Source: an uncultured Roseibium sp.
Lineage (GTDB): Bacteria; Pseudomonadota; Alphaproteobacteria; Rhizobiales; Stappiaceae
Assembly (NCBI RefSeq): GCF_947496995.1
Contig: NZ_CANMFD010000003.1
Location: 434,001 to 498,000 of the forward strand
Length of the DNA stretch: 64,000 nt
Direction of reading: 5' to 3'
In this document: piece by piece, positions 1 through 64,000 of the stretch
Numbering within the stretch: the first letter of the stretch is position 1
Layout: each line of letters starts with the position of its first letter
Made by a program: the position numbers and the translations under genes
The notes under the pieces: model-generated
The model's input: only the letters and a program-made list of their open reading frames with translations
Database searches by the model: none
Told to the model about the DNA's origin: nothing

Positions 1-1
1 T

Positions 2-172
2 ATTGAAATCGGCTGGATCGAGTATGATCCGACCAACGCGCTTCGCGTCGGCCAGGATCACATTGTCGTAGCCAGGGGCCGCGACTACGGCGACGCCGCC
101 CCCGTCAAGGGTGTCCTGCGCACCGCCGGCGGCCAGACCACCGACCACAAGGTCGACGTCGTCCCGCGTTGA
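2..172 (+). CDS. Transglutaminase-like family protein, C-terminal end (partial)
   Basis: Open from the window edge to a TGA at 170-172, giving 56 residues. The peptide contains WIEYDPTN followed by GQDHIVVARGRDYGDAAPVKG. This matches the C-terminal end of bacterial transglutaminase-like (cysteine peptidase fold) proteins, in which a DPTN segment carries the catalytic Asp and is followed by an H-I-x-V-A-x-GRDY block and a short beta-strand tail. The catalytic Cys and His would lie outside the window. The substrate is unknown; such proteins are usually cytoplasmic and often sit near alpha-E and circularly permuted ATP-grasp genes, which cannot be checked here. Confidence 0.75.
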   Translation: MEIGWIEYDPTNALRVGQDHIVVARGRDYGDAAPVKGVLRTAGGQTTDHKVDVVPR

Positions 173-337
173 TCCTTCGTTGCGAATGCCCGAATGGCCG
201 GCCGCAACGGCGCGTTATACCAAAGAGCGTTGATTAGGACTCATTGCAGGATATCCCCCGCTCGTCCGCCGAAAGCTGTTTCCAACGTCGGTAATTTGCT
301 AAACTGTAATTCGGAACCTCGGGTGCGGGAGCCGGTG

Positions 338-1174
338 ATGCGTTCAGTCCTGATAGCAGTCCTTGTCTTTGTTGTTACGACCGGAGCAAGTCTGGCCGAC
401 TACAATCGGTCGAAGGCCTGGTTCCATGACATGACCTATCAGGAGCGCATCCGGACGCAGTTTCTGCTGGTGTTCACCGGCGACTACACAGGGCTGGTCG
501 ACGGCACGTTCGGGCCCCTCACCTACACTGCGCTGACGTCCTTTCAAGAACACCGCGAGCATGTCCCGGACGGCGTTCCCGATGCCAGGCAAATACTGAT
601 CCTGCAGCGGGACGGTCTTGATCTGGTCAGGCGCGTCGGGTTCGAGACAATCCACGAGACTGAAAGCGGACTGACCCTCGGTGTCCCGGCCAAGCTGTTC
701 GAGCCGGCCTCGGCGACAAGGCGCGGGCGGCACTGGCTGGCTCATGACAGCAGCATTGAACTGGAAACATGGCGCGTGCCTCGGGAGGAGACCGATTATC
801 AGGCGCTTTATCGGCGGGCGATCCGGCCGCAGGACGGTCGCGTCGTCGCCTCCAAAAACTTCCGCAACGACTACTTCATCGTGTCGGGACAGCAGGATGG
901 GCGCAGCTTTTATCTGAGGGTCATGAAGACGCCGCAGGACAGCCGGGGTTTCTCGCTTTCCTGGGAACCGAAACACACGGTTTTCATGAACCGTGTGGCG
1001 ATCGCCATGTCCAGCAGCATGACCGGCATCGTGGCGGGAGACGACAGCAGCCGGGACAGCCCGGATGATGCACCCGAGGCGGCACGCGCACCACGGCCTG
1101 AAGGTCTGAACAGTGCCGCACCTAAATCGGAAACCGTGATATCGCGCTCCGCCGAAAGCGGAACAGGGTCCTGA
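338..1174 (+). CDS. Secreted peptidoglycan-binding-like protein
   Basis: 278 residues from the ATG at 338. This start was preferred over an upstream in-frame ATG at 194 because it follows a GGGAG-like ribosome site and opens directly into a signal peptide (MRSVLIAVLVFVVTTGASLA). The mature N-terminus (about residues 25-95) has a short helical repeat with FTGDYTGLVDGTFGPLTYTAL, the usual 'G-x-VDG-x-FGP-x-T' pattern of peptidoglycan-binding domains. The rest is a beta-rich domain I cannot assign, ending in a low-complexity Pro/Ala/Ser tail. The protein is probably periplasmic or envelope-associated. No catalytic motif is visible, so the function remains open. Confidence 0.7.
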   Translation: MRSVLIAVLVFVVTTGASLADYNRSKAWFHDMTYQERIRTQFLLVFTGDYTGLVDGTFGPLTYTALTSFQEHREHVPDGVPDARQILILQRDGLDLVRRVGFETIHETESGLTLGVPAKLFEPASATRRGRHWLAHDSSIELETWRVPREETDYQALYRRAIRPQDGRVVASKNFRNDYFIVSGQQDGRSFYLRVMKTPQDSRGFSLSWEPKHTVFMNRVAIAMSSSMTGIVAGDDSSRDSPDDAPEAARAPRPEGLNSAAPKSETVISRSAESGTGS

Positions 1175-1212
1175 CCCACGGCACGGCCAGCCTGAAAATC
1201 CTCAAAGGATGA

Positions 1213-1256
1213 CCGGTCCCGTGTCGACCCGAAGGCACACGGAACCGGATCTTTAG
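1213..1256 (+). terminator. Stem-loop between convergent genes, probable terminator
   Basis: CCGGTCCCGTGT at 1213-1224 pairs with ACACGGAACCGG at 1237-1248 (12-bp arms, one C/A mismatch, 12-nt loop). On the plus strand it is followed by ATCTTTAGTTT. It lies between the convergent secreted-protein gene and the chemoreceptor gene, so it could end transcription from the left and perhaps from both sides. Confidence 0.6.
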
Positions 1257-1273
1257 TTTAGATCATCGCACTC

Positions 1274-3061
1274 TTATGCGGCCTGAAGTCTGGCGATGAA
1301 GCTGTCGACTTCAACCTTGAGCTTCGAGGCCTGACCGGAAAGTTCGCCGGCCGCCATGGTGACCTGGCTGGCTGCCGCCCCGGTTTCCTGCGATGCCTGG
1401 GTAACGCTGACGATGTTTTCCGAAACCGCCTGTGTCCCGTTCGCCGCTTCGGTAACGTTCTGGGCGATCTCCCTGGTCGCGGCATCCTGTTGCCCCATCG
1501 CCGTGGCGATATCGACCGAGGTCTCGTTGATGCGGGCAATGATGCCGCCGATTTCCCCGATCGAGGCGACAGACGTGCTGGTCTGTTCCTGGATCTCCTT
1601 GATCAGGTTGGAGATGTTGTCGGTTGCCTTGCCGGTTTCGCTGGCCAGAGCCTTGACCTCGCTTGCAACCACCGCAAAGCCCTTGCCTGCCTCACCCGCT
1701 CTGGCGGATTCGATGGTGGCGTTCAGGGCCAGCAGATTGGTCTGCTCTGCGATGTCGGAGATCATCGAAATGACATCTCCGATCTTTTCGGCTGTCTGTG
1801 CGAGCTGATCCATCTGACCTTCGGTCTTGGCGACCTCGTCTACCGCCTGCTGGGAGATGGTCGAAGCCTGCGACACCCTCGAATTGATCTCGCCGATCGA
1901 ACTGGAGAGTTCCTCCGTCGCGGACGAGACCGTCGCGACGTTGGTGGTGGCCTCTTCCGTTGCTGCGGCTACGGAGGTTGCCTGGCTGCTGGTCTCTTCC
2001 GCGATGCTGGACATGGATTGCGCGGTCGCCTGCAGCTCGGCCGAGGCTGAAGAAACGGTTTCGACAATCGCGCCTATGTTGGACACGAACTGACTGGATG
2101 CCTCCGCCAGGGCGCGCTGGCGTTCTTCTTCGGCTTCGCGTTTCTGCCGCTGCTCCTCTTCAAGCTCCCTCGTGCGCACCATGGTGTCGCGGAAAGTCTG
2201 ATAGGCCGTTGCCACAGCACCGATCTCGTCCTGGGCGTAGATCTTCACCTCGGTGGTGTAATCGCCGGACGTCAGTGCGTTGATGCCCGTCACCACTTCG
2301 CTCAGGGGCCGGGTGATCGCTCTGCGGATAAGAATAGCCGCGAACGTCAGGGAGGCCGCGAAGATGATCGCGGATATCACCAGAATGCTCCAGAGAGCAA
2401 GCTTCTCCGCCGCCAGCGCCGTCTGGGCAGCATCGAGCGTGAACTGTTCGAGCTCGTGCACCAGTTCTTCAAGCTCATGGTTGAGCTTTGTTTCTTCCGC
2501 CTTGATGCCACCCTGCATCGCCAGAGCTTCGTCCATATGGCCGGTTTCGATGAGCTCGAAGGCCTCCAGGGCATGGTCGTCGTAGCTCTTGTGTTCGGCA
2601 GCTATCAGCTTGAAGGCGTCATAGACCTTCTGAAATTCCGCCTTCATTTCTTCCGAATGGGCTACTTTCGCAGCTTCACCAGCAAGACCCCGGGCGTCGA
2701 CAATCTCCTGGTCGACCTTCTTTGCGTACTTCTCGAAGGTATCACGCGCTTCGATGAACTCACCGTGCGCGTTGTCATCTCCCTCCATCATCACGCCGGC
2801 CCGCAAGGCACGCTCGAGATTGATGGATTGTTCGAGCTGATGGATTGTGATCACGCTGACCGCGTTGGTCAGAGGAATGTCCTGGTTGGCGACACCGTCA
2901 ATCAGAGTACCGATCTTATCGAGCTGCCACAGGCCAATCCCGGCCACCAGAACCAGTCCGGCAAGGCACGTCCCGACGACAAACATGATCTTGGTGCCGA
3001 TACTTCCCGAACGCTTTGCAGGTGCCTGGCCCTGTTCTTCGATTTGCTCTGTCACTTGCAT
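1274..3061 (-). CDS. Methyl-accepting chemotaxis protein, four-helix-bundle sensor
   Basis: 595 residues. Of three consecutive in-frame ATGs (3067, 3064, 3061), the last has the best spacing to AGGAG. Layout: cytoplasmic N-terminus, TM1 about residues 24-46, a periplasmic helical sensor of about 170 residues (four-helix-bundle type, rich in Glu/Lys/Ala), TM2 about 221-245, HAMP about 246-298, then a long coiled-coil signalling domain. The conserved hairpin tip is at about 438-470 ([27 protein letters not shown], given in part here). It transmits ligand binding to CheA/CheW. Gln/Glu-rich methylation helices flank the tip. No CheR-docking pentapeptide is seen at the C-terminus. Ligand unknown; the gene stands alone. 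Confidence 0.93.
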
Positions 3062-3714
3062 CATCATTTCTCCTAACAATGCATTCCTGAAAAGACGCGA
3101 CCCGGCACCAGTGACCTTTGCGGAATCAGGTGGGCAGAAGCAGCGTAACCACGATGAAGCAGGCCGGTTGAAATCCTCTCGATCCCAACGGCTCGCCAAC
3201 CCGTTCACAAGACACTCCCCCACGTAAACGTAAGCTTAAAATTAATTGCAAGTATTGGTAGAGAAGAAATTATTATTACAGGCGATGAAACTAAAGGGTG
3301 CAAATTGCAATCTGGAAGATCAAAAAACAACCCAGAAGGAGAGAAAAAACCGCTGAAAAAAGCCAATTCTGATAACCATCATTCAAATTTGTTTCTCTTT
3401 TTTCGAAAATTTCCGAAGCCCTAATGTCAAATACCTACGTATAAATTACAATGAGTAATCACTACGATTAAATCCCCGGAAGACGATGTATTATTTGTTA
3501 GAGGAAAATACATACGAAATTTTTCCCCTAACGAAATGGAAATAAACTTGATTTTTTTAGTAGATCGAGGAAATCCATATCGCACTGCACGATAAATCTA
3601 TCTGCCAGGATTTCCATTCCGGAACACGACGATCTGGCGCCCGCAGCCATTCAGCCACAGGCATGAGTCCGCGTGCCGGAGACGCGCCCTACCGGGTCGC
3701 CCAACCGGATCGCA
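3062..3714. other. Intergenic region with an AT-rich core
   Basis: 653 bp lie between the chemoreceptor start and the stop of the MalK-type ATPase gene. The stretch from about 3225 to 3600 is strikingly AT-rich with A- and T-tracts, unlike the GC-rich flanks. It must contain the chemoreceptor promoter. No ORF with a ribosome site, no tRNA-like fold and no long repeat were seen. A small RNA or a horizontally acquired remnant cannot be excluded by eye. Confidence 0.6.
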
Positions 3715-4776
3715 CTATCGGATGGCCTTGTCGTCGGCGTCGAAGAAATGCATGCGCGACTCGTCGAACTTGAGGCCGATACGGGCGCCTTCTTCCACGC
3801 TTTCGCTGCCGCTGATGCGCACCAGAACCGTCTCCAGGCCGTCCAGCGCCACATAGAGGAACGTGTCGGACCCGAGATATTCGGTGACTTCGACGGTTCC
3901 GGTACAATGATGCCCCTCGTCGGGGCCGGTAACGCTGATATGTTCCGGGCGGACGCCCAGCTTGACCGGTGCTTGCGATGAGCCCGCATGCGGATATCGT
4001 CCGCCGCCGTGCCCCAGCAGAGAGAAGCGGTCTCCGTCAATGGTGCAGGGCAGCACGTTCATCTTTGGCGAGCCGATGAACTGGGCGACGAACAGATTGT
4101 CCGGTCGCTCGTACAGCTCACGCGGGGACCCGGCCTGCTCGATCCGCCCGGCCTGCAGCACCACGATCTTGTCGGCCAGCGTCATGGCTTCCACCTGATC
4201 ATGGGTCACATAGATCATGGTCGTGCCGAGGCTCTTGTGCAGGCGTGCGATCTCCAGGCGCATTTCCACGCGCAGGGCCGCGTCCAGGTTCGACAACGGT
4301 TCGTCGAACAGGAAGGCGCTCGGCTCACGCACGATGGCCCGGCCGATGGCGACCCGCTGGCGCTGCCCGCCGGAAAGCGCTTTCGGACGCCTGTCCAGAT
4401 AGTCGTCGAGTTTCAGGACATCGGCGGCCGCATTCACCTTCCGGGTAATCTCGTCCTTGGGAACCCCGGCGGTCTTCAGGCCGAAGCCGACGTTCTCGCG
4501 CACCGACATGTGCGGATAAAGCGCATAGGACTGAAAAACCATGGACAGCCCCCGGCCCGACGGAGGCAGGGCGGTCACATCCTTGCCGTCAATGTCGATT
4601 GTCCCGCGGCTGGTTTCCTCAAGACCCGAGATAAGCCGGAGCAGGGTCGACTTTCCGCACCCCGACGGGCCCACGAAAATGACGAATTCGCCATCCTCGA
4701 CCTGAAGATCGATCCCTTTGATGACCTGCAGTGTCCCGAACCATTTTTCGACCTTGTTGAGCTGGATCGCACCCAT
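3715..4776 (-). CDS. Sugar ABC transporter ATPase, MalK/UgpC type
   Basis: 353 residues, starting at [13 protein letters not shown]; the longer upstream reading runs into the preceding gene and lacks homology. Nucleotide-binding domain: Walker [10 protein letters not shown] at residues 36-44, Q-loop [10 protein letters not shown], signature LSGGQRQR at about 134-141, Walker B AFLFDEP at about 154-160, and an H-loop in YVTHDQVEA. The C-terminal third is the OB-fold (TOBE) regulatory domain typical of CUT1 sugar importers. It is the last gene of the six-gene operon and begins 13 bp after the glycoside hydrolase stop. It energises the permease pair encoded at 6116-8649. Confidence 0.93.
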
Positions 4777-4789
4777 GAAACAGTCCTCG

Positions 4790-6079
4790 TTAAGCCGCTT
4801 GTTCAGCGTGTGTGGGCGATGCCCAGGAAAGCCAGATGGCGGAGGTCCAGGAGAACGTGCCGCCACCGGCACCCGCACCCGTCTCCGGGCTGAAATATTC
4901 CGCAAATCCGCCTGTCTCGATCAGGCTTGCCGTATCGGCCCGCAACCGTTCTGCACGCATCGTGTCGCCTGCCTCGGCAAACCCGCGCGCAATCATGTAG
5001 TTGATCATCGCCCAGACCGGCCCGCGCCAGTATCGCAGCGGCTCGTAGCTGGCGTGATCCGGATCGTAGGAAGGCATCAGGAAGCGGACCTTCGACGCTA
5101 TCCTGTCGAAATGCGCCTGCAGGGACTTCATTGTCGTCTCGTCCCGAATGCCCGCGTAGAGCGCCAGGAACGCGGCGCTCGAAATGCCGTCGGTCAGTTT
5201 CCCCGACCGCTCGTCGAAAGCCACATGCGCTTTCAGGTCCTCGTTCCAGAGCGTCTTCGCACCGGCTTCCATCTTGGCAATCCAGCCCCGGATTTCAGTC
5301 GCCTCGGCGGCCCTGCCGAGGCGTTCCGCCAGCGACAGCAGATCCCGGTTGGCCCGCAGGAAGATGAAGGTCACTCCCGGATCGGCCACGAAGAACGGGC
5401 AGGTTCTGGCAACCTCCGCCGGATCCCATTTCACCGCGCGGCAGGCGGCCATGATGCTCAGATAGCGGTCATAGTCCGCCTTTTGCGGACGCATCGCCGG
5501 ATCCACATGGGAGGTGTCCTTGCGCTCGTAAGGCCCGATGTCCGCAATCTCGACCGCCCGCAAGGCGTCGTCCCAGTCCGGAAGGTTGTCCCGGCCGGAT
5601 TCCCAAGGGTGAATGACCGCGATGACACCCAGATCCTGAGGGTCGCGATAGGCAAGAAACCAGCGGTGCCACTGCATGAGTTTGGGAAACAGGGCCGCCG
5701 CCCGATCAAGCGACTGGCCGGTCACATCCGCATCGACAAGTTCGCGGATCACGGTTGCGGCGACCGGCGGCTGGGAATGGCCCGAACTCGGGATCGGCCC
5801 GCCATCCGTGCCCCAGACCGACGGGCCCGGAAAGTAGCTCGGGTCGTCCTTGCGGAACAGGATATGCGGCACCATGCCGTCGCGCCACTGGCCCTGGAAC
5901 AGCATCTCGATTTCCCGCCAGGCACGGTCCTGGTCGAAGGTGGCAAAGCCCAGCGCGACAAACACCGAATCCCAGTTCCACTGGTAGGGATACAGCCCCT
6001 TGGTCGGCACCGTATAGCCACCCTGGTCATTCTCGATCAGGATGGATTTCGCTTTTTGGTCTAAATCCGAATTGGACAC
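4790..6079 (-). CDS. MGH1-like (GH63-clan) glycoside hydrolase
   Basis: 429 residues, no signal peptide, so cytoplasmic. The fold is an (alpha/alpha)6 barrel. Recognisable blocks include [13 protein letters not shown] near the N-terminus, [32 protein letters not shown] and, near the C-terminus, [16 protein letters not shown] and [12 protein letters not shown]. These are the hallmarks of the MGH1-like group within GH63/clan GH-G, which includes mannosylglycerate and glucosylglycerate hydrolases; trehalase and glucosidase relatives share the fold. The W-E-S-G-x-D-N block carries the likely catalytic Asp. It sits inside an ABC-importer operon, so it probably cleaves the imported glycoside. Exact substrate is inference. 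Confidence 0.85.
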
Positions 6080-6115
6080 AGGTAACTCCCATGGGCCTCT
6101 TGCGAGCCCTTTTGA

Positions 6116-7348
6116 TTATCCCTTGACGCTGCCGGCCGTCAGGCCCTGCACAAGGAAGCGTTCGAACCACAGAAAGATGACGAGGACAGGCACCGTGGCG
6201 ATCACCGCGCCGGCCATCAGGTGCTGACGGGGCACCTCGGAGGAATTCAGCGACACGACCCCCCGCGACAGGGTGAAGATGTCCGGATTGTCCAGGAACA
6301 TGAAGGCGAACAGGAACTCGTTCCAGGCGATCATGAAGACGTAAAGAGACACCGAGGCGAGTGCCGGAAGCGACAGCGGCAGCGTGATCTTCAGGATGAC
6401 CCCGATACGGCTGAGCCCGTCCATCAGGCCCGCCTCCTCCAGCTCGGCGGGCAACCCGCGGAAATAACCCTGCAGCATGTAAAGCGCGACGGGAATGGTG
6501 GTCGCCGGATAGACGATCAGGAGCCCGGTCAGCGTGTTGCGCAGACCGAGCTGCGAGAACACGGCATAGAGCGGGATCACCAGCACGATCGCCGGAACCA
6601 TGTAGATCAACAGGACGGAGCGGGCCAGAAGCGCCTGACCGGGAAACCTCAGCCGGGAGACGGCATAGGCCCCTGGCACGGAAAGCAGCAGCGTGATGAC
6701 GACCGTCGCCACGGAGACAAAGGCGGACACCATCAGGTAACGGCCGAAGTTGAACTGGGTGAAGAGTTCCACATAGGAGCGCACCAGGCCGCTCAGCCCT
6801 TGCGAGAAGTCGATGGAAAGATCGAGCGGGTTGGCCAGGAGCGTCTGCTGGCTCTTCAGCGATGTCATCACCATCACATAGAAGGGCAGCGCCACGATGA
6901 TGGTGAAGACGACGAAGCCGACGCCCTTGGCGATGCGGATATAGATCACCTCCCGCTCATAGCGGCTCATCGCACCGAAACGGGCATCGCGCAGGCAGAG
7001 CCTGAGAGCTGCCGTCACGCCGGCGACGAAGGCGATCAGCGCGAGCCCCTGCCAGACAGGAGCAACGGAGAGTGGCAGGCTGAACGGCCCGGCAAAGCTG
7101 GCGATCATCAGCACCAGGAACACCACGACCGCGCAATAGGCCCAGGCCGGCGCGCCCCCTGTGCCTGTCGCGGAGCCACGCCAGACAAACACCAGTGCCC
7201 CGAGCAACCCGGCAAGGCCTGCGGCCGTTGCCTGAGGCAGTGCGACTTCACCGGTAATCAGCGTCAGCGTGACACCGATAACCACCATGGCCATGACGCC
7301 CCACAGGAGACCGGTGAAAGCAGTCAACACGATGCTGGCGGGTCTCAT
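6116..7348 (-). CDS. Sugar ABC transporter permease (MalG-like) with extra N-terminal membrane domain
   Basis: 410 residues, against the usual 270-300 for this family. About 120 N-terminal residues form four additional hydrophobic segments (near residues 8-32, 40-57, 69-88 and 96-115). The standard six-helix MalG-type core follows, starting around residue 140 (VGFVVFTIIVALPFYVMVMTS). The EAA loop is present as ELEEAGLMDGLSRIGVILKITLPLSLP, which docks on the ATPase. The C-terminus GLTAGSVKG is typical of the family. The start overlaps the stop of the partner permease by 4 bp. The added helices are not needed for transport in relatives and their role is unknown. Confidence 0.9.
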   Translation of the reverse strand: MRPASIVLTAFTGLLWGVMAMVVIGVTLTLITGEVALPQATAAGLAGLLGALVFVWRGSATGTGGAPAWAYCAVVVFLVLMIASFAGPFSLPLSVAPVWQGLALIAFVAGVTAALRLCLRDARFGAMSRYEREVIYIRIAKGVGFVVFTIIVALPFYVMVMTSLKSQQTLLANPLDLSIDFSQGLSGLVRSYVELFTQFNFGRYLMVSAFVSVATVVITLLLSVPGAYAVSRLRFPGQALLARSVLLIYMVPAIVLVIPLYAVFSQLGLRNTLTGLLIVYPATTIPVALYMLQGYFRGLPAELEEAGLMDGLSRIGVILKITLPLSLPALASVSLYVFMIAWNEFLFAFMFLDNPDIFTLSRGVVSLNSSEVPRQHLMAGAVIATVPVLVIFLWFERFLVQGLTAGSVKG

Positions 7349-8649
7349 AGCCCTTCCTCCTTCGGCGAGAAGCGGATGAAAAGAGTGGCGAAGGTGACCA
7401 GCACGACGAAGACTACCACCGCGACCGCGGCACCCGCCCCGAGATTGGAGAGCGCAAAGCCCTGCTCATAGACATCCACCGTCAGCGTTCGCGTGCCCGC
7501 GTTGCCGCCCGTGAGAAGGAAAATGTCGTCGAACTTGTTGAAGGTCCAGATGAAGCGCAGCAGGAACAGCACCGACAGAATGCCCATGAGTTGCGGCAGC
7601 GACAGGTACCAGAACTGCTGCAGAGGCGTCGCGCCGTCCATTTCCGCCGCCTCGTACATGTCCGTGTTGATCGACTGCATGCGCGCCAGAATAAACAGGA
7701 AGGACAGGGGGAAATACCGCCAGGCCTCGAAGGCGATCACGGTCGTCAGCGCCAGCGGAAATTCCAGCGGGATGCCGAAGATGGAAAACTCTATCGCCCG
7801 CTGGCCGAAGAAATTGATCGGGTCCGAGACGACGCCCATCTTGGTCAGCAGCGCGTTCAGCGTGCCGGAGAACGGATCGAACAGCACCACCCAGGTGAAG
7901 GCGACGGCAATCACCGGAGATACGTAGGGAAACAGGAAGAGACCGCGCAGAAAGCCTCTGCCGGGAAATGCGGTGTGCAGCAGCTGGGCCGCGAACAGTC
8001 CAAGGACGAGTGCGCCACCGGTGCCGAAGATCGTGTAATAGAACGTCACCCGCAGAACCGACCAGAATTCATCGGCACTGAAGATCCTGGAGAAGTTCTC
8101 GAAGGTGAATTCGAAATTGGTGAGCACGTTGTTGGCATCACCGGTGACCACCGGTTCGCTCGCCCGCTCCGGGCGGTTGGCGGCAAGGAACTCTTCTGAA
8201 ACGGTCCCTTCCAGTTGAAGCCTGTCCCGCCAGCCCGGCTCCACGGTTCCGAGCGTGCAGGTCAGCGCACTGCCGGACAGCTCGCAGCCCTGCGGCAGGC
8301 CGGTTACGGTGAAGCCTGCCGGGACCTCGTCCTTCAGCACCACATCGCGGATCTCTTCGTCACGGGAGGAGTTGCGCAACCGGTATTCCAGCGTCGCGCT
8401 GTCGCCGGCCGTTTCCGGGCCTCCCCGAAGGCGTTCATTGACGAGAACCGCGGGCGGGCGCAGATCGCCGAGCTGAACCGGCTTCACGCTGATCCAGAAA
8501 TTGGCCAGAAGCGGACCGGCGACGATCACCAGAATGATCAGGAAGGTCGGCGCCAGCATCAGATAGGCCAGCCACATCTCGCGGCGCTGCATCGGCCCGA
8601 TGCCTTTCGGCGGGCCTTCGGAAACAGGTTGACTGGTTTGTGCGCTCAT
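7345..8649 (-). CDS. Sugar ABC transporter permease (MalF-like) with DUF11-like periplasmic insert
   Basis: 434 residues. TM1 is at about residues 27-54. It is followed by a periplasmic insertion (about 65-175) before the conserved ...NVLTNFEFTFENFSRIF region and the remaining helices. The insert reads as a DUF11/Ig-like beta domain: YRLRNSS, VVLKDEVPAGFTVTGLP and two cysteines (C122 and C131) in GCELSG..LTCTLGTVEPG. The permease core has the EAA motif MYEAAEMDGATPLQQFW and the usual C-terminal helices. It pairs with the downstream MalG-like permease (4-bp overlap). E. coli MalF also has a large periplasmic loop at this place that contacts the binding protein, so a similar role is plausible. 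Confidence 0.9.
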   Translation of the reverse strand: MSAQTSQPVSEGPPKGIGPMQRREMWLAYLMLAPTFLIILVIVAGPLLANFWISVKPVQLGDLRPPAVLVNERLRGGPETAGDSATLEYRLRNSSRDEEIRDVVLKDEVPAGFTVTGLPQGCELSGSALTCTLGTVEPGWRDRLQLEGTVSEEFLAANRPERASEPVVTGDANNVLTNFEFTFENFSRIFSADEFWSVLRVTFYYTIFGTGGALVLGLFAAQLLHTAFPGRGFLRGLFLFPYVSPVIAVAFTWVVLFDPFSGTLNALLTKMGVVSDPINFFGQRAIEFSIFGIPLEFPLALTTVIAFEAWRYFPLSFLFILARMQSINTDMYEAAEMDGATPLQQFWYLSLPQLMGILSVLFLLRFIWTFNKFDDIFLLTGGNAGTRTLTVDVYEQGFALSNLGAGAAVAVVVFVVLVTFATLFIRFSPKEEGL

Positions 8650-8848
8650 TGGTTTGGCTCTGCTTTTCGTGCCTTCGCCGCCGATGGGGCCACGTTTGGG
8701 CGAACTCTGTCCCGTCCGCCCGCGTCTGTGTCAGGCTGGGCCGGGGATGGACCGGGCATTCTCCAGTCTTCTGGAACGCCCGGCCTGCTCTCGGAGGAAA
8801 TGTTCATGCCGCTACTTCAGGCAAGGCAGGCGCGTCGGGTGGATAGGA

Positions 8849-8880
8849 CCGGCCTCTTCTCCCCATAGAGGGAAGAGAAA
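8849..8880 (-). other. Possible mRNA stem between binding-protein and permease genes
   Basis: CTCTT at 8854-8858 plus CCC at 8861-8863 can pair with GGGAAGAG at 8870-8877, leaving a 2-nt bulge and a 6-nt loop. On the transcribed (minus) strand the stem lies in the 287-bp gap after the binding-protein gene, where many importer operons have an attenuating or RNA-stabilising hairpin. No strong T-run follows in the minus direction, so it is recorded with low confidence. Confidence 0.35.
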
Positions 8881-8936
8881 ACCGCAGCCGAACCCTCGGT
8901 CAGTAACGCGCCTCGCCTTGCGAGCGGGAAATTCCC

Positions 8937-10286
8937 TTACTGGATCTTTGCCAGTTCCTCGTTCAGCTTCGTCACGGTAGCGGCCGCATCGCGCTCGTCG
9001 TCGATGTACTCACGCACCAGACGGTTGATCACCTGGCTGTTGATCATCTTGGAGGCAAGCGACAGCTGACCTTCCTTGACGCCCCAGCGGCTGGCGGTAT
9101 CCAGACCGGAAACGATGGTCTTGATCGTGTCGGCATCATAGAGATCCGTCAGCGCCGCCTTGCGGTCGACCCCGACCGGCAGCTCGGCCCAGCCATCGAC
9201 GAATGCAGTGGCGTTGTCCTTGTTGCCGCGGCGGATCGGAAACTTGCCTTCCGGAGCGATCGACAGGGTCGACAGGTAACCTTCATCCATCGAGAATTCG
9301 ACGAACTGCATGGCTGCTTCTGTGTCCGCATCGTTGGTGATGCCGAAATAGCGGATGTCCGCCCAGGCAGCGCCATCGGCATTCGACGGTCCGCTCAGCG
9401 TTGTCACGACGCCGGTCTTGGAGGCGAGTTCGGACGAAGTCGGGTCGTCAGTGATGGTCGGCGGGGCGCTGTCACGCAGACCGGCCAGCTCATCGAGAAT
9501 AAACGGCGACCAGATGATCATCGCTGCTTTGCCGGCAAAGTAAAGCTCACGCGACTGTTTCCAGTAGAGATCTCCCGGAGGCGATGCCTTCGAGATGGCC
9601 TTGTAGAAATCGAGCGCTTCGATGGTCTTTTTCTCGTCGAGCGGCGTGAAGCCGTCCGCGCCGACCGGGCTCACGCCGTTGGCCAGCAGCACATGCTCCA
9701 GCACCTGGCTCATGAAGTTCTCGTCGATCTTGGTCGCGGAGACGAAAGCGAACATTTCCGGCGGATTGTGCAGCTTTTCAACGGCGGCGAGAATGTTCTC
9801 GTAGCTGTCCGGCGCGGCAAGGCCGTTCTCCTCAAAGAGGTCCTTGCGGTAAATGACCATCTGCGTCCAGCCATCGACCGGTACGGAGGCGATGCCGCCG
9901 TCAACCGCAGCCATGGCGGCGGCACCCGATGCGAAAGTGCCCGCACCCAGGTTTTCAAAGACCTCGGTCGCCGCTTCCGTATCCAGGATGCCTGCTTCCG
10001 CCCATGGCAGGGCGTATTGAAGGGTGTGGTAGATCACGTCCGGCAGATCGCCCGCGGCGAAAGCTGCGGTTGCCCGCGTACCGAGATCGGATTCGCTCAC
10101 CGGAATGACGTTCACCTCGATGCCCGTCTTGTCCTTGAATGCTGCGGCCAGTTCTTCTTGCTTGGCCAGCCGCTCCGGCTGCTCTTCCGTTGTCCAGAAC
10201 CGCAGTGTGTCCGCCTGAGCCACACTCAGACCGAACGCAAGCGCACCTGCGATGGTCGTGGCCAGGAATGTCTTCCTCCCAATCAT
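8937..10286 (-). CDS. Sugar ABC transporter substrate-binding protein (MalE-like)
   Basis: 449 residues with a Sec signal peptide (cleavage after AFGLSVAQA, about residue 25). The two-lobed solute-binding fold of family 1 is visible: LRFWTTEEQPERLAKQEELAAAF at the mature N-terminus, then FKDKTGIEVNVIPV, LPDVIYHTLQYALPWAEAG, the GWTQMVIYRKDLFEENGL hinge block and PDSYENILAAVEKL. It binds the transported solute in the periplasm for the permeases encoded at 6116-8649. The ATG begins 1 bp after the lacI-type stop, and its ribosome site AAGGGAG lies inside the end of that regulator gene, so the two are translationally close-coupled. Ligand inferred from context to be a glycosylglycerate or similar solute. 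Confidence 0.92.
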   Translation of the reverse strand: MIGRKTFLATTIAGALAFGLSVAQADTLRFWTTEEQPERLAKQEELAAAFKDKTGIEVNVIPVSESDLGTRATAAFAAGDLPDVIYHTLQYALPWAEAGILDTEAATEVFENLGAGTFASGAAAMAAVDGGIASVPVDGWTQMVIYRKDLFEENGLAAPDSYENILAAVEKLHNPPEMFAFVSATKIDENFMSQVLEHVLLANGVSPVGADGFTPLDEKKTIEALDFYKAISKASPPGDLYWKQSRELYFAGKAAMIIWSPFILDELAGLRDSAPPTITDDPTSSELASKTGVVTTLSGPSNADGAAWADIRYFGITNDADTEAAMQFVEFSMDEGYLSTLSIAPEGKFPIRRGNKDNATAFVDGWAELPVGVDRKAALTDLYDADTIKTIVSGLDTASRWGVKEGQLSLASKMINSQVINRLVREYIDDERDAAATVTKLNEELAKIQ

Positions 10287-10287
10287 A

Positions 10288-11394
10288 CTATTCTCCCTTG
10301 GTATCAGAATGTGGCTGGTGGTTCAGCCGGTGCCGGAACAGCTTCGACAGCTCGTCCGGTGTCATGGAAGGCGCGCCGTCCGAGGCGCGCCGGATCAGGA
10401 CCGCTTTTGCAAGCGCCTGCAAACTCTTCGGGTCTTTGCCGTCCAGAACGTCGATCAGCTTTCGGGCGACCCTGCCGCCCGCATCCTGCGCGCTCTGGGA
10501 AAAGGTCGTCAGCGGCGGATCGAGATACTCCCCGACCGGCAGGCCGTCATAACCGATGACGGTCACGTCGGACCCCACCTTCAGGCCGTATTTGCGGCAG
10601 AACTGCACAACGCCAATCGCCAGTGCATCCGTGACGCAAAGCAGCGCGGTGGGCGGTCGATCCAGGGACAGCAGCGCCCTGGCTCCCGCAAACCCGCCTT
10701 TTTCGCTCACGTCCTGCAGGCTTTCCAGGTCAGGGTCGTGCGGCACGCCGAGCGCCTCAAGTCCCTGCCGGTAACCGTGAAGGCGCTGCAGGGCGAAATT
10801 CAGCTCGAGCGAACCGCCGATGAAACCGATCCGTTCGTGACCAAGGCTGTAGAGATGACGCACGCCGTCGGCAAAGGCGGCCTCGTTGTCGATATCGAAC
10901 CAGGCATAGCCGGAGGGGTCGCTCGTACGGCCATGGGCGACAAACGGGAATTCCTTCTCGCTCAGAAAAGCGACACGCGGGTCATTGACCTCGGTACGGG
11001 TAATGATGAAACCGTCCACCTTGCGCCGGGCGACCAGCCGGTGCAGCGTTTCAATCATGTGCTCACGCGAATGGGCCGTCGTCACCAGAAGATCGAGACC
11101 CAATTCGTCCAGGGCGCGGGCGATGCCGTCGATGAATTCCGCGAGGAACGGATCCGCTCCGCTGCCATGCCCGACGGGGATCACGATGCCGAGCGTATCC
11201 TGCCTGCCGCGCTTCAGGTTGCGGGCGGTCGCCGACGGCTGATACCCCAGTTCCTTGACCGCTTGAAGAATACGCTTGCGGGTCGCATCGGAAATATCGG
11301 TGTAGTTGTTGAGAACGCGCGAAACGGTGCCCTTGGCGACACCGACATGGCGGGCCACGTCGTCGATCGTGACGGAACCGGGTATTCGCTGCAT
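10288..11394 (-). CDS. LacI family transcriptional regulator
   Basis: 368 residues from the ATG at 11394 (MQRIPGSVTIDDVARHVGVA). The longer upstream reading is unlikely because the DNA-binding domain begins right here. The N-terminal helix-turn-helix and hinge are typical: TIDDVARHVGVAKGTVSRVL, then TRKRILQAVKELGYQPSATAR. The effector domain (about residues 60-335) is the periplasmic-binding-protein-like fold, with GFIGGSLELNFALQRLHGYRQGL and VIGYDGLPVGEYLDPPLTTF. It is the first gene of the importer operon, so it probably controls its own synthesis along with the transporter. A perfect inverted repeat at 11489-11520 is the candidate operator. Confidence 0.92.
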   Translation of the reverse strand: MQRIPGSVTIDDVARHVGVAKGTVSRVLNNYTDISDATRKRILQAVKELGYQPSATARNLKRGRQDTLGIVIPVGHGSGADPFLAEFIDGIARALDELGLDLLVTTAHSREHMIETLHRLVARRKVDGFIITRTEVNDPRVAFLSEKEFPFVAHGRTSDPSGYAWFDIDNEAAFADGVRHLYSLGHERIGFIGGSLELNFALQRLHGYRQGLEALGVPHDPDLESLQDVSEKGGFAGARALLSLDRPPTALLCVTDALAIGVVQFCRKYGLKVGSDVTVIGYDGLPVGEYLDPPLTTFSQSAQDAGGRVARKLIDVLDGKDPKSLQALAKAVLIRRASDGAPSMTPDELSKLFRHRLNHQPHSDTKGE

Positions 11395-11881
11395 TCGTCC
11401 TCCCAAGGGCTTACGGCCCTCAAATCCCTTTTTCGCAATTTCCCGGCTTTTCGGCGGTTTTGCGTTTTTTGTACGAAAAAGAGTTACAAAACCGATTTCG
11501 GAAGTCAACAAAATCGGTTTCGGTGCCTTGCGATATTTCTACCGCAAAGCGGCAAGACGCTGTCTTTAAAACAAAACTTTCACATGAGTGGTTTCGGTGG
11601 AACGGGAAAGCAGGCCCCGTGGCGAGCCCTCCGGAGACAGCTGATCAGTTACGCAAGCAAGACCCACTCTCCGGCTGTCACCCCAGCCAGGTGCAGAGCC
11701 GGAGCCTACTCATTTCCGGAGCATCCGGTGCGAGAACCTCTGGTGTATGTCTTCGATAACCACTTCACTCGGCGCGCTCTGCAACAGGCAGCACCGCGCG
11801 TGGGCCTCGGGACCGATCACTCTGTCAGGACCACTGACCAAGGCCTTCGCCTTACGTCCGAAGTTGATGAAGACGAGGCGT
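11395..11881. other. Intergenic region upstream of the LacI-led operon
   Basis: 487 bp between the regulator start and the CofD-like gene stop. It holds the inverted repeat described separately and the presumed operon promoter. The part from about 11600 to 11880 shows no convincing ORF, RNA or repeat. Confidence 0.5.
11489..11520. promoter_or_regulatory. Inverted repeat, candidate LacI-type operator
   Basis: AAACCGATTT (11489-11498) and AAATCGGTTT (11511-11520) are perfect reverse complements separated by 12 bp. They lie about 95-125 bp upstream of the LacI-family gene start. Both arms share an (A/G)-rich context ending in CGG. Position and symmetry suit a regulator site. LacI operators are usually more compact, so this could also be two half-sites or a hairpin. 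Confidence 0.5.
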
Positions 11882-13063
11882 TCAGGTCAGCGAAACCAGC
11901 GCCTCGCAAAGCGGCACGGGGTCGTAATAGGGTGCCGATTTTTTGCTGACGAGATCCAGTTTCAAAACGGTGATACCGCGTGCGCCGATCTCCGTGAGTT
12001 CATCATCCGGGACACCCGCGTCGACGATCACCAGATTGAGCAGCCTACCGACCGGGCAATCTGCTCCGGCATCCCTGCGCAGATAGGTCAGCAGAGTGTC
12101 CACCTTGTCCGGAAGGCTCATGGCCCCGGTTTCCGGATCGGCGCCAAGGCTCGGCACGTAAACCTTCGGCACTGTGCGCGCGCCAATCGACCGCCCGACA
12201 CCCGCAGGAAGGAGATTTGCGATCAGGCTGGTGTAGAAACTCCCCGGCGCATAGCAGATCAGATCCGCCGACTGCAGCAGATTGTGATTCCGCTCCGGAA
12301 ATTCCGATGTTGCCGGCTCCAGGCCTTCCAGGCCGCGGTTGAGAAAGAAATCCCTGATCGGCGAGGCCGGAGGCGGATACTCCTTTCCCGTCAACAGATG
12401 CTGACCGATGACCGTCTCGCCGCTCTCCAGGTCCGCACCAAGATGCAGGTTGTCGTCCGTCACCGCCCGCACGGTCCCCTGAACGCCCACCAGTTTTGAT
12501 ACCAGAAAGATGATCGGCTCGAGTTGCTGGTTCTGGTTGAGATAGCCACCGGCAAGGATCAGGTTACCGATGCTTGCCCCGCGCAGATCGAAGCTCTCGG
12601 GCCGGGCGGACCGGAACGTGCCGAGCTGGTTCTGGATCAGCGTGCGCATCGGCTGCTCGATGGCATCCATCAGCGGATGAGCGCCGGCAATCATCGAGTC
12701 GAGCTCCGCGCCGAGATCCGCAGGCTGCGCGGATTTGGCAAAGCGGTGCGTGAACAGACGGAAGATATCCGGATGCCCAAGAACCGTTTCGTCGGCCAGC
12801 GCCATCAACCGGCTTCTGAGATCGCCGATTGCCGGCATGTCGAAGGCGACCCGCAATCCTTGTGAGCTGCCGCCGCTGTCGAAGGGTGTCACCAGATGGA
12901 TGGAGTTGTGGGTATAGCGTTTCAGTGATTGCGACACGCTGTTGAGTGCGGACCCGCCGCTGAAGAACAGTAGCCGTGGACCGAGTTTCGGATTGGAGAG
13001 AAAGCGCTCGATCCGGAAAGGATCCGGCATGCGCACGGCGCGCGTGATGGTGACTTCAGACAC
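11882..13063 (-). CDS. CofD-like (2-phospho-L-lactate transferase superfamily) protein
   Basis: 393 residues. The N-terminal glycine motif LLFFSGGSALNSVS, then PFDSGGSSQGLR and later ICYAPGSFYTSLIANLLP, are the nucleotide/phosphate-binding blocks of the CofD/YvcK fold. Length and motif spacing differ from YvcK (gluconeogenesis factor) and from archaeal CofD. I recall a bacterial subgroup named 'GAK system CofD-like', which this may belong to; that is a memory of a family name, not a search result. True CofD builds coenzyme F420, but no other F420 gene is seen here. The stop of the glycerate kinase gene is 15 bp upstream, so the two are co-transcribed. Biochemical role unknown. Confidence 0.8.
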   Translation of the reverse strand: MSEVTITRAVRMPDPFRIERFLSNPKLGPRLLFFSGGSALNSVSQSLKRYTHNSIHLVTPFDSGGSSQGLRVAFDMPAIGDLRSRLMALADETVLGHPDIFRLFTHRFAKSAQPADLGAELDSMIAGAHPLMDAIEQPMRTLIQNQLGTFRSARPESFDLRGASIGNLILAGGYLNQNQQLEPIIFLVSKLVGVQGTVRAVTDDNLHLGADLESGETVIGQHLLTGKEYPPPASPIRDFFLNRGLEGLEPATSEFPERNHNLLQSADLICYAPGSFYTSLIANLLPAGVGRSIGARTVPKVYVPSLGADPETGAMSLPDKVDTLLTYLRRDAGADCPVGRLLNLVIVDAGVPDDELTEIGARGITVLKLDLVSKKSAPYYDPVPLCEALVSLT

Positions 13064-13078
13064 GTTCGCCCCCTGTCC

Positions 13079-14335
13079 TCAATCGATCCGGATCGCGCGA
13101 AAATCGTTCACATTGGTGAGTGTCGGCCCCGTGACGACCTGATCGCCAAGCACCTCGAAAAACCGATGGGCGTCGTTGTCCGCCAGGGCCCTTTCCGCCA
13201 GAAGCCCCGAGGTGTTCGCCCTTTCAAGGCTCTCCGGTCCGATCACGGCACCGGCGACTTCCGCCGCACCGTCAACGCCGTCGGTATCGCAGGCAATTGC
13301 GTGAATGCCGGCGGCCCCCTTCAGCGCCAAAGCCAGCGCCAGAGCATATTCAGCGTTCGGTCCGCCGATGCCGTCGCCGCGCCGGGTGACGGTCAGTTCA
13401 CCGCCGGACAGGAGGATCAACGGCGGGCTTCCGGCCGGTCGCTCCCGCTGACGGCGCAAGGCAAGTTCCGCATGTTCATGGGCAACATCACGCGCTTCAC
13501 CCTCAAGTGCGTCGCCAAGGATTTCGACCTCGCAGCCTTCCGCCTCCGCCAGCTCCTTTGCCGCCTCCAGAGATTGGGAAGGAGCCGCGAAGATCGTGTT
13601 GGTGACCCGGCTGAGCCGTTCGTCTCCTGGCGGCAGGACGCCGCTTTGCCCGGCCAGAACCTGACTGACGGATGCTGGCACTTCGATCTTCCAGCGGTCC
13701 AGAATGGCTTTCACGTCCTCCGGTGTGCTGGCATCGCCCACTGTGGGCCCCGAGCCGATTTCAGCAGGATTGTCGCCCGGAACGTCGGACATGAGCAGGG
13801 CCAGCATTTTCGCCGGATAGGCCGCTGCGGCAAGCTGCCCGCCCTTGACGCGGCTCAGATGCTTGCGCACCACGTTCATCTGGCCGATGGCCGCGCCGGA
13901 CACCAGGAGTTTCTGGTTGACCTCCTGTTTCTCGCCGAGCGTGATCGTTCCGGCAGGTGCGGTCAGCAGCGCAGACGCACCGCCGGAAATCAGCGCCAGC
14001 ACAAAATCCCCTTCCCCGACACCGGCCAGCAGGTCCAGCATTCGCTCTGTTGCGGAAAGTCCGATCTCGTCCGGTATGGGATGCGCCGCCTCGACGATCT
14101 CGATGCCCTTGCACGGACGGGCATAGCCGTAGCGGGTAATCACCAGACCCTCGCATGGCCCCCACAAAGCTTCGACCGCTTCCGCCATCCGCGCCGACGC
14201 CTTGCCCGCGCCGACCACGACCACCCGCCCGGCCGGTTTTTCCGGCAGGAAGGCGGCTAGGCTTTTCATCGGGTCCGCCACTTCGACCGCTTTTTGAAAA
14301 AGCCGCCGCAATAGATCGTCAGCCACACTGTCCAT
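13079..14335 (-). CDS. Glycerate kinase, MOFRL (GckA/TtuD) family
   Basis: 418 residues. The N-terminal DUF4147 domain shows VVVVGAGKASARMAEAVE and ALISGGASALLTAPAGTITLGEK (given in parts), then VNQKLLVSGAAIGQMNVVRKHLS, LLMSDVPGDNPAEIGSGPTVGD. The C-terminal MOFRL domain carries LSGGELTVTRRGDGIGGPNAE and IACDTDGVDG. This family phosphorylates D-glycerate, usually to 2-phosphoglycerate, feeding lower glycolysis or serine-cycle-type metabolism. It lies upstream of the CofD-like gene and 2.9 kb upstream of the GH63-like hydrolase operon on the same strand. If that hydrolase releases glycerate, this kinase would be the next step; that link is inference. Confidence 0.9.
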   Translation of the reverse strand: MDSVADDLLRRLFQKAVEVADPMKSLAAFLPEKPAGRVVVVGAGKASARMAEAVEALWGPCEGLVITRYGYARPCKGIEIVEAAHPIPDEIGLSATERMLDLLAGVGEGDFVLALISGGASALLTAPAGTITLGEKQEVNQKLLVSGAAIGQMNVVRKHLSRVKGGQLAAAAYPAKMLALLMSDVPGDNPAEIGSGPTVGDASTPEDVKAILDRWKIEVPASVSQVLAGQSGVLPPGDERLSRVTNTIFAAPSQSLEAAKELAEAEGCEVEILGDALEGEARDVAHEHAELALRRQRERPAGSPPLILLSGGELTVTRRGDGIGGPNAEYALALALALKGAAGIHAIACDTDGVDGAAEVAGAVIGPESLERANTSGLLAERALADNDAHRFFEVLGDQVVTGPTLTNVNDFRAIRID

Positions 14336-14540
14336 TGGAAACCGCCTCGCGCAAACTCTACTGTTCCATCAGGCCGCAGTTTCAGCAGAATTTTCAGGGC
14401 TCTGCCAGCCCCCTGTCGAAGGAATTCGACCAGAACGCCATTTCACGGGCCAATACACCATTTCACAAGAATGTCAGAACTTTGCTTTTGCCATTTGCAG
14501 GCTGAAGCATCACCTTCCAGAAGCAAAAGAGGAGAGCCCG

Positions 14541-14930
14541 ATGACACTCGAAACAGGTCATGCCTTCGAAAACGCCATCCGCAACCCGGACAACCCGGCT
14601 CATCTCATGGTGATCAAGGACATTTCGCGCCGCATACGCATTTACGCCGGCGAGACGCTCGTGGCGGACAGCACCAATGCGGTCAGGGTAATCGAGGCCG
14701 GTAAATCGATCTATGATCCGGTGGTCTATGTGCCGGAAGCGGATCTGACCGCCGAACTCGGCAAGGTGGAAAAATCCACTCACTGCCCGATCAAGGGGGA
14801 TGCAAGCTACGTTTCGCTTGGCGGAAACGAGATCGGCTGGGTCTACAGGACACCGATCGAGATGGCGAAGCGACTCACCGCTCACTATGCCTTCTGGCCG
14901 GACAAGGTGCGCGTCGTCGAAGGCGAATAA
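14541..14930 (+). CDS. DUF427 domain protein
   Basis: 129 residues forming one small beta-rich domain. Recognisable elements are RIRIYAGETLVADST, YDPVVYVPEADL, STHCPIKGDASYVSL and a C-terminal YAFWPDKVRVVEG. The conserved T-x-CP-x-KG-x-A-x-Y block marks the DUF427 family, whose biochemical role is not established. The gene stands alone between divergently arranged units, after GAGGAG at about 14530. No signal peptide, so cytoplasmic. Confidence 0.85.
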   Translation: MTLETGHAFENAIRNPDNPAHLMVIKDISRRIRIYAGETLVADSTNAVRVIEAGKSIYDPVVYVPEADLTAELGKVEKSTHCPIKGDASYVSLGGNEIGWVYRTPIEMAKRLTAHYAFWPDKVRVVEGE

Positions 14931-14970
14931 CGCTCCGCATCCCGGTCGGAATGCGGAGCTCAGGATGGCG

Positions 14971-15408
14971 TCAGGCCGCCTTGCTTTCGGCGAGGACAGG
15001 CATCAGTGCCGCCAGGATACCTTTCCAGCCGCCTTCATGACCGTCGCGGCTTTCTTCGGACGGAAACTTCACATGCGTCAGCGTCAGTTCCGTTCCGTCA
15101 GCAACGTCCTTGAAATCCAGCGTCACCACGCTGTCCGGCAGGGAAAACGGGCTTTCCCATGTAAAGGCCAGCCGGGAATGGCGATTGATTTCCTTGTAGA
15201 CGCCCCGGTGCGGTATCTCCTTGTCGTCGGCCCGCATGATGATCTCGAAATCACCGCCTTCCACCGGATCGTTCGTCACGGTTGCCGGCGGGCCCCCTTC
15301 GCAAGGCTGCATGAACAGGGCCAGTACCTGCGGATCGAGCCAGGCCTCGAAGACCTTCGTCCTGGGGGCTGGGAATATGCGCGAAACCACTACACTCAAG
15401 TCATTCAT
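14971..15408 (-). CDS. SRPBCC (AHSA1-type) domain protein
   Basis: 145 residues from MNDLSVVVSRIFPAPRTKVF; the upstream reading (MFSKGRWK) lies within the ArsR gene. The single SRPBCC ligand-binding fold shows the family pattern: RIFPAPRTKVFEAWLDP, a GGDFEIIMR strand, EINRHSRLAFTW and a C-terminal helix ending in GWKGILAALMPVL. Such proteins bind small hydrophobic ligands but catalysis is seldom known. The start overlaps the end of the ArsR gene by 8 bp. The ArsR-SRPBCC pair is a common bacterial module, so the two probably work together. Confidence 0.88.
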   Translation of the reverse strand: MNDLSVVVSRIFPAPRTKVFEAWLDPQVLALFMQPCEGGPPATVTNDPVEGGDFEIIMRADDKEIPHRGVYKEINRHSRLAFTWESPFSLPDSVVTLDFKDVADGTELTLTHVKFPSEESRDGHEGGWKGILAALMPVLAESKAA

Positions 15409-15748
15409 CTTCCATCTCCCTTTTGAGAACATCGTCCAAAACGTCGAGCCTTTGATCCCAGACGGATCGCAGATCCTGGAACCAGCGGTCGATCTGATTG
15501 ACCGGCTCCATGTCCGCCTCGATCAGATGTTCCCGCCATTCGGTCCGCCGCCGCACAAGTCCGGCAGCTTCCAGTATCTTGATGTGCTTCGACACTGCAT
15601 TCAGGCTGACATCGAAATGCCTGGCGAGATCCGTCACCCGTGTCGGTCCGTGCTGAACCAGCAGGGTCAGCAGCTCTCTGCGGATCGGATCGCTTGCCGC
15701 CTTGAGGATCGCGGTAAGCTTCTGTTTGTCAGTCATTCGTTCAACCAT
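15401..15748 (-). CDS. ArsR family winged-helix regulator
   Basis: 115 residues if the ATG at 15748 is used; a second in-frame ATG at 15736 (MTDKQKLTAIL) is equally possible and neither has a good ribosome site. The winged helix is clear: AASDPIRRELLTLLVQHG, VTDLARHFDVSLNAVSKHIKIL (given in part) and a wing AGLVRRRTEWREHLIEAD. No metal-binding CxC motif is present, so the ligand is probably not a metal. The upstream palindrome overlaps the first ATG, suggesting autorepression. Overlaps the SRPBCC gene by 8 bp. Confidence 0.9.
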   Translation of the reverse strand: MVERMTDKQKLTAILKAASDPIRRELLTLLVQHGPTRVTDLARHFDVSLNAVSKHIKILEAAGLVRRRTEWREHLIEADMEPVNQIDRWFQDLRSVWDQRLDVLDDVLKREMEDE

Positions 15749-15757
15749 TTGGTTGAA
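15740..15757. promoter_or_regulatory. Palindrome, candidate ArsR operator 1
   Basis: TTCAACCATTTGGTTGAA has 8-bp arms (TTCAACCA/TGGTTGAA) around two bases. It covers the first possible start codon of the ArsR gene. The same palindrome recurs 39 bp further upstream. Confidence 0.7.
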
Positions 15758-15779
15758 TTACAACACGCAGAGATTTTAG

Positions 15780-15795
15780 TCAACCATTTGGTTGA
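15780..15795. promoter_or_regulatory. Palindrome, candidate ArsR operator 2
   Basis: TCAACCATTTGGTTGA is an identical core copy (7-bp arms) of the palindrome at 15740-15757. Centre-to-centre spacing is 39 bp, close to four helical turns, as expected for two dimers bound on one face of the DNA. Confidence 0.7.
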
Positions 15796-15833
15796 TTAAA
15801 ATGCATGAGAATTCTCTGCTGTTAAACGCCCGG

Positions 15834-16205
15834 CTATTCCTTGCCGACATCCTCGACATAAACCAGCGCGCGCCCCTGGCAGATGCGCGTTCCGTCCGCG
15901 GTTTCACACACTGTCTCAAGGTCGACCAGGTGCTTCTCCGGTCTGAGACGCGTGACCGTAACGGATGCAGTCAGCGCCTCTCCGACGGGTGCCTCGGCAA
16001 GAAACTCCAGGCTCTGCTTGAGATAATTCGTCCCGCGCCCGGGAAGCTTCACGCCGAGGAGGTAAGAAAACAGGCCGCCGATGAGCGGTCCCGGAACGGA
16101 CCTTGGCACAGCCGCTTCATCTCCCGCCAGCAGCGCGAAATCACGCATGTCCTGCTCGGTGTAGGTCCGGGTCAGGTCCGACCGCTGACCGAGTTCCAGC
16201 GTCAT
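15834..16205 (-). CDS. MaoC-like hotdog protein lacking the hydratase His
   Basis: 123 residues from MTLELGQRSD; its ATG overlaps the stop of the upstream MaoC gene (ATGA). It has the hotdog-fold pattern YTEQDMRDFALLAGD, GPLIGGLFSYLLGVKLPGRG, then TNYLKQSLEFLAEAPVGE, typical of MaoC-type (R)-hydratases. Where active members have GD-x-NP-x-H-x-D, this one reads GDEAAVPRSV: Asp29 is kept but the Asn and catalytic His are replaced (Ala31, Pro34). It may therefore be the structural partner of the intact MaoC protein encoded just upstream, as in known heterodimeric hydratases. Last gene of the TetR-led operon. Confidence 0.82.
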   Translation of the reverse strand: MTLELGQRSDLTRTYTEQDMRDFALLAGDEAAVPRSVPGPLIGGLFSYLLGVKLPGRGTNYLKQSLEFLAEAPVGEALTASVTVTRLRPEKHLVDLETVCETADGTRICQGRALVYVEDVGKE

Positions 16206-16591
16206 CGGCTTTCTCCCAGATCGCAAGTGCCCGAAAGCGTCACAGCTCCATCCGCGCTACGCGCCACCTCGATGAGTATCTGGCCCGGCTGCTGCGGATT
16301 TTCGGAAAACGAAAACCTCAGCTCTTCGTCCGCGTAGGCCGGGTTCGGAAACATCAGGGTCTGCACCGCATGTGCCCGGCCGGGATAAAGCGTCTGAAGG
16401 AGAGAAAAGACGCGGGCATACAGCAGCATGCCATGCGAAACCGTGCGACCGAAGCGCGTGCGCGCGGAAAATTCCGGGTCGACGTGGATCGGATTGTCGT
16501 CGCCGGAGAGCCTGGCGAAAGCATCGAAATCCGTCTGGCGGGGGATCCAGGTAAAGCTGCCGCTCCCGCGCGCATCGTCGGCAAGTGTCAT
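16202..16591 (-). CDS. MaoC-family (R)-specific enoyl-CoA hydratase-like protein
   Basis: 129 residues. The hotdog domain carries the full catalytic signature FARLSGDDNPIHVDPEFSA, with Asp31 and His36 in the hydratase positions, followed by FGRTVSHGMLLYARVFSLL. The family adds water to trans-2-enoyl-CoA giving (R)-3-hydroxyacyl-CoA. The stop overlaps the start of the degenerate MaoC gene by 4 bp, and the start lies 3 bp after the acyl-CoA ligase stop, so translation is coupled. Chain length or aromatic substrate is not evident from sequence. Confidence 0.88.
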   Translation of the reverse strand: MTLADDARGSGSFTWIPRQTDFDAFARLSGDDNPIHVDPEFSARTRFGRTVSHGMLLYARVFSLLQTLYPGRAHAVQTLMFPNPAYADEELRFSFSENPQQPGQILIEVARSADGAVTLSGTCDLGESR

Positions 16592-16594
16592 CGC

Positions 16595-18151
16595 TCAGGC
16601 GTCCTCTGGTGTCTTTTCGGCGAAAGCCATGTCCTTGAGAAGGTTTTTCCGGACTTTCCCGGCGGCAGTACGGGGCAGGTCTTTGACGATGGAAAAGCGT
16701 TTCGGGATCTTGTAGGGCGCAATCCGGCTTCGGCACCATCCCGGCAGATCATGTGTGTCGAGGTCGTCCCCGGGCCTGAGGATCAGAAAGGCCGCGCCGG
16801 TCTCGCCCCATTTGTCGTCCGGCACACCGATGACCACGGCTTCCAGAATCGCCGGATGGTCGACCAGAACTTTTTCAACCTCGGCAGGATAAACGTTTTC
16901 GCCGCCGGAGATATACATGTCCTTGAGCCGATCGATTATATAGTAATAGCCATCTTCGTCCCGCCTGCCGATATCCCCCGACTTCAGCCAGCCGTCCGCC
17001 GTGAAGGCCTCGGCGGTTGCCTGCGGGTTGTCCATGTAGCCCGGCGTGATGTTGGGTCCGCGAAACTGGACTTCCCCTTCTCCGGGACCGTCCACGACGC
17101 CTCCGTTACCGTCAACAAGTCTGACATCGGTCAGGATCTGCGGTTTTCCAACAGAACCGACTTTTACAGCCGCATGGGACGTGTCCATCAGGAACACGGT
17201 CGGCCCGGTCTCGGTCATTCCCATGCCGTTGCAGATGGTCACGCCGCGTTTGCGGAAGTCGGTCAGAATGTGCCCGGGCACCGGTGCGCCGCCGCACCCC
17301 AGAAACCGCACCTTGGAAAAATCCGTCTTGCCGATCCTGTCCGAAAGCGCCAGTGCCTGGTAGATCGCCGGAACCGCGAAGAAACTCGTCACCTCCCCGG
17401 CATCGATCAGGTCCAGAACCGTATCGGCGTCAAACTTGCGCAGGATGGTCGATGACCCGCCGTTCAGAAAAACCGGCAGTGTCGGCAGGTTTATCCCCGC
17501 GGTATGAAACAGCGGCAGGAAGTTGACGCTCTTTTCACCTGCCGCGAGACCGGCCGCCTGCGAATAATTGATCATGTTGGCATAGGCCATCCCGGCGGTC
17601 TGGATAACCGCCTTAGGCAGACCGGTGGTGCCTGATGTCAGCATCAGATACCAGGGCGCGTCGGCCTGGATCCTGCCGCAGCCGAAGGCGGCCGGGCTCG
17701 CCGCTTCCAGAAGATCGTCCAGCGCACTGCCTGAAGGTCCCGTTGCCCCAAGCGGCAACAGTCCGGCACCGGTTGCCGCCGCCAGTTCGGCCGCCGTTTC
17801 CGCAAATGCGCCGTCGTGAAATATCAGCTTTGCTCCCGAGGCTTCCAGAACCGGCTTCAACTCCGCCACCGGCTGACGCCAGTTGAGCGGCACCAGCAGC
17901 AATCCCGTCTTCTGGGCCGCGAAAAGAAGCACGAAGAAATCCGGATGGTTGTGGCACAGGACCGCGATGCGGTCGCCTTTTTCAAGTCCGCCCTTTTCCG
18001 GTCCGAGGCCGAGGAGAAGGTTGCCGAGACGGTTGGCGCGACTGTTGATTTCGCCGAACGTGAAGCTGCGGCCGGTATCACGGTCGTAAAACGCGACCGC
18101 ATCCGGCGTCAGTTCCGCCCGCTTGGCGGCCATATCCGTTAAAAACTCCAT
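16595..18151 (-). CDS. Acyl-CoA ligase (AMP-binding, class I adenylate-forming)
   Basis: 518 residues starting at MEFLTDMAAKRAEL, 5 nt after GGGAGG. Motifs in order: phosphate loop LMLTSGTTGLPKAV; A5-type NGMGMTETGP; A7-A8 region LKSGDIGRRDEDGYYYIIDR and LKDMYISGGENVYPAEVE; the C-terminal catalytic Lys in ...LPRTAAGKVRKNLL. It activates a carboxylic acid with ATP and CoA in the cytoplasm. With two MaoC proteins, an enoyl-CoA hydratase and a TetR regulator in one operon, it likely starts degradation of a fatty or aryl-alkanoic acid. A better substrate call is not possible from sequence alone. Confidence 0.93.
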   Translation of the reverse strand: MEFLTDMAAKRAELTPDAVAFYDRDTGRSFTFGEINSRANRLGNLLLGLGPEKGGLEKGDRIAVLCHNHPDFFVLLFAAQKTGLLLVPLNWRQPVAELKPVLEASGAKLIFHDGAFAETAAELAAATGAGLLPLGATGPSGSALDDLLEAASPAAFGCGRIQADAPWYLMLTSGTTGLPKAVIQTAGMAYANMINYSQAAGLAAGEKSVNFLPLFHTAGINLPTLPVFLNGGSSTILRKFDADTVLDLIDAGEVTSFFAVPAIYQALALSDRIGKTDFSKVRFLGCGGAPVPGHILTDFRKRGVTICNGMGMTETGPTVFLMDTSHAAVKVGSVGKPQILTDVRLVDGNGGVVDGPGEGEVQFRGPNITPGYMDNPQATAEAFTADGWLKSGDIGRRDEDGYYYIIDRLKDMYISGGENVYPAEVEKVLVDHPAILEAVVIGVPDDKWGETGAAFLILRPGDDLDTHDLPGWCRSRIAPYKIPKRFSIVKDLPRTAAGKVRKNLLKDMAFAEKTPEDA

Positions 18152-18198
18152 GTGTCCTCCCAGGCACTTCAAAGTTCTCGTCCGTTTTTTAGTGCTTC

Positions 18199-18972
18199 TC
18201 AGGCGCGCTCTTTTTTGAAGTCCCTCATGCCTTCAAGCGTTTCCGGCCGGGTGACAAGCTCCAGAAACCGGGCCTTTTCCTGGTCGAGTCGGCTTTTGAC
18301 CTCCGCCCGCCGCTGCTCGTCCCAGATCTTTTCTCTCGTCGCCCGGTGGGTCTGGGCATAGCCCTTTGCAATCTCGCTGGTCCAGCTCCCGATCTGGCTT
18401 TCCAGTTGCTCACGCGGACAGATGCAGGTGGCAAGTCCGAGAACCAGAGCCTCGGTCGCCCCGATCCGCTCGTTGCGGTACTGGATCTGAAGCGCCTTCG
18501 CGGTGCCGATGCGATCGGGCAAAAGCGCCGTCCAGCCGCCATCCGGACTGAAACCGACTTCTGAATAATAGGGCTGCACGAAAGCATCTTCTGCCATCGC
18601 CACAAGATCGGCCGCGAGCATCAAGCCGGTCGAACCGCCCGTTACCGGGCCGTTTATCGCTGCCAGGACAGGGGCCGGAAAGGCAAGCAGATCAAGGATC
18701 GCCGCATGCAATCCGCCAACCAGCCGTTCGGAATATTCCTGCAGCGCCTGGAGGGAACCGGAGTTCTCCAGGAACCCGGCAACGTCGCCACCCGTCGAAA
18801 AGCTGCGCCCTCTTGCCGCCAGCACAAGCGCGGACGGGTCCTGCTCGGCCGCGCGGGCGACGGCGGCGCGAAACTCCGACACCATGGCGGGGACGAGCGC
18901 GTTGTGGCGTCCCGGCCGGTTCAGCCAGAGCCAGAGCGCACCATCCCTGCTTTCGGTTTCAATGTAACTCAT
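18199..18972 (-). CDS. Enoyl-CoA hydratase/isomerase (crotonase) family protein
   Basis: 257 residues. Crotonase fold: LWLNRPGRHNALVPAMVSEF (N-terminal CoA-binding), LVLAARGRSFSTGGDVAGFL with the first oxyanion-hole strand, then PVLAAINGPVTGGSTGLMLAADLVAMAE (given in part) for the second. The position equivalent to the first catalytic Glu of hydratases reads ...GPVTGGSTGLML, and the second block is FVQPYYSEVGFSPDGGWTALLP, so the exact reaction (hydratase, isomerase or another crotonase chemistry) is uncertain. It lies 10 bp after the TetR stop and 47 bp before the acyl-CoA ligase start. Confidence 0.9.
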   Translation of the reverse strand: MSYIETESRDGALWLWLNRPGRHNALVPAMVSEFRAAVARAAEQDPSALVLAARGRSFSTGGDVAGFLENSGSLQALQEYSERLVGGLHAAILDLLAFPAPVLAAINGPVTGGSTGLMLAADLVAMAEDAFVQPYYSEVGFSPDGGWTALLPDRIGTAKALQIQYRNERIGATEALVLGLATCICPREQLESQIGSWTSEIAKGYAQTHRATREKIWDEQRRAEVKSRLDQEKARFLELVTRPETLEGMRDFKKERA

Positions 18973-18982
18973 CGCGCCGGGC

Positions 18983-19609
18983 TCATGGCTTGATGCCGTT
19001 GGCGATCAGGTCATAGCCGCTGGCCACGATCTCCGATATCGGCTTGTCCGACTTGAAGACGACAAGCTGCTCGCCCAATGTGCGTCCGATGCCCATGAGG
19101 GCCCAGGCGCGTGTCTCCGCGTCCCCCTTGGAGATCTGACCCGCTTCCTGCGCGGCCTCAAGGCCTGCGCGATAACCGGCTGCGAAGGTCTGATAATATT
19201 CCTGGTAGGCTTGCGGATCGACGAAAAGGGCTTCCTGAACGATGCGGTAAAGATCGGGATGCGCGCAGACGAATTCCAGGAACGCCGTCAGGCCCGCCTT
19301 TTCGGCCTCCAGCCGGTCTTCGATGCCTTGCGTCGCCTCCGCGATCGTGTGGCGGACGAGGCGACCCATTTCCAGCACCAGTTCGGAAAAGACCTGTTCC
19401 TTGGTGGTGAAATAAATGTAGAACGTGCCTTGGGCGACACCTGCCTCGCTGGTAATATGTCCGATGGACGCGTCGTTGTATCCTTTTGCGCCAATGACCC
19501 GTTCCGCCGCTGAAAGGATTGCCTTTCGCGTAGCTTCCCCGCGGGCCGTTTTCGGTTGGTTGCCGGGCGCCTTTTGCGACGCCTTTGCTCCTCCGGCCGA
19601 TTTGGTCAC
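18983..19609 (-). CDS. TetR family transcriptional regulator
   Basis: 208 residues from a GTG at 19609, chosen because GGGAGG lies 8 nt upstream at 19618-19623; the in-frame ATG at 19639 has no such site and would place the operator inside the gene. The N-terminal TetR helix-turn-helix is clear: TRKAILSAAERVIGAKGYND, then IGHITSEAGVAQGTFYIYF. The C-terminal domain (about residues 75-205) is an all-helical ligand pocket. It heads the acyl-CoA operon and is the obvious regulator. A near-palindrome at 19639-19655, repeated before the ABC importer at 33817, is its likely binding site. Confidence 0.9.
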   Translation of the reverse strand: MTKSAGGAKASQKAPGNQPKTARGEATRKAILSAAERVIGAKGYNDASIGHITSEAGVAQGTFYIYFTTKEQVFSELVLEMGRLVRHTIAEATQGIEDRLEAEKAGLTAFLEFVCAHPDLYRIVQEALFVDPQAYQEYYQTFAAGYRAGLEAAQEAGQISKGDAETRAWALMGIGRTLGEQLVVFKSDKPISEIVASGYDLIANGIKP

Positions 19610-19638
19610 GTCCGGATCCTCCCAATTTCCATGAAACA

Positions 19639-19655
19639 TGAACCAGTATTCATGT
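19639..19655. promoter_or_regulatory. Candidate TetR operator upstream of the acyl-CoA operon
   Basis: TGAACCAGTATTCATGT, embedded in CATGAA-N6-TTCATG. It starts 30 bp upstream of the TetR GTG. It matches 16 of 17 bases of the site at 33817-33833 in front of the branched-chain-type ABC importer. Confidence 0.7.
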
Positions 19656-19795
19656 ATAATGGGTGAAAGCAAGAAACTTCTGCCAAACTCGCTCAATATC
19701 GAAGTTCATTGGCGGATTTCGGGCGAAAACCGGATGCAAATCGGGCAATTCGCGTCTGCCGCCTGAACTATGGCGTTTGGACGCACCCGCCCCAA

Positions 19796-19809
19796 TTGAC
19801 CTTGATCAA
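19796..19809. promoter_or_regulatory. FNR/FnrL-like box upstream of hemA
   Basis: TTGACCTTGATCAA matches the TTGAT-N4-ATCAA consensus at 9 of 10 defined bases. It is 142 bp upstream of the hemA start. In Rhodobacter, hemA is known to be under FnrL control, so an oxygen-responsive promoter is plausible here. Confidence 0.65.
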
Positions 19810-19951
19810 CGACACGACTCTGGTAATGCAGTTTTGAATAACTATAAGTTGGCTGTTATATATGAACAGCGGAGAGGCCGCGACGACGCCAGACGGCGCG
19901 GCAGGAGAGAGGCGCAGCGCGGAAGGCGCGGCGATAAAGAGGACCGGAAGC

Positions 19952-21169
19952 ATGGACGTGAATGCGTATCTGGAAGAGCGCCTGAGCCAACTGCACGACA
20001 ATGGCAATTACAGGGTATTCGCCGATCTGGAACGCAAGTCCGGTCAATTCCCGCGCGCCACGCGGTATCGGGAAGACGGCTCTATTCAGGACGTCACCGT
20101 CTGGTGCTCCAACGATTATCTCGGCATGGGCCAGAACCCGAAGGTCGTCAGCGCCATGCAGGACGTCATTGCCAAATGCGGCGCGGGCGCCGGCGGAACG
20201 CGCAACATTTCCGGAACCAATCACTATCACGTGCTGCTGGAGCAGGAACTCGCCGACCTTCATGCCAAGGAAGCCGCGCTGATTTTCACCTCAGGCTATG
20301 TGTCCAACTGGGCCGCTCTCGGCACCCTGGCCTCCCAGGTGCCGGGCATGATCGTTTATTCCGATGCCCTCAACCACGCATCGATGATCGAGGGCATCCG
20401 TCACGCCCGCTGCGAAAAACGCGTTTTCAAACACAATGACGTCGCCGACCTGGAACGCCTGATGGCGGCGGACGATCCGGATGCACCGAAGCTGGTTGCT
20501 TTCGAGAGCGTCTATTCCATGGATGGAGACGTCGGACCGATCAGCGACATCTGCGACGTGGCCGATAAGTTCGGTGCGATGACCTACCTCGACGAGGTTC
20601 ATGCGGTCGGCATGTATGGCCCGCGCGGCGGCGGTGTCGCCGAACGCGAAGGCCTGATGGACCGGCTGACGATTATCGAAGGCACGCTCGGCAAAGCCTT
20701 CGGCGTGATGGGCGGTTACATCACCGGCTCGCGGACCGTGATTGATTTCATTCGCTCCTTCGCCTCCGGCTTCATCTTCACCACGGCCCTGCCGCCGGCG
20801 CTTGCCGCCGGGGCCGCCGCGTCCATCCGGCACCTGAAGGACAGCCCGTTCGAGCGCAAGGCGCACAAGGACCGGGTCGCACAGGTGCGTGCCGCTCTGG
20901 ACAAGCGCGGCATTCCGCACATGGACAATCCGAGCCACATCGTTCCGGTGATGGTGGGCGATGCCAAGAAGTGCAAATGGATTTCCGACATCCTGCTGGA
21001 CACCTACGGCATCTACGTGCAGCCGATCAATTACCCGACCGTCCCGGTCGGCACCGAGCGCCTGCGCTTCACGCCGACACCGCTGCACACGGCCGAGGAC
21101 ATCGAACACCTTGCCGAGGCGATCAACGACCTTTGGTCGCAATGCGCCCTCGCCCGCGCCGTGGCCTGA
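19952..21169 (+). CDS. hemA: 5-aminolevulinate synthase
   Basis: 405 residues from [15 protein letters not shown], the length of characterised alphaproteobacterial enzymes; AGAGG lies upstream. It condenses glycine and succinyl-CoA to 5-aminolevulinate, the first step of tetrapyrrole synthesis by the Shemin route. PLP fold type I. Visible motifs: [13 protein letters not shown] (residues 51-63), [14 protein letters not shown] (77-90), [12 protein letters not shown] (137-148), [10 protein letters not shown] (214-223) and the Schiff-base lysine Lys248 in GTLGKAFG, the same number as in Rhodobacter ALAS. A single-gene unit, preceded by an FNR-like box. Confidence 0.96.
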
Positions 21170-21210
21170 GCGCTTACGAACCGGAACGTTTAAGTCCAGC
21201 TACCATTATC

Positions 21211-21241
21211 CCGGGCGTGCGCAGCGAAAGCTGCGCGCCGG
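21211..21241 (+). other. GNRA-capped hairpin downstream of hemA
   Basis: GCGCAGC (21219-21225), loop GAAA, GCTGCGC (21230-21236), extended by CCGG at both ends with a small asymmetric bulge. It follows the hemA stop by about 40 bp. No T-run follows (AAAACCC instead), so it is not a standard intrinsic terminator; an RNA 3'-end stabiliser is possible. Confidence 0.45.
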
Positions 21242-21419
21242 AAAACCCGTGTGAACCCGCTGTGTTTACAGCACAAAACACCCCTGGTTTCCGGGTCTGA
21301 ACGCAGCCTTTGCCGGTTTTATCTGCAAAGATGGAACACAAAAACACCTCCCGGCCTTTTCCTTTTCAAGCTTTCGGCTCAAGCTGCCCTCTGCGCCAAC
21401 GTGCCGGGAGCCGATCAAG

Positions 21420-22154
21420 ATGCGGAATATTTTTGCGGTTTTTGCCTGCCTGCTGTTTTTCGCAGGCCCCGTACATTCCGAAGAAGTGGACCTGGAACTC
21501 GTTCTGCTCGCGGACGCGACCGGTTCGATCGACGATGCCGAAATCCGCTTTCAACGTTCCGGTTACGCCGAGGCCGTGACGAACCCGGCAGTTCTCAATG
21601 CCATTACCAGCAACATCCATGGCAAGATCGCCGTCACCTATGTCGAGTGGGCGGACATGTTCTCCCAGGATGTCGTCGTGGAATGGATGGTCATTGACAG
21701 CATGGCCTCCGCCGAGGAGTTCGCCGCGCGCCTGATGGAGCCCCCGCGCCGCGCCTATGGGCGCAATGCCATCGGCGCCGCCCTCCTGAAGGGCAAGGAA
21801 CTGATCGACACCAACGTCCACAAGGGTCTGCGCCGTGTCATCGATCTTTCCGCCGACAGTGCCAACAACTGGAACGGCCCGACCATCGCGGAAGCCCGGG
21901 ACACAGTCGTTTCTTCCGGCATCGTCATCAACGGGCTCGCGGTCCTTTGCCGTCATTGTTCCGGACGTCCGATTGCCTATGATCTGGAAGAACGTTTCTA
22001 TCGTGAGATCATCGGCGGTCCGGCATCCTTCGTGGTGACGGCCGACAGCCCGGAAACCTTTGCCGACGCCGTCCGCAAGAAACTGATCCTGGAAATCGCG
22101 GAACGCCCCGAAGATTCCGAGCGGATACTCAATCAGCTGGCCCGCCTGGAGTGA
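21420..22154 (+). CDS. DUF1194 domain (von Willebrand A-like) secreted protein
   Basis: 244 residues with a signal peptide (MRNIFAVFACLLFFAGPVHS). The mature start VDLELVLLADATGSIDDAEI carries a vWA-like MIDAS sequence (D-x-T-x-S), as in DUF1194 proteins. Later blocks are GKIAVTYVEWADM, GRNAIGAALLKGKELID and RRVIDLSADSANNWNGP. A C-R-H-C pair sits near residue 177. Members are usually periplasmic and their partners are not established. No functional link to the neighbours hemA or the antiporter is visible. Confidence 0.85.
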   Translation: MRNIFAVFACLLFFAGPVHSEEVDLELVLLADATGSIDDAEIRFQRSGYAEAVTNPAVLNAITSNIHGKIAVTYVEWADMFSQDVVVEWMVIDSMASAEEFAARLMEPPRRAYGRNAIGAALLKGKELIDTNVHKGLRRVIDLSADSANNWNGPTIAEARDTVVSSGIVINGLAVLCRHCSGRPIAYDLEERFYREIIGGPASFVVTADSPETFADAVRKKLILEIAERPEDSERILNQLARLE

Positions 22155-22275
22155 CCTGGTAGCAGGCCGCTTCAAAGGCATTCACGGTTGCCACACGTCA
22201 CCGTCATCTGAATATGATTTGAGCTGACGGTGCGGACCTGCCCTTATAATTCCAAGGGCTTCGGGAGAAAGTTTG

Positions 22276-23529
22276 ATGGCCACCGGTCTTTTGATGCTGG
22301 CGCTGTTCACGGTCTGCTACACGCTGATCGCCAGAACCCTGTCCAACGGCATACTGACCGCACCCATTCTCTATATCGGCTTCGGCTACCTGATGGCGCA
22401 GACCGGCCTGATGCCGCTTGGCGAAGCCGAGCATCTTCTCAATATCGTTGCCGAAATCGCGCTGATCGTCCTGCTGTTTCTCGACGCGGCGCAGATCAAC
22501 CTGCAGATCTTGCGCAAACGCCACCAGTGGCCCGTGAGGATGCTCGCTCTCGGCCTGCCGCTCACCATCGCGATCGGAACTCTGGCCGCAGCGCCGTTTC
22601 TGCCGGGCGAGCCCATCATCGTGGCAGCTCTCGCCGCAGCGCTTCTGGCCCCGACCGACGCGGCCCTTGGCCTGGCCGTGGTCACCAACAAGGCCGTACC
22701 GGAGCGGGTCCGCCGGGCCCTGACACTGGAAAGCGGGCTCAACGACGGTCTCGCCCTTCCCGTCATCTTGCTCTTCGCCAGCCTCGCCGGCGAAGTGATG
22801 CAGCCGGGCTCGGGTGACTGGCTGGTCTTCGGTGCGAAGCAGCTTGTCTTCGGCCCCCTCGTCGGCGGTGTCATCGGCGCTGTCGGTGGCGTGCTCTTTC
22901 TGGCCGCCAAACGGCGCAACATGACGACCGACACCATCGAAGGCATCGGCGCACTCGCCATGGCAGGAAGCGCCTATCTCGCCGCAGGCATGGTCGACGG
23001 CAACGGCTTCATCGCCTCCTTTGTCGCTGGGCTTTTCCTCGGAAATGTCATCAAGGGGCAATGCGCCTTCATTTACGAGTTCACCGAAAGTGAAGGGCAG
23101 ATGCTTTCCTGGGGAGCGTTCTTCCTGATCGGGCTGACGCTTGTCCCGCAGGCTGTTCTCCATCTCGATGCCGCCAGTCTGGCGATCATTCTGATCAGCC
23201 TGTTCGTCGTGCGCCCGCTCTCTGTCTGGCTGTCGCTGACGGGAACGGACGCCGCGCCGCTCACCAGGCTGTTTTTCGGCTGGTTCGGCCCACGTGGCCT
23301 GGCCACTGCCCTTTTCGCGCTGCTCGTGGTCGATCAGATCGACCAGGAAATCGGTGAACGGTTGTTGAACCTGGCCGTCAACGCGGTCTGGATCAGCGCG
23401 GTCCTTCACGGGGTCACCGCCGTGCCCCTTTCCAGACTTTACAGCGCCCGCATGTCGGGACGGGACGGCGCTGCGGAGATGGCTTCCGTCCCGCCCATGC
23501 GTCCGGAAATTTCGACGGACCGATCCTGA
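22276..23529 (+). CDS. Cation:proton antiporter (NhaP/CPA1 type)
   Basis: 417 residues; the ATG at 22276 follows GGGAGAAAG, whereas the adjacent TTG at 22273 is less likely. Strongly hydrophobic with about 11-12 membrane segments. The CPA signatures are LLFLDAAQINL in TM3, ALLAPTDAALGLAVVTNKAVPE (given in part) and LESGLNDGLALPVILLFAS (the ND motif that binds and exchanges cations and protons), then GWFGPRGLATALFALLV near the C-terminus. It probably exchanges Na+ or K+ for H+ in the inner membrane, useful for salt and pH balance. No C-terminal RCK/TrkA domain. Confidence 0.9.
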   Translation: MATGLLMLALFTVCYTLIARTLSNGILTAPILYIGFGYLMAQTGLMPLGEAEHLLNIVAEIALIVLLFLDAAQINLQILRKRHQWPVRMLALGLPLTIAIGTLAAAPFLPGEPIIVAALAAALLAPTDAALGLAVVTNKAVPERVRRALTLESGLNDGLALPVILLFASLAGEVMQPGSGDWLVFGAKQLVFGPLVGGVIGAVGGVLFLAAKRRNMTTDTIEGIGALAMAGSAYLAAGMVDGNGFIASFVAGLFLGNVIKGQCAFIYEFTESEGQMLSWGAFFLIGLTLVPQAVLHLDAASLAIILISLFVVRPLSVWLSLTGTDAAPLTRLFFGWFGPRGLATALFALLVVDQIDQEIGERLLNLAVNAVWISAVLHGVTAVPLSRLYSARMSGRDGAAEMASVPPMRPEISTDRS

Positions 23530-23577
23530 TAGACACCTTTTTAGCCAGGGCGGAGACGCCGGTAGCCGGAGGAAGAC

Positions 23578-25188
23578 ATGAAAAGACAGGTTGTTGCGAA
23601 ACTGAGCGCCTTGCCGGATCGGGATCCGCAATATGCGCTTGTGGCGAATGTCGACCTTGTCGTCGTGCGCTTCGACGACGAAATTTCCGTGTTCTATGGC
23701 CGTTGCCTGCATCGCGGAGCGTTGATGTCAGACGGTTACGTGGACGGCCATAATCTCATTTGCGGCGTGCACTATTGGGACTACCGGTTGGACAGCGGCG
23801 TATCCGAATACAACAATTCCGAAGCCCTGCCGAAATTCAACAGCTGGATCGAGGGCGACGACGTTCTGGTGGACGAAGACGAAATCGCCGCCTGGGCCTC
23901 GGACAATCCGCAACCTTTCGACCGAGAGCAGTATCTCGGCCTATATGCCGACACCAGCCACGGAACCGAGGAAGAGCCCTATAACGGCCTCATCCGGCAA
24001 TATGCCCGCGACGGACTGTCCCGAACGGGCCACCACGGCAAGGTCGACGCCATGGGTGTTCCGCGCACTCACCTGCCCGACTGGGACGACATCCAGATCC
24101 TGACCGCCCAGTTGCAGCGCTTTCCGCTTCTGGACGAAGACCCGGTCGGCACCGACATCGTCATCGGGCCGAATGCGCAAAAGCCGTTGCGGCTGGACAT
24201 TCCGCTGATGGTGTCCGACATGAGCTTCGGCGCCCTGTCCGAACCGGCCAAGATCGCCCTTGCGCGCGGAGCGGATCTCGCCGGAACAGGGATCTGCTCC
24301 GGCGAAGGCGGCATGCTGCCGGAAGAGCAGGAAGCCAATTCCCGCTATTTCTACGAACTCGCCTCGGCCCGGTTCGGATTTGGCTGGGACAAGCTCTCCA
24401 GGGTTCAGGCCTTTCACTTCAAGGGTGGCCAGGGCGCCAAGACGGGCACCGGCGGCCACCTGCCCGGCGCCAAGGTGCAAGGCAAGATCGCCGAAGTGCG
24501 CGGTCTGAAGGAAGGCGAGGACGCCATCTCGCCACCGCGCTTTCCCGACTGGACGGACCTCGCGCAGATAAGGGACTTCGCCGACGAGGTGCGCGGCCGC
24601 ACCGGCGGCATCCCGATCGGCTACAAGCTCTCCGCCCAGCACATTGAAAAGGACATCGACGCGGCGCTGGACGTCGGCGTCGATTACATCATCCTGGACG
24701 GCCGGGGCGGCGGCACCGGAGCCGCGCCCATCATCTTCCGCGACAACATCTCCGTGCCGACCATCCCGGCGCTCGCCCGCGCCCGCCGGCATCTTGACAG
24801 GCTCGGCCGTTCCGATGTGACGCTGATCATCACCGGCGGCCTGCGCAAACCGGCAGATTTCGTCAAGGCGCTTGCGCTCGGGGCCGATGCGGTCGCCCTG
24901 TCCAATTCGGCCATGCAGGCCATCGGCTGCATCGCCATGCGCGCCTGCCACACCAACAACTGCCCGGTCGGCATCGCCACCCAGAAACCGCATCTGGTGA
25001 ACCGCCTGCAGATCGAAAAATCCGCGCGCCAGCTCACCAATTTCTTTCAGGCGTCGGTGGAACTGATGCAAGTCATGGCCCGCGCCTGCGGCCATTCGCA
25101 CCTCAACCAGTTCCGTCCGGAGGACCTGACAACCTGGAAACGGGAAATGGCGGATCTCTCCGGCGTCGCTTATGGTGGGGTAACATGA
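23578..25188 (+). CDS. Rieske [2Fe-2S]-glutamate synthase (FMN domain) fusion
   Basis: 536 residues. Residues 1-95 are a Rieske domain with ligands Cys43-x-His45 and Cys62-x2-His65 (GRCLHRGAL...LICGVHYWDY). Residues about 170-520 are the FMN-binding barrel of glutamate synthase: PLMVSDMSFGALSEPAKIAL, GEGGMLPEEQ, FKGGQGAKTGTGGHLPG, LDGRGGGTGAAP and the three cysteines of the 3Fe-4S site in C-IAMRA-C-HTNN-C (C-x5-C-x4-C). There is no glutamine amidotransferase domain, so nitrogen does not come from glutamine hydrolysis. It is cytoplasmic and heads an operon of membrane redox proteins, which suggests electron exchange with the membrane rather than with NADPH. Reaction unknown. Confidence 0.9.
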   Translation: MKRQVVAKLSALPDRDPQYALVANVDLVVVRFDDEISVFYGRCLHRGALMSDGYVDGHNLICGVHYWDYRLDSGVSEYNNSEALPKFNSWIEGDDVLVDEDEIAAWASDNPQPFDREQYLGLYADTSHGTEEEPYNGLIRQYARDGLSRTGHHGKVDAMGVPRTHLPDWDDIQILTAQLQRFPLLDEDPVGTDIVIGPNAQKPLRLDIPLMVSDMSFGALSEPAKIALARGADLAGTGICSGEGGMLPEEQEANSRYFYELASARFGFGWDKLSRVQAFHFKGGQGAKTGTGGHLPGAKVQGKIAEVRGLKEGEDAISPPRFPDWTDLAQIRDFADEVRGRTGGIPIGYKLSAQHIEKDIDAALDVGVDYIILDGRGGGTGAAPIIFRDNISVPTIPALARARRHLDRLGRSDVTLIITGGLRKPADFVKALALGADAVALSNSAMQAIGCIAMRACHTNNCPVGIATQKPHLVNRLQIEKSARQLTNFFQASVELMQVMARACGHSHLNQFRPEDLTTWKREMADLSGVAYGGVT

Positions 25189-25216
25189 GCGATCGCGCGG
25201 TTCGGGGGAGGTCAAG

Positions 25217-25450
25217 ATGCAGACAGCAGCTTTGCTGATCGATATCGGCAGTTATTACCTGATGGCGGGAGGCATTGCCGCCGCCCTGTTTCTGGTGATC
25301 GGCCTCGACCGGGTGGAGCCTTCGGCACGCGGCTCCTATGCCTTCCGGCCGCTGCTCATTCCCGGGATCTGCCTGATCTGGCCGCTGGTGCTCTATCGCT
25401 GGTACGCGCTTGAAAAACGCGGACCCGAGACCCGGGCGGAGGACAGCTGA
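25217..25450 (+). CDS. Small membrane protein in redox operon, 77 residues
   Basis: 77 residues after GGGGGAGG. Two hydrophobic segments are visible: about residues 12-31 (GSYYLMAGGIAAALFLVIGL) and 43-60 (FRPLLIPGICLIWPLVLYRW), with charged ends. No cysteine pair suitable for a cofactor. It begins 28 bp after the Rieske-GltB stop and its TGA overlaps the ATG of the next small gene by one base in ATGA fashion. Probably an assembly or anchor subunit of the membrane complex; unknown family. Confidence 0.75.
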   Translation: MQTAALLIDIGSYYLMAGGIAAALFLVIGLDRVEPSARGSYAFRPLLIPGICLIWPLVLYRWYALEKRGPETRAEDS

Positions 25451-25620
25451 TGAAACGCGCCCACCGCACCGCCCACGCCCGCATCTGGATGGTGCTCGGC
25501 CTCCTCCTGCCGCTCACCTTCTTGGCGATACTCGCTCTCCGCCAGACACCCCCGGTCGACCGGCCCGCCGTTCTGATCGAAGCGCCCGCAGGCGGCACCC
25601 CTGCGGAGGCCACGCAATGA
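25450..25620 (+). CDS. Tiny membrane protein in redox operon, 56 residues
   Basis: 56 residues, MKRAHRTAHARIWMVLGLLL at the N-terminus, one membrane helix at about residues 12-32, then an Arg/Pro/Ala-rich tail ending EATQ. The ATG shares a base with the TGA of the 77-residue gene, and its own stop overlaps the next ATG (ATGA at 25617-25620). The tight overlaps at both ends are the main evidence that it is translated. Function unknown; single-helix subunits of this size are common in membrane electron-transfer complexes. Confidence 0.7.
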   Translation: MKRAHRTAHARIWMVLGLLLPLTFLAILALRQTPPVDRPAVLIEAPAGGTPAEATQ

Positions 25621-26684
25621 GCGTCCAGTACACACCGGTCATCTGGAACAGGAACAAGATCCTCTATGACACCGTCCTGCTGATAGCCGTGGCGCTCTAC
25701 CTCTATGTCTTCATCCGCATTGCTCCAGCGTTCGAGGACGTCACCAGACCGATTGACGGCGCGATCCTGAGGATGCGCGCCTTCGGCAGTTGCGCCTTCC
25801 TGATGCTGACCGTGATCCTGTGCATCGGACCGCTGGCCCGTCTCGACCGCCGCTTTCTGCCGCTGCTGTACAACCGTCGCCACTTCGGCGTCATGACGGC
25901 GGGCATTGCTGCGGTTCACGCCAACTATGTGCTCGGCTGGTACTTCAACTTCTCGCCGACCGACAAATATGTTGCGCTGCTGTCCTCCAACACCAGCTAC
26001 ACGCAGCTGCTCGGATTTCCGTTCGAAGCCTTTGGCATCGCCGCACTTCTCATCCTCTTCGTGCTGGCCGCAACCAGCCATGATTTCTGGCTGAGCTTTC
26101 TGGGCGCGCCGCTCTGGAAAGCGCTGCATATGTTCATCTACGCGGCCTACGTCTTCATCGTTCTGCATGTCGCCCTCGGAGCCTTGCAGGGGCCGGGTGA
26201 TCCGATTTTCACCGCCGTCGTCGCAGCAAGCGTGGTTCTGGTCTGCGGCCTTCACTTTGCCACCGGCCGCATGGAAGCCGGACGGGACCGCGGCGAGGAA
26301 ACCGCCAAAGCGTCGCTGCAGGACGCTGGCTGGGTCGTGGCCGGCGAGGTCGGCGATATCGACGACGACTGCGCCAGGGTCGTGACGCTCGACGAGGGCG
26401 AACGCGTCGCGATCTTCAAATACGACGGCAAGCTCTCCGCAGTCACCAATGTCTGCGCCCATCAGAACGGCCCGCTTGGCGAGGGCAAGGTGCTGTGGGG
26501 ATGCATCACCTGCCCCTGGCACGGCTATCAGTACAATCTCGCCGATGGCCGCGCCCCGGCCCCCTTCACCGAAAAGATCGCGACCTACCGGCTGAAGCTG
26601 ATCGGCGCGACCATTCTGCTCGACCCGAACGCCCTGCCGCCGGGAACCCATGTAGACCCCATCTTGATTGGAGCGGGCGCATGA
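25617..26684 (+). CDS. Membrane heme-b (MsrQ/ferric-reductase-like) protein with C-terminal Rieske domain
   Basis: 355 residues from the ATG at 25617; earlier in-frame ATGs lie inside the preceding genes. Six membrane helices span about residues 18-212. The block NRRHFGVMTAGIAAVHANYV and the later LWKALHMFIYAAYVFIVLH resemble MsrQ/YedZ and ferric-reductase transmembrane domains; His101, His171 and His184 are the likely heme ligands. Residues about 235-340 form a Rieske domain with Cys280-x-His282 and Cys299-x2-His302 (CPWHG). The fusion would pass electrons between a membrane heme and a [2Fe-2S] cluster. Coupled by 4-bp overlaps on both sides. Confidence 0.88.
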   Translation: MSVQYTPVIWNRNKILYDTVLLIAVALYLYVFIRIAPAFEDVTRPIDGAILRMRAFGSCAFLMLTVILCIGPLARLDRRFLPLLYNRRHFGVMTAGIAAVHANYVLGWYFNFSPTDKYVALLSSNTSYTQLLGFPFEAFGIAALLILFVLAATSHDFWLSFLGAPLWKALHMFIYAAYVFIVLHVALGALQGPGDPIFTAVVAASVVLVCGLHFATGRMEAGRDRGEETAKASLQDAGWVVAGEVGDIDDDCARVVTLDEGERVAIFKYDGKLSAVTNVCAHQNGPLGEGKVLWGCITCPWHGYQYNLADGRAPAPFTEKIATYRLKLIGATILLDPNALPPGTHVDPILIGAGA

Positions 26685-27442
26685 GCTGGAAACAGACGAG
26701 GGCCGCCCCCTTCTTCGTCGGCTACCTCAATATGGTGCCGAAACCGCTCGTGGTTTTCCTCTGCGTGTTTGCGGTGTGTTTTGTTGGCGGCCTGGGTCTT
26801 GCGGCCCTTGCCCTGTCTTCTACGCAAAACGATCCGGGCGATGGCGGCTTTCAGTGGGGCAACCGGTTCGAGCAGACCGGCATCCTGGAGCTTCGGCCCT
26901 ATCCTGTCTTCCGGGTGCCCGCCGATGGAGACACCCCTGCCCGCACCTACATGCTCGCCGGTCAGGGCAAGCGCGGCGTCTTCGAACAGGCCGAAGCCTA
27001 CAAGGCAGAAAGCATCAGCCTGCGCGGCGTGCCGGTCAGCCGCGGCGACCTCACCATGATCCAGGTCGGCAAGGTGGAAGCCGCTTCAGAGGACACCACA
27101 GGCTTTACACCTTCCGCCCCTGTTCCGCTCGGTCGCTGGAAACTGACCGGAGAGATCTGCGACGGCAAGTGTTACGCCGGCGCCATGCGCCCCGGCCGGG
27201 GCCTTGCCCACAAGGCCTGTGCGGATCTCTGTCTCACCGGTGGCATCCCGCCGGTCTTCGTCTCCTCCGGTCCTGTTGAGGGACGCAATTTCTTCCTGAT
27301 GGCGGACCGTGAAGGCAATCTTCTCGGCGACGAGCTCGATCCTCTGCTGGCGCTCTATATCGAAGTTGAAGGCGAGATCGAGCAGTTGGACGACCTGATG
27401 GTCTTCAAGGCGGATCTGGCAACTGCAAGGGTTCTGAAATGA
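26681..27442 (+). CDS. Membrane-anchored protein with CxxxC...HxxCxxxC motif
   Basis: 253 residues. One membrane helix at about residues 22-46 (PLVVFLCVFAVCFVGGLGLA) anchors a soluble domain. The notable block is at residues 157-192: GEICDGKCYAGAMRPGRG, then HKACADLCLTGGIPPVFV. It holds Cys160, Cys164, His177, Cys180 and Cys184, which could hold a metal, Fe-S cluster or heme, although no CxxCH is present. I recognise this GE-x-x-D-x-KC...GGIPP block from scattered redox-associated proteins but know no assigned function. Start and stop overlap neighbours by 4 bp. Confidence 0.82.
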   Translation: MSWKQTRAAPFFVGYLNMVPKPLVVFLCVFAVCFVGGLGLAALALSSTQNDPGDGGFQWGNRFEQTGILELRPYPVFRVPADGDTPARTYMLAGQGKRGVFEQAEAYKAESISLRGVPVSRGDLTMIQVGKVEAASEDTTGFTPSAPVPLGRWKLTGEICDGKCYAGAMRPGRGLAHKACADLCLTGGIPPVFVSSGPVEGRNFFLMADREGNLLGDELDPLLALYIEVEGEIEQLDDLMVFKADLATARVLK

Positions 27443-27684
27443 GCAAGCCCCCCATCCAGCGCGCGTGGCGGATCCTCATCATTTCGCTGGTGCTGACAGC
27501 GGCATTCGCAGTGCTTGCCTGGTACGTCTGGACCTATGCCAATATCGGCGCGAGGACACTCGCCCCGGGCACTCTGCTCACCGACATGCGGTTTTTCATC
27601 GGCCTTCTGGCGGTGTTTGTCGTGCTGTCGATCCTCGACAGGATCATCGGATTCGTGAAGTCGAGGTTTGGTAAAAAGCGCTGA
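27439..27684 (+). CDS. Small two-helix membrane protein, last gene of redox operon
   Basis: 81 residues with two hydrophobic stretches, about residues 11-31 (ILIISLVLTAAFAVLAWYVW) and 50-68 (MRFFIGLLAVFVVLSILDRI), and a basic tail KSRFGKKR. Its ATG overlaps the preceding stop by 4 bp. No cofactor-binding residues are apparent. Likely a structural subunit of the complex encoded by the operon; family unknown. Confidence 0.78.
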   Translation: MSKPPIQRAWRILIISLVLTAAFAVLAWYVWTYANIGARTLAPGTLLTDMRFFIGLLAVFVVLSILDRIIGFVKSRFGKKR

Positions 27685-27712
27685 GGTCTGTGTCGCCGGG
27701 CGAAAAGTCCGC

Positions 27713-28507
27713 TCAAGCCTCAAGCAATCCGGCCAGAAGCCGGTTGAAGCGTTCCGGCTCCTCCACGTGAGGAGAATGGCCGGAATTCGCAAATTCATGC
27801 AGGTGGAGATCCGGCACGGTCTCTTCATACCAGCGGTGCATGCCCGGACCGTAAAGCTGGCTGTGGAGACCTACGGCCAGATGCAGCGGCACGGGGAAGT
27901 CGCGCAGGAAGGCACGGAAATCCTGATCGGTGAGCGAGGCCCACATCGGCTTGAGCAGGGCCGGGTCGCCCCTGGCGATTTCCGACTGCGCGAAGGCCAG
28001 AAGGTTCGGATCCGCCGGCCGGTCCGTGGCAAACATCTGCCTGGCGACCTGCTCCGGAAAGACGGCCCATTGAGCAATCATGTTCTCCAGAACCAGCGCA
28101 TTGACCTCTTTGGTGAGACCGTTTTGCGTGCCGTGCGGCCAGTCCGCTTCGTTGACGATCTTCGGCGATACGTCAATCGCGACAACGCTCGAAATCCGCT
28201 CCGCGCCATGACGCTCAAGCAGGGAATAGACCACCAGCGCGCCCATCGACCATCCGCACAGGACGACATCCTTCAGATCGTGTTCGACAAGATAAGCCTG
28301 GATCGCATCGGCGGCGGAGTCGATTGTCAGGGGAAGCCGGTCGGCGGTTTTCCCGTGACCCGGCAAGTCCGGAACAATGCAGCGCGCGCGGGATCTGAAT
28401 GCGTCGGTCTGGGCCTGAAAGAAGTCGCCGGGACAGGCCCAGCCGTGAACCATCACCAGGGGCCGGCCGGTTCCCTCGTCGCGTATGTGAAGTGTTTGAT
28501 CGCTCAC
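27713..28507 (-). CDS. Alpha/beta hydrolase
   Basis: 264 residues from a GTG at 28507 that overlaps the LivM-type stop (GTGA). The alpha/beta-hydrolase fold is evident: oxyanion loop LVMVHGWACPGDF, DLPGHGKTADR, nucleophile elbow VVLCGWSMGALVVYSLL with the catalytic Ser in G-W-S-M-G, and the His near the C-terminus in ANSGHSPHVEEPERFN. The arrangement resembles BioH and carboxylesterase relatives. It is the last gene of the branched-chain-type ABC importer operon, so it may hydrolyse an imported ester or a ring-cleavage product. BioH is an alternative, but no biotin genes are near. Confidence 0.88.
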   Translation of the reverse strand: MSDQTLHIRDEGTGRPLVMVHGWACPGDFFQAQTDAFRSRARCIVPDLPGHGKTADRLPLTIDSAADAIQAYLVEHDLKDVVLCGWSMGALVVYSLLERHGAERISSVVAIDVSPKIVNEADWPHGTQNGLTKEVNALVLENMIAQWAVFPEQVARQMFATDRPADPNLLAFAQSEIARGDPALLKPMWASLTDQDFRAFLRDFPVPLHLAVGLHSQLYGPGMHRWYEETVPDLHLHEFANSGHSPHVEEPERFNRLLAGLLEA

Positions 28508-29565
28508 GCGCGTCCCGCCCGAAGCCGTCCGACAATGCCGGAGGGAAAGAAGTAAACCGACAAGATAAACAGCACTCCCAGCCAGAGCAGCCAGCGTTCC
28601 GGTGCGACAAGCGTCGAAAACAGCGGAACCGCGCTGCTGGCATCCGCCGCCACACCCATCAGCGTCTGCAGATAGGTCTGTGCCAGAATGAACAGGGTTG
28701 CCCCCAGAACCGCCCCGTAGAGCGTTCCCATTCCCCCTATCACGACCATCAGCAGAATGTCGATCATGATCTCCATGGAGAGGGTCGTCGCCGGGCCGGT
28801 ATAACGCAGCCAGATGGCCAGCAGCGAACCGGCCAGCGCCGCCATCACGGCGGACAATATGGTCGCCGTCGTCCGGTACCACACCACCCGGTAGCCGATG
28901 GCCTCCGCCCGGAAGGCATTGTCGCGCACCGCCTTCAGCGTCCGCCCGAAGGGCGAATTGACGATCCTCAGCATAACCAGGAACAGGATCGCCGACACGA
29001 AGAACACCAGATAATAGGCCAGCAGCTTGCCGTTGATGCGCACGCCGAGGATTTTCTCGTCGATGAGCTTGAAGGCGGGTGTCAGCTCGCGCGGGATCTT
29101 GTAATTGAGCCCGTCCTCGCCGCCGGTCAGCCAGGACATCTGCGAGACGAACACCGCGAAGGCGCTCGCCACCGCCAGCGTCACCATGGCGAAGAAGATC
29201 GCCTTCACACGCAGCGAGAACAGGCCGATTGCCAAGGCGAAGACGGCCGCCACCACGGCGCCCGCCGCCGTCCCCCAGATCAGCGACCCGTAGCCCGGTC
29301 CTGTCGTGGACAGCGCCAGCGCGGTGCCATAGGCGCCGATGCCGAAGAACATCGTATGGGCGAAGGAGACAATGCCCGCATAGCCGAGCAGCAGATCGTA
29401 GCTCGCCACCAGCACGATGAAGATGCAGATCCGAGCCGCCGTTTCCAGCGACCTTGTGCCGGGAAACAGGAACGGCGCGAAGGCCAGCGAGATCAGCACG
29501 ATCAAAAGCAGCGCGGTCAAAAGCCCGCTGCGCGGCGTGTCGCCGGAAAGAAGCCTGGTCAGCAT
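28504..29565 (-). CDS. Branched-chain-type ABC transporter permease (LivM-like)
   Basis: 353 residues, about 8-10 membrane helices. The LivM family pattern is clear: YAGIVSFAHTMFFGIGAYGTALAL (given in part), NSPFGRTLKAVRDNAFRAEAIGY and GGMGTLYGAVLGA near the C-terminus. In other systems LivM pairs with LivH to move hydrophobic amino acids, amides, urea or aromatic acids across the inner membrane. Starts 7 bp after the LivH stop; overlaps the hydrolase start by 4 bp. Confidence 0.93.
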   Translation of the reverse strand: MLTRLLSGDTPRSGLLTALLLIVLISLAFAPFLFPGTRSLETAARICIFIVLVASYDLLLGYAGIVSFAHTMFFGIGAYGTALALSTTGPGYGSLIWGTAAGAVVAAVFALAIGLFSLRVKAIFFAMVTLAVASAFAVFVSQMSWLTGGEDGLNYKIPRELTPAFKLIDEKILGVRINGKLLAYYLVFFVSAILFLVMLRIVNSPFGRTLKAVRDNAFRAEAIGYRVVWYRTTATILSAVMAALAGSLLAIWLRYTGPATTLSMEIMIDILLMVVIGGMGTLYGAVLGATLFILAQTYLQTLMGVAADASSAVPLFSTLVAPERWLLWLGVLFILSVYFFPSGIVGRLRAGRA

Positions 29566-29572
29566 GGGTCCC

Positions 29573-30601
29573 TCACTTCGCCTTCACCACCGGATAGAGC
29601 CCTTGCGGCCGCCACATCAGGATCACCACCATCAGCGCGATCGTCGAGATCAGCGCCACTTTCGGAGCAAGAAAGGCCGTGTAATTGGCCAGCAGCCCGA
29701 CCAGCATCGCGCCGATGAAACAACCCTCGACGGACCCGAGCCCGCCGATGATCACCACGATGAACACCAGCACCATGATTTCCGAGCCCATATGCGCGGT
29801 GATCGTCTCCTGGTAGAGCCCCCACATGACACCGCCGAGACCGGCAAGCGCTGAGCCGGTCATGAAGACGATCAGGAACAGGCGGCGGATGCGGTAGCCC
29901 AGCGCCTCGACCATCTCGCCATTTTCAACACCGGCCCGCACCAGAAGGCCGATCTTGGTTTTCTTGAGGATATGACGCATGGCCAGAAACAGGGCCAGGC
30001 CGATGGCGACCGCCACCAGCCGGTATTTCTCGATTGCCGCCTCGCCGATCACGAAGGACCCCTGCAGGGCTTGCGGGCGCGAAATATGCAGCTCGTCCGG
30101 CCCCCAGACCACATAGATCATCTGCTGCGCGACGATCAGCCCGCCCATGGTGACGAGGATCTGCTTCAGATGTTCGCCATAGACCGGCATGACGATCACC
30201 CGCTCGAACGCCAGTCCGAGCAGACCGGTGATCAGCATCGCCGCCAGAATGGCGATCAGCACGGCGGCAAGGTTGAGCATCACGCTCGGCGAAGCGGTCC
30301 AGCCCGCCAGCCAGGCCAGCACCGTGAAGCCGACGAATGCGCCGACGGCCACAAAAGCCCCGTGCCCGAAGTTGATCACGTCCATCAGGCCGAAGACCAC
30401 CGTCAGGCCGGAGGCCATGATGAAGATCATCATTCCCATCGCCAGCCCGGCGACCGTCAGCGTCAGCCAGCTCGATGGATTGCCGATGGCGGCGAGACCG
30501 GTCAGGGCGAGTACCGGCACGAGGAACACCGGCAGTTTCTGAAAGAGCTTTTCCTTCAGCGGGATCTTTTCGATCCGCGGTTTGACGGCCGTATTGCTCA
30601 T
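29573..30601 (-). CDS. Branched-chain-type ABC transporter permease (LivH-like)
   Basis: 342 residues starting at MSNTAVKPRIEKIPL; the longer upstream reading lies inside the ATPase gene. After about 30 charged residues come the hydrophobic helices: GMMIFIMASGLTVVFGLMDV, NFGHGAFVAVGAFVGF, MEALGYRIR-type EAA loop (GVENGEMVEALGYRIRRLFL) and VIIGGLGSVEGCFIGAM. This is the second permease of the importer. The ATG overlaps the LivF stop by 4 bp. Confidence 0.92.
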   Translation of the reverse strand: MSNTAVKPRIEKIPLKEKLFQKLPVFLVPVLALTGLAAIGNPSSWLTLTVAGLAMGMMIFIMASGLTVVFGLMDVINFGHGAFVAVGAFVGFTVLAWLAGWTASPSVMLNLAAVLIAILAAMLITGLLGLAFERVIVMPVYGEHLKQILVTMGGLIVAQQMIYVVWGPDELHISRPQALQGSFVIGEAAIEKYRLVAVAIGLALFLAMRHILKKTKIGLLVRAGVENGEMVEALGYRIRRLFLIVFMTGSALAGLGGVMWGLYQETITAHMGSEIMVLVFIVVIIGGLGSVEGCFIGAMLVGLLANYTAFLAPKVALISTIALMVVILMWRPQGLYPVVKAK

Positions 30602-31326
30602 TGATGCGCCTCCAGGCTCAGCCCCATCAGTTTTTCCTGCAGGGCGGCGTCTCCTGCCAGCTCCTTCATGGAACCCGAATGGATGATGCGCCCGTCGTCC
30701 ATCACGGCGACCGTGTCGCCGATGCCGGACGCCATGGCGAAATTCTGTTCCACCAGCAGGATAGTGGTGTCGGTTTCCTTCAACTCCCTGAGCGCATCGG
30801 TCATCGCCTTGATGATCGCCGGGGCCAGCCCCTTGGTCGGCTCGTCGATCAGGATCAGCCGGCGCGGTTCGATGATCGCCCGGGCCACCGACAGCATCTG
30901 CTTCTGCCCGCCCGAAAGCGTCCCGGCGGAGGAATTCCAGAAGGTGCCGATGGGCGGGAACAGCTCCTTGATCCATTCCAGGCGTTTGGCGTCCAGCGGC
31001 CCGGAGGCCGCCGCAAGGATCATGTTTTCCGCCACGGTCAGATCGGTGAAGATGCCCATGTCTTCCGGCACCAGGGCAATGCCGCGCCGGGAGATCTCGG
31101 GGGTGGCAAGCCGGGTGATGAGATGATCGTCGAAACGGATATCGCCCTTGCTGGCGTTCCACAGCCCCATGATGGTGCGCAAGGTGGTGGTCTTGCCGGC
31201 ACCGTTGCGCCCCAGAAGCACCGTCACGCCGCCTTCCGGCACGACAAGGTCGACCCCCTGGAGGATGTGATAGGGCCCGATATGGGTGTGAACTCCGGAA
31301 AGCGTCAGAAGAGCCTCCGCCATCAT
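30598..31326 (-). CDS. Branched-chain-type ABC transporter ATPase (LivF-like)
   Basis: 242 residues (241 if the second ATG at 31323 is used). Walker A GRNGAGKTTT, Q-loop LVPEDMGIFTDLTVAENM, signature LSGGQKQML, Walker B RLILIDEPTKGLAP and switch His region LLVEQNF. The short length and the E-D-x-x-x-F Q-loop identify the LivF subfamily. It energises the importer together with the LivG protein. Overlaps by 4 bp on both sides show tight coupling. Confidence 0.93.
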   Translation of the reverse strand: MMAEALLTLSGVHTHIGPYHILQGVDLVVPEGGVTVLLGRNGAGKTTTLRTIMGLWNASKGDIRFDDHLITRLATPEISRRGIALVPEDMGIFTDLTVAENMILAAASGPLDAKRLEWIKELFPPIGTFWNSSAGTLSGGQKQMLSVARAIIEPRRLILIDEPTKGLAPAIIKAMTDALRELKETDTTILLVEQNFAMASGIGDTVAVMDDGRIIHSGSMKELAGDAALQEKLMGLSLEAHQ

Positions 31327-32120
31327 GCCACCTCCGGTGCTGCGGCTGTTTCAGACGTATCCGGCGCCTTGCCGAGATAGGCTTCCTGCACCACCGGCAG
31401 CGCGATCACGTCAGCCGGTTCGCCATCGGCAACCAGCGCGCCGTTGTGCAGAACGATGATCCTGTCTGCCAGCGAGCGGATCACGTCCATCTTGTGCTCG
31501 ACCAGCAGGATCGTCCGGTCCATATCGCTCTTCAGCTTGCGGATGAGATCGAGAATGACCGGGACCTCGTCGACGCTCATGCCTGCCGTCGGCTCATCGA
31601 ACATCAGCACCTGCGAGCCGAGTGCGATCAGCAGGGCCACTTCCAGCTTGCGCTGGTCGCCATGGGGCAGTGCTGCGACCGTCTGCTCCGCCTTGTCGAT
31701 CAGCCGCACTTCCGCCAGCACATGATCGGCCCGCTCCAGCAACTCCACATGGCTTTCGGCGACCGAAAACAGATCGAACCCCTTGCGCGCCTTCGCCTGG
31801 GCCACGAGACGCACGTTCTCGCGCACGCTCAATGTCGGGAACAGATTGGTGAGCTGAAAGGCCCGGCCGATGCCCCTGTCCGTGCGTTCGGGAACGGACA
31901 TCCTGGTGATCGCCTCGCCATTCAGCAGCACCGCGCCGGAGGTGGCGCTCAACTGGCCGGAGATCAGGTTGAAATAAGTGGTCTTCCCGGCGCCGTTCGG
32001 CCCGACGATGGCCGTCAGGCTGCCCCGTTCGAAAGACGCGGACACGCCATCGACCGCCACATGCCCGCCGAAGCGGATCGTGAGGTCCTGCGTTTCCAGA
32101 ATGGGATGTTCCTTGGCCAC
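31323..32120 (-). CDS. Branched-chain-type ABC transporter ATPase (LivG-like)
   Basis: 265 residues. Walker A GPNGAGKTTYF, the LivG-typical RTFQ-like Q-loop as GRAFQLTNLFPTLSVRENVR, a degenerate signature LPHGDQRKLEVA, Walker B VLMFDEPTAGMSVDEV and LLVEHKMDVI. A Tyr replaces the usual Phe two residues after the Thr pair of Walker A. A 394-bp gap separates it from the binding-protein gene, so the ATPase and permease genes may have an extra promoter or lie beyond an attenuator. Confidence 0.93.
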   Translation of the reverse strand: MAKEHPILETQDLTIRFGGHVAVDGVSASFERGSLTAIVGPNGAGKTTYFNLISGQLSATSGAVLLNGEAITRMSVPERTDRGIGRAFQLTNLFPTLSVRENVRLVAQAKARKGFDLFSVAESHVELLERADHVLAEVRLIDKAEQTVAALPHGDQRKLEVALLIALGSQVLMFDEPTAGMSVDEVPVILDLIRKLKSDMDRTILLVEHKMDVIRSLADRIIVLHNGALVADGEPADVIALPVVQEAYLGKAPDTSETAAAPEVA

Positions 32121-32514
32121 GATAGGCTTTCCGGGTTTGAGAAGAGCGAAACAGCGGGTGCCCGGCCGATTTCAGCATTGCACGGCCGGTCGATCAAGTT
32201 GCCTGCGGCCGAGACCCCTGAACCAGCAATTTCCAGAGAGCAGGCGGATTGAAGCCGCGCTGTCCGAACCGATCCCGCCCTGGACTGCAGCTGCCTTGCA
32301 AGTGATTGGCCGGCTCTGCGTGTTATCACTCCGGCCTCACCTTCGTCCGTCATGCCATGGCTTGACCATGGCATCCATGCCGATACAGCGCCACGAACTC
32401 ACGCCCGTTGATGTGCAATGTACCGGCATGGATTGCAGGATCAGGTCCTGCAATGACGGGGCAGGTTGAGGCTTCCCGCAAGCCTCTGGCCAGTTACGGT
32501 CGCCTGCCCCGAAC
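32121..32514. other. Intergenic region within the Liv-type operon
   Basis: 394 bp between the binding-protein stop and the LivG-type start. It contains a two-hairpin dispersed repeat at 32347-32459. The rest (about 32130-32340) has no convincing ORF or RNA. Confidence 0.5.
32347..32459. repeat. Two-hairpin palindromic repeat, copy A
   Basis: 113 bp bounded by CCGTCAT and ATGACGG. Hairpin 1: ATGCCATGG-cttga-CCATGGCAT (32352-32374). Hairpin 2: TTGCAGGA (32433-32440), loop TCAGG, TCCTGCAA (32446-32453). The same architecture occurs at 56741-56850 with paired base changes in the stems, so this is a dispersed REP-like element with conserved folding. Confidence 0.7.
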
Positions 32515-33711
32515 TCAGTTGCGGATCGGAATATCCATGTCCTCGATCTTCAGTTCGCGCACCAGTTCCGGAATGCCCCATTCGACGTCCGGATCGACGC
32601 GGATCTTGAAGTGATACATGGACTGCAGCGCCTGATGGTCTTCGGCGCGGAACATCATCTTGCCCTTGGGGCTGTCGAATTCCATGCCTTCCATCGCCGC
32701 GATCAGGTCTTCCGTGTCCGTCGACCCGGCCTTGCGGATCGCTTCCACGATGGCGATGCCCGCAGTCATGCCGCCGGCGGTGAAGAAATCAGGCGGCGCG
32801 TCAAACCGTTTCTGATGTTCGGACACCAGCCAGTCGTTCACCGGGTTCTTCGGGATCTCGTAGTAATAATAGGTCGCACCTTCCATGCCGGGCAGGTCCT
32901 TGTAGGCTTTCATGGCCGCCAGGATGTTGCCGCCGGTGGCGATCTCCACACCGAAACGTTCCGGCTCCATCGCCTTGATCTTGCTGATCGGATTGCCGCC
33001 GCCGGCCCAGATCACGAACAGGAACTTGCGGCCCGGTTCGTCCTTCAGCGCATCGAAGATACGCTGCGCGTTGGCGGTGAAATCCTTGGTGTCCGTCGGT
33101 GCGTATTCCTCGAACACGAGCTTGGCACCGGTGCCTTCCAGCGCCTCGCGGAAAGCAGCAACGCCGTCCCGTCCGAAGGCGTAATCCTGCGCAAGAGTTG
33201 CGATCGACACGCCTTCCTGACCGAGCGCCACCGCATTGGAAATGGCGTCCTGGGAGGAATTGCGCGAAGTCCGGAAGACATAGCGGTTCCAGTTCTCGCC
33301 GGTGATGCTGTCGGCCACCGCCGGCTCCACGATCAGCAGCTTCTCGTATTCCTCGGCAACCGGCAGCATGGCCAGCGCCACGCCGGAGGACACCGGCCCG
33401 ACGGCGATATCGACCTCGTCGTCGCCATAGGCCTCGGCCAGTACGGCCTTGCCGATATCCGGCTTCAGCTGCGTGTCCTTTTCGATGACCACGATCTTGC
33501 GGCCGTCCACTTCCATCGTCCCGTCGGTGGCATATTCCAGCCCCATCATCAGCCCGGTATGCGACTGCTTGGCATAAGCCTCCAGCGCGCCGGTCTGGCC
33601 GTAAACATGGGCGATCTTGATATCTTCAGCCAGCGCACCTGCAGCGCCTGCGGCCGTCAGGCCAACGGCAGCCATCAACGGCAATGCCTGGCGTATAACG
33701 CATTTAATCAT
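32515..33711 (-). CDS. Branched-chain-type ABC transporter substrate-binding protein
   Basis: 398 residues with a Sec signal peptide ending about ...GALAEDIKIAHVYGQTGALEAY. Family 4/5 Leu/Ile/Val-type binding fold: GLEYATDGTMEVDGRKIVVIEKDTQ (given in part), KAVLAEAYGDDEVDIAVGPVSSGV, YVFRTSRNSSQDAISNAV, LAQDYAFGRDG and YAPTDTKDFTANAQRI. It captures the substrate in the periplasm for the LivFGHM-like complex. Close relatives in aromatic-acid and short-chain-acid uptake loci are known, and the upstream TetR-type operator links it to the acyl-CoA operon. GGGAGG lies 7 nt before the ATG. Confidence 0.92.
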   Translation of the reverse strand: MIKCVIRQALPLMAAVGLTAAGAAGALAEDIKIAHVYGQTGALEAYAKQSHTGLMMGLEYATDGTMEVDGRKIVVIEKDTQLKPDIGKAVLAEAYGDDEVDIAVGPVSSGVALAMLPVAEEYEKLLIVEPAVADSITGENWNRYVFRTSRNSSQDAISNAVALGQEGVSIATLAQDYAFGRDGVAAFREALEGTGAKLVFEEYAPTDTKDFTANAQRIFDALKDEPGRKFLFVIWAGGGNPISKIKAMEPERFGVEIATGGNILAAMKAYKDLPGMEGATYYYYEIPKNPVNDWLVSEHQKRFDAPPDFFTAGGMTAGIAIVEAIRKAGSTDTEDLIAAMEGMEFDSPKGKMMFRAEDHQALQSMYHFKIRVDPDVEWGIPELVRELKIEDMDIPIRN

Positions 33712-33816
33712 GAATTTTCCTCCCGATGGGCGCGAGACCCGGCCAACAGTATCAGGCTACTCCCACAGCCTGACAAGGGCCGCCACATCGTCCGGCGCCG
33801 AGCCATATATGAAACC

Positions 33817-33833
33817 TGAATCAGTATTCATGT
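33817..33833. promoter_or_regulatory. Candidate TetR operator upstream of the Liv-type importer
   Basis: TGAATCAGTATTCATGT, 106 bp upstream of the binding-protein start. It differs by one base from the site at 19639-19655 in front of the TetR-led acyl-CoA operon, and contains the palindrome TGAAT-N4-ATTCA. Confidence 0.7.
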
Positions 33834-34051
33834 CAAGACGAGATACGGATCAGCCAAGCCGGGGTTTTCGACTGTACCGGTCGATCCAGACAGTGGGCGG
33901 GACCTAGCACGCAGGCTTCTCCGCACGGTGCGTGCACGCGGACAACGCCATGAACGCGTCTCTTCAGCACCTTCAGAGACAACACCCTCTCCCGACGCAT
34001 TTCGCTCTTTCCACAGCGCCGTTGGCATTTCCTACCTCTCCACCCCCCCCG

Positions 34052-34213
34052 GTCATTCCGGACAAGTGCAGCAAATGCTGCACGCCGATCCGAAATCCAG
34101 CGCATCAGCGTGAGCGGAGCGAACTCATTCTGTAGAAAAGGCCGCGCCTGTGGCGCGAAATATGTCTAGATTCCGGATCAGCGTTCGGCTGCGCCTCACT
34201 TGTCCGGAATGAC
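34052..34213. repeat. 162-bp element with perfect 17-bp inverted ends
   Basis: GTCATTCCGGACAAGTG at 34052-34068 is the exact reverse complement of CACTTGTCCGGAATGAC at 34197-34213. Just inside the left end is a perfect hairpin GTGCAGCA-AA-TGCTGCAC (34066-34083). No ORF or transposase. It looks like a non-autonomous palindromic intergenic element of the same general class as the repeats at 32347, 56741 and 58765. Confidence 0.75.
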
Positions 34214-34253
34214 GGGCACGACGGATAGTTTCAGGCCAGTGCGAAGGGCAGCC

Positions 34254-35315
<1,062 letters not shown>

Positions 35316-35340
35316 GAATTTCAATCTCCCTGGGAAATGT

Positions 35341-36141
35341 TCAGGCGGGGAACTGCCAGTCTTCGACAGCTTTCGCTATGTGGGACGCGGTGTCGAGAAG
35401 CGCCGGGCGCATCTCCATCAGCGCGTCCAGGCTTTTCCGCCGTGTGGTCGTTGTAACGGACAGCGCACCGACCGGCCGGCCGCCGGCCGACAGGATGGGC
35501 GCCGCGATGCAGATGATGCCGGGCTCATGCTCTTCCCGGTCGAAGGCCACCCCGGCCTGGCGGATTTCCTGAAGCTCCGCCCGCAGCTCCGCCTCCGTGG
35601 TCAGCGTCCCCGGCGTGTAGCGATAGAAGGACTGCTTCTGGATGACCTGCTCCAGCGCCGCCGGATCGAGAAAGGCCATCAGGGCCTTGCCGACGCCGGT
35701 GCAATAGGCGGGCCCGACCTTGCCGGCCTGCGAATACATGTCGATGGGGCTGCTGGCGTTGCGCTTGTCCACATAGAGCACCTGCCCGCTGTCCAACTGC
35801 GCCAGGTGAACGGTTTCACCGGCCAGTTCGGCAAGCGCGTTGACGAACGGCCGCGCAATCGGGGCGATCGAACTCTGCCGCCAGGCGGCATGCGCCAGCC
35901 GCACGAGACGAATGCCCAGTGTGTAGGTCTGATGGCGGTCGTCATAGGCCAGCATGCCCTGGCTCACCAGGGTCTGAAGCAGGCGGTAAAGCGTTGCCTT
36001 GGGATGGGTGCTGCCTGACAGAAGCTCGGAAAACCGGACCGGCCGTCCGACATCCGCAACCTTGTCGAGCACTTCCAGCGCCTTTCCGACCGTTCCGTCG
36101 CCGCTTCCCGGGACTGCCTGCTTGTTCACGAATTCCTCCAT
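35341..36141 (-). CDS. IclR family transcriptional regulator
   Basis: 266 residues from MEEFVNKQAVPGSG. The N-terminal winged helix has KALEVLDKVADVGRPVRFSEL and ATLYRLLQTLVSQGMLAYDD (given in part). The C-terminal effector domain includes RPFVNALAELAGETVHLAQL, VLYVDKRNASSPIDMYSQAG, CTGVGKALMAFL and APILSAGGRPVGALSVT. It is divergent from the binding-protein gene with a 106-bp gap and is transcribed with the UgpC-type ATPase. It is the obvious regulator of the galactoside locus, with a galactose-related effector as inference. Confidence 0.92.
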   Translation of the reverse strand: MEEFVNKQAVPGSGDGTVGKALEVLDKVADVGRPVRFSELLSGSTHPKATLYRLLQTLVSQGMLAYDDRHQTYTLGIRLVRLAHAAWRQSSIAPIARPFVNALAELAGETVHLAQLDSGQVLYVDKRNASSPIDMYSQAGKVGPAYCTGVGKALMAFLDPAALEQVIQKQSFYRYTPGTLTTEAELRAELQEIRQAGVAFDREEHEPGIICIAAPILSAGGRPVGALSVTTTTRRKSLDALMEMRPALLDTASHIAKAVEDWQFPA

Positions 36142-36214
36142 CCGTCCGTTTCTTTGCGCCGGACCGGTTGACAACCTAACCCGGCCAAAGCAAAGTATCA
36201 ATATACAAAACCAA

Positions 36215-36231
36215 GTTTCAAATAATGGAAC
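36215..36231. promoter_or_regulatory. Partial palindrome in the IclR/importer divergent promoter
   Basis: GTTTCAAATAATGGAAC is an imperfect dyad (GTT-x-C / G-x-AAC) sitting 17 bp before the binding-protein start and overlapping its leader. IclR regulators commonly bind such AT-rich dyads in divergent promoters. Only moderately supported. Confidence 0.4.
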
Positions 36232-36247
36232 CTATAGGGAGGACACC

Positions 36248-37507
36248 ATGCGTTCCATAATGAAGACGTCTGCTGCTGCGATTGCCATTCTGGCAGCGAC
36301 ACTTGGCGGAGCCTCCGCCGACGGTCTGACGGGCAACCTGAAAATCTTCCTCGACACATCGAACCCGGCGCCGCGCGCCACGATGGAAGAAATGATTGCC
36401 CAGTTCGGCGAAAAGAACCCGGATCTGACCATCGAAACGACGGTGATCGACCGGGAAGCCTACAAGACCCAGATCCGCAACTTCCTGACCGCCAATGCGC
36501 CGGACGTGGCCACCTGGTACGCGGCCAACCGCATGCGTCCCTATGTGGAAGCGGGCCTCTTCGAGGATGTGTCCGACCTGTGGGCGGAACCGGAAATCGC
36601 CGACAACCTGGCCTCGACCAAGGGTGCGCTGACCATCGACGGCAAGCAGTGGGGCGTGCCCTATACCTACTATCAGTGGGGCGTCTACTACCGGAAGGAC
36701 ATCTTCGACGAGTTGGGCCTGAGCGAACCGGCAACCTGGGAAGAGGAAAAGGCCAACTGCCAGAAGATCATCGATGCCGGCAAGAAGTGTTACACCATCG
36801 GCACCAAGTTCCTCTGGACCGCTGGCGGCTGGTTCGACTACCTCAACATGCGCACCAACGGCTTCGACTTCCACATGGACCTGCTCACGGGCAAGGCCTC
36901 CTGGCAGTCCGACGAAGTCCGCAAGACTTTCGCCAACTGGCGTGAGCTCATCGACATGGGCGCCTTCATCGACAACCACCAGACCTACAGCTGGCAGGAA
37001 GCCCTGCCGTTCATGGTCAAGGGCGATGCCGCCGCTTACCTGATGGGCAACTTCGCCGTCGCGCCTCTGCGTGACGCGGGCCTCACCGACGACCAGATCG
37101 ATTTCTACCAGTTCGTCGAAATCACGCCGGGCGTCGAAAAGGCGGAAGACGCGCCGACCGACACGTTCCACATTCCGGCGAACGCCGAGAACAAGGAAAA
37201 CGCCCGCGAATTCCTGAAGTTCGTGGTGTCGCCGGACGTCCAGACCCAGATCAACGACGGCAAGCATCTCGGCCAGTTGCCGGTGAACGCCAAGTCCTCG
37301 GTGGACAACGACAAGTTCCTCGTCGAGGGCTTCGAAATGCTGTCCACGAATTCCCCGGGCGGCGTCGCCCAGTTCTTCGACCGCGACGCACCGGCTGAAA
37401 TGGCAAAGGTCGCCATGGAAGGCTTGCAGGAATTCATGGTCAAGCCGGACAACCTGGACAAGATCCTGGCTCGCCTCGATCGCGCCCGCGAGCGCATCTA
37501 CAAATAG
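36248..37507 (+). CDS. Sugar ABC transporter substrate-binding protein
   Basis: 419 residues from MRSIMKTSAAAIAILAATLG, 5 nt after GGGAGG; the longer upstream reading lies antisense to the IclR gene. Signal peptide ends near ...GGASA. Family 1 binding fold: LKIFLDTSNPAPRATMEEMI, FGEKNPDLTIETTVIDREAY, NAPDVATWYAANRMRPYVEAG, YYQWGVYYRKDIFDELGL and DTFHIPANAENKENAREFLKF. It feeds the permeases downstream after an RNA hairpin. With alpha- and beta-galactosidases in the operon, the ligand is likely an alpha-galactoside or galactose-containing oligosaccharide. Confidence 0.92.
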   Translation: MRSIMKTSAAAIAILAATLGGASADGLTGNLKIFLDTSNPAPRATMEEMIAQFGEKNPDLTIETTVIDREAYKTQIRNFLTANAPDVATWYAANRMRPYVEAGLFEDVSDLWAEPEIADNLASTKGALTIDGKQWGVPYTYYQWGVYYRKDIFDELGLSEPATWEEEKANCQKIIDAGKKCYTIGTKFLWTAGGWFDYLNMRTNGFDFHMDLLTGKASWQSDEVRKTFANWRELIDMGAFIDNHQTYSWQEALPFMVKGDAAAYLMGNFAVAPLRDAGLTDDQIDFYQFVEITPGVEKAEDAPTDTFHIPANAENKENAREFLKFVVSPDVQTQINDGKHLGQLPVNAKSSVDNDKFLVEGFEMLSTNSPGGVAQFFDRDAPAEMAKVAMEGLQEFMVKPDNLDKILARLDRARERIYK

Positions 37508-37527
37508 GCTCCGCCTGACCCGGAACA

Positions 37528-37560
37528 GGACAGGGTGCCACGGCACCCTGTCCCGCTTTT
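37528..37560 (+). terminator. Intercistronic attenuator hairpin
   Basis: GGACAGGGTGCC (37528-37539) and GGCACCCTGTCC (37542-37553) form a perfect stem, followed by CGCTTTT. It lies 20 bp after the binding-protein stop and before the permease gene, the usual place for partial termination that yields excess binding protein. Confidence 0.8.
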
Positions 37561-37596
37561 CGAAGCCTTTGCCCGTTCCTCACGAAGAGCCCCAAC

Positions 37597-38514
37597 ATGG
37601 CCCAAGCGTCCGTCGCCGCATCGCGGCAGAATTCCTGGTGGCACCGTAACCAGCAGCAACTCACCCCGTGGCTGTTCCTGGCCCCCGGAATCCTGTTTTT
37701 CCTGTTTTACGTGATCTTTCCGATCTTCCAGTCCTTCAACCTGTCGCTTTTCGAATGGGACGGACTGGGCGAGGCGGAATATGTCGGGCTCTACAACTAC
37801 GAAGAACTCTACTGGGACGAGGCCTTCTACACCTCGCTGAAGAACAACGTCATCTGGCTGGTTCTGTATCTGGCCGCCATTCCGGCAGGTCTTTTCATCG
37901 CGCTGTTCCTGAACCAGACCGTGACCGGCATCCGGCTCTACAAGTCGCTCTTCTTTTTTCCCTTCGTGATCTCACAGGTCGTTGTCGGCCTGGTGTTCAC
38001 CTGGTTCTACGACCCGACGTTCGGCCTTCTCAACGTGATGCTGGGCGCGGTCGGTCTGCCGCCGATGAACGTGCTTGGCGACGAGAACTGGGTCACGGTC
38101 GGCATCATTGTCGCCGGCCTGTGGCCGCAGACCGCCTATTGCATGATCCTCTATCTCACCGGTCTCAACGCCGTCGACCCCGAGCAGATCGAAGCCGGAC
38201 GTCTAGACGGCGCCAAGGGCTGGCGCATGCTCTGGTACATCATCGTGCCACAGCTCCGCCCCGCGACCTTCATCGCCTTCGTGGTCACCATCATCGGTGC
38301 GCTGCGCTCCTTCGACCTGATTTCCGTCATGACCAACGGCGGCCCCTTCGGCTCCAGCCGGGTTCTCAGCTTCTACATGTTCGAGGTGGCGCTGTCCGAA
38401 TACGGCTTCCGCATGGGCTACGGCGCGGCCATCGCCGTGGTGCTGTTCATGATCATGCTGACCTTCATCGCCTATTTCCTCTGGACGATGTACAAGGAAG
38501 AAAGGGCGCGTTGA
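37597..38514 (+). CDS. Sugar ABC transporter permease (MalF/UgpA-like)
   Basis: 305 residues, six membrane helices starting at about residue 22 (PWLFLAPGILFFLFYVIFPI). The CUT1 pattern is clear: FPFVISQVVVGLVFTWFYDP, the EAA loop EQIEAGRLDGAKGWRMLWY, IGALRSFDLISVMTNGGPFG. Pairs with the permease that starts 1 bp after its stop. The ribosome site is weak, consistent with reading through the preceding hairpin. Confidence 0.93.
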   Translation: MAQASVAASRQNSWWHRNQQQLTPWLFLAPGILFFLFYVIFPIFQSFNLSLFEWDGLGEAEYVGLYNYEELYWDEAFYTSLKNNVIWLVLYLAAIPAGLFIALFLNQTVTGIRLYKSLFFFPFVISQVVVGLVFTWFYDPTFGLLNVMLGAVGLPPMNVLGDENWVTVGIIVAGLWPQTAYCMILYLTGLNAVDPEQIEAGRLDGAKGWRMLWYIIVPQLRPATFIAFVVTIIGALRSFDLISVMTNGGPFGSSRVLSFYMFEVALSEYGFRMGYGAAIAVVLFMIMLTFIAYFLWTMYKEERAR

Positions 38515-38515
38515 G

Positions 38516-39364
38516 ATGTTTCCCACACCGATTGCACGCACCTCGCGCACCTGGCAGATCAGCTATCAGGCCCTGCTGCCGCTGGCCATGATCCTCTGGC
38601 TGCTGCCGCTGATCGCCGTGGCGATCTTCTCCGTCAAACCGGACATCGATTTCGCCAACGCCAACTACTGGGGCTGGCCGACCTCCTTCGAAGGCTTCAC
38701 CAATTACGCGCTGGTGTTCACCGGCTCGGACATGCCGCAATATCTTTTGAACTCGTTCAAGATCACCATTCCCACGGTGATCGGCGCGGTGACGCTTTCG
38801 TGCATGACCGGCTTCGCCCTCGGCGTTTACAAGTTCAAGGCCAACATCTGGATCTTCTTCATGTTCGTGGCCGGCAACTTCGTGCCGTTCCAGATCCTGA
38901 TGGTGCCCGTGCGCGACCTCACCCTGCAGATGGGCCTCTACAACACCATCACCGGTCTGGTCCTGTTCCACATCGCCTTCCAGACAGGTTTCTGCACGCT
39001 GTTCATGCGCAACTTCATCCGCGCGCTGCCTTTCGAGCTGATCGAGGCCGCCCGGGTGGAAGGCGTCGCCGAATGGCGGATCTTCTGGTATGTGGTCCTG
39101 CCGCTGATGAAACCGGCCATCGCCGCGCTTTCCGTCCTGATCTTCACCTTCATCTGGAACGACTATTTCTGGGCCGTGGTGCTGACCCAGGGCGTCGAGA
39201 GCCAGCCGGTCACGGCGGGCATCACCTCCTTCAACGCCCAGTACCGCGCCGCCTACCACCTGATGAGCGCCGGCTCCATCGTCGCCGCCCTGCCGCCGGT
39301 CGCCATGTTCTTCCTGATGCAGCGCCACTTCATCGCCGGCCTGACGCTCGGAGCCGTCAAATGA
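38516..39364 (+). CDS. Sugar ABC transporter permease (MalG/UgpE-like)
   Basis: 282 residues with six helices. EAA loop LIEAARVEGVAEWRIFWYVV, helix FIWNDYFWAVVLTQGVESQP and the C-terminal QRHFIAGLTLGAVK typical of MalG-type permeases. The ATG follows the preceding TGA after one base, so translation is coupled. Forms the inner-membrane channel with the product of the 37597-38514 gene. Confidence 0.93.
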   Translation: MFPTPIARTSRTWQISYQALLPLAMILWLLPLIAVAIFSVKPDIDFANANYWGWPTSFEGFTNYALVFTGSDMPQYLLNSFKITIPTVIGAVTLSCMTGFALGVYKFKANIWIFFMFVAGNFVPFQILMVPVRDLTLQMGLYNTITGLVLFHIAFQTGFCTLFMRNFIRALPFELIEAARVEGVAEWRIFWYVVLPLMKPAIAALSVLIFTFIWNDYFWAVVLTQGVESQPVTAGITSFNAQYRAAYHLMSAGSIVAALPPVAMFFLMQRHFIAGLTLGAVK

Positions 39365-39412
39365 GCCGCCCATTTCGCCAACAGACGACGCAGGGCGCGG
39401 GGAGCGTGAGAA

Positions 39413-41494
39413 ATGCAGGCCACTAGGACCTGGCACCTGAGCGACACCCGCCAGAGCCTGGTTCTCGCAAGTTTCGAGGACCGCCTGCCGGAGGTCGTCT
39501 ACTGGGGGCCGCCCCTGCCGGAAAGCGAGCATATCGAGACCCTGGCCGCAGCCTCGATCATGGACGTCACCGGCGGCATGATCGACGCGAACGCTCCCAT
39601 AAGCCTCAACCCGGAAGCCTCCCGCACCTTCCCCGGCCAGACGGGCCTGACCGCCCGCGACGCCGCCGGACAGCCGCTGGCACCGTCCTTCCGTTTCGAA
39701 AGCGAGACGACGTCGGAGCACGGACACACGCTTGTCTTCACCGACAGCAACCTTGGCCTCAGCCTGAGTTTCGATCTGGCACTGACGCCGGAGACCTCGC
39801 TCCTGAAGCTTCAGACACGGCTCGACAGCGCCGACGAAATCCAGGTGGACTGGCTGGCGGCACCGGTCCTGCCCGCGCCCGCCCATCTGGACGAGATGAT
39901 CGAGTTTTCCGGCCGCTGGTGCGCCGAGTTCCTGACCCGCCGCCTGCCCTTCGCGCCGGGCGCGCGCCTGCGTGACAACCGCACCGGCCGGACGGACCAC
40001 GCGCATTTTCCCGGGCTGATCGTCTGCGGCGTAGAGACCGGCAACACCCGGGGCGAGGCCTATGCCTTTCACTACGGCTGGTCCGGCGGGCACAGGATGG
40101 TGGCCGAGGAACTCGCCGACGGGCGGCGGCAGATCCAGTTCGGCCACGCCTCCGCCAGCATGGCCAGGGGGCGGAGCTTTCAGACCGCTCCTCTCTATGC
40201 CGCCTATTCCCCGGTGGGCCTCAACGGCGCGGCGGTTCTCTTCCAGCGGCACGTTCGTGACAACATCGTCAAGGGCGCCCGCACTCCGCGCCCGGTGCAT
40301 TATAACTGCTGGGAAGCGGTCTATTTCGACCACAAGCTCGACGAACTCAAGGCCATCGCCTCCCGGGCGGCGGATCTGGGAGCCGAGCGCTTCGTCCTCG
40401 ACGACGGCTGGTTCGGCAGGCGCGACGACGACACCTCGTCTCTGGGCGACTGGGTCATCGACCGGCGCAAATACACGGACGGCCTGACCCCGCTGATCGA
40501 CCACGTCAAAGCGCTCGGCCTGGAGTTCGGCATCTGGTTCGAACCGGAAATGATCAACGAGGACAGCGACCTCTACCGCGCCCATCCCGACTGGGTGCTG
40601 GGACCTGCCGACCAGACCCGCGGCCGCCAGCAGCTTGTGCTCGACATGGCGCGCGAAGATGTCCGCGACTGTCTCCATGACCGGATTGCCGACATCCTGG
40701 CGAACAACGACATCGGCTACATCAAGTGGGACCACAACAGGGTGCTCCCGCTAGTCGACGCCGCCCAGACGGACGGTGTTTACGCGCTGCTCGACCGGCT
40801 CCGCGCCGGATTTCCGAATGTCGAGATCGAAAGCTGCTCGTCCGGCGGCGGGCGGATCGATTTCGGCATTCTGGAGCGTACCCAGCGCGTCTGGCTTTCC
40901 GACAGCAACGACGCGCTGGAGCGCCAGCGCATCCAGCATGACGCGGCTCTGTTCCTGCCGGCCTCCGTTACCGGCTCCCATGTCGGTCCGCGCCACTGCC
41001 ATACCTCCGGACGGGTGCTCGATATCGGCATCCGCGCCTGGACGGCGGCCCAGCGGCACATGGGTTTCGAGATGGATCCGCGCGAACTGACGGAGGATGA
41101 AGCAGCCACATTGCGCCAGGTGACAAGCTGGTGGAAGGCCAACCGCGACTGGATGATGCGGGCGGACATCCTGCGCCTGGACAGCTCCGATCCCGCCGTG
41201 ATCGCTGAACAGCAGCTTTCGGAAGACGGCGGCCGCTTCGCGGTTTTCGCGGCGCAGACCCGCACCTCCGACCAGATCCTGCCGCATCCGCTTCGCCTCA
41301 CCGGCCTGAACCCGGAGACGACATACAGGATTACCCTGACCAATCGGGACGATGCTTCGCGCTTGTCACGCGGCGCGCCACTGCTTAAGCAAACAGATCT
41401 TGATGCCAGCGGACAATATCTCATGTCCCACGGCCTGACACTCCCCTGGCGGTTCCCGCAGACGATCTGGGTGCTGGAAGGAAGGCGGCTCTGA
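39413..41494 (+). CDS. Alpha-galactosidase, GH36
   Basis: 693 residues, no signal peptide, so cytoplasmic. The N-terminal half is the beta-supersandwich of GH36 (ending about residue 320). The catalytic barrel has NCWEAVYFDHKLDELKAIAS, FVLDDGWFGRRDDDTSSLGDW (given in part), EPEMIN, and the nucleophile Asp440 in YIKWDHNR. The block ESCSSGGGRIDFGILER leads to WLSDSNDALERQ, whose Asp497 is a good candidate acid/base. It removes terminal alpha-galactose from imported melibiose/raffinose-type sugars. GGGGAG lies upstream of the ATG. Confidence 0.94.
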   Translation: MQATRTWHLSDTRQSLVLASFEDRLPEVVYWGPPLPESEHIETLAAASIMDVTGGMIDANAPISLNPEASRTFPGQTGLTARDAAGQPLAPSFRFESETTSEHGHTLVFTDSNLGLSLSFDLALTPETSLLKLQTRLDSADEIQVDWLAAPVLPAPAHLDEMIEFSGRWCAEFLTRRLPFAPGARLRDNRTGRTDHAHFPGLIVCGVETGNTRGEAYAFHYGWSGGHRMVAEELADGRRQIQFGHASASMARGRSFQTAPLYAAYSPVGLNGAAVLFQRHVRDNIVKGARTPRPVHYNCWEAVYFDHKLDELKAIASRAADLGAERFVLDDGWFGRRDDDTSSLGDWVIDRRKYTDGLTPLIDHVKALGLEFGIWFEPEMINEDSDLYRAHPDWVLGPADQTRGRQQLVLDMAREDVRDCLHDRIADILANNDIGYIKWDHNRVLPLVDAAQTDGVYALLDRLRAGFPNVEIESCSSGGGRIDFGILERTQRVWLSDSNDALERQRIQHDAALFLPASVTGSHVGPRHCHTSGRVLDIGIRAWTAAQRHMGFEMDPRELTEDEAATLRQVTSWWKANRDWMMRADILRLDSSDPAVIAEQQLSEDGGRFAVFAAQTRTSDQILPHPLRLTGLNPETTYRITLTNRDDASRLSRGAPLLKQTDLDASGQYLMSHGLTLPWRFPQTIWVLEGRRL

Positions 41495-41546
41495 GCCGTC
41501 TCCAGGCACCCGGTTCAAGCCGCAAGACTGAACGAAGGAAACTCAA

Positions 41547-42311
41547 ATGTACGCCAACTTTCCGGATCTCAAGGATGCATCGGTCTTCATCACCGGCGGC
41601 GGGTCCGGCATCGGCGCGGCGCTCACCGACGGTTTCCTCGCCCAGGGTGCCAAGGTCGCTTTCGTCCAGCGCTCGGATGCGTCCGCCTTCTGCGACGAGA
41701 TGCAGGAAAAACACGGACGGCGCCCCCTCTTTCTGCCCTGCGACATCACGGATATTGCCGCGCTGAAACGTGCGATGACAGAAGCGGCGGAAGCCCAGGG
41801 CGCCATCACCGTGCTGGTCAACAACGCCGCCAACGACAAACGCCACAAGACCGAAGAGGTCGATGAGGCGTTCTGGGACTGGTCCCAGGCCATCAACCTG
41901 AAATCCTATTTCTTCGCCTGCCAGCAGGTGATCGCCGGCATGCGCGCCGCCGGAGGGGGCTCGATCGTCAACTTCTCCTCGATTTCCTACATGATGGGAG
42001 GGGACGGTTTCCCGTGCTACACGACGGCAAATTCCGGCATCAACGGCATGACCCGCAGCCTGGCGCGCGAATTCGGACCGGACAACATCCGCGTCAACGC
42101 CATGGCCCCGGGCTGGGTGCTGACCCAAAAGCAAAAGGACCTCTGGGTAACGCCCGAAGGGTTGGCGGCCCATATCGACCGCCAGTGCCTCAAGGTGGAG
42201 CTTGTGCCCGAAGACATGGTGGACCCGGTGCTGTTCCTCGCCTCCCGCGCCAGCAAGGCGATGACCGGCCAGGCCCTCGTGGTCGATGGCGGAGTTGTGG
42301 TGACCGGATGA
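41547..42311 (+). CDS. SDR-family sugar dehydrogenase, probable galactose dehydrogenase, with Lys-to-Asn change
   Basis: 254 residues, classical short-chain dehydrogenase. NAD-binding TGGGSGIG at 16-23, CDIT at 65-68, NNAA at 92-95, catalytic Ser144/Ser145 in NFSSISYMM and Tyr158 in PCYTTANSG. The position of the catalytic Lys (Tyr+4) is Asn162 (codon AAT). GWVLTQKQKDLW and the C-terminal GQALVVDGG fit the sugar-dehydrogenase subgroup. Context (dgoK, dgoA, a lactonase) suggests oxidation of D-galactose to galactonolactone, the first step of the De Ley-Doudoroff route. Its stop overlaps the next ATG by 4 bp. Confidence 0.85.
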   Translation: MYANFPDLKDASVFITGGGSGIGAALTDGFLAQGAKVAFVQRSDASAFCDEMQEKHGRRPLFLPCDITDIAALKRAMTEAAEAQGAITVLVNNAANDKRHKTEEVDEAFWDWSQAINLKSYFFACQQVIAGMRAAGGGSIVNFSSISYMMGGDGFPCYTTANSGINGMTRSLAREFGPDNIRVNAMAPGWVLTQKQKDLWVTPEGLAAHIDRQCLKVELVPEDMVDPVLFLASRASKAMTGQALVVDGGVVVTG

Positions 42312-43243
42312 CACCCCAGGAAAACCCAGGACCGATGACGGCAGACTGGATCGCGGTGGATTGGGGAACAACCAATCTGCGTATCTGGGCTATCGACGGT
42401 TCAGGGAAGACAATCGCCCACCGCAGCTCCGCGAAGGGCATGGGCAAACTCGCCCCGCATGAATTCGAACCCGCGCTTCTCGACCTGACGGAGGATCTTC
42501 TTGGCAAGGACCGCAGGACGGCGGTCATCGTCTGTGGCATGGCAGGCTCCCGTCAGGGCTGGGCCGAGGCGCCGTACAAGACGACGCCCTGCCCGCCGCC
42601 CTCTATCGGGGACGCCACGCTTGTCGCCACCCGGGATACCCGGATCGAGGTGCACATCCTGCCGGGCATCAAGCAGCTCGAGCCCGCCGATGTCATGCGC
42701 GGCGAAGAAACACAGATCGCCGGGTTTCTTGCCAGTGACACCGATTTCAAGGGCCTGCTGTGCCTGCCGGGAACGCACACGAAGTGGGTGTTTCTGGACG
42801 GCGGACGGATAACCTCTTTCAGAACCTTCATGACCGGCGAACTCTTCGCGCTGCTGTCCGGCCAGTCTGTCCTGCGCCACGGCCTCTCGCAGCAAGAGAT
42901 GGACCTCGATGCCTTCACCAAGGCCGTCGGCGACATCGTGAAGAAACCGGCACAGTTCGCGGCGGAACTCTTCGGCATTCGGGCAGCGGGCCTGATCGCG
43001 GGCCTTGGTCCCGAGCAGGCCCTCGGGCGCCTGTCCGGGCTGCTCATCGGCGCGGAACTGGCCGCAGTGCATGAAGACATCGCAGACCTGCCGATCAAGA
43101 TCCTTGGCAGCGACCGCCTGGCAAGAACCTACCGGACCGCCCTGGAGAGCCTCGGCCACGACGCCGAGCTGCTGGATGCGGACACCATCACCCTGCAAGG
43201 CCTCACCCTCGCCCATTCTTCCTGTTCAAAGGTATCCTCATGA
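42308..43243 (+). CDS. dgoK: 2-dehydro-3-deoxygalactonokinase
   Basis: 311 residues from the ATGA-overlapping start at 42308; a second ATG at 42335 ([14 protein letters not shown]) is also possible. DgoK family: [18 protein letters not shown] as the phosphate-binding start, [48 protein letters not shown] and [17 protein letters not shown]. It phosphorylates 2-keto-3-deoxygalactonate with ATP, giving the substrate of the aldolase encoded next. Overlaps dgoA by 4 bp. Confidence 0.93.
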
Positions 43244-43854
43244 GCCGCAACCTTATTGCGATCTTGCGCGGGCTGACCCCGGACGAAGCGCTGCCCGTTA
43301 CCGAATGCCTGATCGATGCCGGCATCACCCGGATAGAAGTCCCGCTCAACTCCCCGGAACCGCTGAAAAGCATCGCCGCCATGGCCGACAAGTTTTCCGA
43401 TGTAGCGGAAATCGGCGCTGGAACCGTGCTTGAGCCCGCACAGGTCCGTGACGTCAAGGCCGCCGGGGGAACGCTGATCGTTTCGCCGGATTGCAATCCG
43501 GAAGTGATCGCGACCACGAAAGCGGAAGGCATGGCCTCCTTTCCGGGCGTCATGACCCCGAGCGAATGTTTCACCGCCCTGCGTAGCGGAGCGGACGGCC
43601 TGAAGTTCTTTCCGGCATCGCTCATCGGCCCGGACGGTCTGAAGGCCATGCTTGCGGTCCTGCCGAAAGGAACCGCGACCTATGCGGTCGGTGGCGCCGG
43701 CCCCGATAATTTCGCCGACTGGATCACGGCCGGCGCCACCGGTTTCGGCATCGGTACCGCGCTTTTCAAGCCCGGCTTCACGGTTTCGGAAATAAGCGAG
43801 CGTGCGAAGAAGATCGTTGCCGCCTATGACACGGCGGTATCGGCCTGTGAGTGA
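43240..43854 (+). CDS. dgoA: 2-dehydro-3-deoxy-6-phosphogalactonate aldolase
   Basis: 204 residues, class I KDPG-type aldolase. Conserved: [32 protein letters not shown] with Glu33, [29 protein letters not shown] and the Schiff-base Lys122 in GLKFFPAS, then [11 protein letters not shown]. It splits the phosphorylated sugar acid into pyruvate and glyceraldehyde-3-phosphate. Located between dgoK and the lactonase gene in one transcript. Confidence 0.94.
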
Positions 43855-43858
43855 CCCC

Positions 43859-44698
43859 ATGACCGAAGTATTCGATGACCGCCGATGCGAACTGGGCGAA
43901 GGCCCGCTCTGGCATCCGGAGCGCGGCCAGCTGTTCTGGTTCGATATTCTCAACAAGCGTCTGATGAGCAATGAGAACGGCACGCAGAAATCCTGGCAGT
44001 TCGACGAGTATGTCTCCGCCGCCGGCTGGGTCAGCAAGACGGAACTGCTGATCGCCAGCGCCAGCATGCTGTTCCTGTTCGATCTGGAAACCGCCACATC
44101 CCGCAAGCTCACCGATCTGGAGGCCGACAATCCGGTGACCCGGTCCAATGACGGCCGCGCCGACCCCAGGGGCGGGTTCTGGATCGGCACCATGGGCTTC
44201 AACGCGGAGCCGGGCGCCGGATCGATCTATCGCTTTTACAAGGGTGAGCTGCGCAAGCTGTTCGGCGACATCACCATCACCAACGCCATCAGCTTCTCTC
44301 CCGATGGCAGGACCGCTTATTTCGCCGATACGGACAAGCAGTTGCTTCAGCAGATCGCCCTGGACGAGGAAGGCTGGCCGGTGGGAGCACCGGCGCTGTT
44401 CAGGGATTTTTCCGAAGAAGGCCTTTTTCCCGATGGCGCGGTTGTCGACAGCGAAGGCTTTTTATGGAATGCCCAATGGGGCGCGGGGCGCGTTGCCCGC
44501 TACGCGCCGGATGGCGGTTTTGCCGGGGAAGTCTCCTTTCCTGCCGGCCAGACCACCTGCCCGGCCTTCGGCGGTCCCGACATGCAGACGCTGTTCGTGA
44601 CCTCGGCGGCAATCGGCCTGTCCGGCGAATCTGAAGGCAAGACCTGGTCCAGCCCAACCGGTGTTCGCGGCCAGGCTGAACACCGCGTAATTCTCTAG
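43859..44698 (+). CDS. SMP-30/gluconolactonase-family lactonase
   Basis: 279 residues from MTEVFDDRRCELGEG; a GTG at 43847 is an alternative. Six-bladed beta-propeller with the metal-site motifs: CELGEGPLWHPERGQLFWFD (Glu ligand), TRSNDGRADPRGGFWIGTMG (Asn/Asp), ITNAISFSPDGRTAYFADT and GLFPDGAVVDSEGFLWNAQW. It probably opens galactono-lactone formed by the dehydrogenase. Starts 5 bp after dgoA. The exact lactone is inferred from operon context. Confidence 0.9.
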   Translation: MTEVFDDRRCELGEGPLWHPERGQLFWFDILNKRLMSNENGTQKSWQFDEYVSAAGWVSKTELLIASASMLFLFDLETATSRKLTDLEADNPVTRSNDGRADPRGGFWIGTMGFNAEPGAGSIYRFYKGELRKLFGDITITNAISFSPDGRTAYFADTDKQLLQQIALDEEGWPVGAPALFRDFSEEGLFPDGAVVDSEGFLWNAQWGAGRVARYAPDGGFAGEVSFPAGQTTCPAFGGPDMQTLFVTSAAIGLSGESEGKTWSSPTGVRGQAEHRVIL

Positions 44699-44742
44699 AG
44701 CTTCCCGCGTTGAAATTTCCGCGGATCGATCAAGGTGATCAA

Positions 44743-46644
44743 ATGAAACGTACTCTGGGCACCTGCTATTATCCCGAACATTGGCCGGAAGAAATCTGGG
44801 AGGCCGACGCGCGCCGCATGGCGGAAACCGGCCTTACCTGGGTCAGGATCGGTGAATTCGCCTGGTCGCGCCTCGAACCTTCCGAAGGCAAAACGGATTT
44901 CGACTGGCTCGACCGGGCCATCGAAACGCTTGGCCAGGCAGGACTGAAGGTCGTCCTCGGCACGCCGACGGCCACGCCGCCCCGCTGGGTGGTGGAAAAA
45001 CATCCGGACATGATCGCCATCGACGCCGAGGGCAAACCGCGCGGTTTCGGCTCGCGCCGCCACTACTGCTTTTCCCATGAAGGCTTCCAGCGGGAAAGCG
45101 ACCGCATCGTCGGACAGATCGCCGGGCGCTACGGCAGAAATCCTTATGTCGCCGCCTGGCAGACAGACAATGAATACGGCTGTCACGACACGGTGCTTTC
45201 CTATTCGGATGCCGCGCTGAAGGCTTTCCGCCTCTGGCTCGAAGCCCGTTACGGCAGCGTCGAGGCCCTGAACCGGGCGTGGGGCAACATCTTCTGGTCG
45301 ATGGAATATGCCTCATTCGACGAGATCGGGCTGCCGAACCTGACCGTAACGGAACCCAACCCGTCGCACACGCTGGCCTTCCGGCGGTTTTTCTCCGATC
45401 AGGTCGTCAGCTTCAACAGGCGGCAGGTCGAGATCATTCGCACATTCTCCGACGCACCGATCAGCCACAATTACATGGGCCGGTTCACCGATTTCGACCA
45501 CTTCAAGGTCGGCGACGATCTGGAGATCGCGACCTGGGACAGCTATCCGCTCGGCTTCCTGGAAGACCGTGTCGGCGCCGACGACGCCCATCAGCGAGCT
45601 TTTGCCCGACAAGGTGATCCGGACTTCCAGGCTTTCCATCACGATCTTTACCGCGCCGTCGGCAAGGGGCGCTGGTGGGTGATGGAACAGCAGCCCGGCC
45701 CGGTGAACTGGGCGCCGCACAATCCCGCACCTCTGCCGGGCATGATGCGGCTCTGGGCGTGGGAGGCCTATGCACATGGCGCCGAGGCGGTCAGTTATTT
45801 CCGCTGGCGTCAGGCGCCCTTCGCGCAGGAACAGATGCATGCGGGCATGCTGCGCCCGGACAACGCCGACGCCCCGGCCTTGCTGGAGGCCCGTCAGGTC
45901 GCCGATGAATTGCGGCAAGCCCCCGATGTGTCGGCGCCCCGGGCCCAGGTGGCGCTTGTTTTCGATTACGACGCGGACTTCGCCTGGACCACCCAGCCGC
46001 ACGGCGCCGGTCTCAGCTATTTCCAGCTGGTCTTCGACACATACCGGGCGCTACGCAAACTCGGTCTGTCCGTCGACATCCTGCGCGGCGAGACACGCGA
46101 CTTCTCCGGCTACAAGATCGTCGCGGCCCCCGGCCTCATCTACATGCCCCAGGATCTGAAGAAGATTCTGGCCGAGGCAGATGCAGAAGTTGTTTTGGGG
46201 CCGCGCACGGCGGCCCGCAATGCCGACATGGTGATCCCCGTGCCCCTTCCCCCGGACATGCCGGGACTGGATGTCACCGTCTCCCGCGTCGAAACCATGC
46301 GGCCCGACATGCCGATGCCGCTGAAGGGCGGCGGCTGTTTTTCCGGCTACCGTGAGGAGCTTGAAGGCGCCGCGGAGAGCGTTTTCGAACTGGAAGACGG
46401 CCAACCCGCCGTCATGCGCACCGACCACCTGACCTATGTCGGCGGATGGCTTGATGAAGTTGCCCTGAAGCGCCTCTATTCGGAACTCTGCCGGGAGGTC
46501 GGCATCGAGACGCTGGACCTCGAAGGCGGTGTGCGCTGCCGGGACACGGATGGCATTCGTATCTGGACCAACTACGGTGCTGAACCCGCGGACACACCTG
46601 CCGGCCGCATAGAGGCGGCCGGGGTGTTGCTGGAGAAGATCTGA
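44743..46644 (+). CDS. Beta-galactosidase, GH42
   Basis: 633 residues from MKRTLGTCYYPEHWPEEIW, after AAGGTGATCAA. Cytoplasmic TIM barrel, then a beta-galactosidase trimerisation domain (about 400-590) and a small C-terminal beta domain. Catalytic residues: acid/base Glu144 in WQTDNEYGCHD and nucleophile Glu315 in WWVMEQQPGPVNW. It hydrolyses beta-galactosides to galactose, supplying the downstream oxidative pathway. Last gene of the galactoside operon, convergent with the DsbA-like gene. Confidence 0.94.
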   Translation: MKRTLGTCYYPEHWPEEIWEADARRMAETGLTWVRIGEFAWSRLEPSEGKTDFDWLDRAIETLGQAGLKVVLGTPTATPPRWVVEKHPDMIAIDAEGKPRGFGSRRHYCFSHEGFQRESDRIVGQIAGRYGRNPYVAAWQTDNEYGCHDTVLSYSDAALKAFRLWLEARYGSVEALNRAWGNIFWSMEYASFDEIGLPNLTVTEPNPSHTLAFRRFFSDQVVSFNRRQVEIIRTFSDAPISHNYMGRFTDFDHFKVGDDLEIATWDSYPLGFLEDRVGADDAHQRAFARQGDPDFQAFHHDLYRAVGKGRWWVMEQQPGPVNWAPHNPAPLPGMMRLWAWEAYAHGAEAVSYFRWRQAPFAQEQMHAGMLRPDNADAPALLEARQVADELRQAPDVSAPRAQVALVFDYDADFAWTTQPHGAGLSYFQLVFDTYRALRKLGLSVDILRGETRDFSGYKIVAAPGLIYMPQDLKKILAEADAEVVLGPRTAARNADMVIPVPLPPDMPGLDVTVSRVETMRPDMPMPLKGGGCFSGYREELEGAAESVFELEDGQPAVMRTDHLTYVGGWLDEVALKRLYSELCREVGIETLDLEGGVRCRDTDGIRIWTNYGAEPADTPAGRIEAAGVLLEKI

Positions 46645-46696
46645 GAACCGGAAACAGCCGCATCGCAAGAAGAAGCCGGTTTCAATCCCTCTCGGG

Positions 46697-47365
46697 TCAG
46701 GCCGCCTCGGTATCCACGAGCTGCTTGATGATTGCGGCGTAGTTTTCGGCTCCCTGCGCCCCGGAGATCATGTGGCGGCGTTCGAAGATGACGGCGGGCA
46801 CGCCCTCTATCCCGTTCTGTCTCCAGAAACTTTCCTCTTCGCGCACCACCTCGGCAAATCGTCCGTCCTGAAGAACCTGAACGGCCTCTTCGCGGTCGAG
46901 GCCGACAGCTGCCGCCATGTCCGCCAGGGTTTCCGTGTCGCTGACATCCTTGCCGTCTTTGAAATAGGCTTCAAACAGCGCCATCTTCAACGGGTGTTCC
47001 TTGCCTTCCGGTCCGGCCCAGTGAAGCAGCTGATGGGCCTTGAAGGTGTTCACCATCTGCATGCCGTCGGTAAAGCGGAAATCAAACCCGAGGCCGGCGC
47101 CAAGTTCCGTCAGCCGCTCGCGCGTTTCCTGGGATTGCTCAGCGCTCACCCCGTATTTGCGCATGATATGCGCGCGCAGGTTCTCGCCCTCTTGCGGCAT
47201 GTCCGGATTGAGCTCGAAAGGATGCCACTTGATCGCCGCAGGCACCCCGGTTTCTTCGATCGCCTGTTCCAGCTGCTTGAAACCGACAATGCACCAGGGA
47301 CAGACAACGTCCGAAACGATGTCGATCTGGAGAATGTTCTCTAGGTTGTCCGCGTCTGTCGTCAT
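46697..47365 (-). CDS. DsbA-family (FrnE-like) oxidoreductase
   Basis: 222 residues from MTTDADNLENILQ; AAGGGA lies upstream. Thioredoxin-like fold with a C-P-W-C active site (Cys22, Cys25) in IVSDVVCPWCIVGFKQLEQA, a helical insert, and GIEGVPAVIFERRHMISGAQ carrying the cis-Pro strand. No signal peptide, so cytoplasmic, as in FrnE and 2-hydroxychromene-2-carboxylate isomerase relatives. Probably a thiol-disulfide or GSH-linked enzyme in stress response; substrate unknown. Stands alone. Confidence 0.9.
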   Translation of the reverse strand: MTTDADNLENILQIDIVSDVVCPWCIVGFKQLEQAIEETGVPAAIKWHPFELNPDMPQEGENLRAHIMRKYGVSAEQSQETRERLTELGAGLGFDFRFTDGMQMVNTFKAHQLLHWAGPEGKEHPLKMALFEAYFKDGKDVSDTETLADMAAAVGLDREEAVQVLQDGRFAEVVREEESFWRQNGIEGVPAVIFERRHMISGAQGAENYAAIIKQLVDTEAA

Positions 47366-47588
47366 GTCGTGTCCCTTCCGCAAGTCCTTACGGCGCCGGC
47401 GGCTGTTCGCCACGCTCCGGATCGATCTCGCTCTGTTGTTATCTGGCGCAGATATAGGGGACAATGCGCGGCACGGATAGATTGTGATTATTTCAGGAAT
47501 ACTCTATTCCACCCCGCCGCGGCCTCTGCCCGCGATGACATGAACGACCGCTTCGAAAAACAGCGTTTCGGTGGAAAGGCTATCCGCC

Positions 47589-48587
47589 TCAAATCTCGTC
47601 CATACCGACAGCGCGACGTTCGGCGACAGACTTGAGGGCAGCTTCCGCCAGAGCCAGTGCCTTCAAGCCGTCGTCACCGCTTGGAGACGGCTTTTTGCCG
47701 CTGACGATGGTGTCGACGAAGACGGCAATCTCCGCCGCGTAGGCTTCCAGGTAGCGGGTCATGAAGAAATCATGCAGCGGAGCACGGGTATAGCCGTCCC
47801 GCGTTGCCAGTTCGATCGACACCGGGCGGATGTTTTCCGCGGAGACCGCACCCAGGGAACCGTGTACCTCGATACGCTGGTCGTATCCGTAGGACGCGCG
47901 GCGCGAATTGGAAATGGAACACTGCTTGCCCGACCCGGTGGTCAGCACCACCATGGCACTGTCATAGTCGCCGAGCTTGCCGATTTCCGGATCGATCAGA
48001 ACCGAGCCGGTTGCATAGACGGTCGTGACCTCTTCGCCCAGCAGAAACCGCGCCATGTCGAAATCATGGATGGTCATGTCCCTGAAAATGCCGCCGGATG
48101 TCTGGATGTAGGACGGCGGCGGCGCGCCCGGATCTCGCGACGTGATCTGCACCATCTCGACTTCGCCGATCCGGCCGGCGTCGATAGCATCGCGCACCGC
48201 CTTGAAATGCGGGTCGAACCGCCGGTTGAAACCGATCATCAGTGTCGCGCCAAGATCCTCGACTGTCTTCAGGCAGGATTTCACCCGGTCAAGCGACAGG
48301 TCGATGGGCTTTTCGCAGAACACCGCCTTGCCGGCACGGGCGAATTGCTCGATCAGATCGGCATGTGTCGTGGTCGGCGTGCAGATCACCACCGCATCGA
48401 CATCTTCCGATGCCGCGATCTCGTCGATCGTCCGGACACTCGCGCCATACGCGGCGGCGAGACTTTCGGCAGCCTCCGGGAAAGCGTCCGCAACTGCGAC
48501 GACCGCGGCGCCCTCTGAGGCGGAAACCGCCTTGGCGTGCACCTTGCCGATACGTCCGGCGCCTAGCAGCGCAACCTTGATAGCCAT
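47589..48587 (-). CDS. iolG: Myo-inositol 2-dehydrogenase
   Basis: 332 residues from MAIKVALLGAGRIG, after GGGAGG. Gfo/Idh/MocA fold: Rossmann GAGRIGKVHA, VVICTPTTTHADL, catalytic EKPIDLSLDRV, GFNRRFDPHFKAV, and SGGIFRDMTIHDFDMARFLLGE with the active-site Asp/His pair. Oxidises myo-inositol to scyllo-inosose with NAD+. It is divergent from the RpiR-type regulator gene, and a candidate IolR site lies 57 bp before its start. The assignment as inositol dehydrogenase is strengthened by iolCDEB nearby. Confidence 0.92.
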   Translation of the reverse strand: MAIKVALLGAGRIGKVHAKAVSASEGAAVVAVADAFPEAAESLAAAYGASVRTIDEIAASEDVDAVVICTPTTTHADLIEQFARAGKAVFCEKPIDLSLDRVKSCLKTVEDLGATLMIGFNRRFDPHFKAVRDAIDAGRIGEVEMVQITSRDPGAPPPSYIQTSGGIFRDMTIHDFDMARFLLGEEVTTVYATGSVLIDPEIGKLGDYDSAMVVLTTGSGKQCSISNSRRASYGYDQRIEVHGSLGAVSAENIRPVSIELATRDGYTRAPLHDFFMTRYLEAYAAEIAVFVDTIVSGKKPSPSGDDGLKALALAEAALKSVAERRAVGMDEI

Positions 48588-48643
48588 GTTTTCCTCCCGG
48601 GGCGTGAAGCAGCGCATCGACAGTGATCGCTGCTTGCCAAGCT

Positions 48644-48657
48644 AGAATAAAAATTCC
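48644..48657. promoter_or_regulatory. Candidate IolR operator, iolG promoter
   Basis: AGAATAAAAATTCC, reverse complement GGAATTTTTATTCT. It is one base different from the site at 49583-49596 and close to the GGAA-N6-TTCC motif that I recall for rhizobial IolR. It lies between iolG and the regulator gene. Confidence 0.6.
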
Positions 48658-48703
48658 AAAATCACTTTAAACGGAATGTGTCAAGCTGGAAAAGAAGAAA
48701 CAG

Positions 48704-49546
48704 ATGCCGGATACAGAATCGGACCCTTGTCCCCCGACTTCGCCGCCCGCAACCATCGATGCCTTTTTCGAGCGTTTGGGAAGCACGGCGGAGCACCTCC
48801 CCAAACGGCTGAAACAATTCGCCGACTTCATCGCCGCCAACCCGGACCGCGTCCCCGTCTCGACAGTGGCCGAACTCGCCGAAGGTGCCGATGTGCAACC
48901 CTCCGCGGTCATGCGGTTCTGCCAAGAGATGGGATTCTCCGGCTATTCCCAGATGCAGAAACTGTTCCGGTCCGATTATTCCCAGAAATGGCCCGATTAT
49001 ACTACCCGTCTGGCGAAACTTCGTGAACACGGTACGGAAACCCCCTCGGCGCTGCTGGCGGAATTCGTCGAAGTCGGCCGCTCTTCGCTGGAAAATCTGC
49101 TGACAACCGTGGATCCGGTGGCTCTGCAACAGGCAGTTGATGTTCTCGCCCGGGCCGAGACCATTCACATGATCGGCTTCCGGCGCGCCTTTCCCGTCAC
49201 CTCCTATCTTGCCTATGCCTTCGAGAAAATGAACGTACCGGCGGTACTTCATTCCGGCATCGCCAACATCAACATGGAGCATCTGATCCGGCCGAACGAC
49301 GCTGTGATCGCGGTAACCTTCGCGCCCTATTCGCAGATCACGGTAGACATGGCCACACAGGCCCGCCGCAACGGGGCGGACATCGTGGCGATCACCGACG
49401 TTGTCACAAGCCCTCTGGCCCGGCTGAAAGCCATTCAGCTCCTGGTCTCAGAACTGGATGTCGGCGCGTTCAGGGCTCTGTCCGCAACCCTGTCGCTCGC
49501 CATAGCCCTGGCCGTGTCCGTCGGTGCGCAGCGGAACCGAATTTGA
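48704..49546 (+). CDS. iolR: MurR/RpiR family regulator, probable IolR
   Basis: 280 residues. N-terminal HTH_6 domain: RLKQFADFIAANPDRVPVST, then VAELAEGADVQPSAVMRFCQ and GFSGYSQMQKLF. C-terminal SIS domain (about 125-265): ARAETIHMIGFRRAFPVTSY, NDAVIAVTFAPYSQITVDMA and ADIVAITDVVTSPLARL, which binds a phosphorylated sugar. RpiR-type proteins control iol genes in rhizobia and Brucella-like bacteria. Location between iolG and the inositol importer makes this role likely. The upstream ribosome site is purine-rich (AAAAGAAGAAA). Confidence 0.88.
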   Translation: MPDTESDPCPPTSPPATIDAFFERLGSTAEHLPKRLKQFADFIAANPDRVPVSTVAELAEGADVQPSAVMRFCQEMGFSGYSQMQKLFRSDYSQKWPDYTTRLAKLREHGTETPSALLAEFVEVGRSSLENLLTTVDPVALQQAVDVLARAETIHMIGFRRAFPVTSYLAYAFEKMNVPAVLHSGIANINMEHLIRPNDAVIAVTFAPYSQITVDMATQARRNGADIVAITDVVTSPLARLKAIQLLVSELDVGAFRALSATLSLAIALAVSVGAQRNRI

Positions 49547-49582
49547 ATTTTTGAAAAAAATGTATTGCAAGAAAATAGAAAT

Positions 49583-49596
49583 GGAATTTATATTCT
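49583..49596. promoter_or_regulatory. Candidate IolR operator, importer promoter
   Basis: GGAATTTATATTCT, matching the site at 48644-48657 (opposite orientation) in 13 of 14 bases. It lies in an AT-rich promoter-like stretch 294 bp before the binding-protein ATG. Confidence 0.6.
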
Positions 49597-49655
49597 AAAA
49601 AAATAAGACAACGGCGCTGTGCACGTGCCCCTCGCAAAAAAATGGATCGGGAGGA

Positions 49656-49739
49656 ATGATGGCATTGAACGATGCTGTAGCGCGAGAGGGCGCCCACAGC
49701 CTGGTGACGCGCTTTCGATTCCAATCCGTTCACATCTGA
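49656..49739 (+). CDS. Possible short leader ORF, 27 residues
   Basis: Two adjacent ATGs at 49656 and 49659 directly follow GGGAGG, and the frame runs to TGA at 49737, encoding MMALNDAVAREGAHSLVTRF plus seven residues. It lies inside the long leader between the IolR-like site and the importer binding-protein gene. It could be a leader peptide, or a remnant of an older gene start. No similarity recognised. Confidence 0.3.
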   Translation: MMALNDAVAREGAHSLVTRFRFQSVHI

Positions 49740-49889
49740 CAATGGCACCGGCCTCGAGGACATCGTGGATGCGCATCTTGCAGCTTCCGCGATCGAACTC
49801 GGGATACCGGGAGCAAGAAATTCGGTCGAAGGCCGAAGTCCACAGCCGTAATCATGCGGTGGTTTTCTTCACACTCGGGAGGAGTAGAT

Positions 49890-50816
49890 ATGAAAAACTT
49901 CATCAAGGGCGCACTGGTCGCAGGCGCTGTCGCAATGGCAATGCCGGCCATGGCGGCCGACATTATCGTCGTATCCCACGGTCAGGCCAATGACGCGTTC
50001 TGGTCAGTCGTCAAGAACGGCGTCGACAAGGCCGCGAAAGACACCGGCGCGAACGTCAGCTATCGCTCGCCGGAAACCTTCGACATGGTTGCGATGAGCC
50101 AGCTCATCGATGCCGCGGTCAACCAGGAACCGGCAGGTCTCGTCGTATCCATTCCGGATGCCGACGCCCTCAGCCCGTCCATCGAGCGCGCCGTGGCAGC
50201 CGGAATTCCGGTCATTTCCATGAACTCCGGTTCGGATGTCGCCGCCAAGCTCGGCGCCCTGCTGCATGTCGGCCAGGACGAATTCACCGCCGGCAAGGCA
50301 GCCGGGACCAAGCTGGCCGAAATGGGTGGTTCCAACGGCATCTGCGTCAACCAGGAAGTCGGCAACGTCTCGCTCGACCTGCGCTGCGCCGGTTTTGCCG
50401 AAGGTTTCGGCGGAACGGTTGAAGTGCTGCCGACTTCCAACGACCCGGCGGAAGTGGAAGCCAAGGTACGTGCCGCGCTGGATTCCAACCCGGACATCGA
50501 CACCATCATGGGCCTCGGCGCCTCGACGGTGGGTGAGCCCGCAATCGCCGCCGTCGAAGCCCTCGGCCGCTCGGGCGAGGTCAATATCGCGACATTCGAC
50601 CTGTCCGCCAACTTCCTGAAGGCCGTTGCCGACGGAAAAGCCGCTTTCGCAATCGATCAGCAGCAGTTCCTGCAAGGCTATCTCCCGGTCGTGTTCCTGG
50701 CGCTGAACGCCGAATACGGCCTGATCCCGGGCGGCGATGTTCCCTCCGGCCCGAACCTGATCACCAAGGACAAGGCTTCCCAGGTCATCGACCTGTCCTC
50801 GAAGGGCATCCGCTAA
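49890..50816 (+). CDS. Sugar ABC transporter substrate-binding protein, probable inositol-binding
   Basis: 308 residues; ATG at 49890 follows GGGAGGAG. Signal peptide MKNFIKGALVAGAVAMAMPA-MAA. Ribose/galactose-type (family 2) binding fold: IIVVSHGQANDAFWSVVKNG, MVAMSQLIDAAVNQEPAGLV, VISMNSGSDVAAKLGALLHVGQ (given in part) and IGLGAST-like MGLGASTVGEPA. First gene of an importer followed by iolCDEB, so the ligand is probably myo-inositol or a related cyclitol. Confidence 0.92.
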   Translation: MKNFIKGALVAGAVAMAMPAMAADIIVVSHGQANDAFWSVVKNGVDKAAKDTGANVSYRSPETFDMVAMSQLIDAAVNQEPAGLVVSIPDADALSPSIERAVAAGIPVISMNSGSDVAAKLGALLHVGQDEFTAGKAAGTKLAEMGGSNGICVNQEVGNVSLDLRCAGFAEGFGGTVEVLPTSNDPAEVEAKVRAALDSNPDIDTIMGLGASTVGEPAIAAVEALGRSGEVNIATFDLSANFLKAVADGKAAFAIDQQQFLQGYLPVVFLALNAEYGLIPGGDVPSGPNLITKDKASQVIDLSSKGIR

Positions 50817-50830
50817 CACGTCCAAAAGGG

Positions 50831-50850
50831 CGGCGGCCTCAGGGCCGCCG
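50831..50850 (+). other. GC-rich hairpin between binding-protein and permease genes
   Basis: CGGCGGCC (50831-50838), loop TCAG, GGCCGCCG (50843-50850), followed by only TTCC. A perfect stem 15 bp after the binding-protein stop. It resembles the stabilising or attenuating hairpin found at the same place in the galactoside operon. Confidence 0.65.
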
Positions 50851-50885
50851 TTCCTTGGACCGTGCCATAATCAAGGGAGGGAACA

Positions 50886-51992
50886 TTGAGCGAAGTAACC
50901 ACATCCGTCGGGGATGAACGCCTGAAGGCAGAGTCCTTTGGCGCGAAACTCATGAAACGCCCCGAACTCGGCGCTATCGCCGGTGTCATTCTGGTCGTGC
51001 TGTTTTTTCTTGCCACCGCAGACAGCAGCATGTTCACGCTTTCCGGCGTGATGAACTTCATGACCCCCGCAGCTCAACTCGGCATTCTGGCAATCGGTGC
51101 GGCCATGCTGATGATCGGCGGTGAGTTCGATCTGTCCATCGGTTCCATGGTCGCCTTTGCGGGCCTGTTCTTCGCTGCTTGCGTCGTCAACTGGGGCTTG
51201 CCCCTCGTTCTGGCGATCCCCCTCACGTTCGTCTTTGCCGCCATGGTTGGTGGCGTCAACGGCACCATCGTGATCCGTTCGGGACTGCCCTCCTTCATCG
51301 TCACGCTGGCTTTCCTTTTCATCCTGCGCGGTCTCTCCCTCGTCGGCCTCAAACTGGCCACCGGCGGATCCACCCAGCTTCGCGGTGTCCGCGAGGCCGT
51401 GGAAGGCGACTGGCTTGCCCCGTTCTTTTCCGGCGAGGCCTTCGGCCCCCTGTTCGCCTGGCTTGCCGAGACCGGCCTGATCGAAACCTTCAAGAACGGA
51501 ACCCCGAAGGTTCCCGGTATCCCTGTCGAGATCATCTGGTTCGTCCTCGTCGCGTTGCTGGCGACCTATGTCCTGCTACGCACCCCCGTCGGCAACTGGA
51601 TCTTCGCGTCCGGCGGCGACAGGGTTGCGGCCTCCAATTCCGGCGTGCCGGTCAACAAGGTCAAGATCTCGCTGTTCATGCTGACCGCCTGCTGCGCTGC
51701 CATGGTTGCCATCATCACCGTGATGGATGCCGGCTCCACCGATGCGCGGCGCGGTTTTCAGAAGGAATTCGAGGCCATCATCGCCGCCGTGATCGGGGGC
51801 TGTCTCCTCACCGGCGGATATGGATCCGCCATTGGCGCATTTTTCGGATCGATCATCTTCGGCATGGTCGTCATCGGCCTGACCTACACCAACTTCGACC
51901 AGGACTGGTTCCAGGTTTTCCTTGGCGGCATGCTGCTGATCGCCGTCCTCTTCAACAACGCCATTCGCAAGCGTGTTACGGGAGAACGCTGA
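50886..51992 (+). CDS. Sugar ABC transporter permease (RbsC-like), probable inositol
   Basis: 368 residues from a TTG at 50886, 4 nt after GGGAGGG; no in-frame ATG of equal quality lies near. About ten hydrophobic helices. CUT2 signatures: [60 protein letters not shown] and [20 protein letters not shown]. Forms the inner-membrane channel for the binding protein encoded at 49890. Confidence 0.92.
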
Positions 51993-51994
51993 TC

Positions 51995-52774
51995 ATGTCA
52001 GAGCCAATCATCCATATGGACCAGATCGAAAAGCACTTCGGCAACATCATTGCCCTGGCCGGCGTGAGCTTCGATGTTTTTCCCGGAGAGTGCCATTGCC
52101 TCCTGGGCGACAACGGCGCGGGCAAATCCACTTTCATCAAGACCATGTCCGGCGTTCACAAACCGACAAGCGGCCAGATCTTTCTTGAAGGCAAACCAAT
52201 GTCCTTCGACAGCCCCCGCGATGCGATGGAGGCTGGTGTCGCCACGGTCTATCAGGATCTGGCGATGATCCCTCTCATGTCGGTAACCCGGAACTTCTTC
52301 ATGGGCCGGGAACCGACGAAGGGCTGGGGGATCTTCAAGCGTTTCGATACGACCAGGGCCAACGAGATCACCATGACGGAAATGGCCGGCATGGGCATCC
52401 GCTTGCGCTCGCCGGACCAGGCTGTCGGGACGCTTTCCGGCGGAGAGCGTCAGACGGTGGCCATTTCCCGTGCTGTTCATTTCGGCGCCAAGGTGCTGAT
52501 TCTCGACGAGCCGACTTCCGCCCTTGGTGTCCGCCAGACATCCAATGTCCTGGCGACCATCGACAAGGTGCGCAAGAACGGCATCGGCATTGTCTTCATC
52601 ACCCACAACGTGCGCCATGCCATGGCCGTCGGCGACAGGTTCACCGTCCTGAACCGCGGCAAGACCCACGGCACGGCAAAGCGGGGGGAAATCAAGGCCG
52701 AGGAATTGCAGGACCTGATGGCGGGTGGACAGGAACTGGCTCAGCTGGAAGGATCCCTGGGCGGAACGATCTGA
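51995..52774 (+). CDS. Sugar ABC transporter ATPase, single-domain CUT2 type
   Basis: 259 residues from [16 protein letters not shown]. One nucleotide-binding domain only, whereas ribose-type ATPases have two; single-domain versions occur in inositol and fructose/frc-like importers. Walker [14 protein letters not shown]-loop [21 protein letters not shown], signature [12 protein letters not shown], Walker [14 protein letters not shown] and H-loop FITHNVRHA. Starts 2 bp after the permease stop. Confidence 0.93.
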
Positions 52775-52805
52775 TCCGGCTGCCCGGTTGACCGGTTTTA
52801 AAACG

Positions 52806-52853
52806 CTGGAACATCTTGTCTGGCTGCGACCAATCACCGACAAGATGTTCCAG
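52806..52853. repeat. Perfect 15-bp inverted repeat between importer and iolC
   Basis: CTGGAACATCTTGTC (52806-52820) and GACAAGATGTTCCAG (52839-52853) are exact reverse complements with an 18-nt loop; CCGGT/ACCGG outside can extend the fold. Lies in the 139-bp gap between importer ATPase and iolC. No T-run, so it is either a processing/stabilising hairpin or a protein-binding site. Confidence 0.7.
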
Positions 52854-52913
52854 GTCACGGACCGGTATCATCCTCTTTCATGGGTCCATGACCTGAACTG
52901 ACGGAACGAGCAT

Positions 52914-54860
52914 GTGAAGAAACTTGATGTCATCACGATTGGCCGGTCCTCGGTCGATCTCTACGGAGCGCAGGTCGGCGGGCGGCTGGAGGACATGGCG
53001 TCCTTCAACAAGTATGTCGGCGGCTCGCCCACCAACATGGCCACCGGCACGGCACGGCTCGGCCTGAAGTCAGGCCTGATCACCCGTGTCGGCGATGAGC
53101 ATATGGGCCGTTTCATCCGCGAGGAGCTGGAACGGCACGGCGTCGACACCAGCGGTGTCGTCACCGACAGGGAACGCCTGACCGCCCTGGTCCTGCTCGG
53201 CATCCGTGACCAGGAACAGTTCCCGCTCATCTTCTACCGCGAGAACTGTGCCGACATGGCCCTGTGCGAGGACGATATCGATCCGGCCTTCATCGCATCG
53301 GCCAAAGCGGTGGTCGCGACCGGCACACATCTGAGCCACCCGCAGACTGAAGCCGCCGTTCTGAAAGCCCTTACGCTTGCCCGCGAACACGGCGCACAAA
53401 CCGCGCTCGATATCGACTACCGGCCCAACCTGTGGGGCCTTGCCGGCCATGGCGACGGCGAGAGCCGCTTCATTGCTTCCGAAAAGGTGACCGCGAAGCT
53501 GCAAGCCACGCTGCATCTCTTCGACCTCATCGTCGGTACGGAAGAGGAATTCCATATCGCCGGTGGCACCACGGATACAATCCAGGCACTGAAAAACGTC
53601 CGCAAGGTTTCCGGTGCGACCCTTGTGTGCAAACGCGGCCCCATGGGCGCTTCAGCCTTTACGGGCGACATCCCGGACAGTCTGGACGACGGCATATCCG
53701 GTCCCGGTTTCCCGATCGAGGTCTTCAACGTGCTCGGTGCAGGTGACGGCTTCATGTCGGGCCTGCTCAAGGGCTGGATCACCGGCGAGGACTGGGTGAC
53801 AGCACTGACCTATGCCAACGCCTGCGGTGCCTTCGCCGTGTCGCGTCATGGCTGCACGCCCGCCTATCCGAGCTGGGAGGAGCTGCAGTTCTTCCTCAAG
53901 CGCGGCGTGAAGGACAAGGCGCTGCGCAAGGACCCGGCGCTGGAACAGATTCACTGGTCCACCAACCGGCACCGGACCCATGGCGGCGACTGGTCGACGA
54001 TGCGGGTGTTCGCTTTCGATCACCGTATTCAGCTCGAACAGATGGCCGACGAGGCCGGCGTCACTCATGAGCATATCGGCGCCTTCAAGAAACTGTGCCT
54101 CGACGCGGCGCTCACCGTCGCGGACGGTCAACCCGGCTACGGCATTCTTTGCGACAGCCGTCTCGGCCGCGAGGCCCTGTATCAGGCCGCCGGAACCGGC
54201 CTCTGGATCGGACATCCCGTTGAGTGGCCGTCCTCCCGGCCGCTCACGCTGGAGCCGGAAATCGGTCCGGATTTCGGCGGCCTGGCCGAATGGCCCGCCG
54301 AACATGTGGTCAAGGTGTTGTGTTTCTACCATCCGGACGACACCGATGCGATGAAGGCCGAGCAGGAGGACCTCCTGCAACGGCTGTTCGCCGCCTGCCG
54401 CCGCAACCGCCTGGAACTGCTTCTGGAAGTTATTCCTTCCAAGGTCGGCGCCATCGACGACGACACCACGGCGGACATTATCCGGCGGATCTACGAGATC
54501 GGCATCTATCCCGACTGGTGGAAGCTGGAACCGCTGACGTCAAGAGAGGCCTGGGCAAAAGCTTGCGGTGCCATTATCGAGAATGATCCGCATACACGTG
54601 GAGTGGTCGTGCTCGGTCTGGATGCCCCGGAAGATCAACTGGCCGCAAGCTTCGCCGAAGCCGCGCAATTCCGTCTGGTCAAGGGGTTCGCGGTCGGCCG
54701 CACGATCTTCGCCGATGCCGCTCGCGGCTGGCTCGCCGGTCGCGTCTCGAATGAAGACGCGGTGGTCGACATGTCCACCCGCTACGAACGCCTGTGCCGC
54801 ATATGGGACACCGCCCGCGCACAGGCGCGCCTCAACTCAGATGAAGGACAGAAGCAATGA
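52914..54860 (+). CDS. iolC: 5-dehydro-2-deoxygluconokinase with C-terminal DUF2090 domain
   Basis: 648 residues from a GTG at 52914. Residues 1-320 are a PfkB-type kinase: VITIGRSSVDLYGAQVGGRL, GGSPTNMATGTARLGLKSGL and the ATP/anion-hole motif NVLGAGDGFMSGLL. It phosphorylates 5-dehydro-2-deoxy-gluconate. Residues about 345-640 form the DUF2090 domain, a TIM-barrel related to class I aldolases: WSTMRVFAFDHRIQLEQMAD, GILCDSRLGREAL and WWKLEPLTSREAWAKACGAI. In alphaproteobacteria this fused form is common. The stop overlaps iolD by 4 bp. Confidence 0.94.
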   Translation: MKKLDVITIGRSSVDLYGAQVGGRLEDMASFNKYVGGSPTNMATGTARLGLKSGLITRVGDEHMGRFIREELERHGVDTSGVVTDRERLTALVLLGIRDQEQFPLIFYRENCADMALCEDDIDPAFIASAKAVVATGTHLSHPQTEAAVLKALTLAREHGAQTALDIDYRPNLWGLAGHGDGESRFIASEKVTAKLQATLHLFDLIVGTEEEFHIAGGTTDTIQALKNVRKVSGATLVCKRGPMGASAFTGDIPDSLDDGISGPGFPIEVFNVLGAGDGFMSGLLKGWITGEDWVTALTYANACGAFAVSRHGCTPAYPSWEELQFFLKRGVKDKALRKDPALEQIHWSTNRHRTHGGDWSTMRVFAFDHRIQLEQMADEAGVTHEHIGAFKKLCLDAALTVADGQPGYGILCDSRLGREALYQAAGTGLWIGHPVEWPSSRPLTLEPEIGPDFGGLAEWPAEHVVKVLCFYHPDDTDAMKAEQEDLLQRLFAACRRNRLELLLEVIPSKVGAIDDDTTADIIRRIYEIGIYPDWWKLEPLTSREAWAKACGAIIENDPHTRGVVVLGLDAPEDQLAASFAEAAQFRLVKGFAVGRTIFADAARGWLAGRVSNEDAVVDMSTRYERLCRIWDTARAQARLNSDEGQKQ

Positions 54861-56698
54861 GCAGCATCCGTCTGACAGCCGCTCAGGCCATGGTCCGCTT
54901 TCTCGCCGCGCAACTGACCGAGGATGGAGATCGCTTCATCGACGGTGTCTGGGCAATTTTCGGTCACGGCAACGTCGCCGGCATGGGCGAAGCTCTGGAA
55001 CAGGCCGGCAATGCCCTGCCTACATGGCGCGGCCAGAATGAACAGACGATGGCCCATACGGCAATCGCTTTTGCCAAGGCCAGCAAACGCACCCGCGCCA
55101 TGGCGGTCACATCCTCCATCGGGCCGGGAGCGACCAACATGGTCACTGCTGCGGCGCTTGCCCATGTGAACCGCCTGCCGGTGCTTCTCATCCCCGGCGA
55201 TGTTTTCGCCAACCGCGCGCCCGACCCCGTGCTCCAGCAAGTCGAGGATTTTGCGGATGGCACCGTTTCCGCCAATGACTGCTTCCGCCCGGTCTCGCGC
55301 TACTTCGATAGGATCAGCCGGCCGGAACACCTGTTGACTGCCCTGCCCCGGGCTTTTCAGGTCATGACGGACCCGGCCAACTGCGGGCCCGTCACCCTCG
55401 CCTTCTGCCAGGACACCCAGACCGAGGCCTATGATTATCCCGAAAGCTTTTTCGAGCCGAAGGTCTGGCGGATCCGCCGCCCCGAACCGGACAGCCGTGA
55501 CATTGCCGAGGTTGCCGAACTTGTCAGGGCTGCCCGAAACCCGGTGATCGTCTGCGGTGGTGGCGTCATCTATTCACAGGCTGAAGACACGCTCGCGGAG
55601 TTTGCCACCCGGCACGGCATCCCGGTGATCGAGACCCAGGCCGGCAAGTCGGCTCTCGCCCAGTCCCATCCGATGAATTTCGGTGCAGCGGGCGTGGACG
55701 GCGCCGAGAGCGCGAACAGGCTTGCTGAAAAAGCCGATCTGGTGATCGGCGTCGGCACACGCTTCCAGGATTTCACCACCGGGTCCTGGTCCCTGTTCAG
55801 ACAACCCGGCCGCAAGCTGGTCTCCATCAACGTGCAGAGCTATGACGCCCTGAAGCACGGAGCGACCGGCATCGTGGGCGACGCGAAAGTCTCTCTTGAG
55901 AGGATCTCCGCGGCACTCGGCGCTCACAAGTCAGCTTCTTTCGATCCCGCTGCCCGTCTCGACTGGCTCGCCAGGGTCGACGCCCATTGCAGCGCACGAA
56001 CCGATGTGCCGGAAGACTATCTGCCGCTCGATGCGGAGGTCATCGGTGCCGTGCAACGCACAGCCACCGAAAAAACCATCGCCATGTGTGCCGCCGGCAC
56101 GATGCCGGGTGCCCTGAAGCTTCTCTGGCAATCGCCACAGGGCGGCTATCACATGGAATACGGTTACTCCTGCATGGGCTACGAAATCGCCGGTGCGATG
56201 GGTATCAGGCTTGCCTGCCCGGATCGCGACGTCGTCTGCTTCGTCGGCGACGGCTCCTACATGATGGCCAATTCCGAACTTGCCACCGCGGTCATGCGCC
56301 GGGTGCCGTTCACGGTGGTTCTGACCGACAACCGCGGTTATGGCTGCATCAACCGCCTGCAGATGGGCACCGGCGGCGAGCAGTTCAACAACCTCTATAA
56401 GGACTGCAACGTCGAGGCCCAGCCGGATATCGACTTCGTGGCGCATGCCGCCGCCATGGGAGCCCATGCGGTCAAGGCGAAGGATATAGCCGATCTTGAA
56501 ACGCAAATCCTTGCAGCCCGCGGCAGATCGCTCCCGACGGTCATCGTCATCGATACCGACCCGATGCACGGCCCCGGGGAAAATGGCGGCGGTGCCTGGT
56601 GGGATGTCGCGGTGCCGGAAATCTCCTCCCGCGCCGAGGTCAACAAGGCGCGCGCAGGCTACGTCGATGCACTGAAACACCAGAACCTCGTGGATTGA
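54857..56698 (+). CDS. iolD: 3D-(3,5/4)-trihydroxycyclohexane-1,2-dione acylhydrolase
   Basis: 613 residues, ThDP-dependent enzyme. N-terminal PYR domain: AQAMVRFLAAQLTEDGDRFI, GVWAIFGHGNVAGMGEALEQ, GQNEQTMAHTAIAFAKA and ATTSS-like AVTSSIGPGATNMVTAAA. The C-terminal ThDP domain has MEYGYSCMGYEIAGAMGIRL, FVGDGSYMMANSELATAV and TDNRGYGCINRLQMG with the metal-binding Asp/Asn. Opens the ring of the diketone to 5-deoxy-glucuronate. Middle of the iol transcript. Confidence 0.95.
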   Translation: MSSIRLTAAQAMVRFLAAQLTEDGDRFIDGVWAIFGHGNVAGMGEALEQAGNALPTWRGQNEQTMAHTAIAFAKASKRTRAMAVTSSIGPGATNMVTAAALAHVNRLPVLLIPGDVFANRAPDPVLQQVEDFADGTVSANDCFRPVSRYFDRISRPEHLLTALPRAFQVMTDPANCGPVTLAFCQDTQTEAYDYPESFFEPKVWRIRRPEPDSRDIAEVAELVRAARNPVIVCGGGVIYSQAEDTLAEFATRHGIPVIETQAGKSALAQSHPMNFGAAGVDGAESANRLAEKADLVIGVGTRFQDFTTGSWSLFRQPGRKLVSINVQSYDALKHGATGIVGDAKVSLERISAALGAHKSASFDPAARLDWLARVDAHCSARTDVPEDYLPLDAEVIGAVQRTATEKTIAMCAAGTMPGALKLLWQSPQGGYHMEYGYSCMGYEIAGAMGIRLACPDRDVVCFVGDGSYMMANSELATAVMRRVPFTVVLTDNRGYGCINRLQMGTGGEQFNNLYKDCNVEAQPDIDFVAHAAAMGAHAVKAKDIADLETQILAARGRSLPTVIVIDTDPMHGPGENGGGAWWDVAVPEISSRAEVNKARAGYVDALKHQNLVD

Positions 56699-57001
56699 GG
56701 AGGACGGACGACAGACAGGCCAGACACCGTCCGATCCCGGCGTCATCCCATGGCTTGAGCGTGGGATCCCTGCCGATTGCTCCTTCCCGTCGGATCATGC
56801 TTTTTGCAAGGTCACGGCACGGGTTGCCGGGTCAAACCCGGCAATGGCGGAGAACGGAAAGACCTCGAGCCAACCAGTTCAGCACTTAACCACTTCTTCC
56901 TCCTCATCCCGACGACGACCGACAGGTCATATCGAAGGATGAGGCCTGGGAAAGAATACAGACAACCCAGACGTTCCTTCGAACGTTACAGGACACGACC
57001 C
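56699..57001. other. Intergenic region between iolD and iolE
   Basis: 303 bp. Contains the dispersed two-hairpin repeat at 56741-56850 and, near iolE, a short perfect stem ACGTTC-CTTC-GAACGT at 56971-56986. An in-frame ATG at 56777 could extend iolE by 75 residues, but that part is repeat-derived and lacks similarity. Confidence 0.55.
56741..56850. repeat. Two-hairpin palindromic repeat, copy B
   Basis: About 110 bp, same layout as 32347-32459. Hairpin 1: ATCCCATGG-cttga-GCGTGGGAT (56745-56767) with one wobble and one mismatch. Hairpin 2: TTGCCGGGT-caa-ACCCGGCAA (56824-56844), perfect. Several stem positions differ from copy A on both sides at once, keeping the pairing. Confidence 0.7.
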
Positions 57002-57898
57002 ATGATCCTTTACGGCACCAACCCGATTGCCTGGGCCAACGACGACGACCAGACGCTCGGCGCGCATATCCCGACAGAACAGATCCTGAAGGAAGCCTCC
57101 GATATCGGCTTCGACGGTATAGAGAACGGCCACCGCTGGCCGAACGATCCCGAAGAGCTGAAGCAGCTTCTGGGCAGCTACGACCTGAAATTCATTTCCG
57201 GATGGTATTCCCTGAACCTGCTGACGCACTCCGTCGAGGTAGAGAAGAAGGCGATTCAGCCGCATCTGGACAAGCTGAAGCACAATGGCTGTTCGGTCTG
57301 CATCGCCTGCGAAACCTCCAACACCATCCAGGGATCCGACGTCGACATCTCCGGGAGCCCGGTGTTGAGCGCCGAGGCGATGAAGGACTTCGGTGCCAAG
57401 GTCGAGGAACTCGCGGCCTTCTGCGCGCAGCAGGGCATCGATCTGGTTTATCATCACCACATGGGCACAGTCGTGGAAACCCCGGCGGAGATCGACGCTT
57501 TCATGGCGGCGACCGGCCCGGCAACCAAATTGCTGTTCGATGCGGGCCATTGTTATTTCGGCTCCGACGGTGGCAACCCGGCGCCTGTACTTGAAAGACA
57601 TGCGGGCCGTGTCCGTCACTTCCACGCCAAGAACGTGCGTCCTTCCGTCATGAAGGACGTCCGCGACAGCGGAAAATCATTCATGGACGGCGTGCGCGCC
57701 GGTGTCTTCACGGTGCCCGGTGACGAAGACGGTGGCGTCGATTTCGAGCCGCTGCTTCAAATCCTCAAGGACACGGGCTATCAAGGCTGGATCGTCATCG
57801 AGGCCGAACAGGACCCGGAAGTGCGCAATCCCTTCCAGTATCAGAGCCTGGGACTGAAAACGCTGAAACAGATCGCAGGAAAGGTGAACCTGACATGA
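57002..57898 (+). CDS. iolE: Myo-inosose-2 dehydratase
   Basis: 298 residues from [20 protein letters not shown], the usual IolE start. Xylose-isomerase-like TIM barrel: [96 protein letters not shown] and a C-terminal [11 protein letters not shown]. Metal-binding residues are the Glu, Asp/His and Glu of these blocks. Dehydrates scyllo-inosose. Overlaps iolB by 4 bp. Confidence 0.95.
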
Positions 57899-58713
57899 GC
57901 GAGTTGCTCCGCAAACCGGCCGGAACAAATGGCAAGGTTCACGATATCACCGTCGAAAGCGCCAGGGGACCGAAGTCGCCCGACTGGGGATACGTCGGTT
58001 TCGGCCTTTACCGGCTGAAGGCGGGCGAGATCGTCGGTGAGGACACCGGCGATCTGGAGATCATTCTGGTGATGGTCGAAGGCAAGGCGAAGATCTCGGC
58101 CGGCGGCGAGGACTTCGGCGAGCAGGGCGAGCGCATGAACGTGTTCGAAAAGCTGCCGCCGCACAGTGTCTACGTCCCGAATGGCACCAGTTGGTCGGCG
58201 ACGGCCACCACCGACTGCACCATCGGCGTCTGCACCGCCCCGGGCAAGGGCGGCCACAAGGCGCGCGTCCTGCCGGTTCCCGAGCAGGTGGTCCGAGGAA
58301 AGGGCGCCAACACCCGCTACATCTTCCCGATTGCCATGGAAGAAACGGATGTTGCCGACAGTCTGCTGGTCACGGAAGTGTTCACGCCGTCGGGAAACTG
58401 GTCGTCCTATCCGCCCCACCGGCACGACGAGGACAATTATCCGGATATGACCTATCTGGAAGAAACCTATTATCACCGCCTCGATCCGGACCAGGGCTAT
58501 GGTCATCAGCGGGTGTTCACCGAAGATGGCGCGCTCGATGAAACGGTGTCCGTCAGCAGCCACGACGTGGTGCTTGTCCCCAAGGGTCATCACCCCTGCG
58601 CAGTTCCTTACGGCTATGACATGTACTATCTCAATGTCATGGCCGGGCCCATGCGCAAGTGGCGCTTCCGGAACCACCCGGACCACGACTGGATCGCCCA
58701 ACGCGATGCCTGA
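57895..58713 (+). CDS. iolB: 5-deoxy-glucuronate isomerase
   Basis: 272 residues, double-cupin (KduI-like) enzyme. N-terminal cupin: [20 protein letters not shown] and [21 protein letters not shown]-terminal cupin with metal ligands in [40 protein letters not shown] and [20 protein letters not shown]. Converts 5-deoxy-glucuronate to 5-dehydro-2-deoxy-gluconate, the IolC substrate. Last gene of the iol transcript; iolA is not in the window. Confidence 0.95.
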
Positions 58714-58764
58714 CAAGGAAAAGGCGCATTGAGCGCCTTTCAAACTGCTGGCAAATCTTCGATT

Positions 58765-58895
58765 CGTCATCCCGGACGCAGCGCAGCGAAGATCCGGGAT
58801 CGGTGAGCCGGGATTGTCTGTAGAACAGACTCATCCAAAAATAAGGACTTGCGGCTCTCCGATCCCGGCTCGCGCGACGCTTGGCCGGGATGACG
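58765..58895. repeat. 131-bp palindromic intergenic element
   Basis: CGTCATCCCGG at 58765-58775 and CCGGGATGACG at 58885-58895 are perfect inverted ends. Inside are nested CCGGGATCGG/CCGATCCCGG arms and GCGCAGCG-type short repeats. It lies between iolB and the convergent chemoreceptor gene and may also help end both transcripts. Confidence 0.7.
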
Positions 58896-58929
58896 GCGGG
58901 AAATCTATGACTTTTCCGTTTCCGTCTGA

Positions 58930-61350
58930 TCAGGCAGCCATGAGAAGATGGTCTTCCGCCAGCTGTGCGCTGAACCGGATTCCGCATCCGCTCCCTGTCA
59001 GTCGCACGACAGCGCCGTGAAGGCTCGTCCCGTCGTACAGTCTGATCGTCAACTGCTCATCGATGTTCACGCCCGCCAGATTCTGGATCTGTGCACCCGT
59101 GGCACTGACATCGACCATACGGGCCTTGTGCGAACGGCCATCCGCTGTCTCGATGGTAACGTCCTCGGAGATGACATTTCGTTGCGCGCTGCGCCTGTCC
59201 TCAACGTCGAGGGTAACGCCCTCAAGGAACTTTTCAACTTCCTCCGCCAGGCTTGAGCTGGCTGAAGAAACCAGGTTCGAGGCATTGTTCACCAGGCCTG
59301 CTTCTTCCGAAGTCTGCTGAACCGCGCTGGAGACCGTCGTCAGGCTGTCAGCGGCAACACCCGTGCTGTCGCTTGCCGATTTCGCGGAGCGGGCAATCTC
59401 CTGGTTCGCGGACCGCTGTTCCTCGATCGCACCGGCGACGGAACTTGTCAGTTCCTTGATCTCCGAAACCTTGTTGGCGATATGATCGATGGACCCGGCC
59501 GCATCCTTCACCGAATTCTGAATTCCCGAAATACGGTCGGAAATCTCGTCGGTTGCCTTCGACGTCTGCTCGGCGAGCTGTTTGACCTCGGATGCCACCA
59601 CGGCAAAGCCCTTGCCCGCATCTCCGGCCCGCGCCGCCTCGATCGTGGCGTTCAGTGCCAGAAGGTTGGTCTGTTCCGCGATATCGCGGATCAGGTTGAC
59701 GACGCTGCCGATGTGTTCGGCGGCATCGGACAGGGTTTTCACGTCCTGATTGGTGGTTTCGGCAGCAACCACGGCTTCCGCCACAATCCGTGCGGTGGCC
59801 TCCGTCTGATTGGCAATCTCCTGAACGGTAGCTGTCATTTCCTCGGTCGCCGCAGCAACCGCGGAAACATTTTCTGAAGCGCTGCCGGCCGCCCCGCCCG
59901 CATGGTCCGACTCGGTCCTGGCTTTGCTGGCAATGTCCTCCAGCGTGGTCGCAGCCCGGCGCATCAGGGACATTTGATTGGAAACAGTCGACAGCCGCTC
60001 GGACATGACAGTCTTGAAATCGGCTATCAGGTTTTCCATGACGACCTGACGCTGGCGTTCCCTGTCCCGCTCCAACCTGGCACCGTCCTCAAGTTGCTTG
60101 CGCTGAATGGCGTTGTCCTTGAATACGGAAACGGCCTGGAACATCTCGCCGATTTCATCTGCCCGGGTTCCGCCCTCGACGTCCACCTTGGTATCCCCTG
60201 TCGCCAGGCGTTTCATGGCATCGACGACCTTGTTGATGGGACCTGTAATGGTTCTAGCCGCAAACATCCCGGCAATGGCCGCGATGCCAAGCAGTACGAG
60301 GCCGGTAATCAGCATGCGGTTCCTGATATCGACAACCGAGGCGAAAGCCTCCGCATAGGACTGCGAGGCAACCACGGCGAATGTCTTGCCGTGGTAGTCG
60401 AATTTAGCCGCTTCGACATCCAGCTTTTCGTCGCCGTTGAGCGTGTCGTATCCGAACGCCATTCCCTCGGCGAAAGCCTTGTCGATCACCGGGCTGTCGA
60501 GTTTCGTCACCAGAATATCGGACTGATCCGGATTCTTCCCCGAATTGTTCCGCATCAGGCGATCTTCGCCGATCAGAGCCAGTTCACCGGTTTCACCCAG
60601 GCCCCGTACATGCTGCATCAGTTCGTTGATCATATCGACCGGCATCTGGAAAGCCAGCACGCCATAGGTCTCGCCGCCGAGGCGTATCGGATGCGCGACG
60701 AAGCTTGCCGGAGCATCGAAGCTCGGGCCATAGGGTGCGAAATCCTCGAACGCCACCTCATCATGGGACGTGATCGACATCGCTTTGCGGTACACTTCTC
60801 CAAGGTCGGTGTCCGCCCACTTGCCACCGCCCTGGTTGAAGTTGGTGGCGTAGTCCAATTCCTTGAACACCGAGTAGACCAGGTTGCCCTCGGTATCGAA
60901 CAGAAAGACATCATAGTAGCCCCGGTCCTGCTGGAGCTTGCGGAGCCAGGGATGGTAGCTGGCGTGGACATCATCATATGCCGAACCGCTGTCTCCGCGA
61001 TCAAGCAGATGCTTCTCACCGGTCGGGTGCTGGTTGTCCGTGATATAGGCCGTCTGTAGCGTCGTCTCGGGATTGCCGCCGGAGGCTTTCATTTCTTTCC
61101 AGGCGGCTGCGAATTCCAGAACGGCTGTCTTGGTGCCGGGACTTTCGGCTGTCAGGACGAGTTCGCTTTCAATCGTGTTCAGATAGAACAGCATTTCCTC
61201 GACACTCGTCGTCGCGGCGGTCTTCAGCCGGTCGCGGGTCAGCTTTTCGACACCATCCACGGTAGTCAGGTAACTGGAAACACCGATTCCGATACCCACG
61301 ACAGCGGCAGCACCGATCACAAGAGCCGGTATCTTCTTTGACAAGCGCAT
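58930..61350 (-). CDS. Chemoreceptor with dCache-like sensor and C-terminal PilZ domain
   Basis: 806 residues from [20 protein letters not shown] (ATG at 61362 is an alternative). TM1 about 7-29, a large periplasmic dCache-like region (about 30-330; blocks [21 protein letters not shown] and [20 protein letters not shown], given in part), TM2 about 345-365 ([20 protein letters not shown]), HAMP, methylation helices, and hairpin tip [20 protein letters not shown]. The last 110 residues are a PilZ domain with DRRSAQR (RxxxR) and DVSATG (DxSxxG), the c-di-GMP-binding signature. It probably joins chemotaxis signalling with c-di-GMP. Ligand unknown. Confidence 0.92.
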
Positions 61351-61564
61351 ATTTGAAACCATCCGATACAGTTTGACGAAATGAAGCGGCAACCGCCAAT
61401 TTCGTCAAAAACTAGAGATCAGAGGGAAACAAAAACTTAATTTGTACTTATAGATCAATTACTTAGTTATTTAAGACAAGGTTTTTCAGGCGCAACCCCT
61501 GATATATATAGCCAAGTATTACGATGGTCTGTGTCGGCGGCTGCGAACATCGGTGCGGTGCTGG

Positions 61565-62473
61565 TCACACCGATTCCAGACATTCCACCAGCGCGCCACG
61601 GTGCTGGATGACCCTGCCGGCAAGCCCGGCGCCCGCCGCGACCGCTGCTTCCAGATTCTCCGACTTGAGATATTCCGCAAGGAACGCGGCGTTGAAGCTG
61701 TCTCCGGCCGCCGTCGTGTCGACGATGGTGCTGACCGGCCTCGGCTGGAAGGCGCGCAGAGCACCTTGCCGGGCACAGAGAACTTCCTCAGGCCCGTTCT
61801 TCACGACGACCGCCCCCGCCCCCGCGGCAAGATACCGCTCCACGCTTGCCTTCGGATCGGCGTCCCCGAAATGAGTGAGCTCGTCCTCGAAGGACGGCAT
61901 CACGAAATCGCAGACACCGGCGGCTTCGGTAACACAAGCCCGCATCGTCTCCGCATCTTCCCACAGCCGGGGCCTGAGATTGGGGTCGAAGGCGACTTGA
62001 GCCCCTTTCTTTCGCGCAGCACGCAGGGCTTCCAGAAAGGTCAGCCGGTCATCCGCGGGCAGGATCGCCAATGTGATCCCGCTGAAATAAATCAAACCTG
62101 CCTGCCCGAGCGAAGCCTCCAGGGCCTGCCGGTCCGCCGCCAGACAGCGGGCCGCGGACTGCGAGCGCCAGTAGGCGAAGCTTCGCTCTCCATCCTTCAG
62201 CTGGATCAGGTAAAGACCGAGGGTGCGGTCATCCAGCCTGCGGATGCCGCTGACGTCGATGTTCGCGGTCTGAAGGAATTCGAGCATCTCGCTCGACACC
62301 TGGTCCGTGCCGACTGCGGTGAAATAACCGACGTTCCAATCGTTGCCGAGATATTTGCGCGCGTACCACGCCGTGTTCAGGGTATCCCCTGCAAAACCCA
62401 TCTTGTAGGTGCCGCTGCCGCTCGGGGCCATTTCAACCATACACTCACCAATGGCCAGGAACGTTCTTGACAA
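61565..62473 (-). CDS. PfkB-family sugar kinase, KDG kinase-like
   Basis: 302 residues from a TTG at 62473, 7 nt after AAGGAG. The N-terminus TFLAIGECMVEMAPSGSG and GFAGDTLNTAWYARKYLG resemble 2-dehydro-3-deoxygluconokinase. Middle: YLIQLKDGERSFAYWRSQSA, the KdgK-type block. C-terminus: anion hole VDTTAAGDSFNAAFLAEYL with the catalytic Asp; Ala replaces the usual first Gly of D-T-T-G-AGDSF. It likely phosphorylates a keto-deoxy-sugar acid. It shares strand and a 170-bp gap with an ABC importer, suggesting uronate or sugar-acid use. Confidence 0.85.
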   Translation of the reverse strand: MSRTFLAIGECMVEMAPSGSGTYKMGFAGDTLNTAWYARKYLGNDWNVGYFTAVGTDQVSSEMLEFLQTANIDVSGIRRLDDRTLGLYLIQLKDGERSFAYWRSQSAARCLAADRQALEASLGQAGLIYFSGITLAILPADDRLTFLEALRAARKKGAQVAFDPNLRPRLWEDAETMRACVTEAAGVCDFVMPSFEDELTHFGDADPKASVERYLAAGAGAVVVKNGPEEVLCARQGALRAFQPRPVSTIVDTTAAGDSFNAAFLAEYLKSENLEAAVAAGAGLAGRVIQHRGALVECLESV

Positions 62474-62643
62474 GGGGGCACTCCTTCACCGGAAAAACCG
62501 GAAAAATTTAAGGCGGACAATCCGCGGGAAAGCTCGATTTAAATCCATTAGCATAGGAAGCCGTCGAAGACATAGTACCCAAAAGTCAATCTCCTCGTTC
62601 AAAGCGGTTTGACGAGATCCTGAAAGTTACAGTTCGGTGGAAA

Positions 62644-63465
62644 TCACTTGATTCCGGCGCGCATGAAGCTCTGGACGAACTGGCGCTGGAACAGCAGGAA
62701 AGCAATCAGCAGCGGGCCTGACGTCATCAGCGTGGCCGCATTGATGACCGACCACTCGACCCCGCTGTCGATCGCGGAAAACACGCTGAGCCCGACGGTG
62801 ACCGGGCGGGTTTCGACGGAATTCGTGACGATCAGCGGCCACAGGAAGTTGTTCCAGTGGTGGCTGACCGACACAAGGCCATAGGCCAGATAGGTCGGCT
62901 TCGCGAGCGGGATATAGACCTTCCACAGGACCGTCAGGAAGGAAGCTCCTTCAATGCGTGCCGCCTCGTCCAGTTCCTTCGGGACGGTCATGAACGTCTG
63001 GCGAAGCAGGAAGATGCCGAAGCCCGAGGCGATGTAAGGCAGAGCGATGGCCGGAATGGTATCCACCAGGTTCAGCAGGCGCATGGTCTGATAGTTCTCC
63101 ACCATCAGGATGTCCGGCATCACCAGTAGCTGCAGCAGCACGAGCGCGAACAGGATGTTGCGGCCGGGAAACTCGAAGCGGGCAAAGGCATAGGCCGCCA
63201 GGGTGCACAGGATGAATTGACCGGCCAGGATCATGGTCACGAGAATGAACGTGTTGAGGAAATACCGCGCAAAAGGCGCCGCGTCCCAAGCCTTGACGAA
63301 ATTTTCCAGCGTCAGCGGCGCGAACAACTCGAACCGGGCTTCATAGGCGGCGGGATGAAAGGCGGTCCACACCGCGTAGAACAGCGGCAGAACCCAGATG
63401 AGCGCCAGGACCCAGGCGGCAAAGACGTTCAGGAACCTGTCCAGGTACGTCGCCAGCCCGCTCAT
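62644..63465 (-). CDS. Sugar ABC transporter permease (MalG/UgpE-like)
   Basis: 273 residues, six helices. CUT1 pattern: FILCTLAAYAFARFEFPGRN, LPYIASGFGIFLLRQTFMTV, EAA loop ELDEAARIEGASFLTVLWKV and HHWNNFLWPLIVTNSVETRP, ending QSFMRAGIK. The UgpE-like C-terminus places it in glycerol-phosphate/sugar importers. It overlaps the partner permease by 4 bp. Confidence 0.92.
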   Translation of the reverse strand: MSGLATYLDRFLNVFAAWVLALIWVLPLFYAVWTAFHPAAYEARFELFAPLTLENFVKAWDAAPFARYFLNTFILVTMILAGQFILCTLAAYAFARFEFPGRNILFALVLLQLLVMPDILMVENYQTMRLLNLVDTIPAIALPYIASGFGIFLLRQTFMTVPKELDEAARIEGASFLTVLWKVYIPLAKPTYLAYGLVSVSHHWNNFLWPLIVTNSVETRPVTVGLSVFSAIDSGVEWSVINAATLMTSGPLLIAFLLFQRQFVQSFMRAGIK

Positions 63466-64000
63466 TTGTAATGCACCTTGCGGTCGAAGAAGAAGAACTG
63501 GCTGATGGCAAGCAGGCTGAGGAGGATCAGCAGCGCCACGGTGAGCGTCGCGCCGTAGGCGGTCTCCCAGAAACGGAAGGCGACTTCATAGATATAGAAC
63601 AGCAGCAGCGCCGAGGCGTTGTCAGGCCCGCCGTCCGTCAGAATGAAGATGTGATCGACAAGACGGAAGGAGTTGATCACCGCATTCACACACACGAACA
63701 ACGTCGTCGGCATCAAGAGCGGAAAGGTGATCCTGCGGAAGATCGTCCAACGTCCCGCTCCCTCGATCTGAGCCGCCTCCTTCAAATTGACCGGGATCGA
63801 CTGCAGCGCCGCCAGATAGAAGATCATGAAGAAACCGGCTTCCTTCCAGACAGTCACGACGATGATCGCGTTGAGCGCGGTGTCCGGGTTGCCGAGATAG
63901 TTGGTTGCCGGCCAGCCGAACAGGGTTCCGGTGATCTGGTCGAACAGGCCGAAACCGGGCGTATAGAAAAACAGCCAGATATTGGCGACCGCGATCAGCG
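63462..64000 (-). CDS. Sugar ABC transporter permease (MalF/UgpA-like), 5' part beyond the window
   Basis: About 179 C-terminal residues are present; the frame stays open to position 64000. It reads ANIWLFFYTPGFGLFDQITG, then VWKEAGFFMIFYLAALQSIP, the EAA loop NLKEAAQIEGAGRWTIFRRI, SFRLVDHIFILTDGGPDNAS and a final helix with FFFDRKVHYK. Matches UgpA-type permeases. The rest of the importer (binding protein, ATPase) probably lies outside the window. Confidence 0.92.
   Translation of the reverse strand, partial: LIAVANIWLFFYTPGFGLFDQITGTLFGWPATNYLGNPDTALNAIIVVTVWKEAGFFMIFYLAALQSIPVNLKEAAQIEGAGRWTIFRRITFPLLMPTTLFVCVNAVINSFRLVDHIFILTDGGPDNASALLLFYIYEVAFRFWETAYGATLTVALLILLSLLAISQFFFFDRKVHYK

Follow-up and report, generated by a model that had tools for sequence, protein, structure and literature searches.

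Proteins of the FRD superfamily (MsrQ/YedZ, bacterial NOX, and ferric reductases) have transmembrane electron transfer as their established job, as described in the accessible parts of two papers (PMC3591440, PMC5676040). The accessible part of the first, Zhang et al. 2013, also lists Rieske as a module of FRD proteins (domain model M4, PMC3591440), and that of a third paper records a CDGSH-glutamate-synthase architecture (PMC5859297). Both FRD-Rieske and CDGSH-glutamate-synthase architectures are already on record. By contrast, our full-text literature searches returned no description of the operon analyzed here and no named complex of matching composition; the earlier note on this DNA likewise knew of none.

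The operon lies in a 64,000-nucleotide stretch of DNA from an uncultured Roseibium sp., which we call the window. An ORF and domain check of the window finds all six ORFs at 23578-27684 on the + strand; they are given below with the gene upstream and the one intergenic gap.

22273-23529, +, Na+/H+ exchanger-type antiporter (Pfam Na_H_Exchanger, E=6e-38; start codon assigned mechanically)
23578-25188, +, P0001, 536 aa, a Rieske at the N-terminus joined to a glutamate-synthase FMN/[3Fe-4S] domain
25189-25216, +, 28-nt gap between P0001 and P0002, in congeners the place of a Rieske + pyruvate-oxidase-like ThDP enzyme of ~660 aa
25217-25450, +, P0002, 77 aa, two predicted membrane segments, core
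25450-25620, +, P0003, 56 aa, one predicted membrane segment, core
25617-26684, +, P0004, 355 aa, ferric-reductase/NOX-type, six helices and a C-terminal Rieske, core
26681-27442, +, P0005, 253 aa, N-terminal membrane anchor and two predicted OB-like domains, core
27439-27684, +, P0006, 81 aa, two predicted membrane segments, mostly a genus-level accessory

The composition given in the earlier note is borne out: Pfam places Glu_synthase and Rieske in P0001 and Ferric_reduct and Rieske in P0004 (the heme-b assignment being a prediction from its residues), P0005 combines an N-terminal membrane anchor with an invariant Cys/Met/His set, and the three tiny membrane proteins P0002, P0003, and P0006 each have predicted membrane segments. 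The 4-bp overlaps that it described are present at three of the five junctions (P0003/P0004, P0004/P0005, and P0005/P0006), but P0002/P0003 overlap by 1 bp, and the P0001 stop lies 28 nt upstream of the P0002 start with no overlap.

The Na+/H+ exchanger gene ends 48 nt upstream of P0001 and may be the first gene, in which case the transcription unit could extend past 23578-27684. Of the 48 loci with a Rieske-glutamate-synthase gene, 22 (18 of them Roseibium/Labrenzia) have a gene of this type no more than 300 bp 5' of it, and such a gene adjoins the enzyme gene even away from the core in L236 (by Pfam) and L234 (by eye). We do not equate a haloarchaeal antiporter (L276) with that of the window: both are Na_H_Exchanger proteins by Pfam, yet they give no BLAST match at 1e-5.

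The proteins and their closest relatives

In P0001, Pfam finds Rieske at residues 4-86 (E=1.5e-11), with the pattern C43-x-H45/C62-x2-H65, and Glu_synthase at 195-505 (E=4e-91). Its PDB matches are glutamate synthases, and with these proteins (GltB, Fd-GltS) it shares the FMN/[3Fe-4S] synthase domain, the GltB motifs GEGG, QGAK, LPG, and CPVG, and a Cys trio, C451-x5-C457-x4-C462, which aligns with GltB of the same genome; the cluster-ligand residues are conserved in 94-98% of 51 rows. P0001 differs from glutamate synthase in that the N-terminal Rieske is present and the glutamine amidotransferase (glutaminase) domain is absent, the gene is tied to a membrane core, and the operon contains no GltD gene. 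We rejected an ordinary GOGAT because partner parts are missing around P0001. In N-methylglutamate synthase, MgsABC, the FMN subunit is accompanied by MgsA and MgsB; this system was also rejected, as P0002, P0003, P0005, and P0006 contain no glutaminase-like or other named domain by Pfam and NCBIfam, with no match above cut-off in either. Relatives ~70% identical to P0001 have CDGSH motifs at the same N-terminal place, and in comparison with such CDGSH-glutamate-synthase-like proteins P0001 has Rieske in place of CDGSH. The amino-acid or amine substrate proposed in the earlier note could be carried no further than homology, by which P0001 probably oxidizes glutamate or a similar amino acid.

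P0004 contains Ferric_reduct (PF01794) at 57-182 (E=4e-11, 43.5 bits against a cut-off of 28) and Rieske at 239-324 (E=4e-15). Its AlphaFold2 model has six long membrane helices, with H89/H101 and H171/H184 on two of them; this arrangement of two histidines per helix is that of the FRD superfamily and would hold two stacked hemes b. Six histidines (H89, H101, H155, H171, H184, and H213) and the Rieske ligands C280, H282, C299, and H302 are conserved in 99-100% of 80 rows. Unlike NADPH oxidase and full-length ferric reductase, P0004 has no C-terminal FAD/NAD(P)H-binding domains by Pfam and carries a Rieske instead, and the system adds two tiny core subunits. Nor is P0005 the molybdoenzyme MsrP of MsrPQ, since Pfam finds no molybdopterin MsrP-type domain in it or in the other small proteins. 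The best matches of the P0004 Rieske are dioxygenase ferredoxins, and this domain dominates the best 50 Foldseek matches listed for the protein. We read this Rieske as cytosolic on two grounds: it comes after the final membrane helix, and helices 2 and 3 are joined by an Arg-rich loop (R75, R78, R79, R87, and R88). A bc1-like complex was rejected, as P0004 gives no Pfam match to cytochrome b of the bc1/b6f family and its Rieske is C-terminal and read as non-exported.

The AlphaFold2 model of P0005 has a mean pLDDT of 86, and its best Foldseek matches are generic OB folds (best E=0.037). The residue set C164-x4-M169-x7-H177-x2-C180-x3-C184 is invariant both in 17 divergent rows and in 81 rows. 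We read the OB-like domains as lying in the periplasm, where this center would possibly bind copper.

A four-gene core with exchangeable Rieske enzymes

We kept 80 related loci for locus counts and used 289 genomes of the class for genome counts. P0004 and P0005 are adjacent on the same strand in 79 of the 80 loci, and among the genomes P0005 (E<=1e-27) is present in 14, P0004 (E<=1e-30) in 15, and both in 14; with this adjacency and 14 genomes in common, the pairing is not chance. P0002 was found in 76 loci and P0003 in 63, the two forming one fused gene in L142, L146, L153, and L161. P0006 was recognized in 23, of which 22 are Roseibium/Labrenzia; elsewhere another small protein can occupy its position (e.g., L059 and L060, no Pfam match). 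The Rieske-glutamate-synthase gene accompanies 48 of the cores and the pyruvate-oxidase-like ThDP gene 30, with at least one of the two in 52. The genes are thus kept together elsewhere, which the earlier note had named as a check on its reading, but its six-gene complex as a fixed unit must be abandoned: the constant part is the four-gene core P0002-P0005, and the Rieske enzymes are exchangeable. Neighbors that might hint at a substrate differ by lineage and include TRAP transporter, glycerate-kinase-like, CoA transferase, BoxB-like, and radical SAM genes, several of them assigned by eye.

In 10 of the 12 congeneric loci examined, P0001 and P0002 are separated by the Rieske + pyruvate-oxidase-like ThDP gene, which is absent from that position in L080, L085, and the window. 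Roseibium aggregatum IAM 12614 (L091) has both enzyme genes together with P0002-P0006. The window's genome gives no match to the ThDP enzyme at E<=1e-90, leaving it without one customary member of its genus's operon. The best matches of the ThDP enzyme are pyruvate oxidase models, although all 25 NCBIfam matches listed fall below the curated cut-offs, and its domains align nearly full-length to the pyruvate dehydrogenase [cytochrome] structure 3eya, which we take to be that of E. coli PoxB. Relative to these enzymes it has an additional N-terminal Rieske, preceded in some genomes by CDGSH domains, and it probably oxidizes a 2-oxo acid. It was rejected as an obligatory partner, as it was not found in the window's genome at E<=1e-90, is absent at L080 and L085, and has no accompanying core in 6 of 12 genomes.

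A possible electron path across the membrane

We lean toward a modular transmembrane electron-transfer system in which electrons would pass from a Rieske-tagged flavoenzyme through Rieske, heme, and heme to a periplasmic carrier. P0004 would be the wire, its cytosolic Rieske docking onto that of a soluble flavoenzyme. In the window this enzyme would be P0001, which in most congeners examined is joined by the Rieske-pyruvate-oxidase-like enzyme. Electrons would cross via two hemes b, the inner held by H89/H171 and the outer by H101/H184, and P0005, held by P0002/P0003, would accept them at its Cys/Met/His center on the periplasmic side and pass them to some periplasmic acceptor. The earlier note had proposed an electron chain between a cytoplasmic enzyme and the membrane, perhaps the quinone pool. 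The anatomy fits such a chain, but the conserved path, with a Rieske read as cytosolic, four heme histidines, and a metal-site-like P0005 read as periplasmic, points across the membrane, and no finding implicates the quinone pool in particular.

The distribution of the genes bears on this path in both directions. Three unrelated types of N-terminal-Rieske flavoenzyme occur in core loci (glutamate-synthase-like, pyruvate-oxidase-like ThDP, and FMN_red), and the Rieske-glutamate-synthase enzyme shares a genome with the core even when not adjacent to it (G069, G203, G183, G287, and G712). Among the 289 genomes, the core is present in 7 of the 8 with this enzyme and in 8 of the 281 others. It is also present with 15 of 22 Rieske-type and 0 of 10 CDGSH-type enzymes (Fisher p=3e-4), a contrast that we rejected as strong statistical proof because in a tree of 36 rows the Rieske/CDGSH switch is a single evolutionary change and so counts as one event. 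Against the wire, neither enzyme is in the fetched DNA of 28 of the 80 core loci, some of them ended by contig ends, and Rhizobium cores have an SDR gene upstream instead. The core is missing in 7 of 22 non-Roseibium genomes with the Rieske-glutamate-synthase (G134, G785, G788, G804, G047, G056, and G057), and haloarchaeal plasmids carry the enzyme pair, the three regions scanned there showing no core gene. In G276, a Rieske-FMN_red protein is encoded directly 3' of P0002-P0003-P0004, but no P0005 is found in the 8.4-kb contig carrying its P0004. In core-less G047, 25 nt separate the enzyme gene from an upstream gene whose membrane-protein product matches cytochrome c, a further hint of delivery to the periplasm.

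A quinone-linked respiratory dehydrogenase, in which P0001 would feed the P0004 hemes and then ubiquinone in the membrane with P0005 as an assembly or structural subunit, appears unlikely to us. The ThDP companion's best matches do include quinone-dependent pyruvate dehydrogenase alongside pyruvate oxidases, and the additional invariant H155 and H213 of P0004, read near the inner side, could form a quinone site; however, we identified no motif of a quinone site, conservation is as high at the outer heme histidines as at the inner, and P0005 retains five potential metal ligands that a mere scaffold would not need. Somewhat less probable still is a soluble pair in which the ThDP enzyme would pass electrons, Rieske to Rieske, to the glutamate-synthase-like enzyme for the formation of glutamate from 2-oxoglutarate and ammonia, with the core as an alternative outlet or inlet. 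The two enzymes do co-occur (12 of the 289 genomes have the ThDP enzyme, 8 the glutamate-synthase-like enzyme, and 6 both), all three haloarchaeal plasmids with the Rieske-glutamate-synthase gene also carry the ThDP gene, and P0001 retains the GltB motifs, but it is missing the glutaminase domain, and the pair is not obligatory, since the window's genome has P0001 and the whole core without a ThDP enzyme at E<=1e-90.

The path could also run inward: quinol or a donor in the periplasm would reduce the hemes, and these in turn the cytosolic Rieske clusters, making P0001 a membrane-driven glutamate-synthase-like reductase. Heme wires are reversible in principle, and GltB-like and GltD-like genes lie just 5' of the core in L142 and L147. 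This linkage is confined to those two loci, however, and in the accessible text of PMC5676040 and of abstracts MsrQ delivers electrons to periplasmic MsrP and NOX reduces oxygen by transmembrane transfer, so that we regard the inward direction as improbable.

If the outward path is true, the locus encodes a respiratory-type hub with an interchangeable dehydrogenase and a Rieske cluster as adapter, a layout undescribed in the papers searched, and gives a function to glutamate-synthase-like and pyruvate-oxidase-like proteins so far known mainly by their domains; P0005 would represent an uncharacterized family of periplasmic redox or metal proteins. A bolder, tentative version, which we hold to be rather doubtful, is that Rieske is a common plug gained at the N-terminus by unrelated cytosolic flavoenzymes (FMN/3Fe-4S, ThDP, and flavodoxin-fold) to feed the shared socket P0002-P0005, and that P0005 represents a periplasmic electron carrier of a new class, binding copper (or Fe-S) at a Cys/Met/His/Cys/Cys site on an OB fold. 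In one scan, 425 relatives of P0005 passed tblastn. Of 15 distinct loci with single-domain, secreted-looking relatives, 14 show the residue set of P0005; the remaining one, L050, has a listed ORF that begins downstream of the first Cys. An ORF with the SCO1-type CxDICP motif lies within ~3 kb fetched in 6 of these 15 loci.

Gene layout and the conserved core

All six ORFs of the earlier note occur at 23578-27684, on the + strand, among them the two that carry Rieske domains:

23578-25188, + strand, P0001: Rieske domain fused to a glutamate-synthase FMN/[3Fe-4S] domain
25617-26684, + strand, P0004: ferric-reductase-type membrane domain, then a Rieske domain (Pfam)

P0002, P0003, and P0006 are small membrane proteins. 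The 4-bp overlaps described for the operon hold at three junctions and fail at one, where the overlap is 1 bp; P0001 is not coupled in this way, as 28 nt separate its end from P0002. Upstream of P0001 is a Na+/H+ exchanger gene, whose end lies 48 nt away. This antiporter gene is preceded by a DUF1194 gene (Pfam, 21420-22154), and gene clustering of the best 80 loci places a similar gene in 15 of 22 Roseibium/Labrenzia loci and 0 of 58 others. Read by eye, the gene at 19862-21169, upstream of this heme-protein operon, resembles 5-aminolevulinate synthase, and several congeners also have such a gene.

A 17-row alignment of the membrane-anchored protein P0005 was searched against genome contigs, giving 435 stretches, of which 425 were confirmed by tblastn; the best 80 of these 425 relatives were kept as loci for counting, with ORFs called mechanically. 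The closest named P0005 relatives are Labrenzia/Roseibium records. P0004 was recognized in 79 of the best 80 loci, always (79/79) as the same-strand neighbor of P0005, and in the sole exception, L155, Rieske fragments are spread over two ORFs immediately upstream. P0002 was recognized in 76 and P0003 in 63 of these loci, the two being merged into one gene in some (L142, L146, L153, L161). P0006 was recognized in 23 of the 80, 22 of them Roseibium/Labrenzia. Among 289 genomes from the class, P0005 (E<=1e-27) occurs in 14, P0004 (E<=1e-30) in 15, and both in 14; seven more genomes, whose P0005 matches are weak (E 5e-6 to 3e-4) and come from short relatives, were excluded from the core (P0002-P0005). 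A sample of 398 genomes from the phylum gave 11 P0005 matches at E<=0.001, of which seven were strong (E<1e-90), each of them from the window's class. The full-text literature that we searched yielded no description of this operon.

L135 (Roseibium aggregatum PHM038), from the genus of the window's nearest named relatives, holds a core that is divergent and, as in Rhizobium, preceded by an SDR gene; the locus lacks a Rieske-glutamate-synthase gene and looks like a second subtype. L148 is an alphaproteobacterial-type core in a record titled Oceanobacillus; the record is probably mislabeled or its assembly mixed.

Association of the core with two Rieske enzymes

Full-length Rieske-glutamate-synthase enzymes were found in 8 of the 289 genomes, and the core is present in 7/8 of these vs 8/281 of the rest (Fisher p=1.6e-9, kinship ignored). 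Within the family of G312 (124 genomes), the core occurs in 9/12 genomes with the enzyme vs 4/112 without it. Among 61 relatives, it accompanies the enzyme in 25/25 genomes of the window's genus and 1/4 outside it, leaving out G038, truncated by a contig end, and G058, whose match starts at residue 130. In the congeners G001 (core on an 11-kb contig) and G024, the core is present and no P0001 hit reaches E<=1e-100. Outside the genus, 15/22 genomes with the enzyme contain the core. Enzyme and core occur together but apart in G069 and G203 (17-19 kb) and in G183, G287, and G712 (separate contigs).

At the best 80 loci, the Rieske-glutamate-synthase gene is found in 48, on the core's strand in 48/48, and the gene for a Rieske-ThDP enzyme in 30, with varying position and orientation; at least one of the two is present in 52. 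Neither was seen in 28, as judged from the fetched flanks, some of which end at contig ends. Because 22 Roseibium/Labrenzia loci weigh heavily in these counts, we also give the remaining 58: 27 have the glutamate-synthase type, 10 the ThDP type, and 30 at least one. The Rieske-ThDP enzyme is nearest to pyruvate oxidase and quinone-dependent pyruvate dehydrogenase, below curated cut-offs. Its gene lies between P0001 and P0002 in 10/12 congeneric loci; it is missing at the window locus, L080, and L085, and nothing in the window's genome matches it at E<=1e-90. In the 289 genomes it occurs in 12, six of which have the core; of the six coreless genomes, G061, G190, G292, and G144 show additional CDGSH motifs and G063 none, with G244 left out. 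At L225, L227, L228, and L229, from genomes without the core, Rieske-ThDP ORFs of 797-925 aa have extra N-terminal CDGSH motifs.

Other genes also adjoin the core. In G276, a gene for a Rieske-FMN_red protein comes after P0002-P0003-P0004, and that 8.4-kb contig has no P0005. Rhizobium cores, including those on plasmids, sit after an SDR gene. The cores at L064 and L065 come after a radical-SAM-like gene, which matches SPASM in L065. GltB-like and GltD-like glutamate synthase genes lie immediately upstream of the core at L142 and L147. A TPR protein, a Rieske-free ThDP enzyme, OpgC, and a CoA transferase recur as a set near the core in Rhizobium and some other alphaproteobacteria (L128, L129, L131, L138, L144, L152, L163, L164, L165, and L273); the closest NCBIfam model to the L119 CoA transferase is succinate-glutarate CoA-transferase, below cut-off.

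Enzyme relatives away from the core

Ten genomes have only P0001 relatives in which CDGSH motifs replace the Rieske domain (two motifs in nine, one in G828), and the core is in 0/10. G712 and G788 carry both forms and were left out; the core is in G712 and not in G788. The Rieske/CDGSH switch occurred once in a tree of 36 rows, and this contrast is therefore one event rather than ten tests. The combination of CDGSH with a glutamate-synthase domain is already on record in the part of PMC5859297 consulted.

On haloarchaeal plasmids (Salinirubellus, Halorubrum, Halorarius), a Rieske-glutamate-synthase protein shares 62-63% identity with P0001, with a Rieske-ThDP protein on the same plasmid in 3/3; the latter are 57% identical to the L059 protein (two compared) and 58-60% to the protein P0007. 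The three regions flanking the glutamate-synthase-like gene showed no core gene; the two enzymes thus make up a pair that extends beyond the core. In total, four haloarchaeal plasmids carry the Rieske-ThDP enzyme and three also the other (L274, L275, L276, L278, L280), in the vicinity of DsrE, TauE/SafE, MerA-annotated, or M20-hydrolase genes; transfer between domains of life is possible. Elsewhere, a membrane protein with cytochrome c matches lies 25 nt 5' of the enzyme gene in G047, and in G056 the enzyme gene adjoins DmsC-like and 4Fe-4S ferredoxin-type genes on the opposite strand.

Protein anatomy and a candidate electron path

In P0004, H89, H101, H155, H171, H184, and H213 and the Rieske ligands C280, H282, C299, and H302 are each kept at 99-100% (80 rows). 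H89/H101 and H171/H184 match the four-histidine pattern of NOX-type proteins in the portions of PMC3591440 and PMC5676040 consulted, and the former already lists the Rieske domain among the modules of bacterial FRD proteins. Hydropathy gives five membrane segments and the AlphaFold2 model (mean pLDDT 79) six long helices. The Rieske domain is likely cytosolic, because the loop joining helices 2 and 3 is arginine-rich and no membrane segment follows the sixth helix.

P0005 falls in no Pfam family and has a single membrane segment, at its N terminus. Its AlphaFold2 model (mean pLDDT 86) consists of a single membrane helix and two strand-rich domains, which we read as OB-like because the top Foldseek matches are OB folds, although none reached E<=0.001 (best E=0.037). 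C164, M169, H177, C180, and C184 show no variation across 17 divergent rows or across 81 rows. The same Cys-Met-His-Cys-Cys set recurs in 14/15 distinct loci of single-domain relatives (L048-L055, L175-L177, L180-L183); in the fifteenth, L050, the listed ORF begins downstream of the first Cys. These ORFs are 102-194 aa long, mostly with an apparent signal peptide, and a Pfam scan of one of them (L070, at the position of L051) gave no match. Within the ~3 kb fetched, 6/15 of these loci contain an ORF with CxDICP, the SCO1-type motif, and nine do not. SCO1 is a copper chaperone. Copper would be our guess for a P0005 metal, given the shared residue set and the SCO1-type ORFs nearby.

P0001 retains the GltB features GEGG, QGAK, LPG, and GGTGA and the Cys trio, which makes a glutamate-like substrate plausible; unlike GltB, it is missing the glutaminase domain, which speaks against ordinary glutamate synthesis. 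Most likely, electrons would pass from a cytosolic substrate to the flavin of the soluble enzyme, through its Rieske domain and a presumed contact with that of P0004, then to the inner heme, the outer heme, P0005 with its putative metal, and a periplasmic acceptor. The data establish the components, their ligand residues, and the gene linkage, whereas the Rieske-Rieske contact, direction, substrates, metal, and acceptor of this path are inferred. As in NOX, outward transfer of electrons would be favored by the membrane potential.
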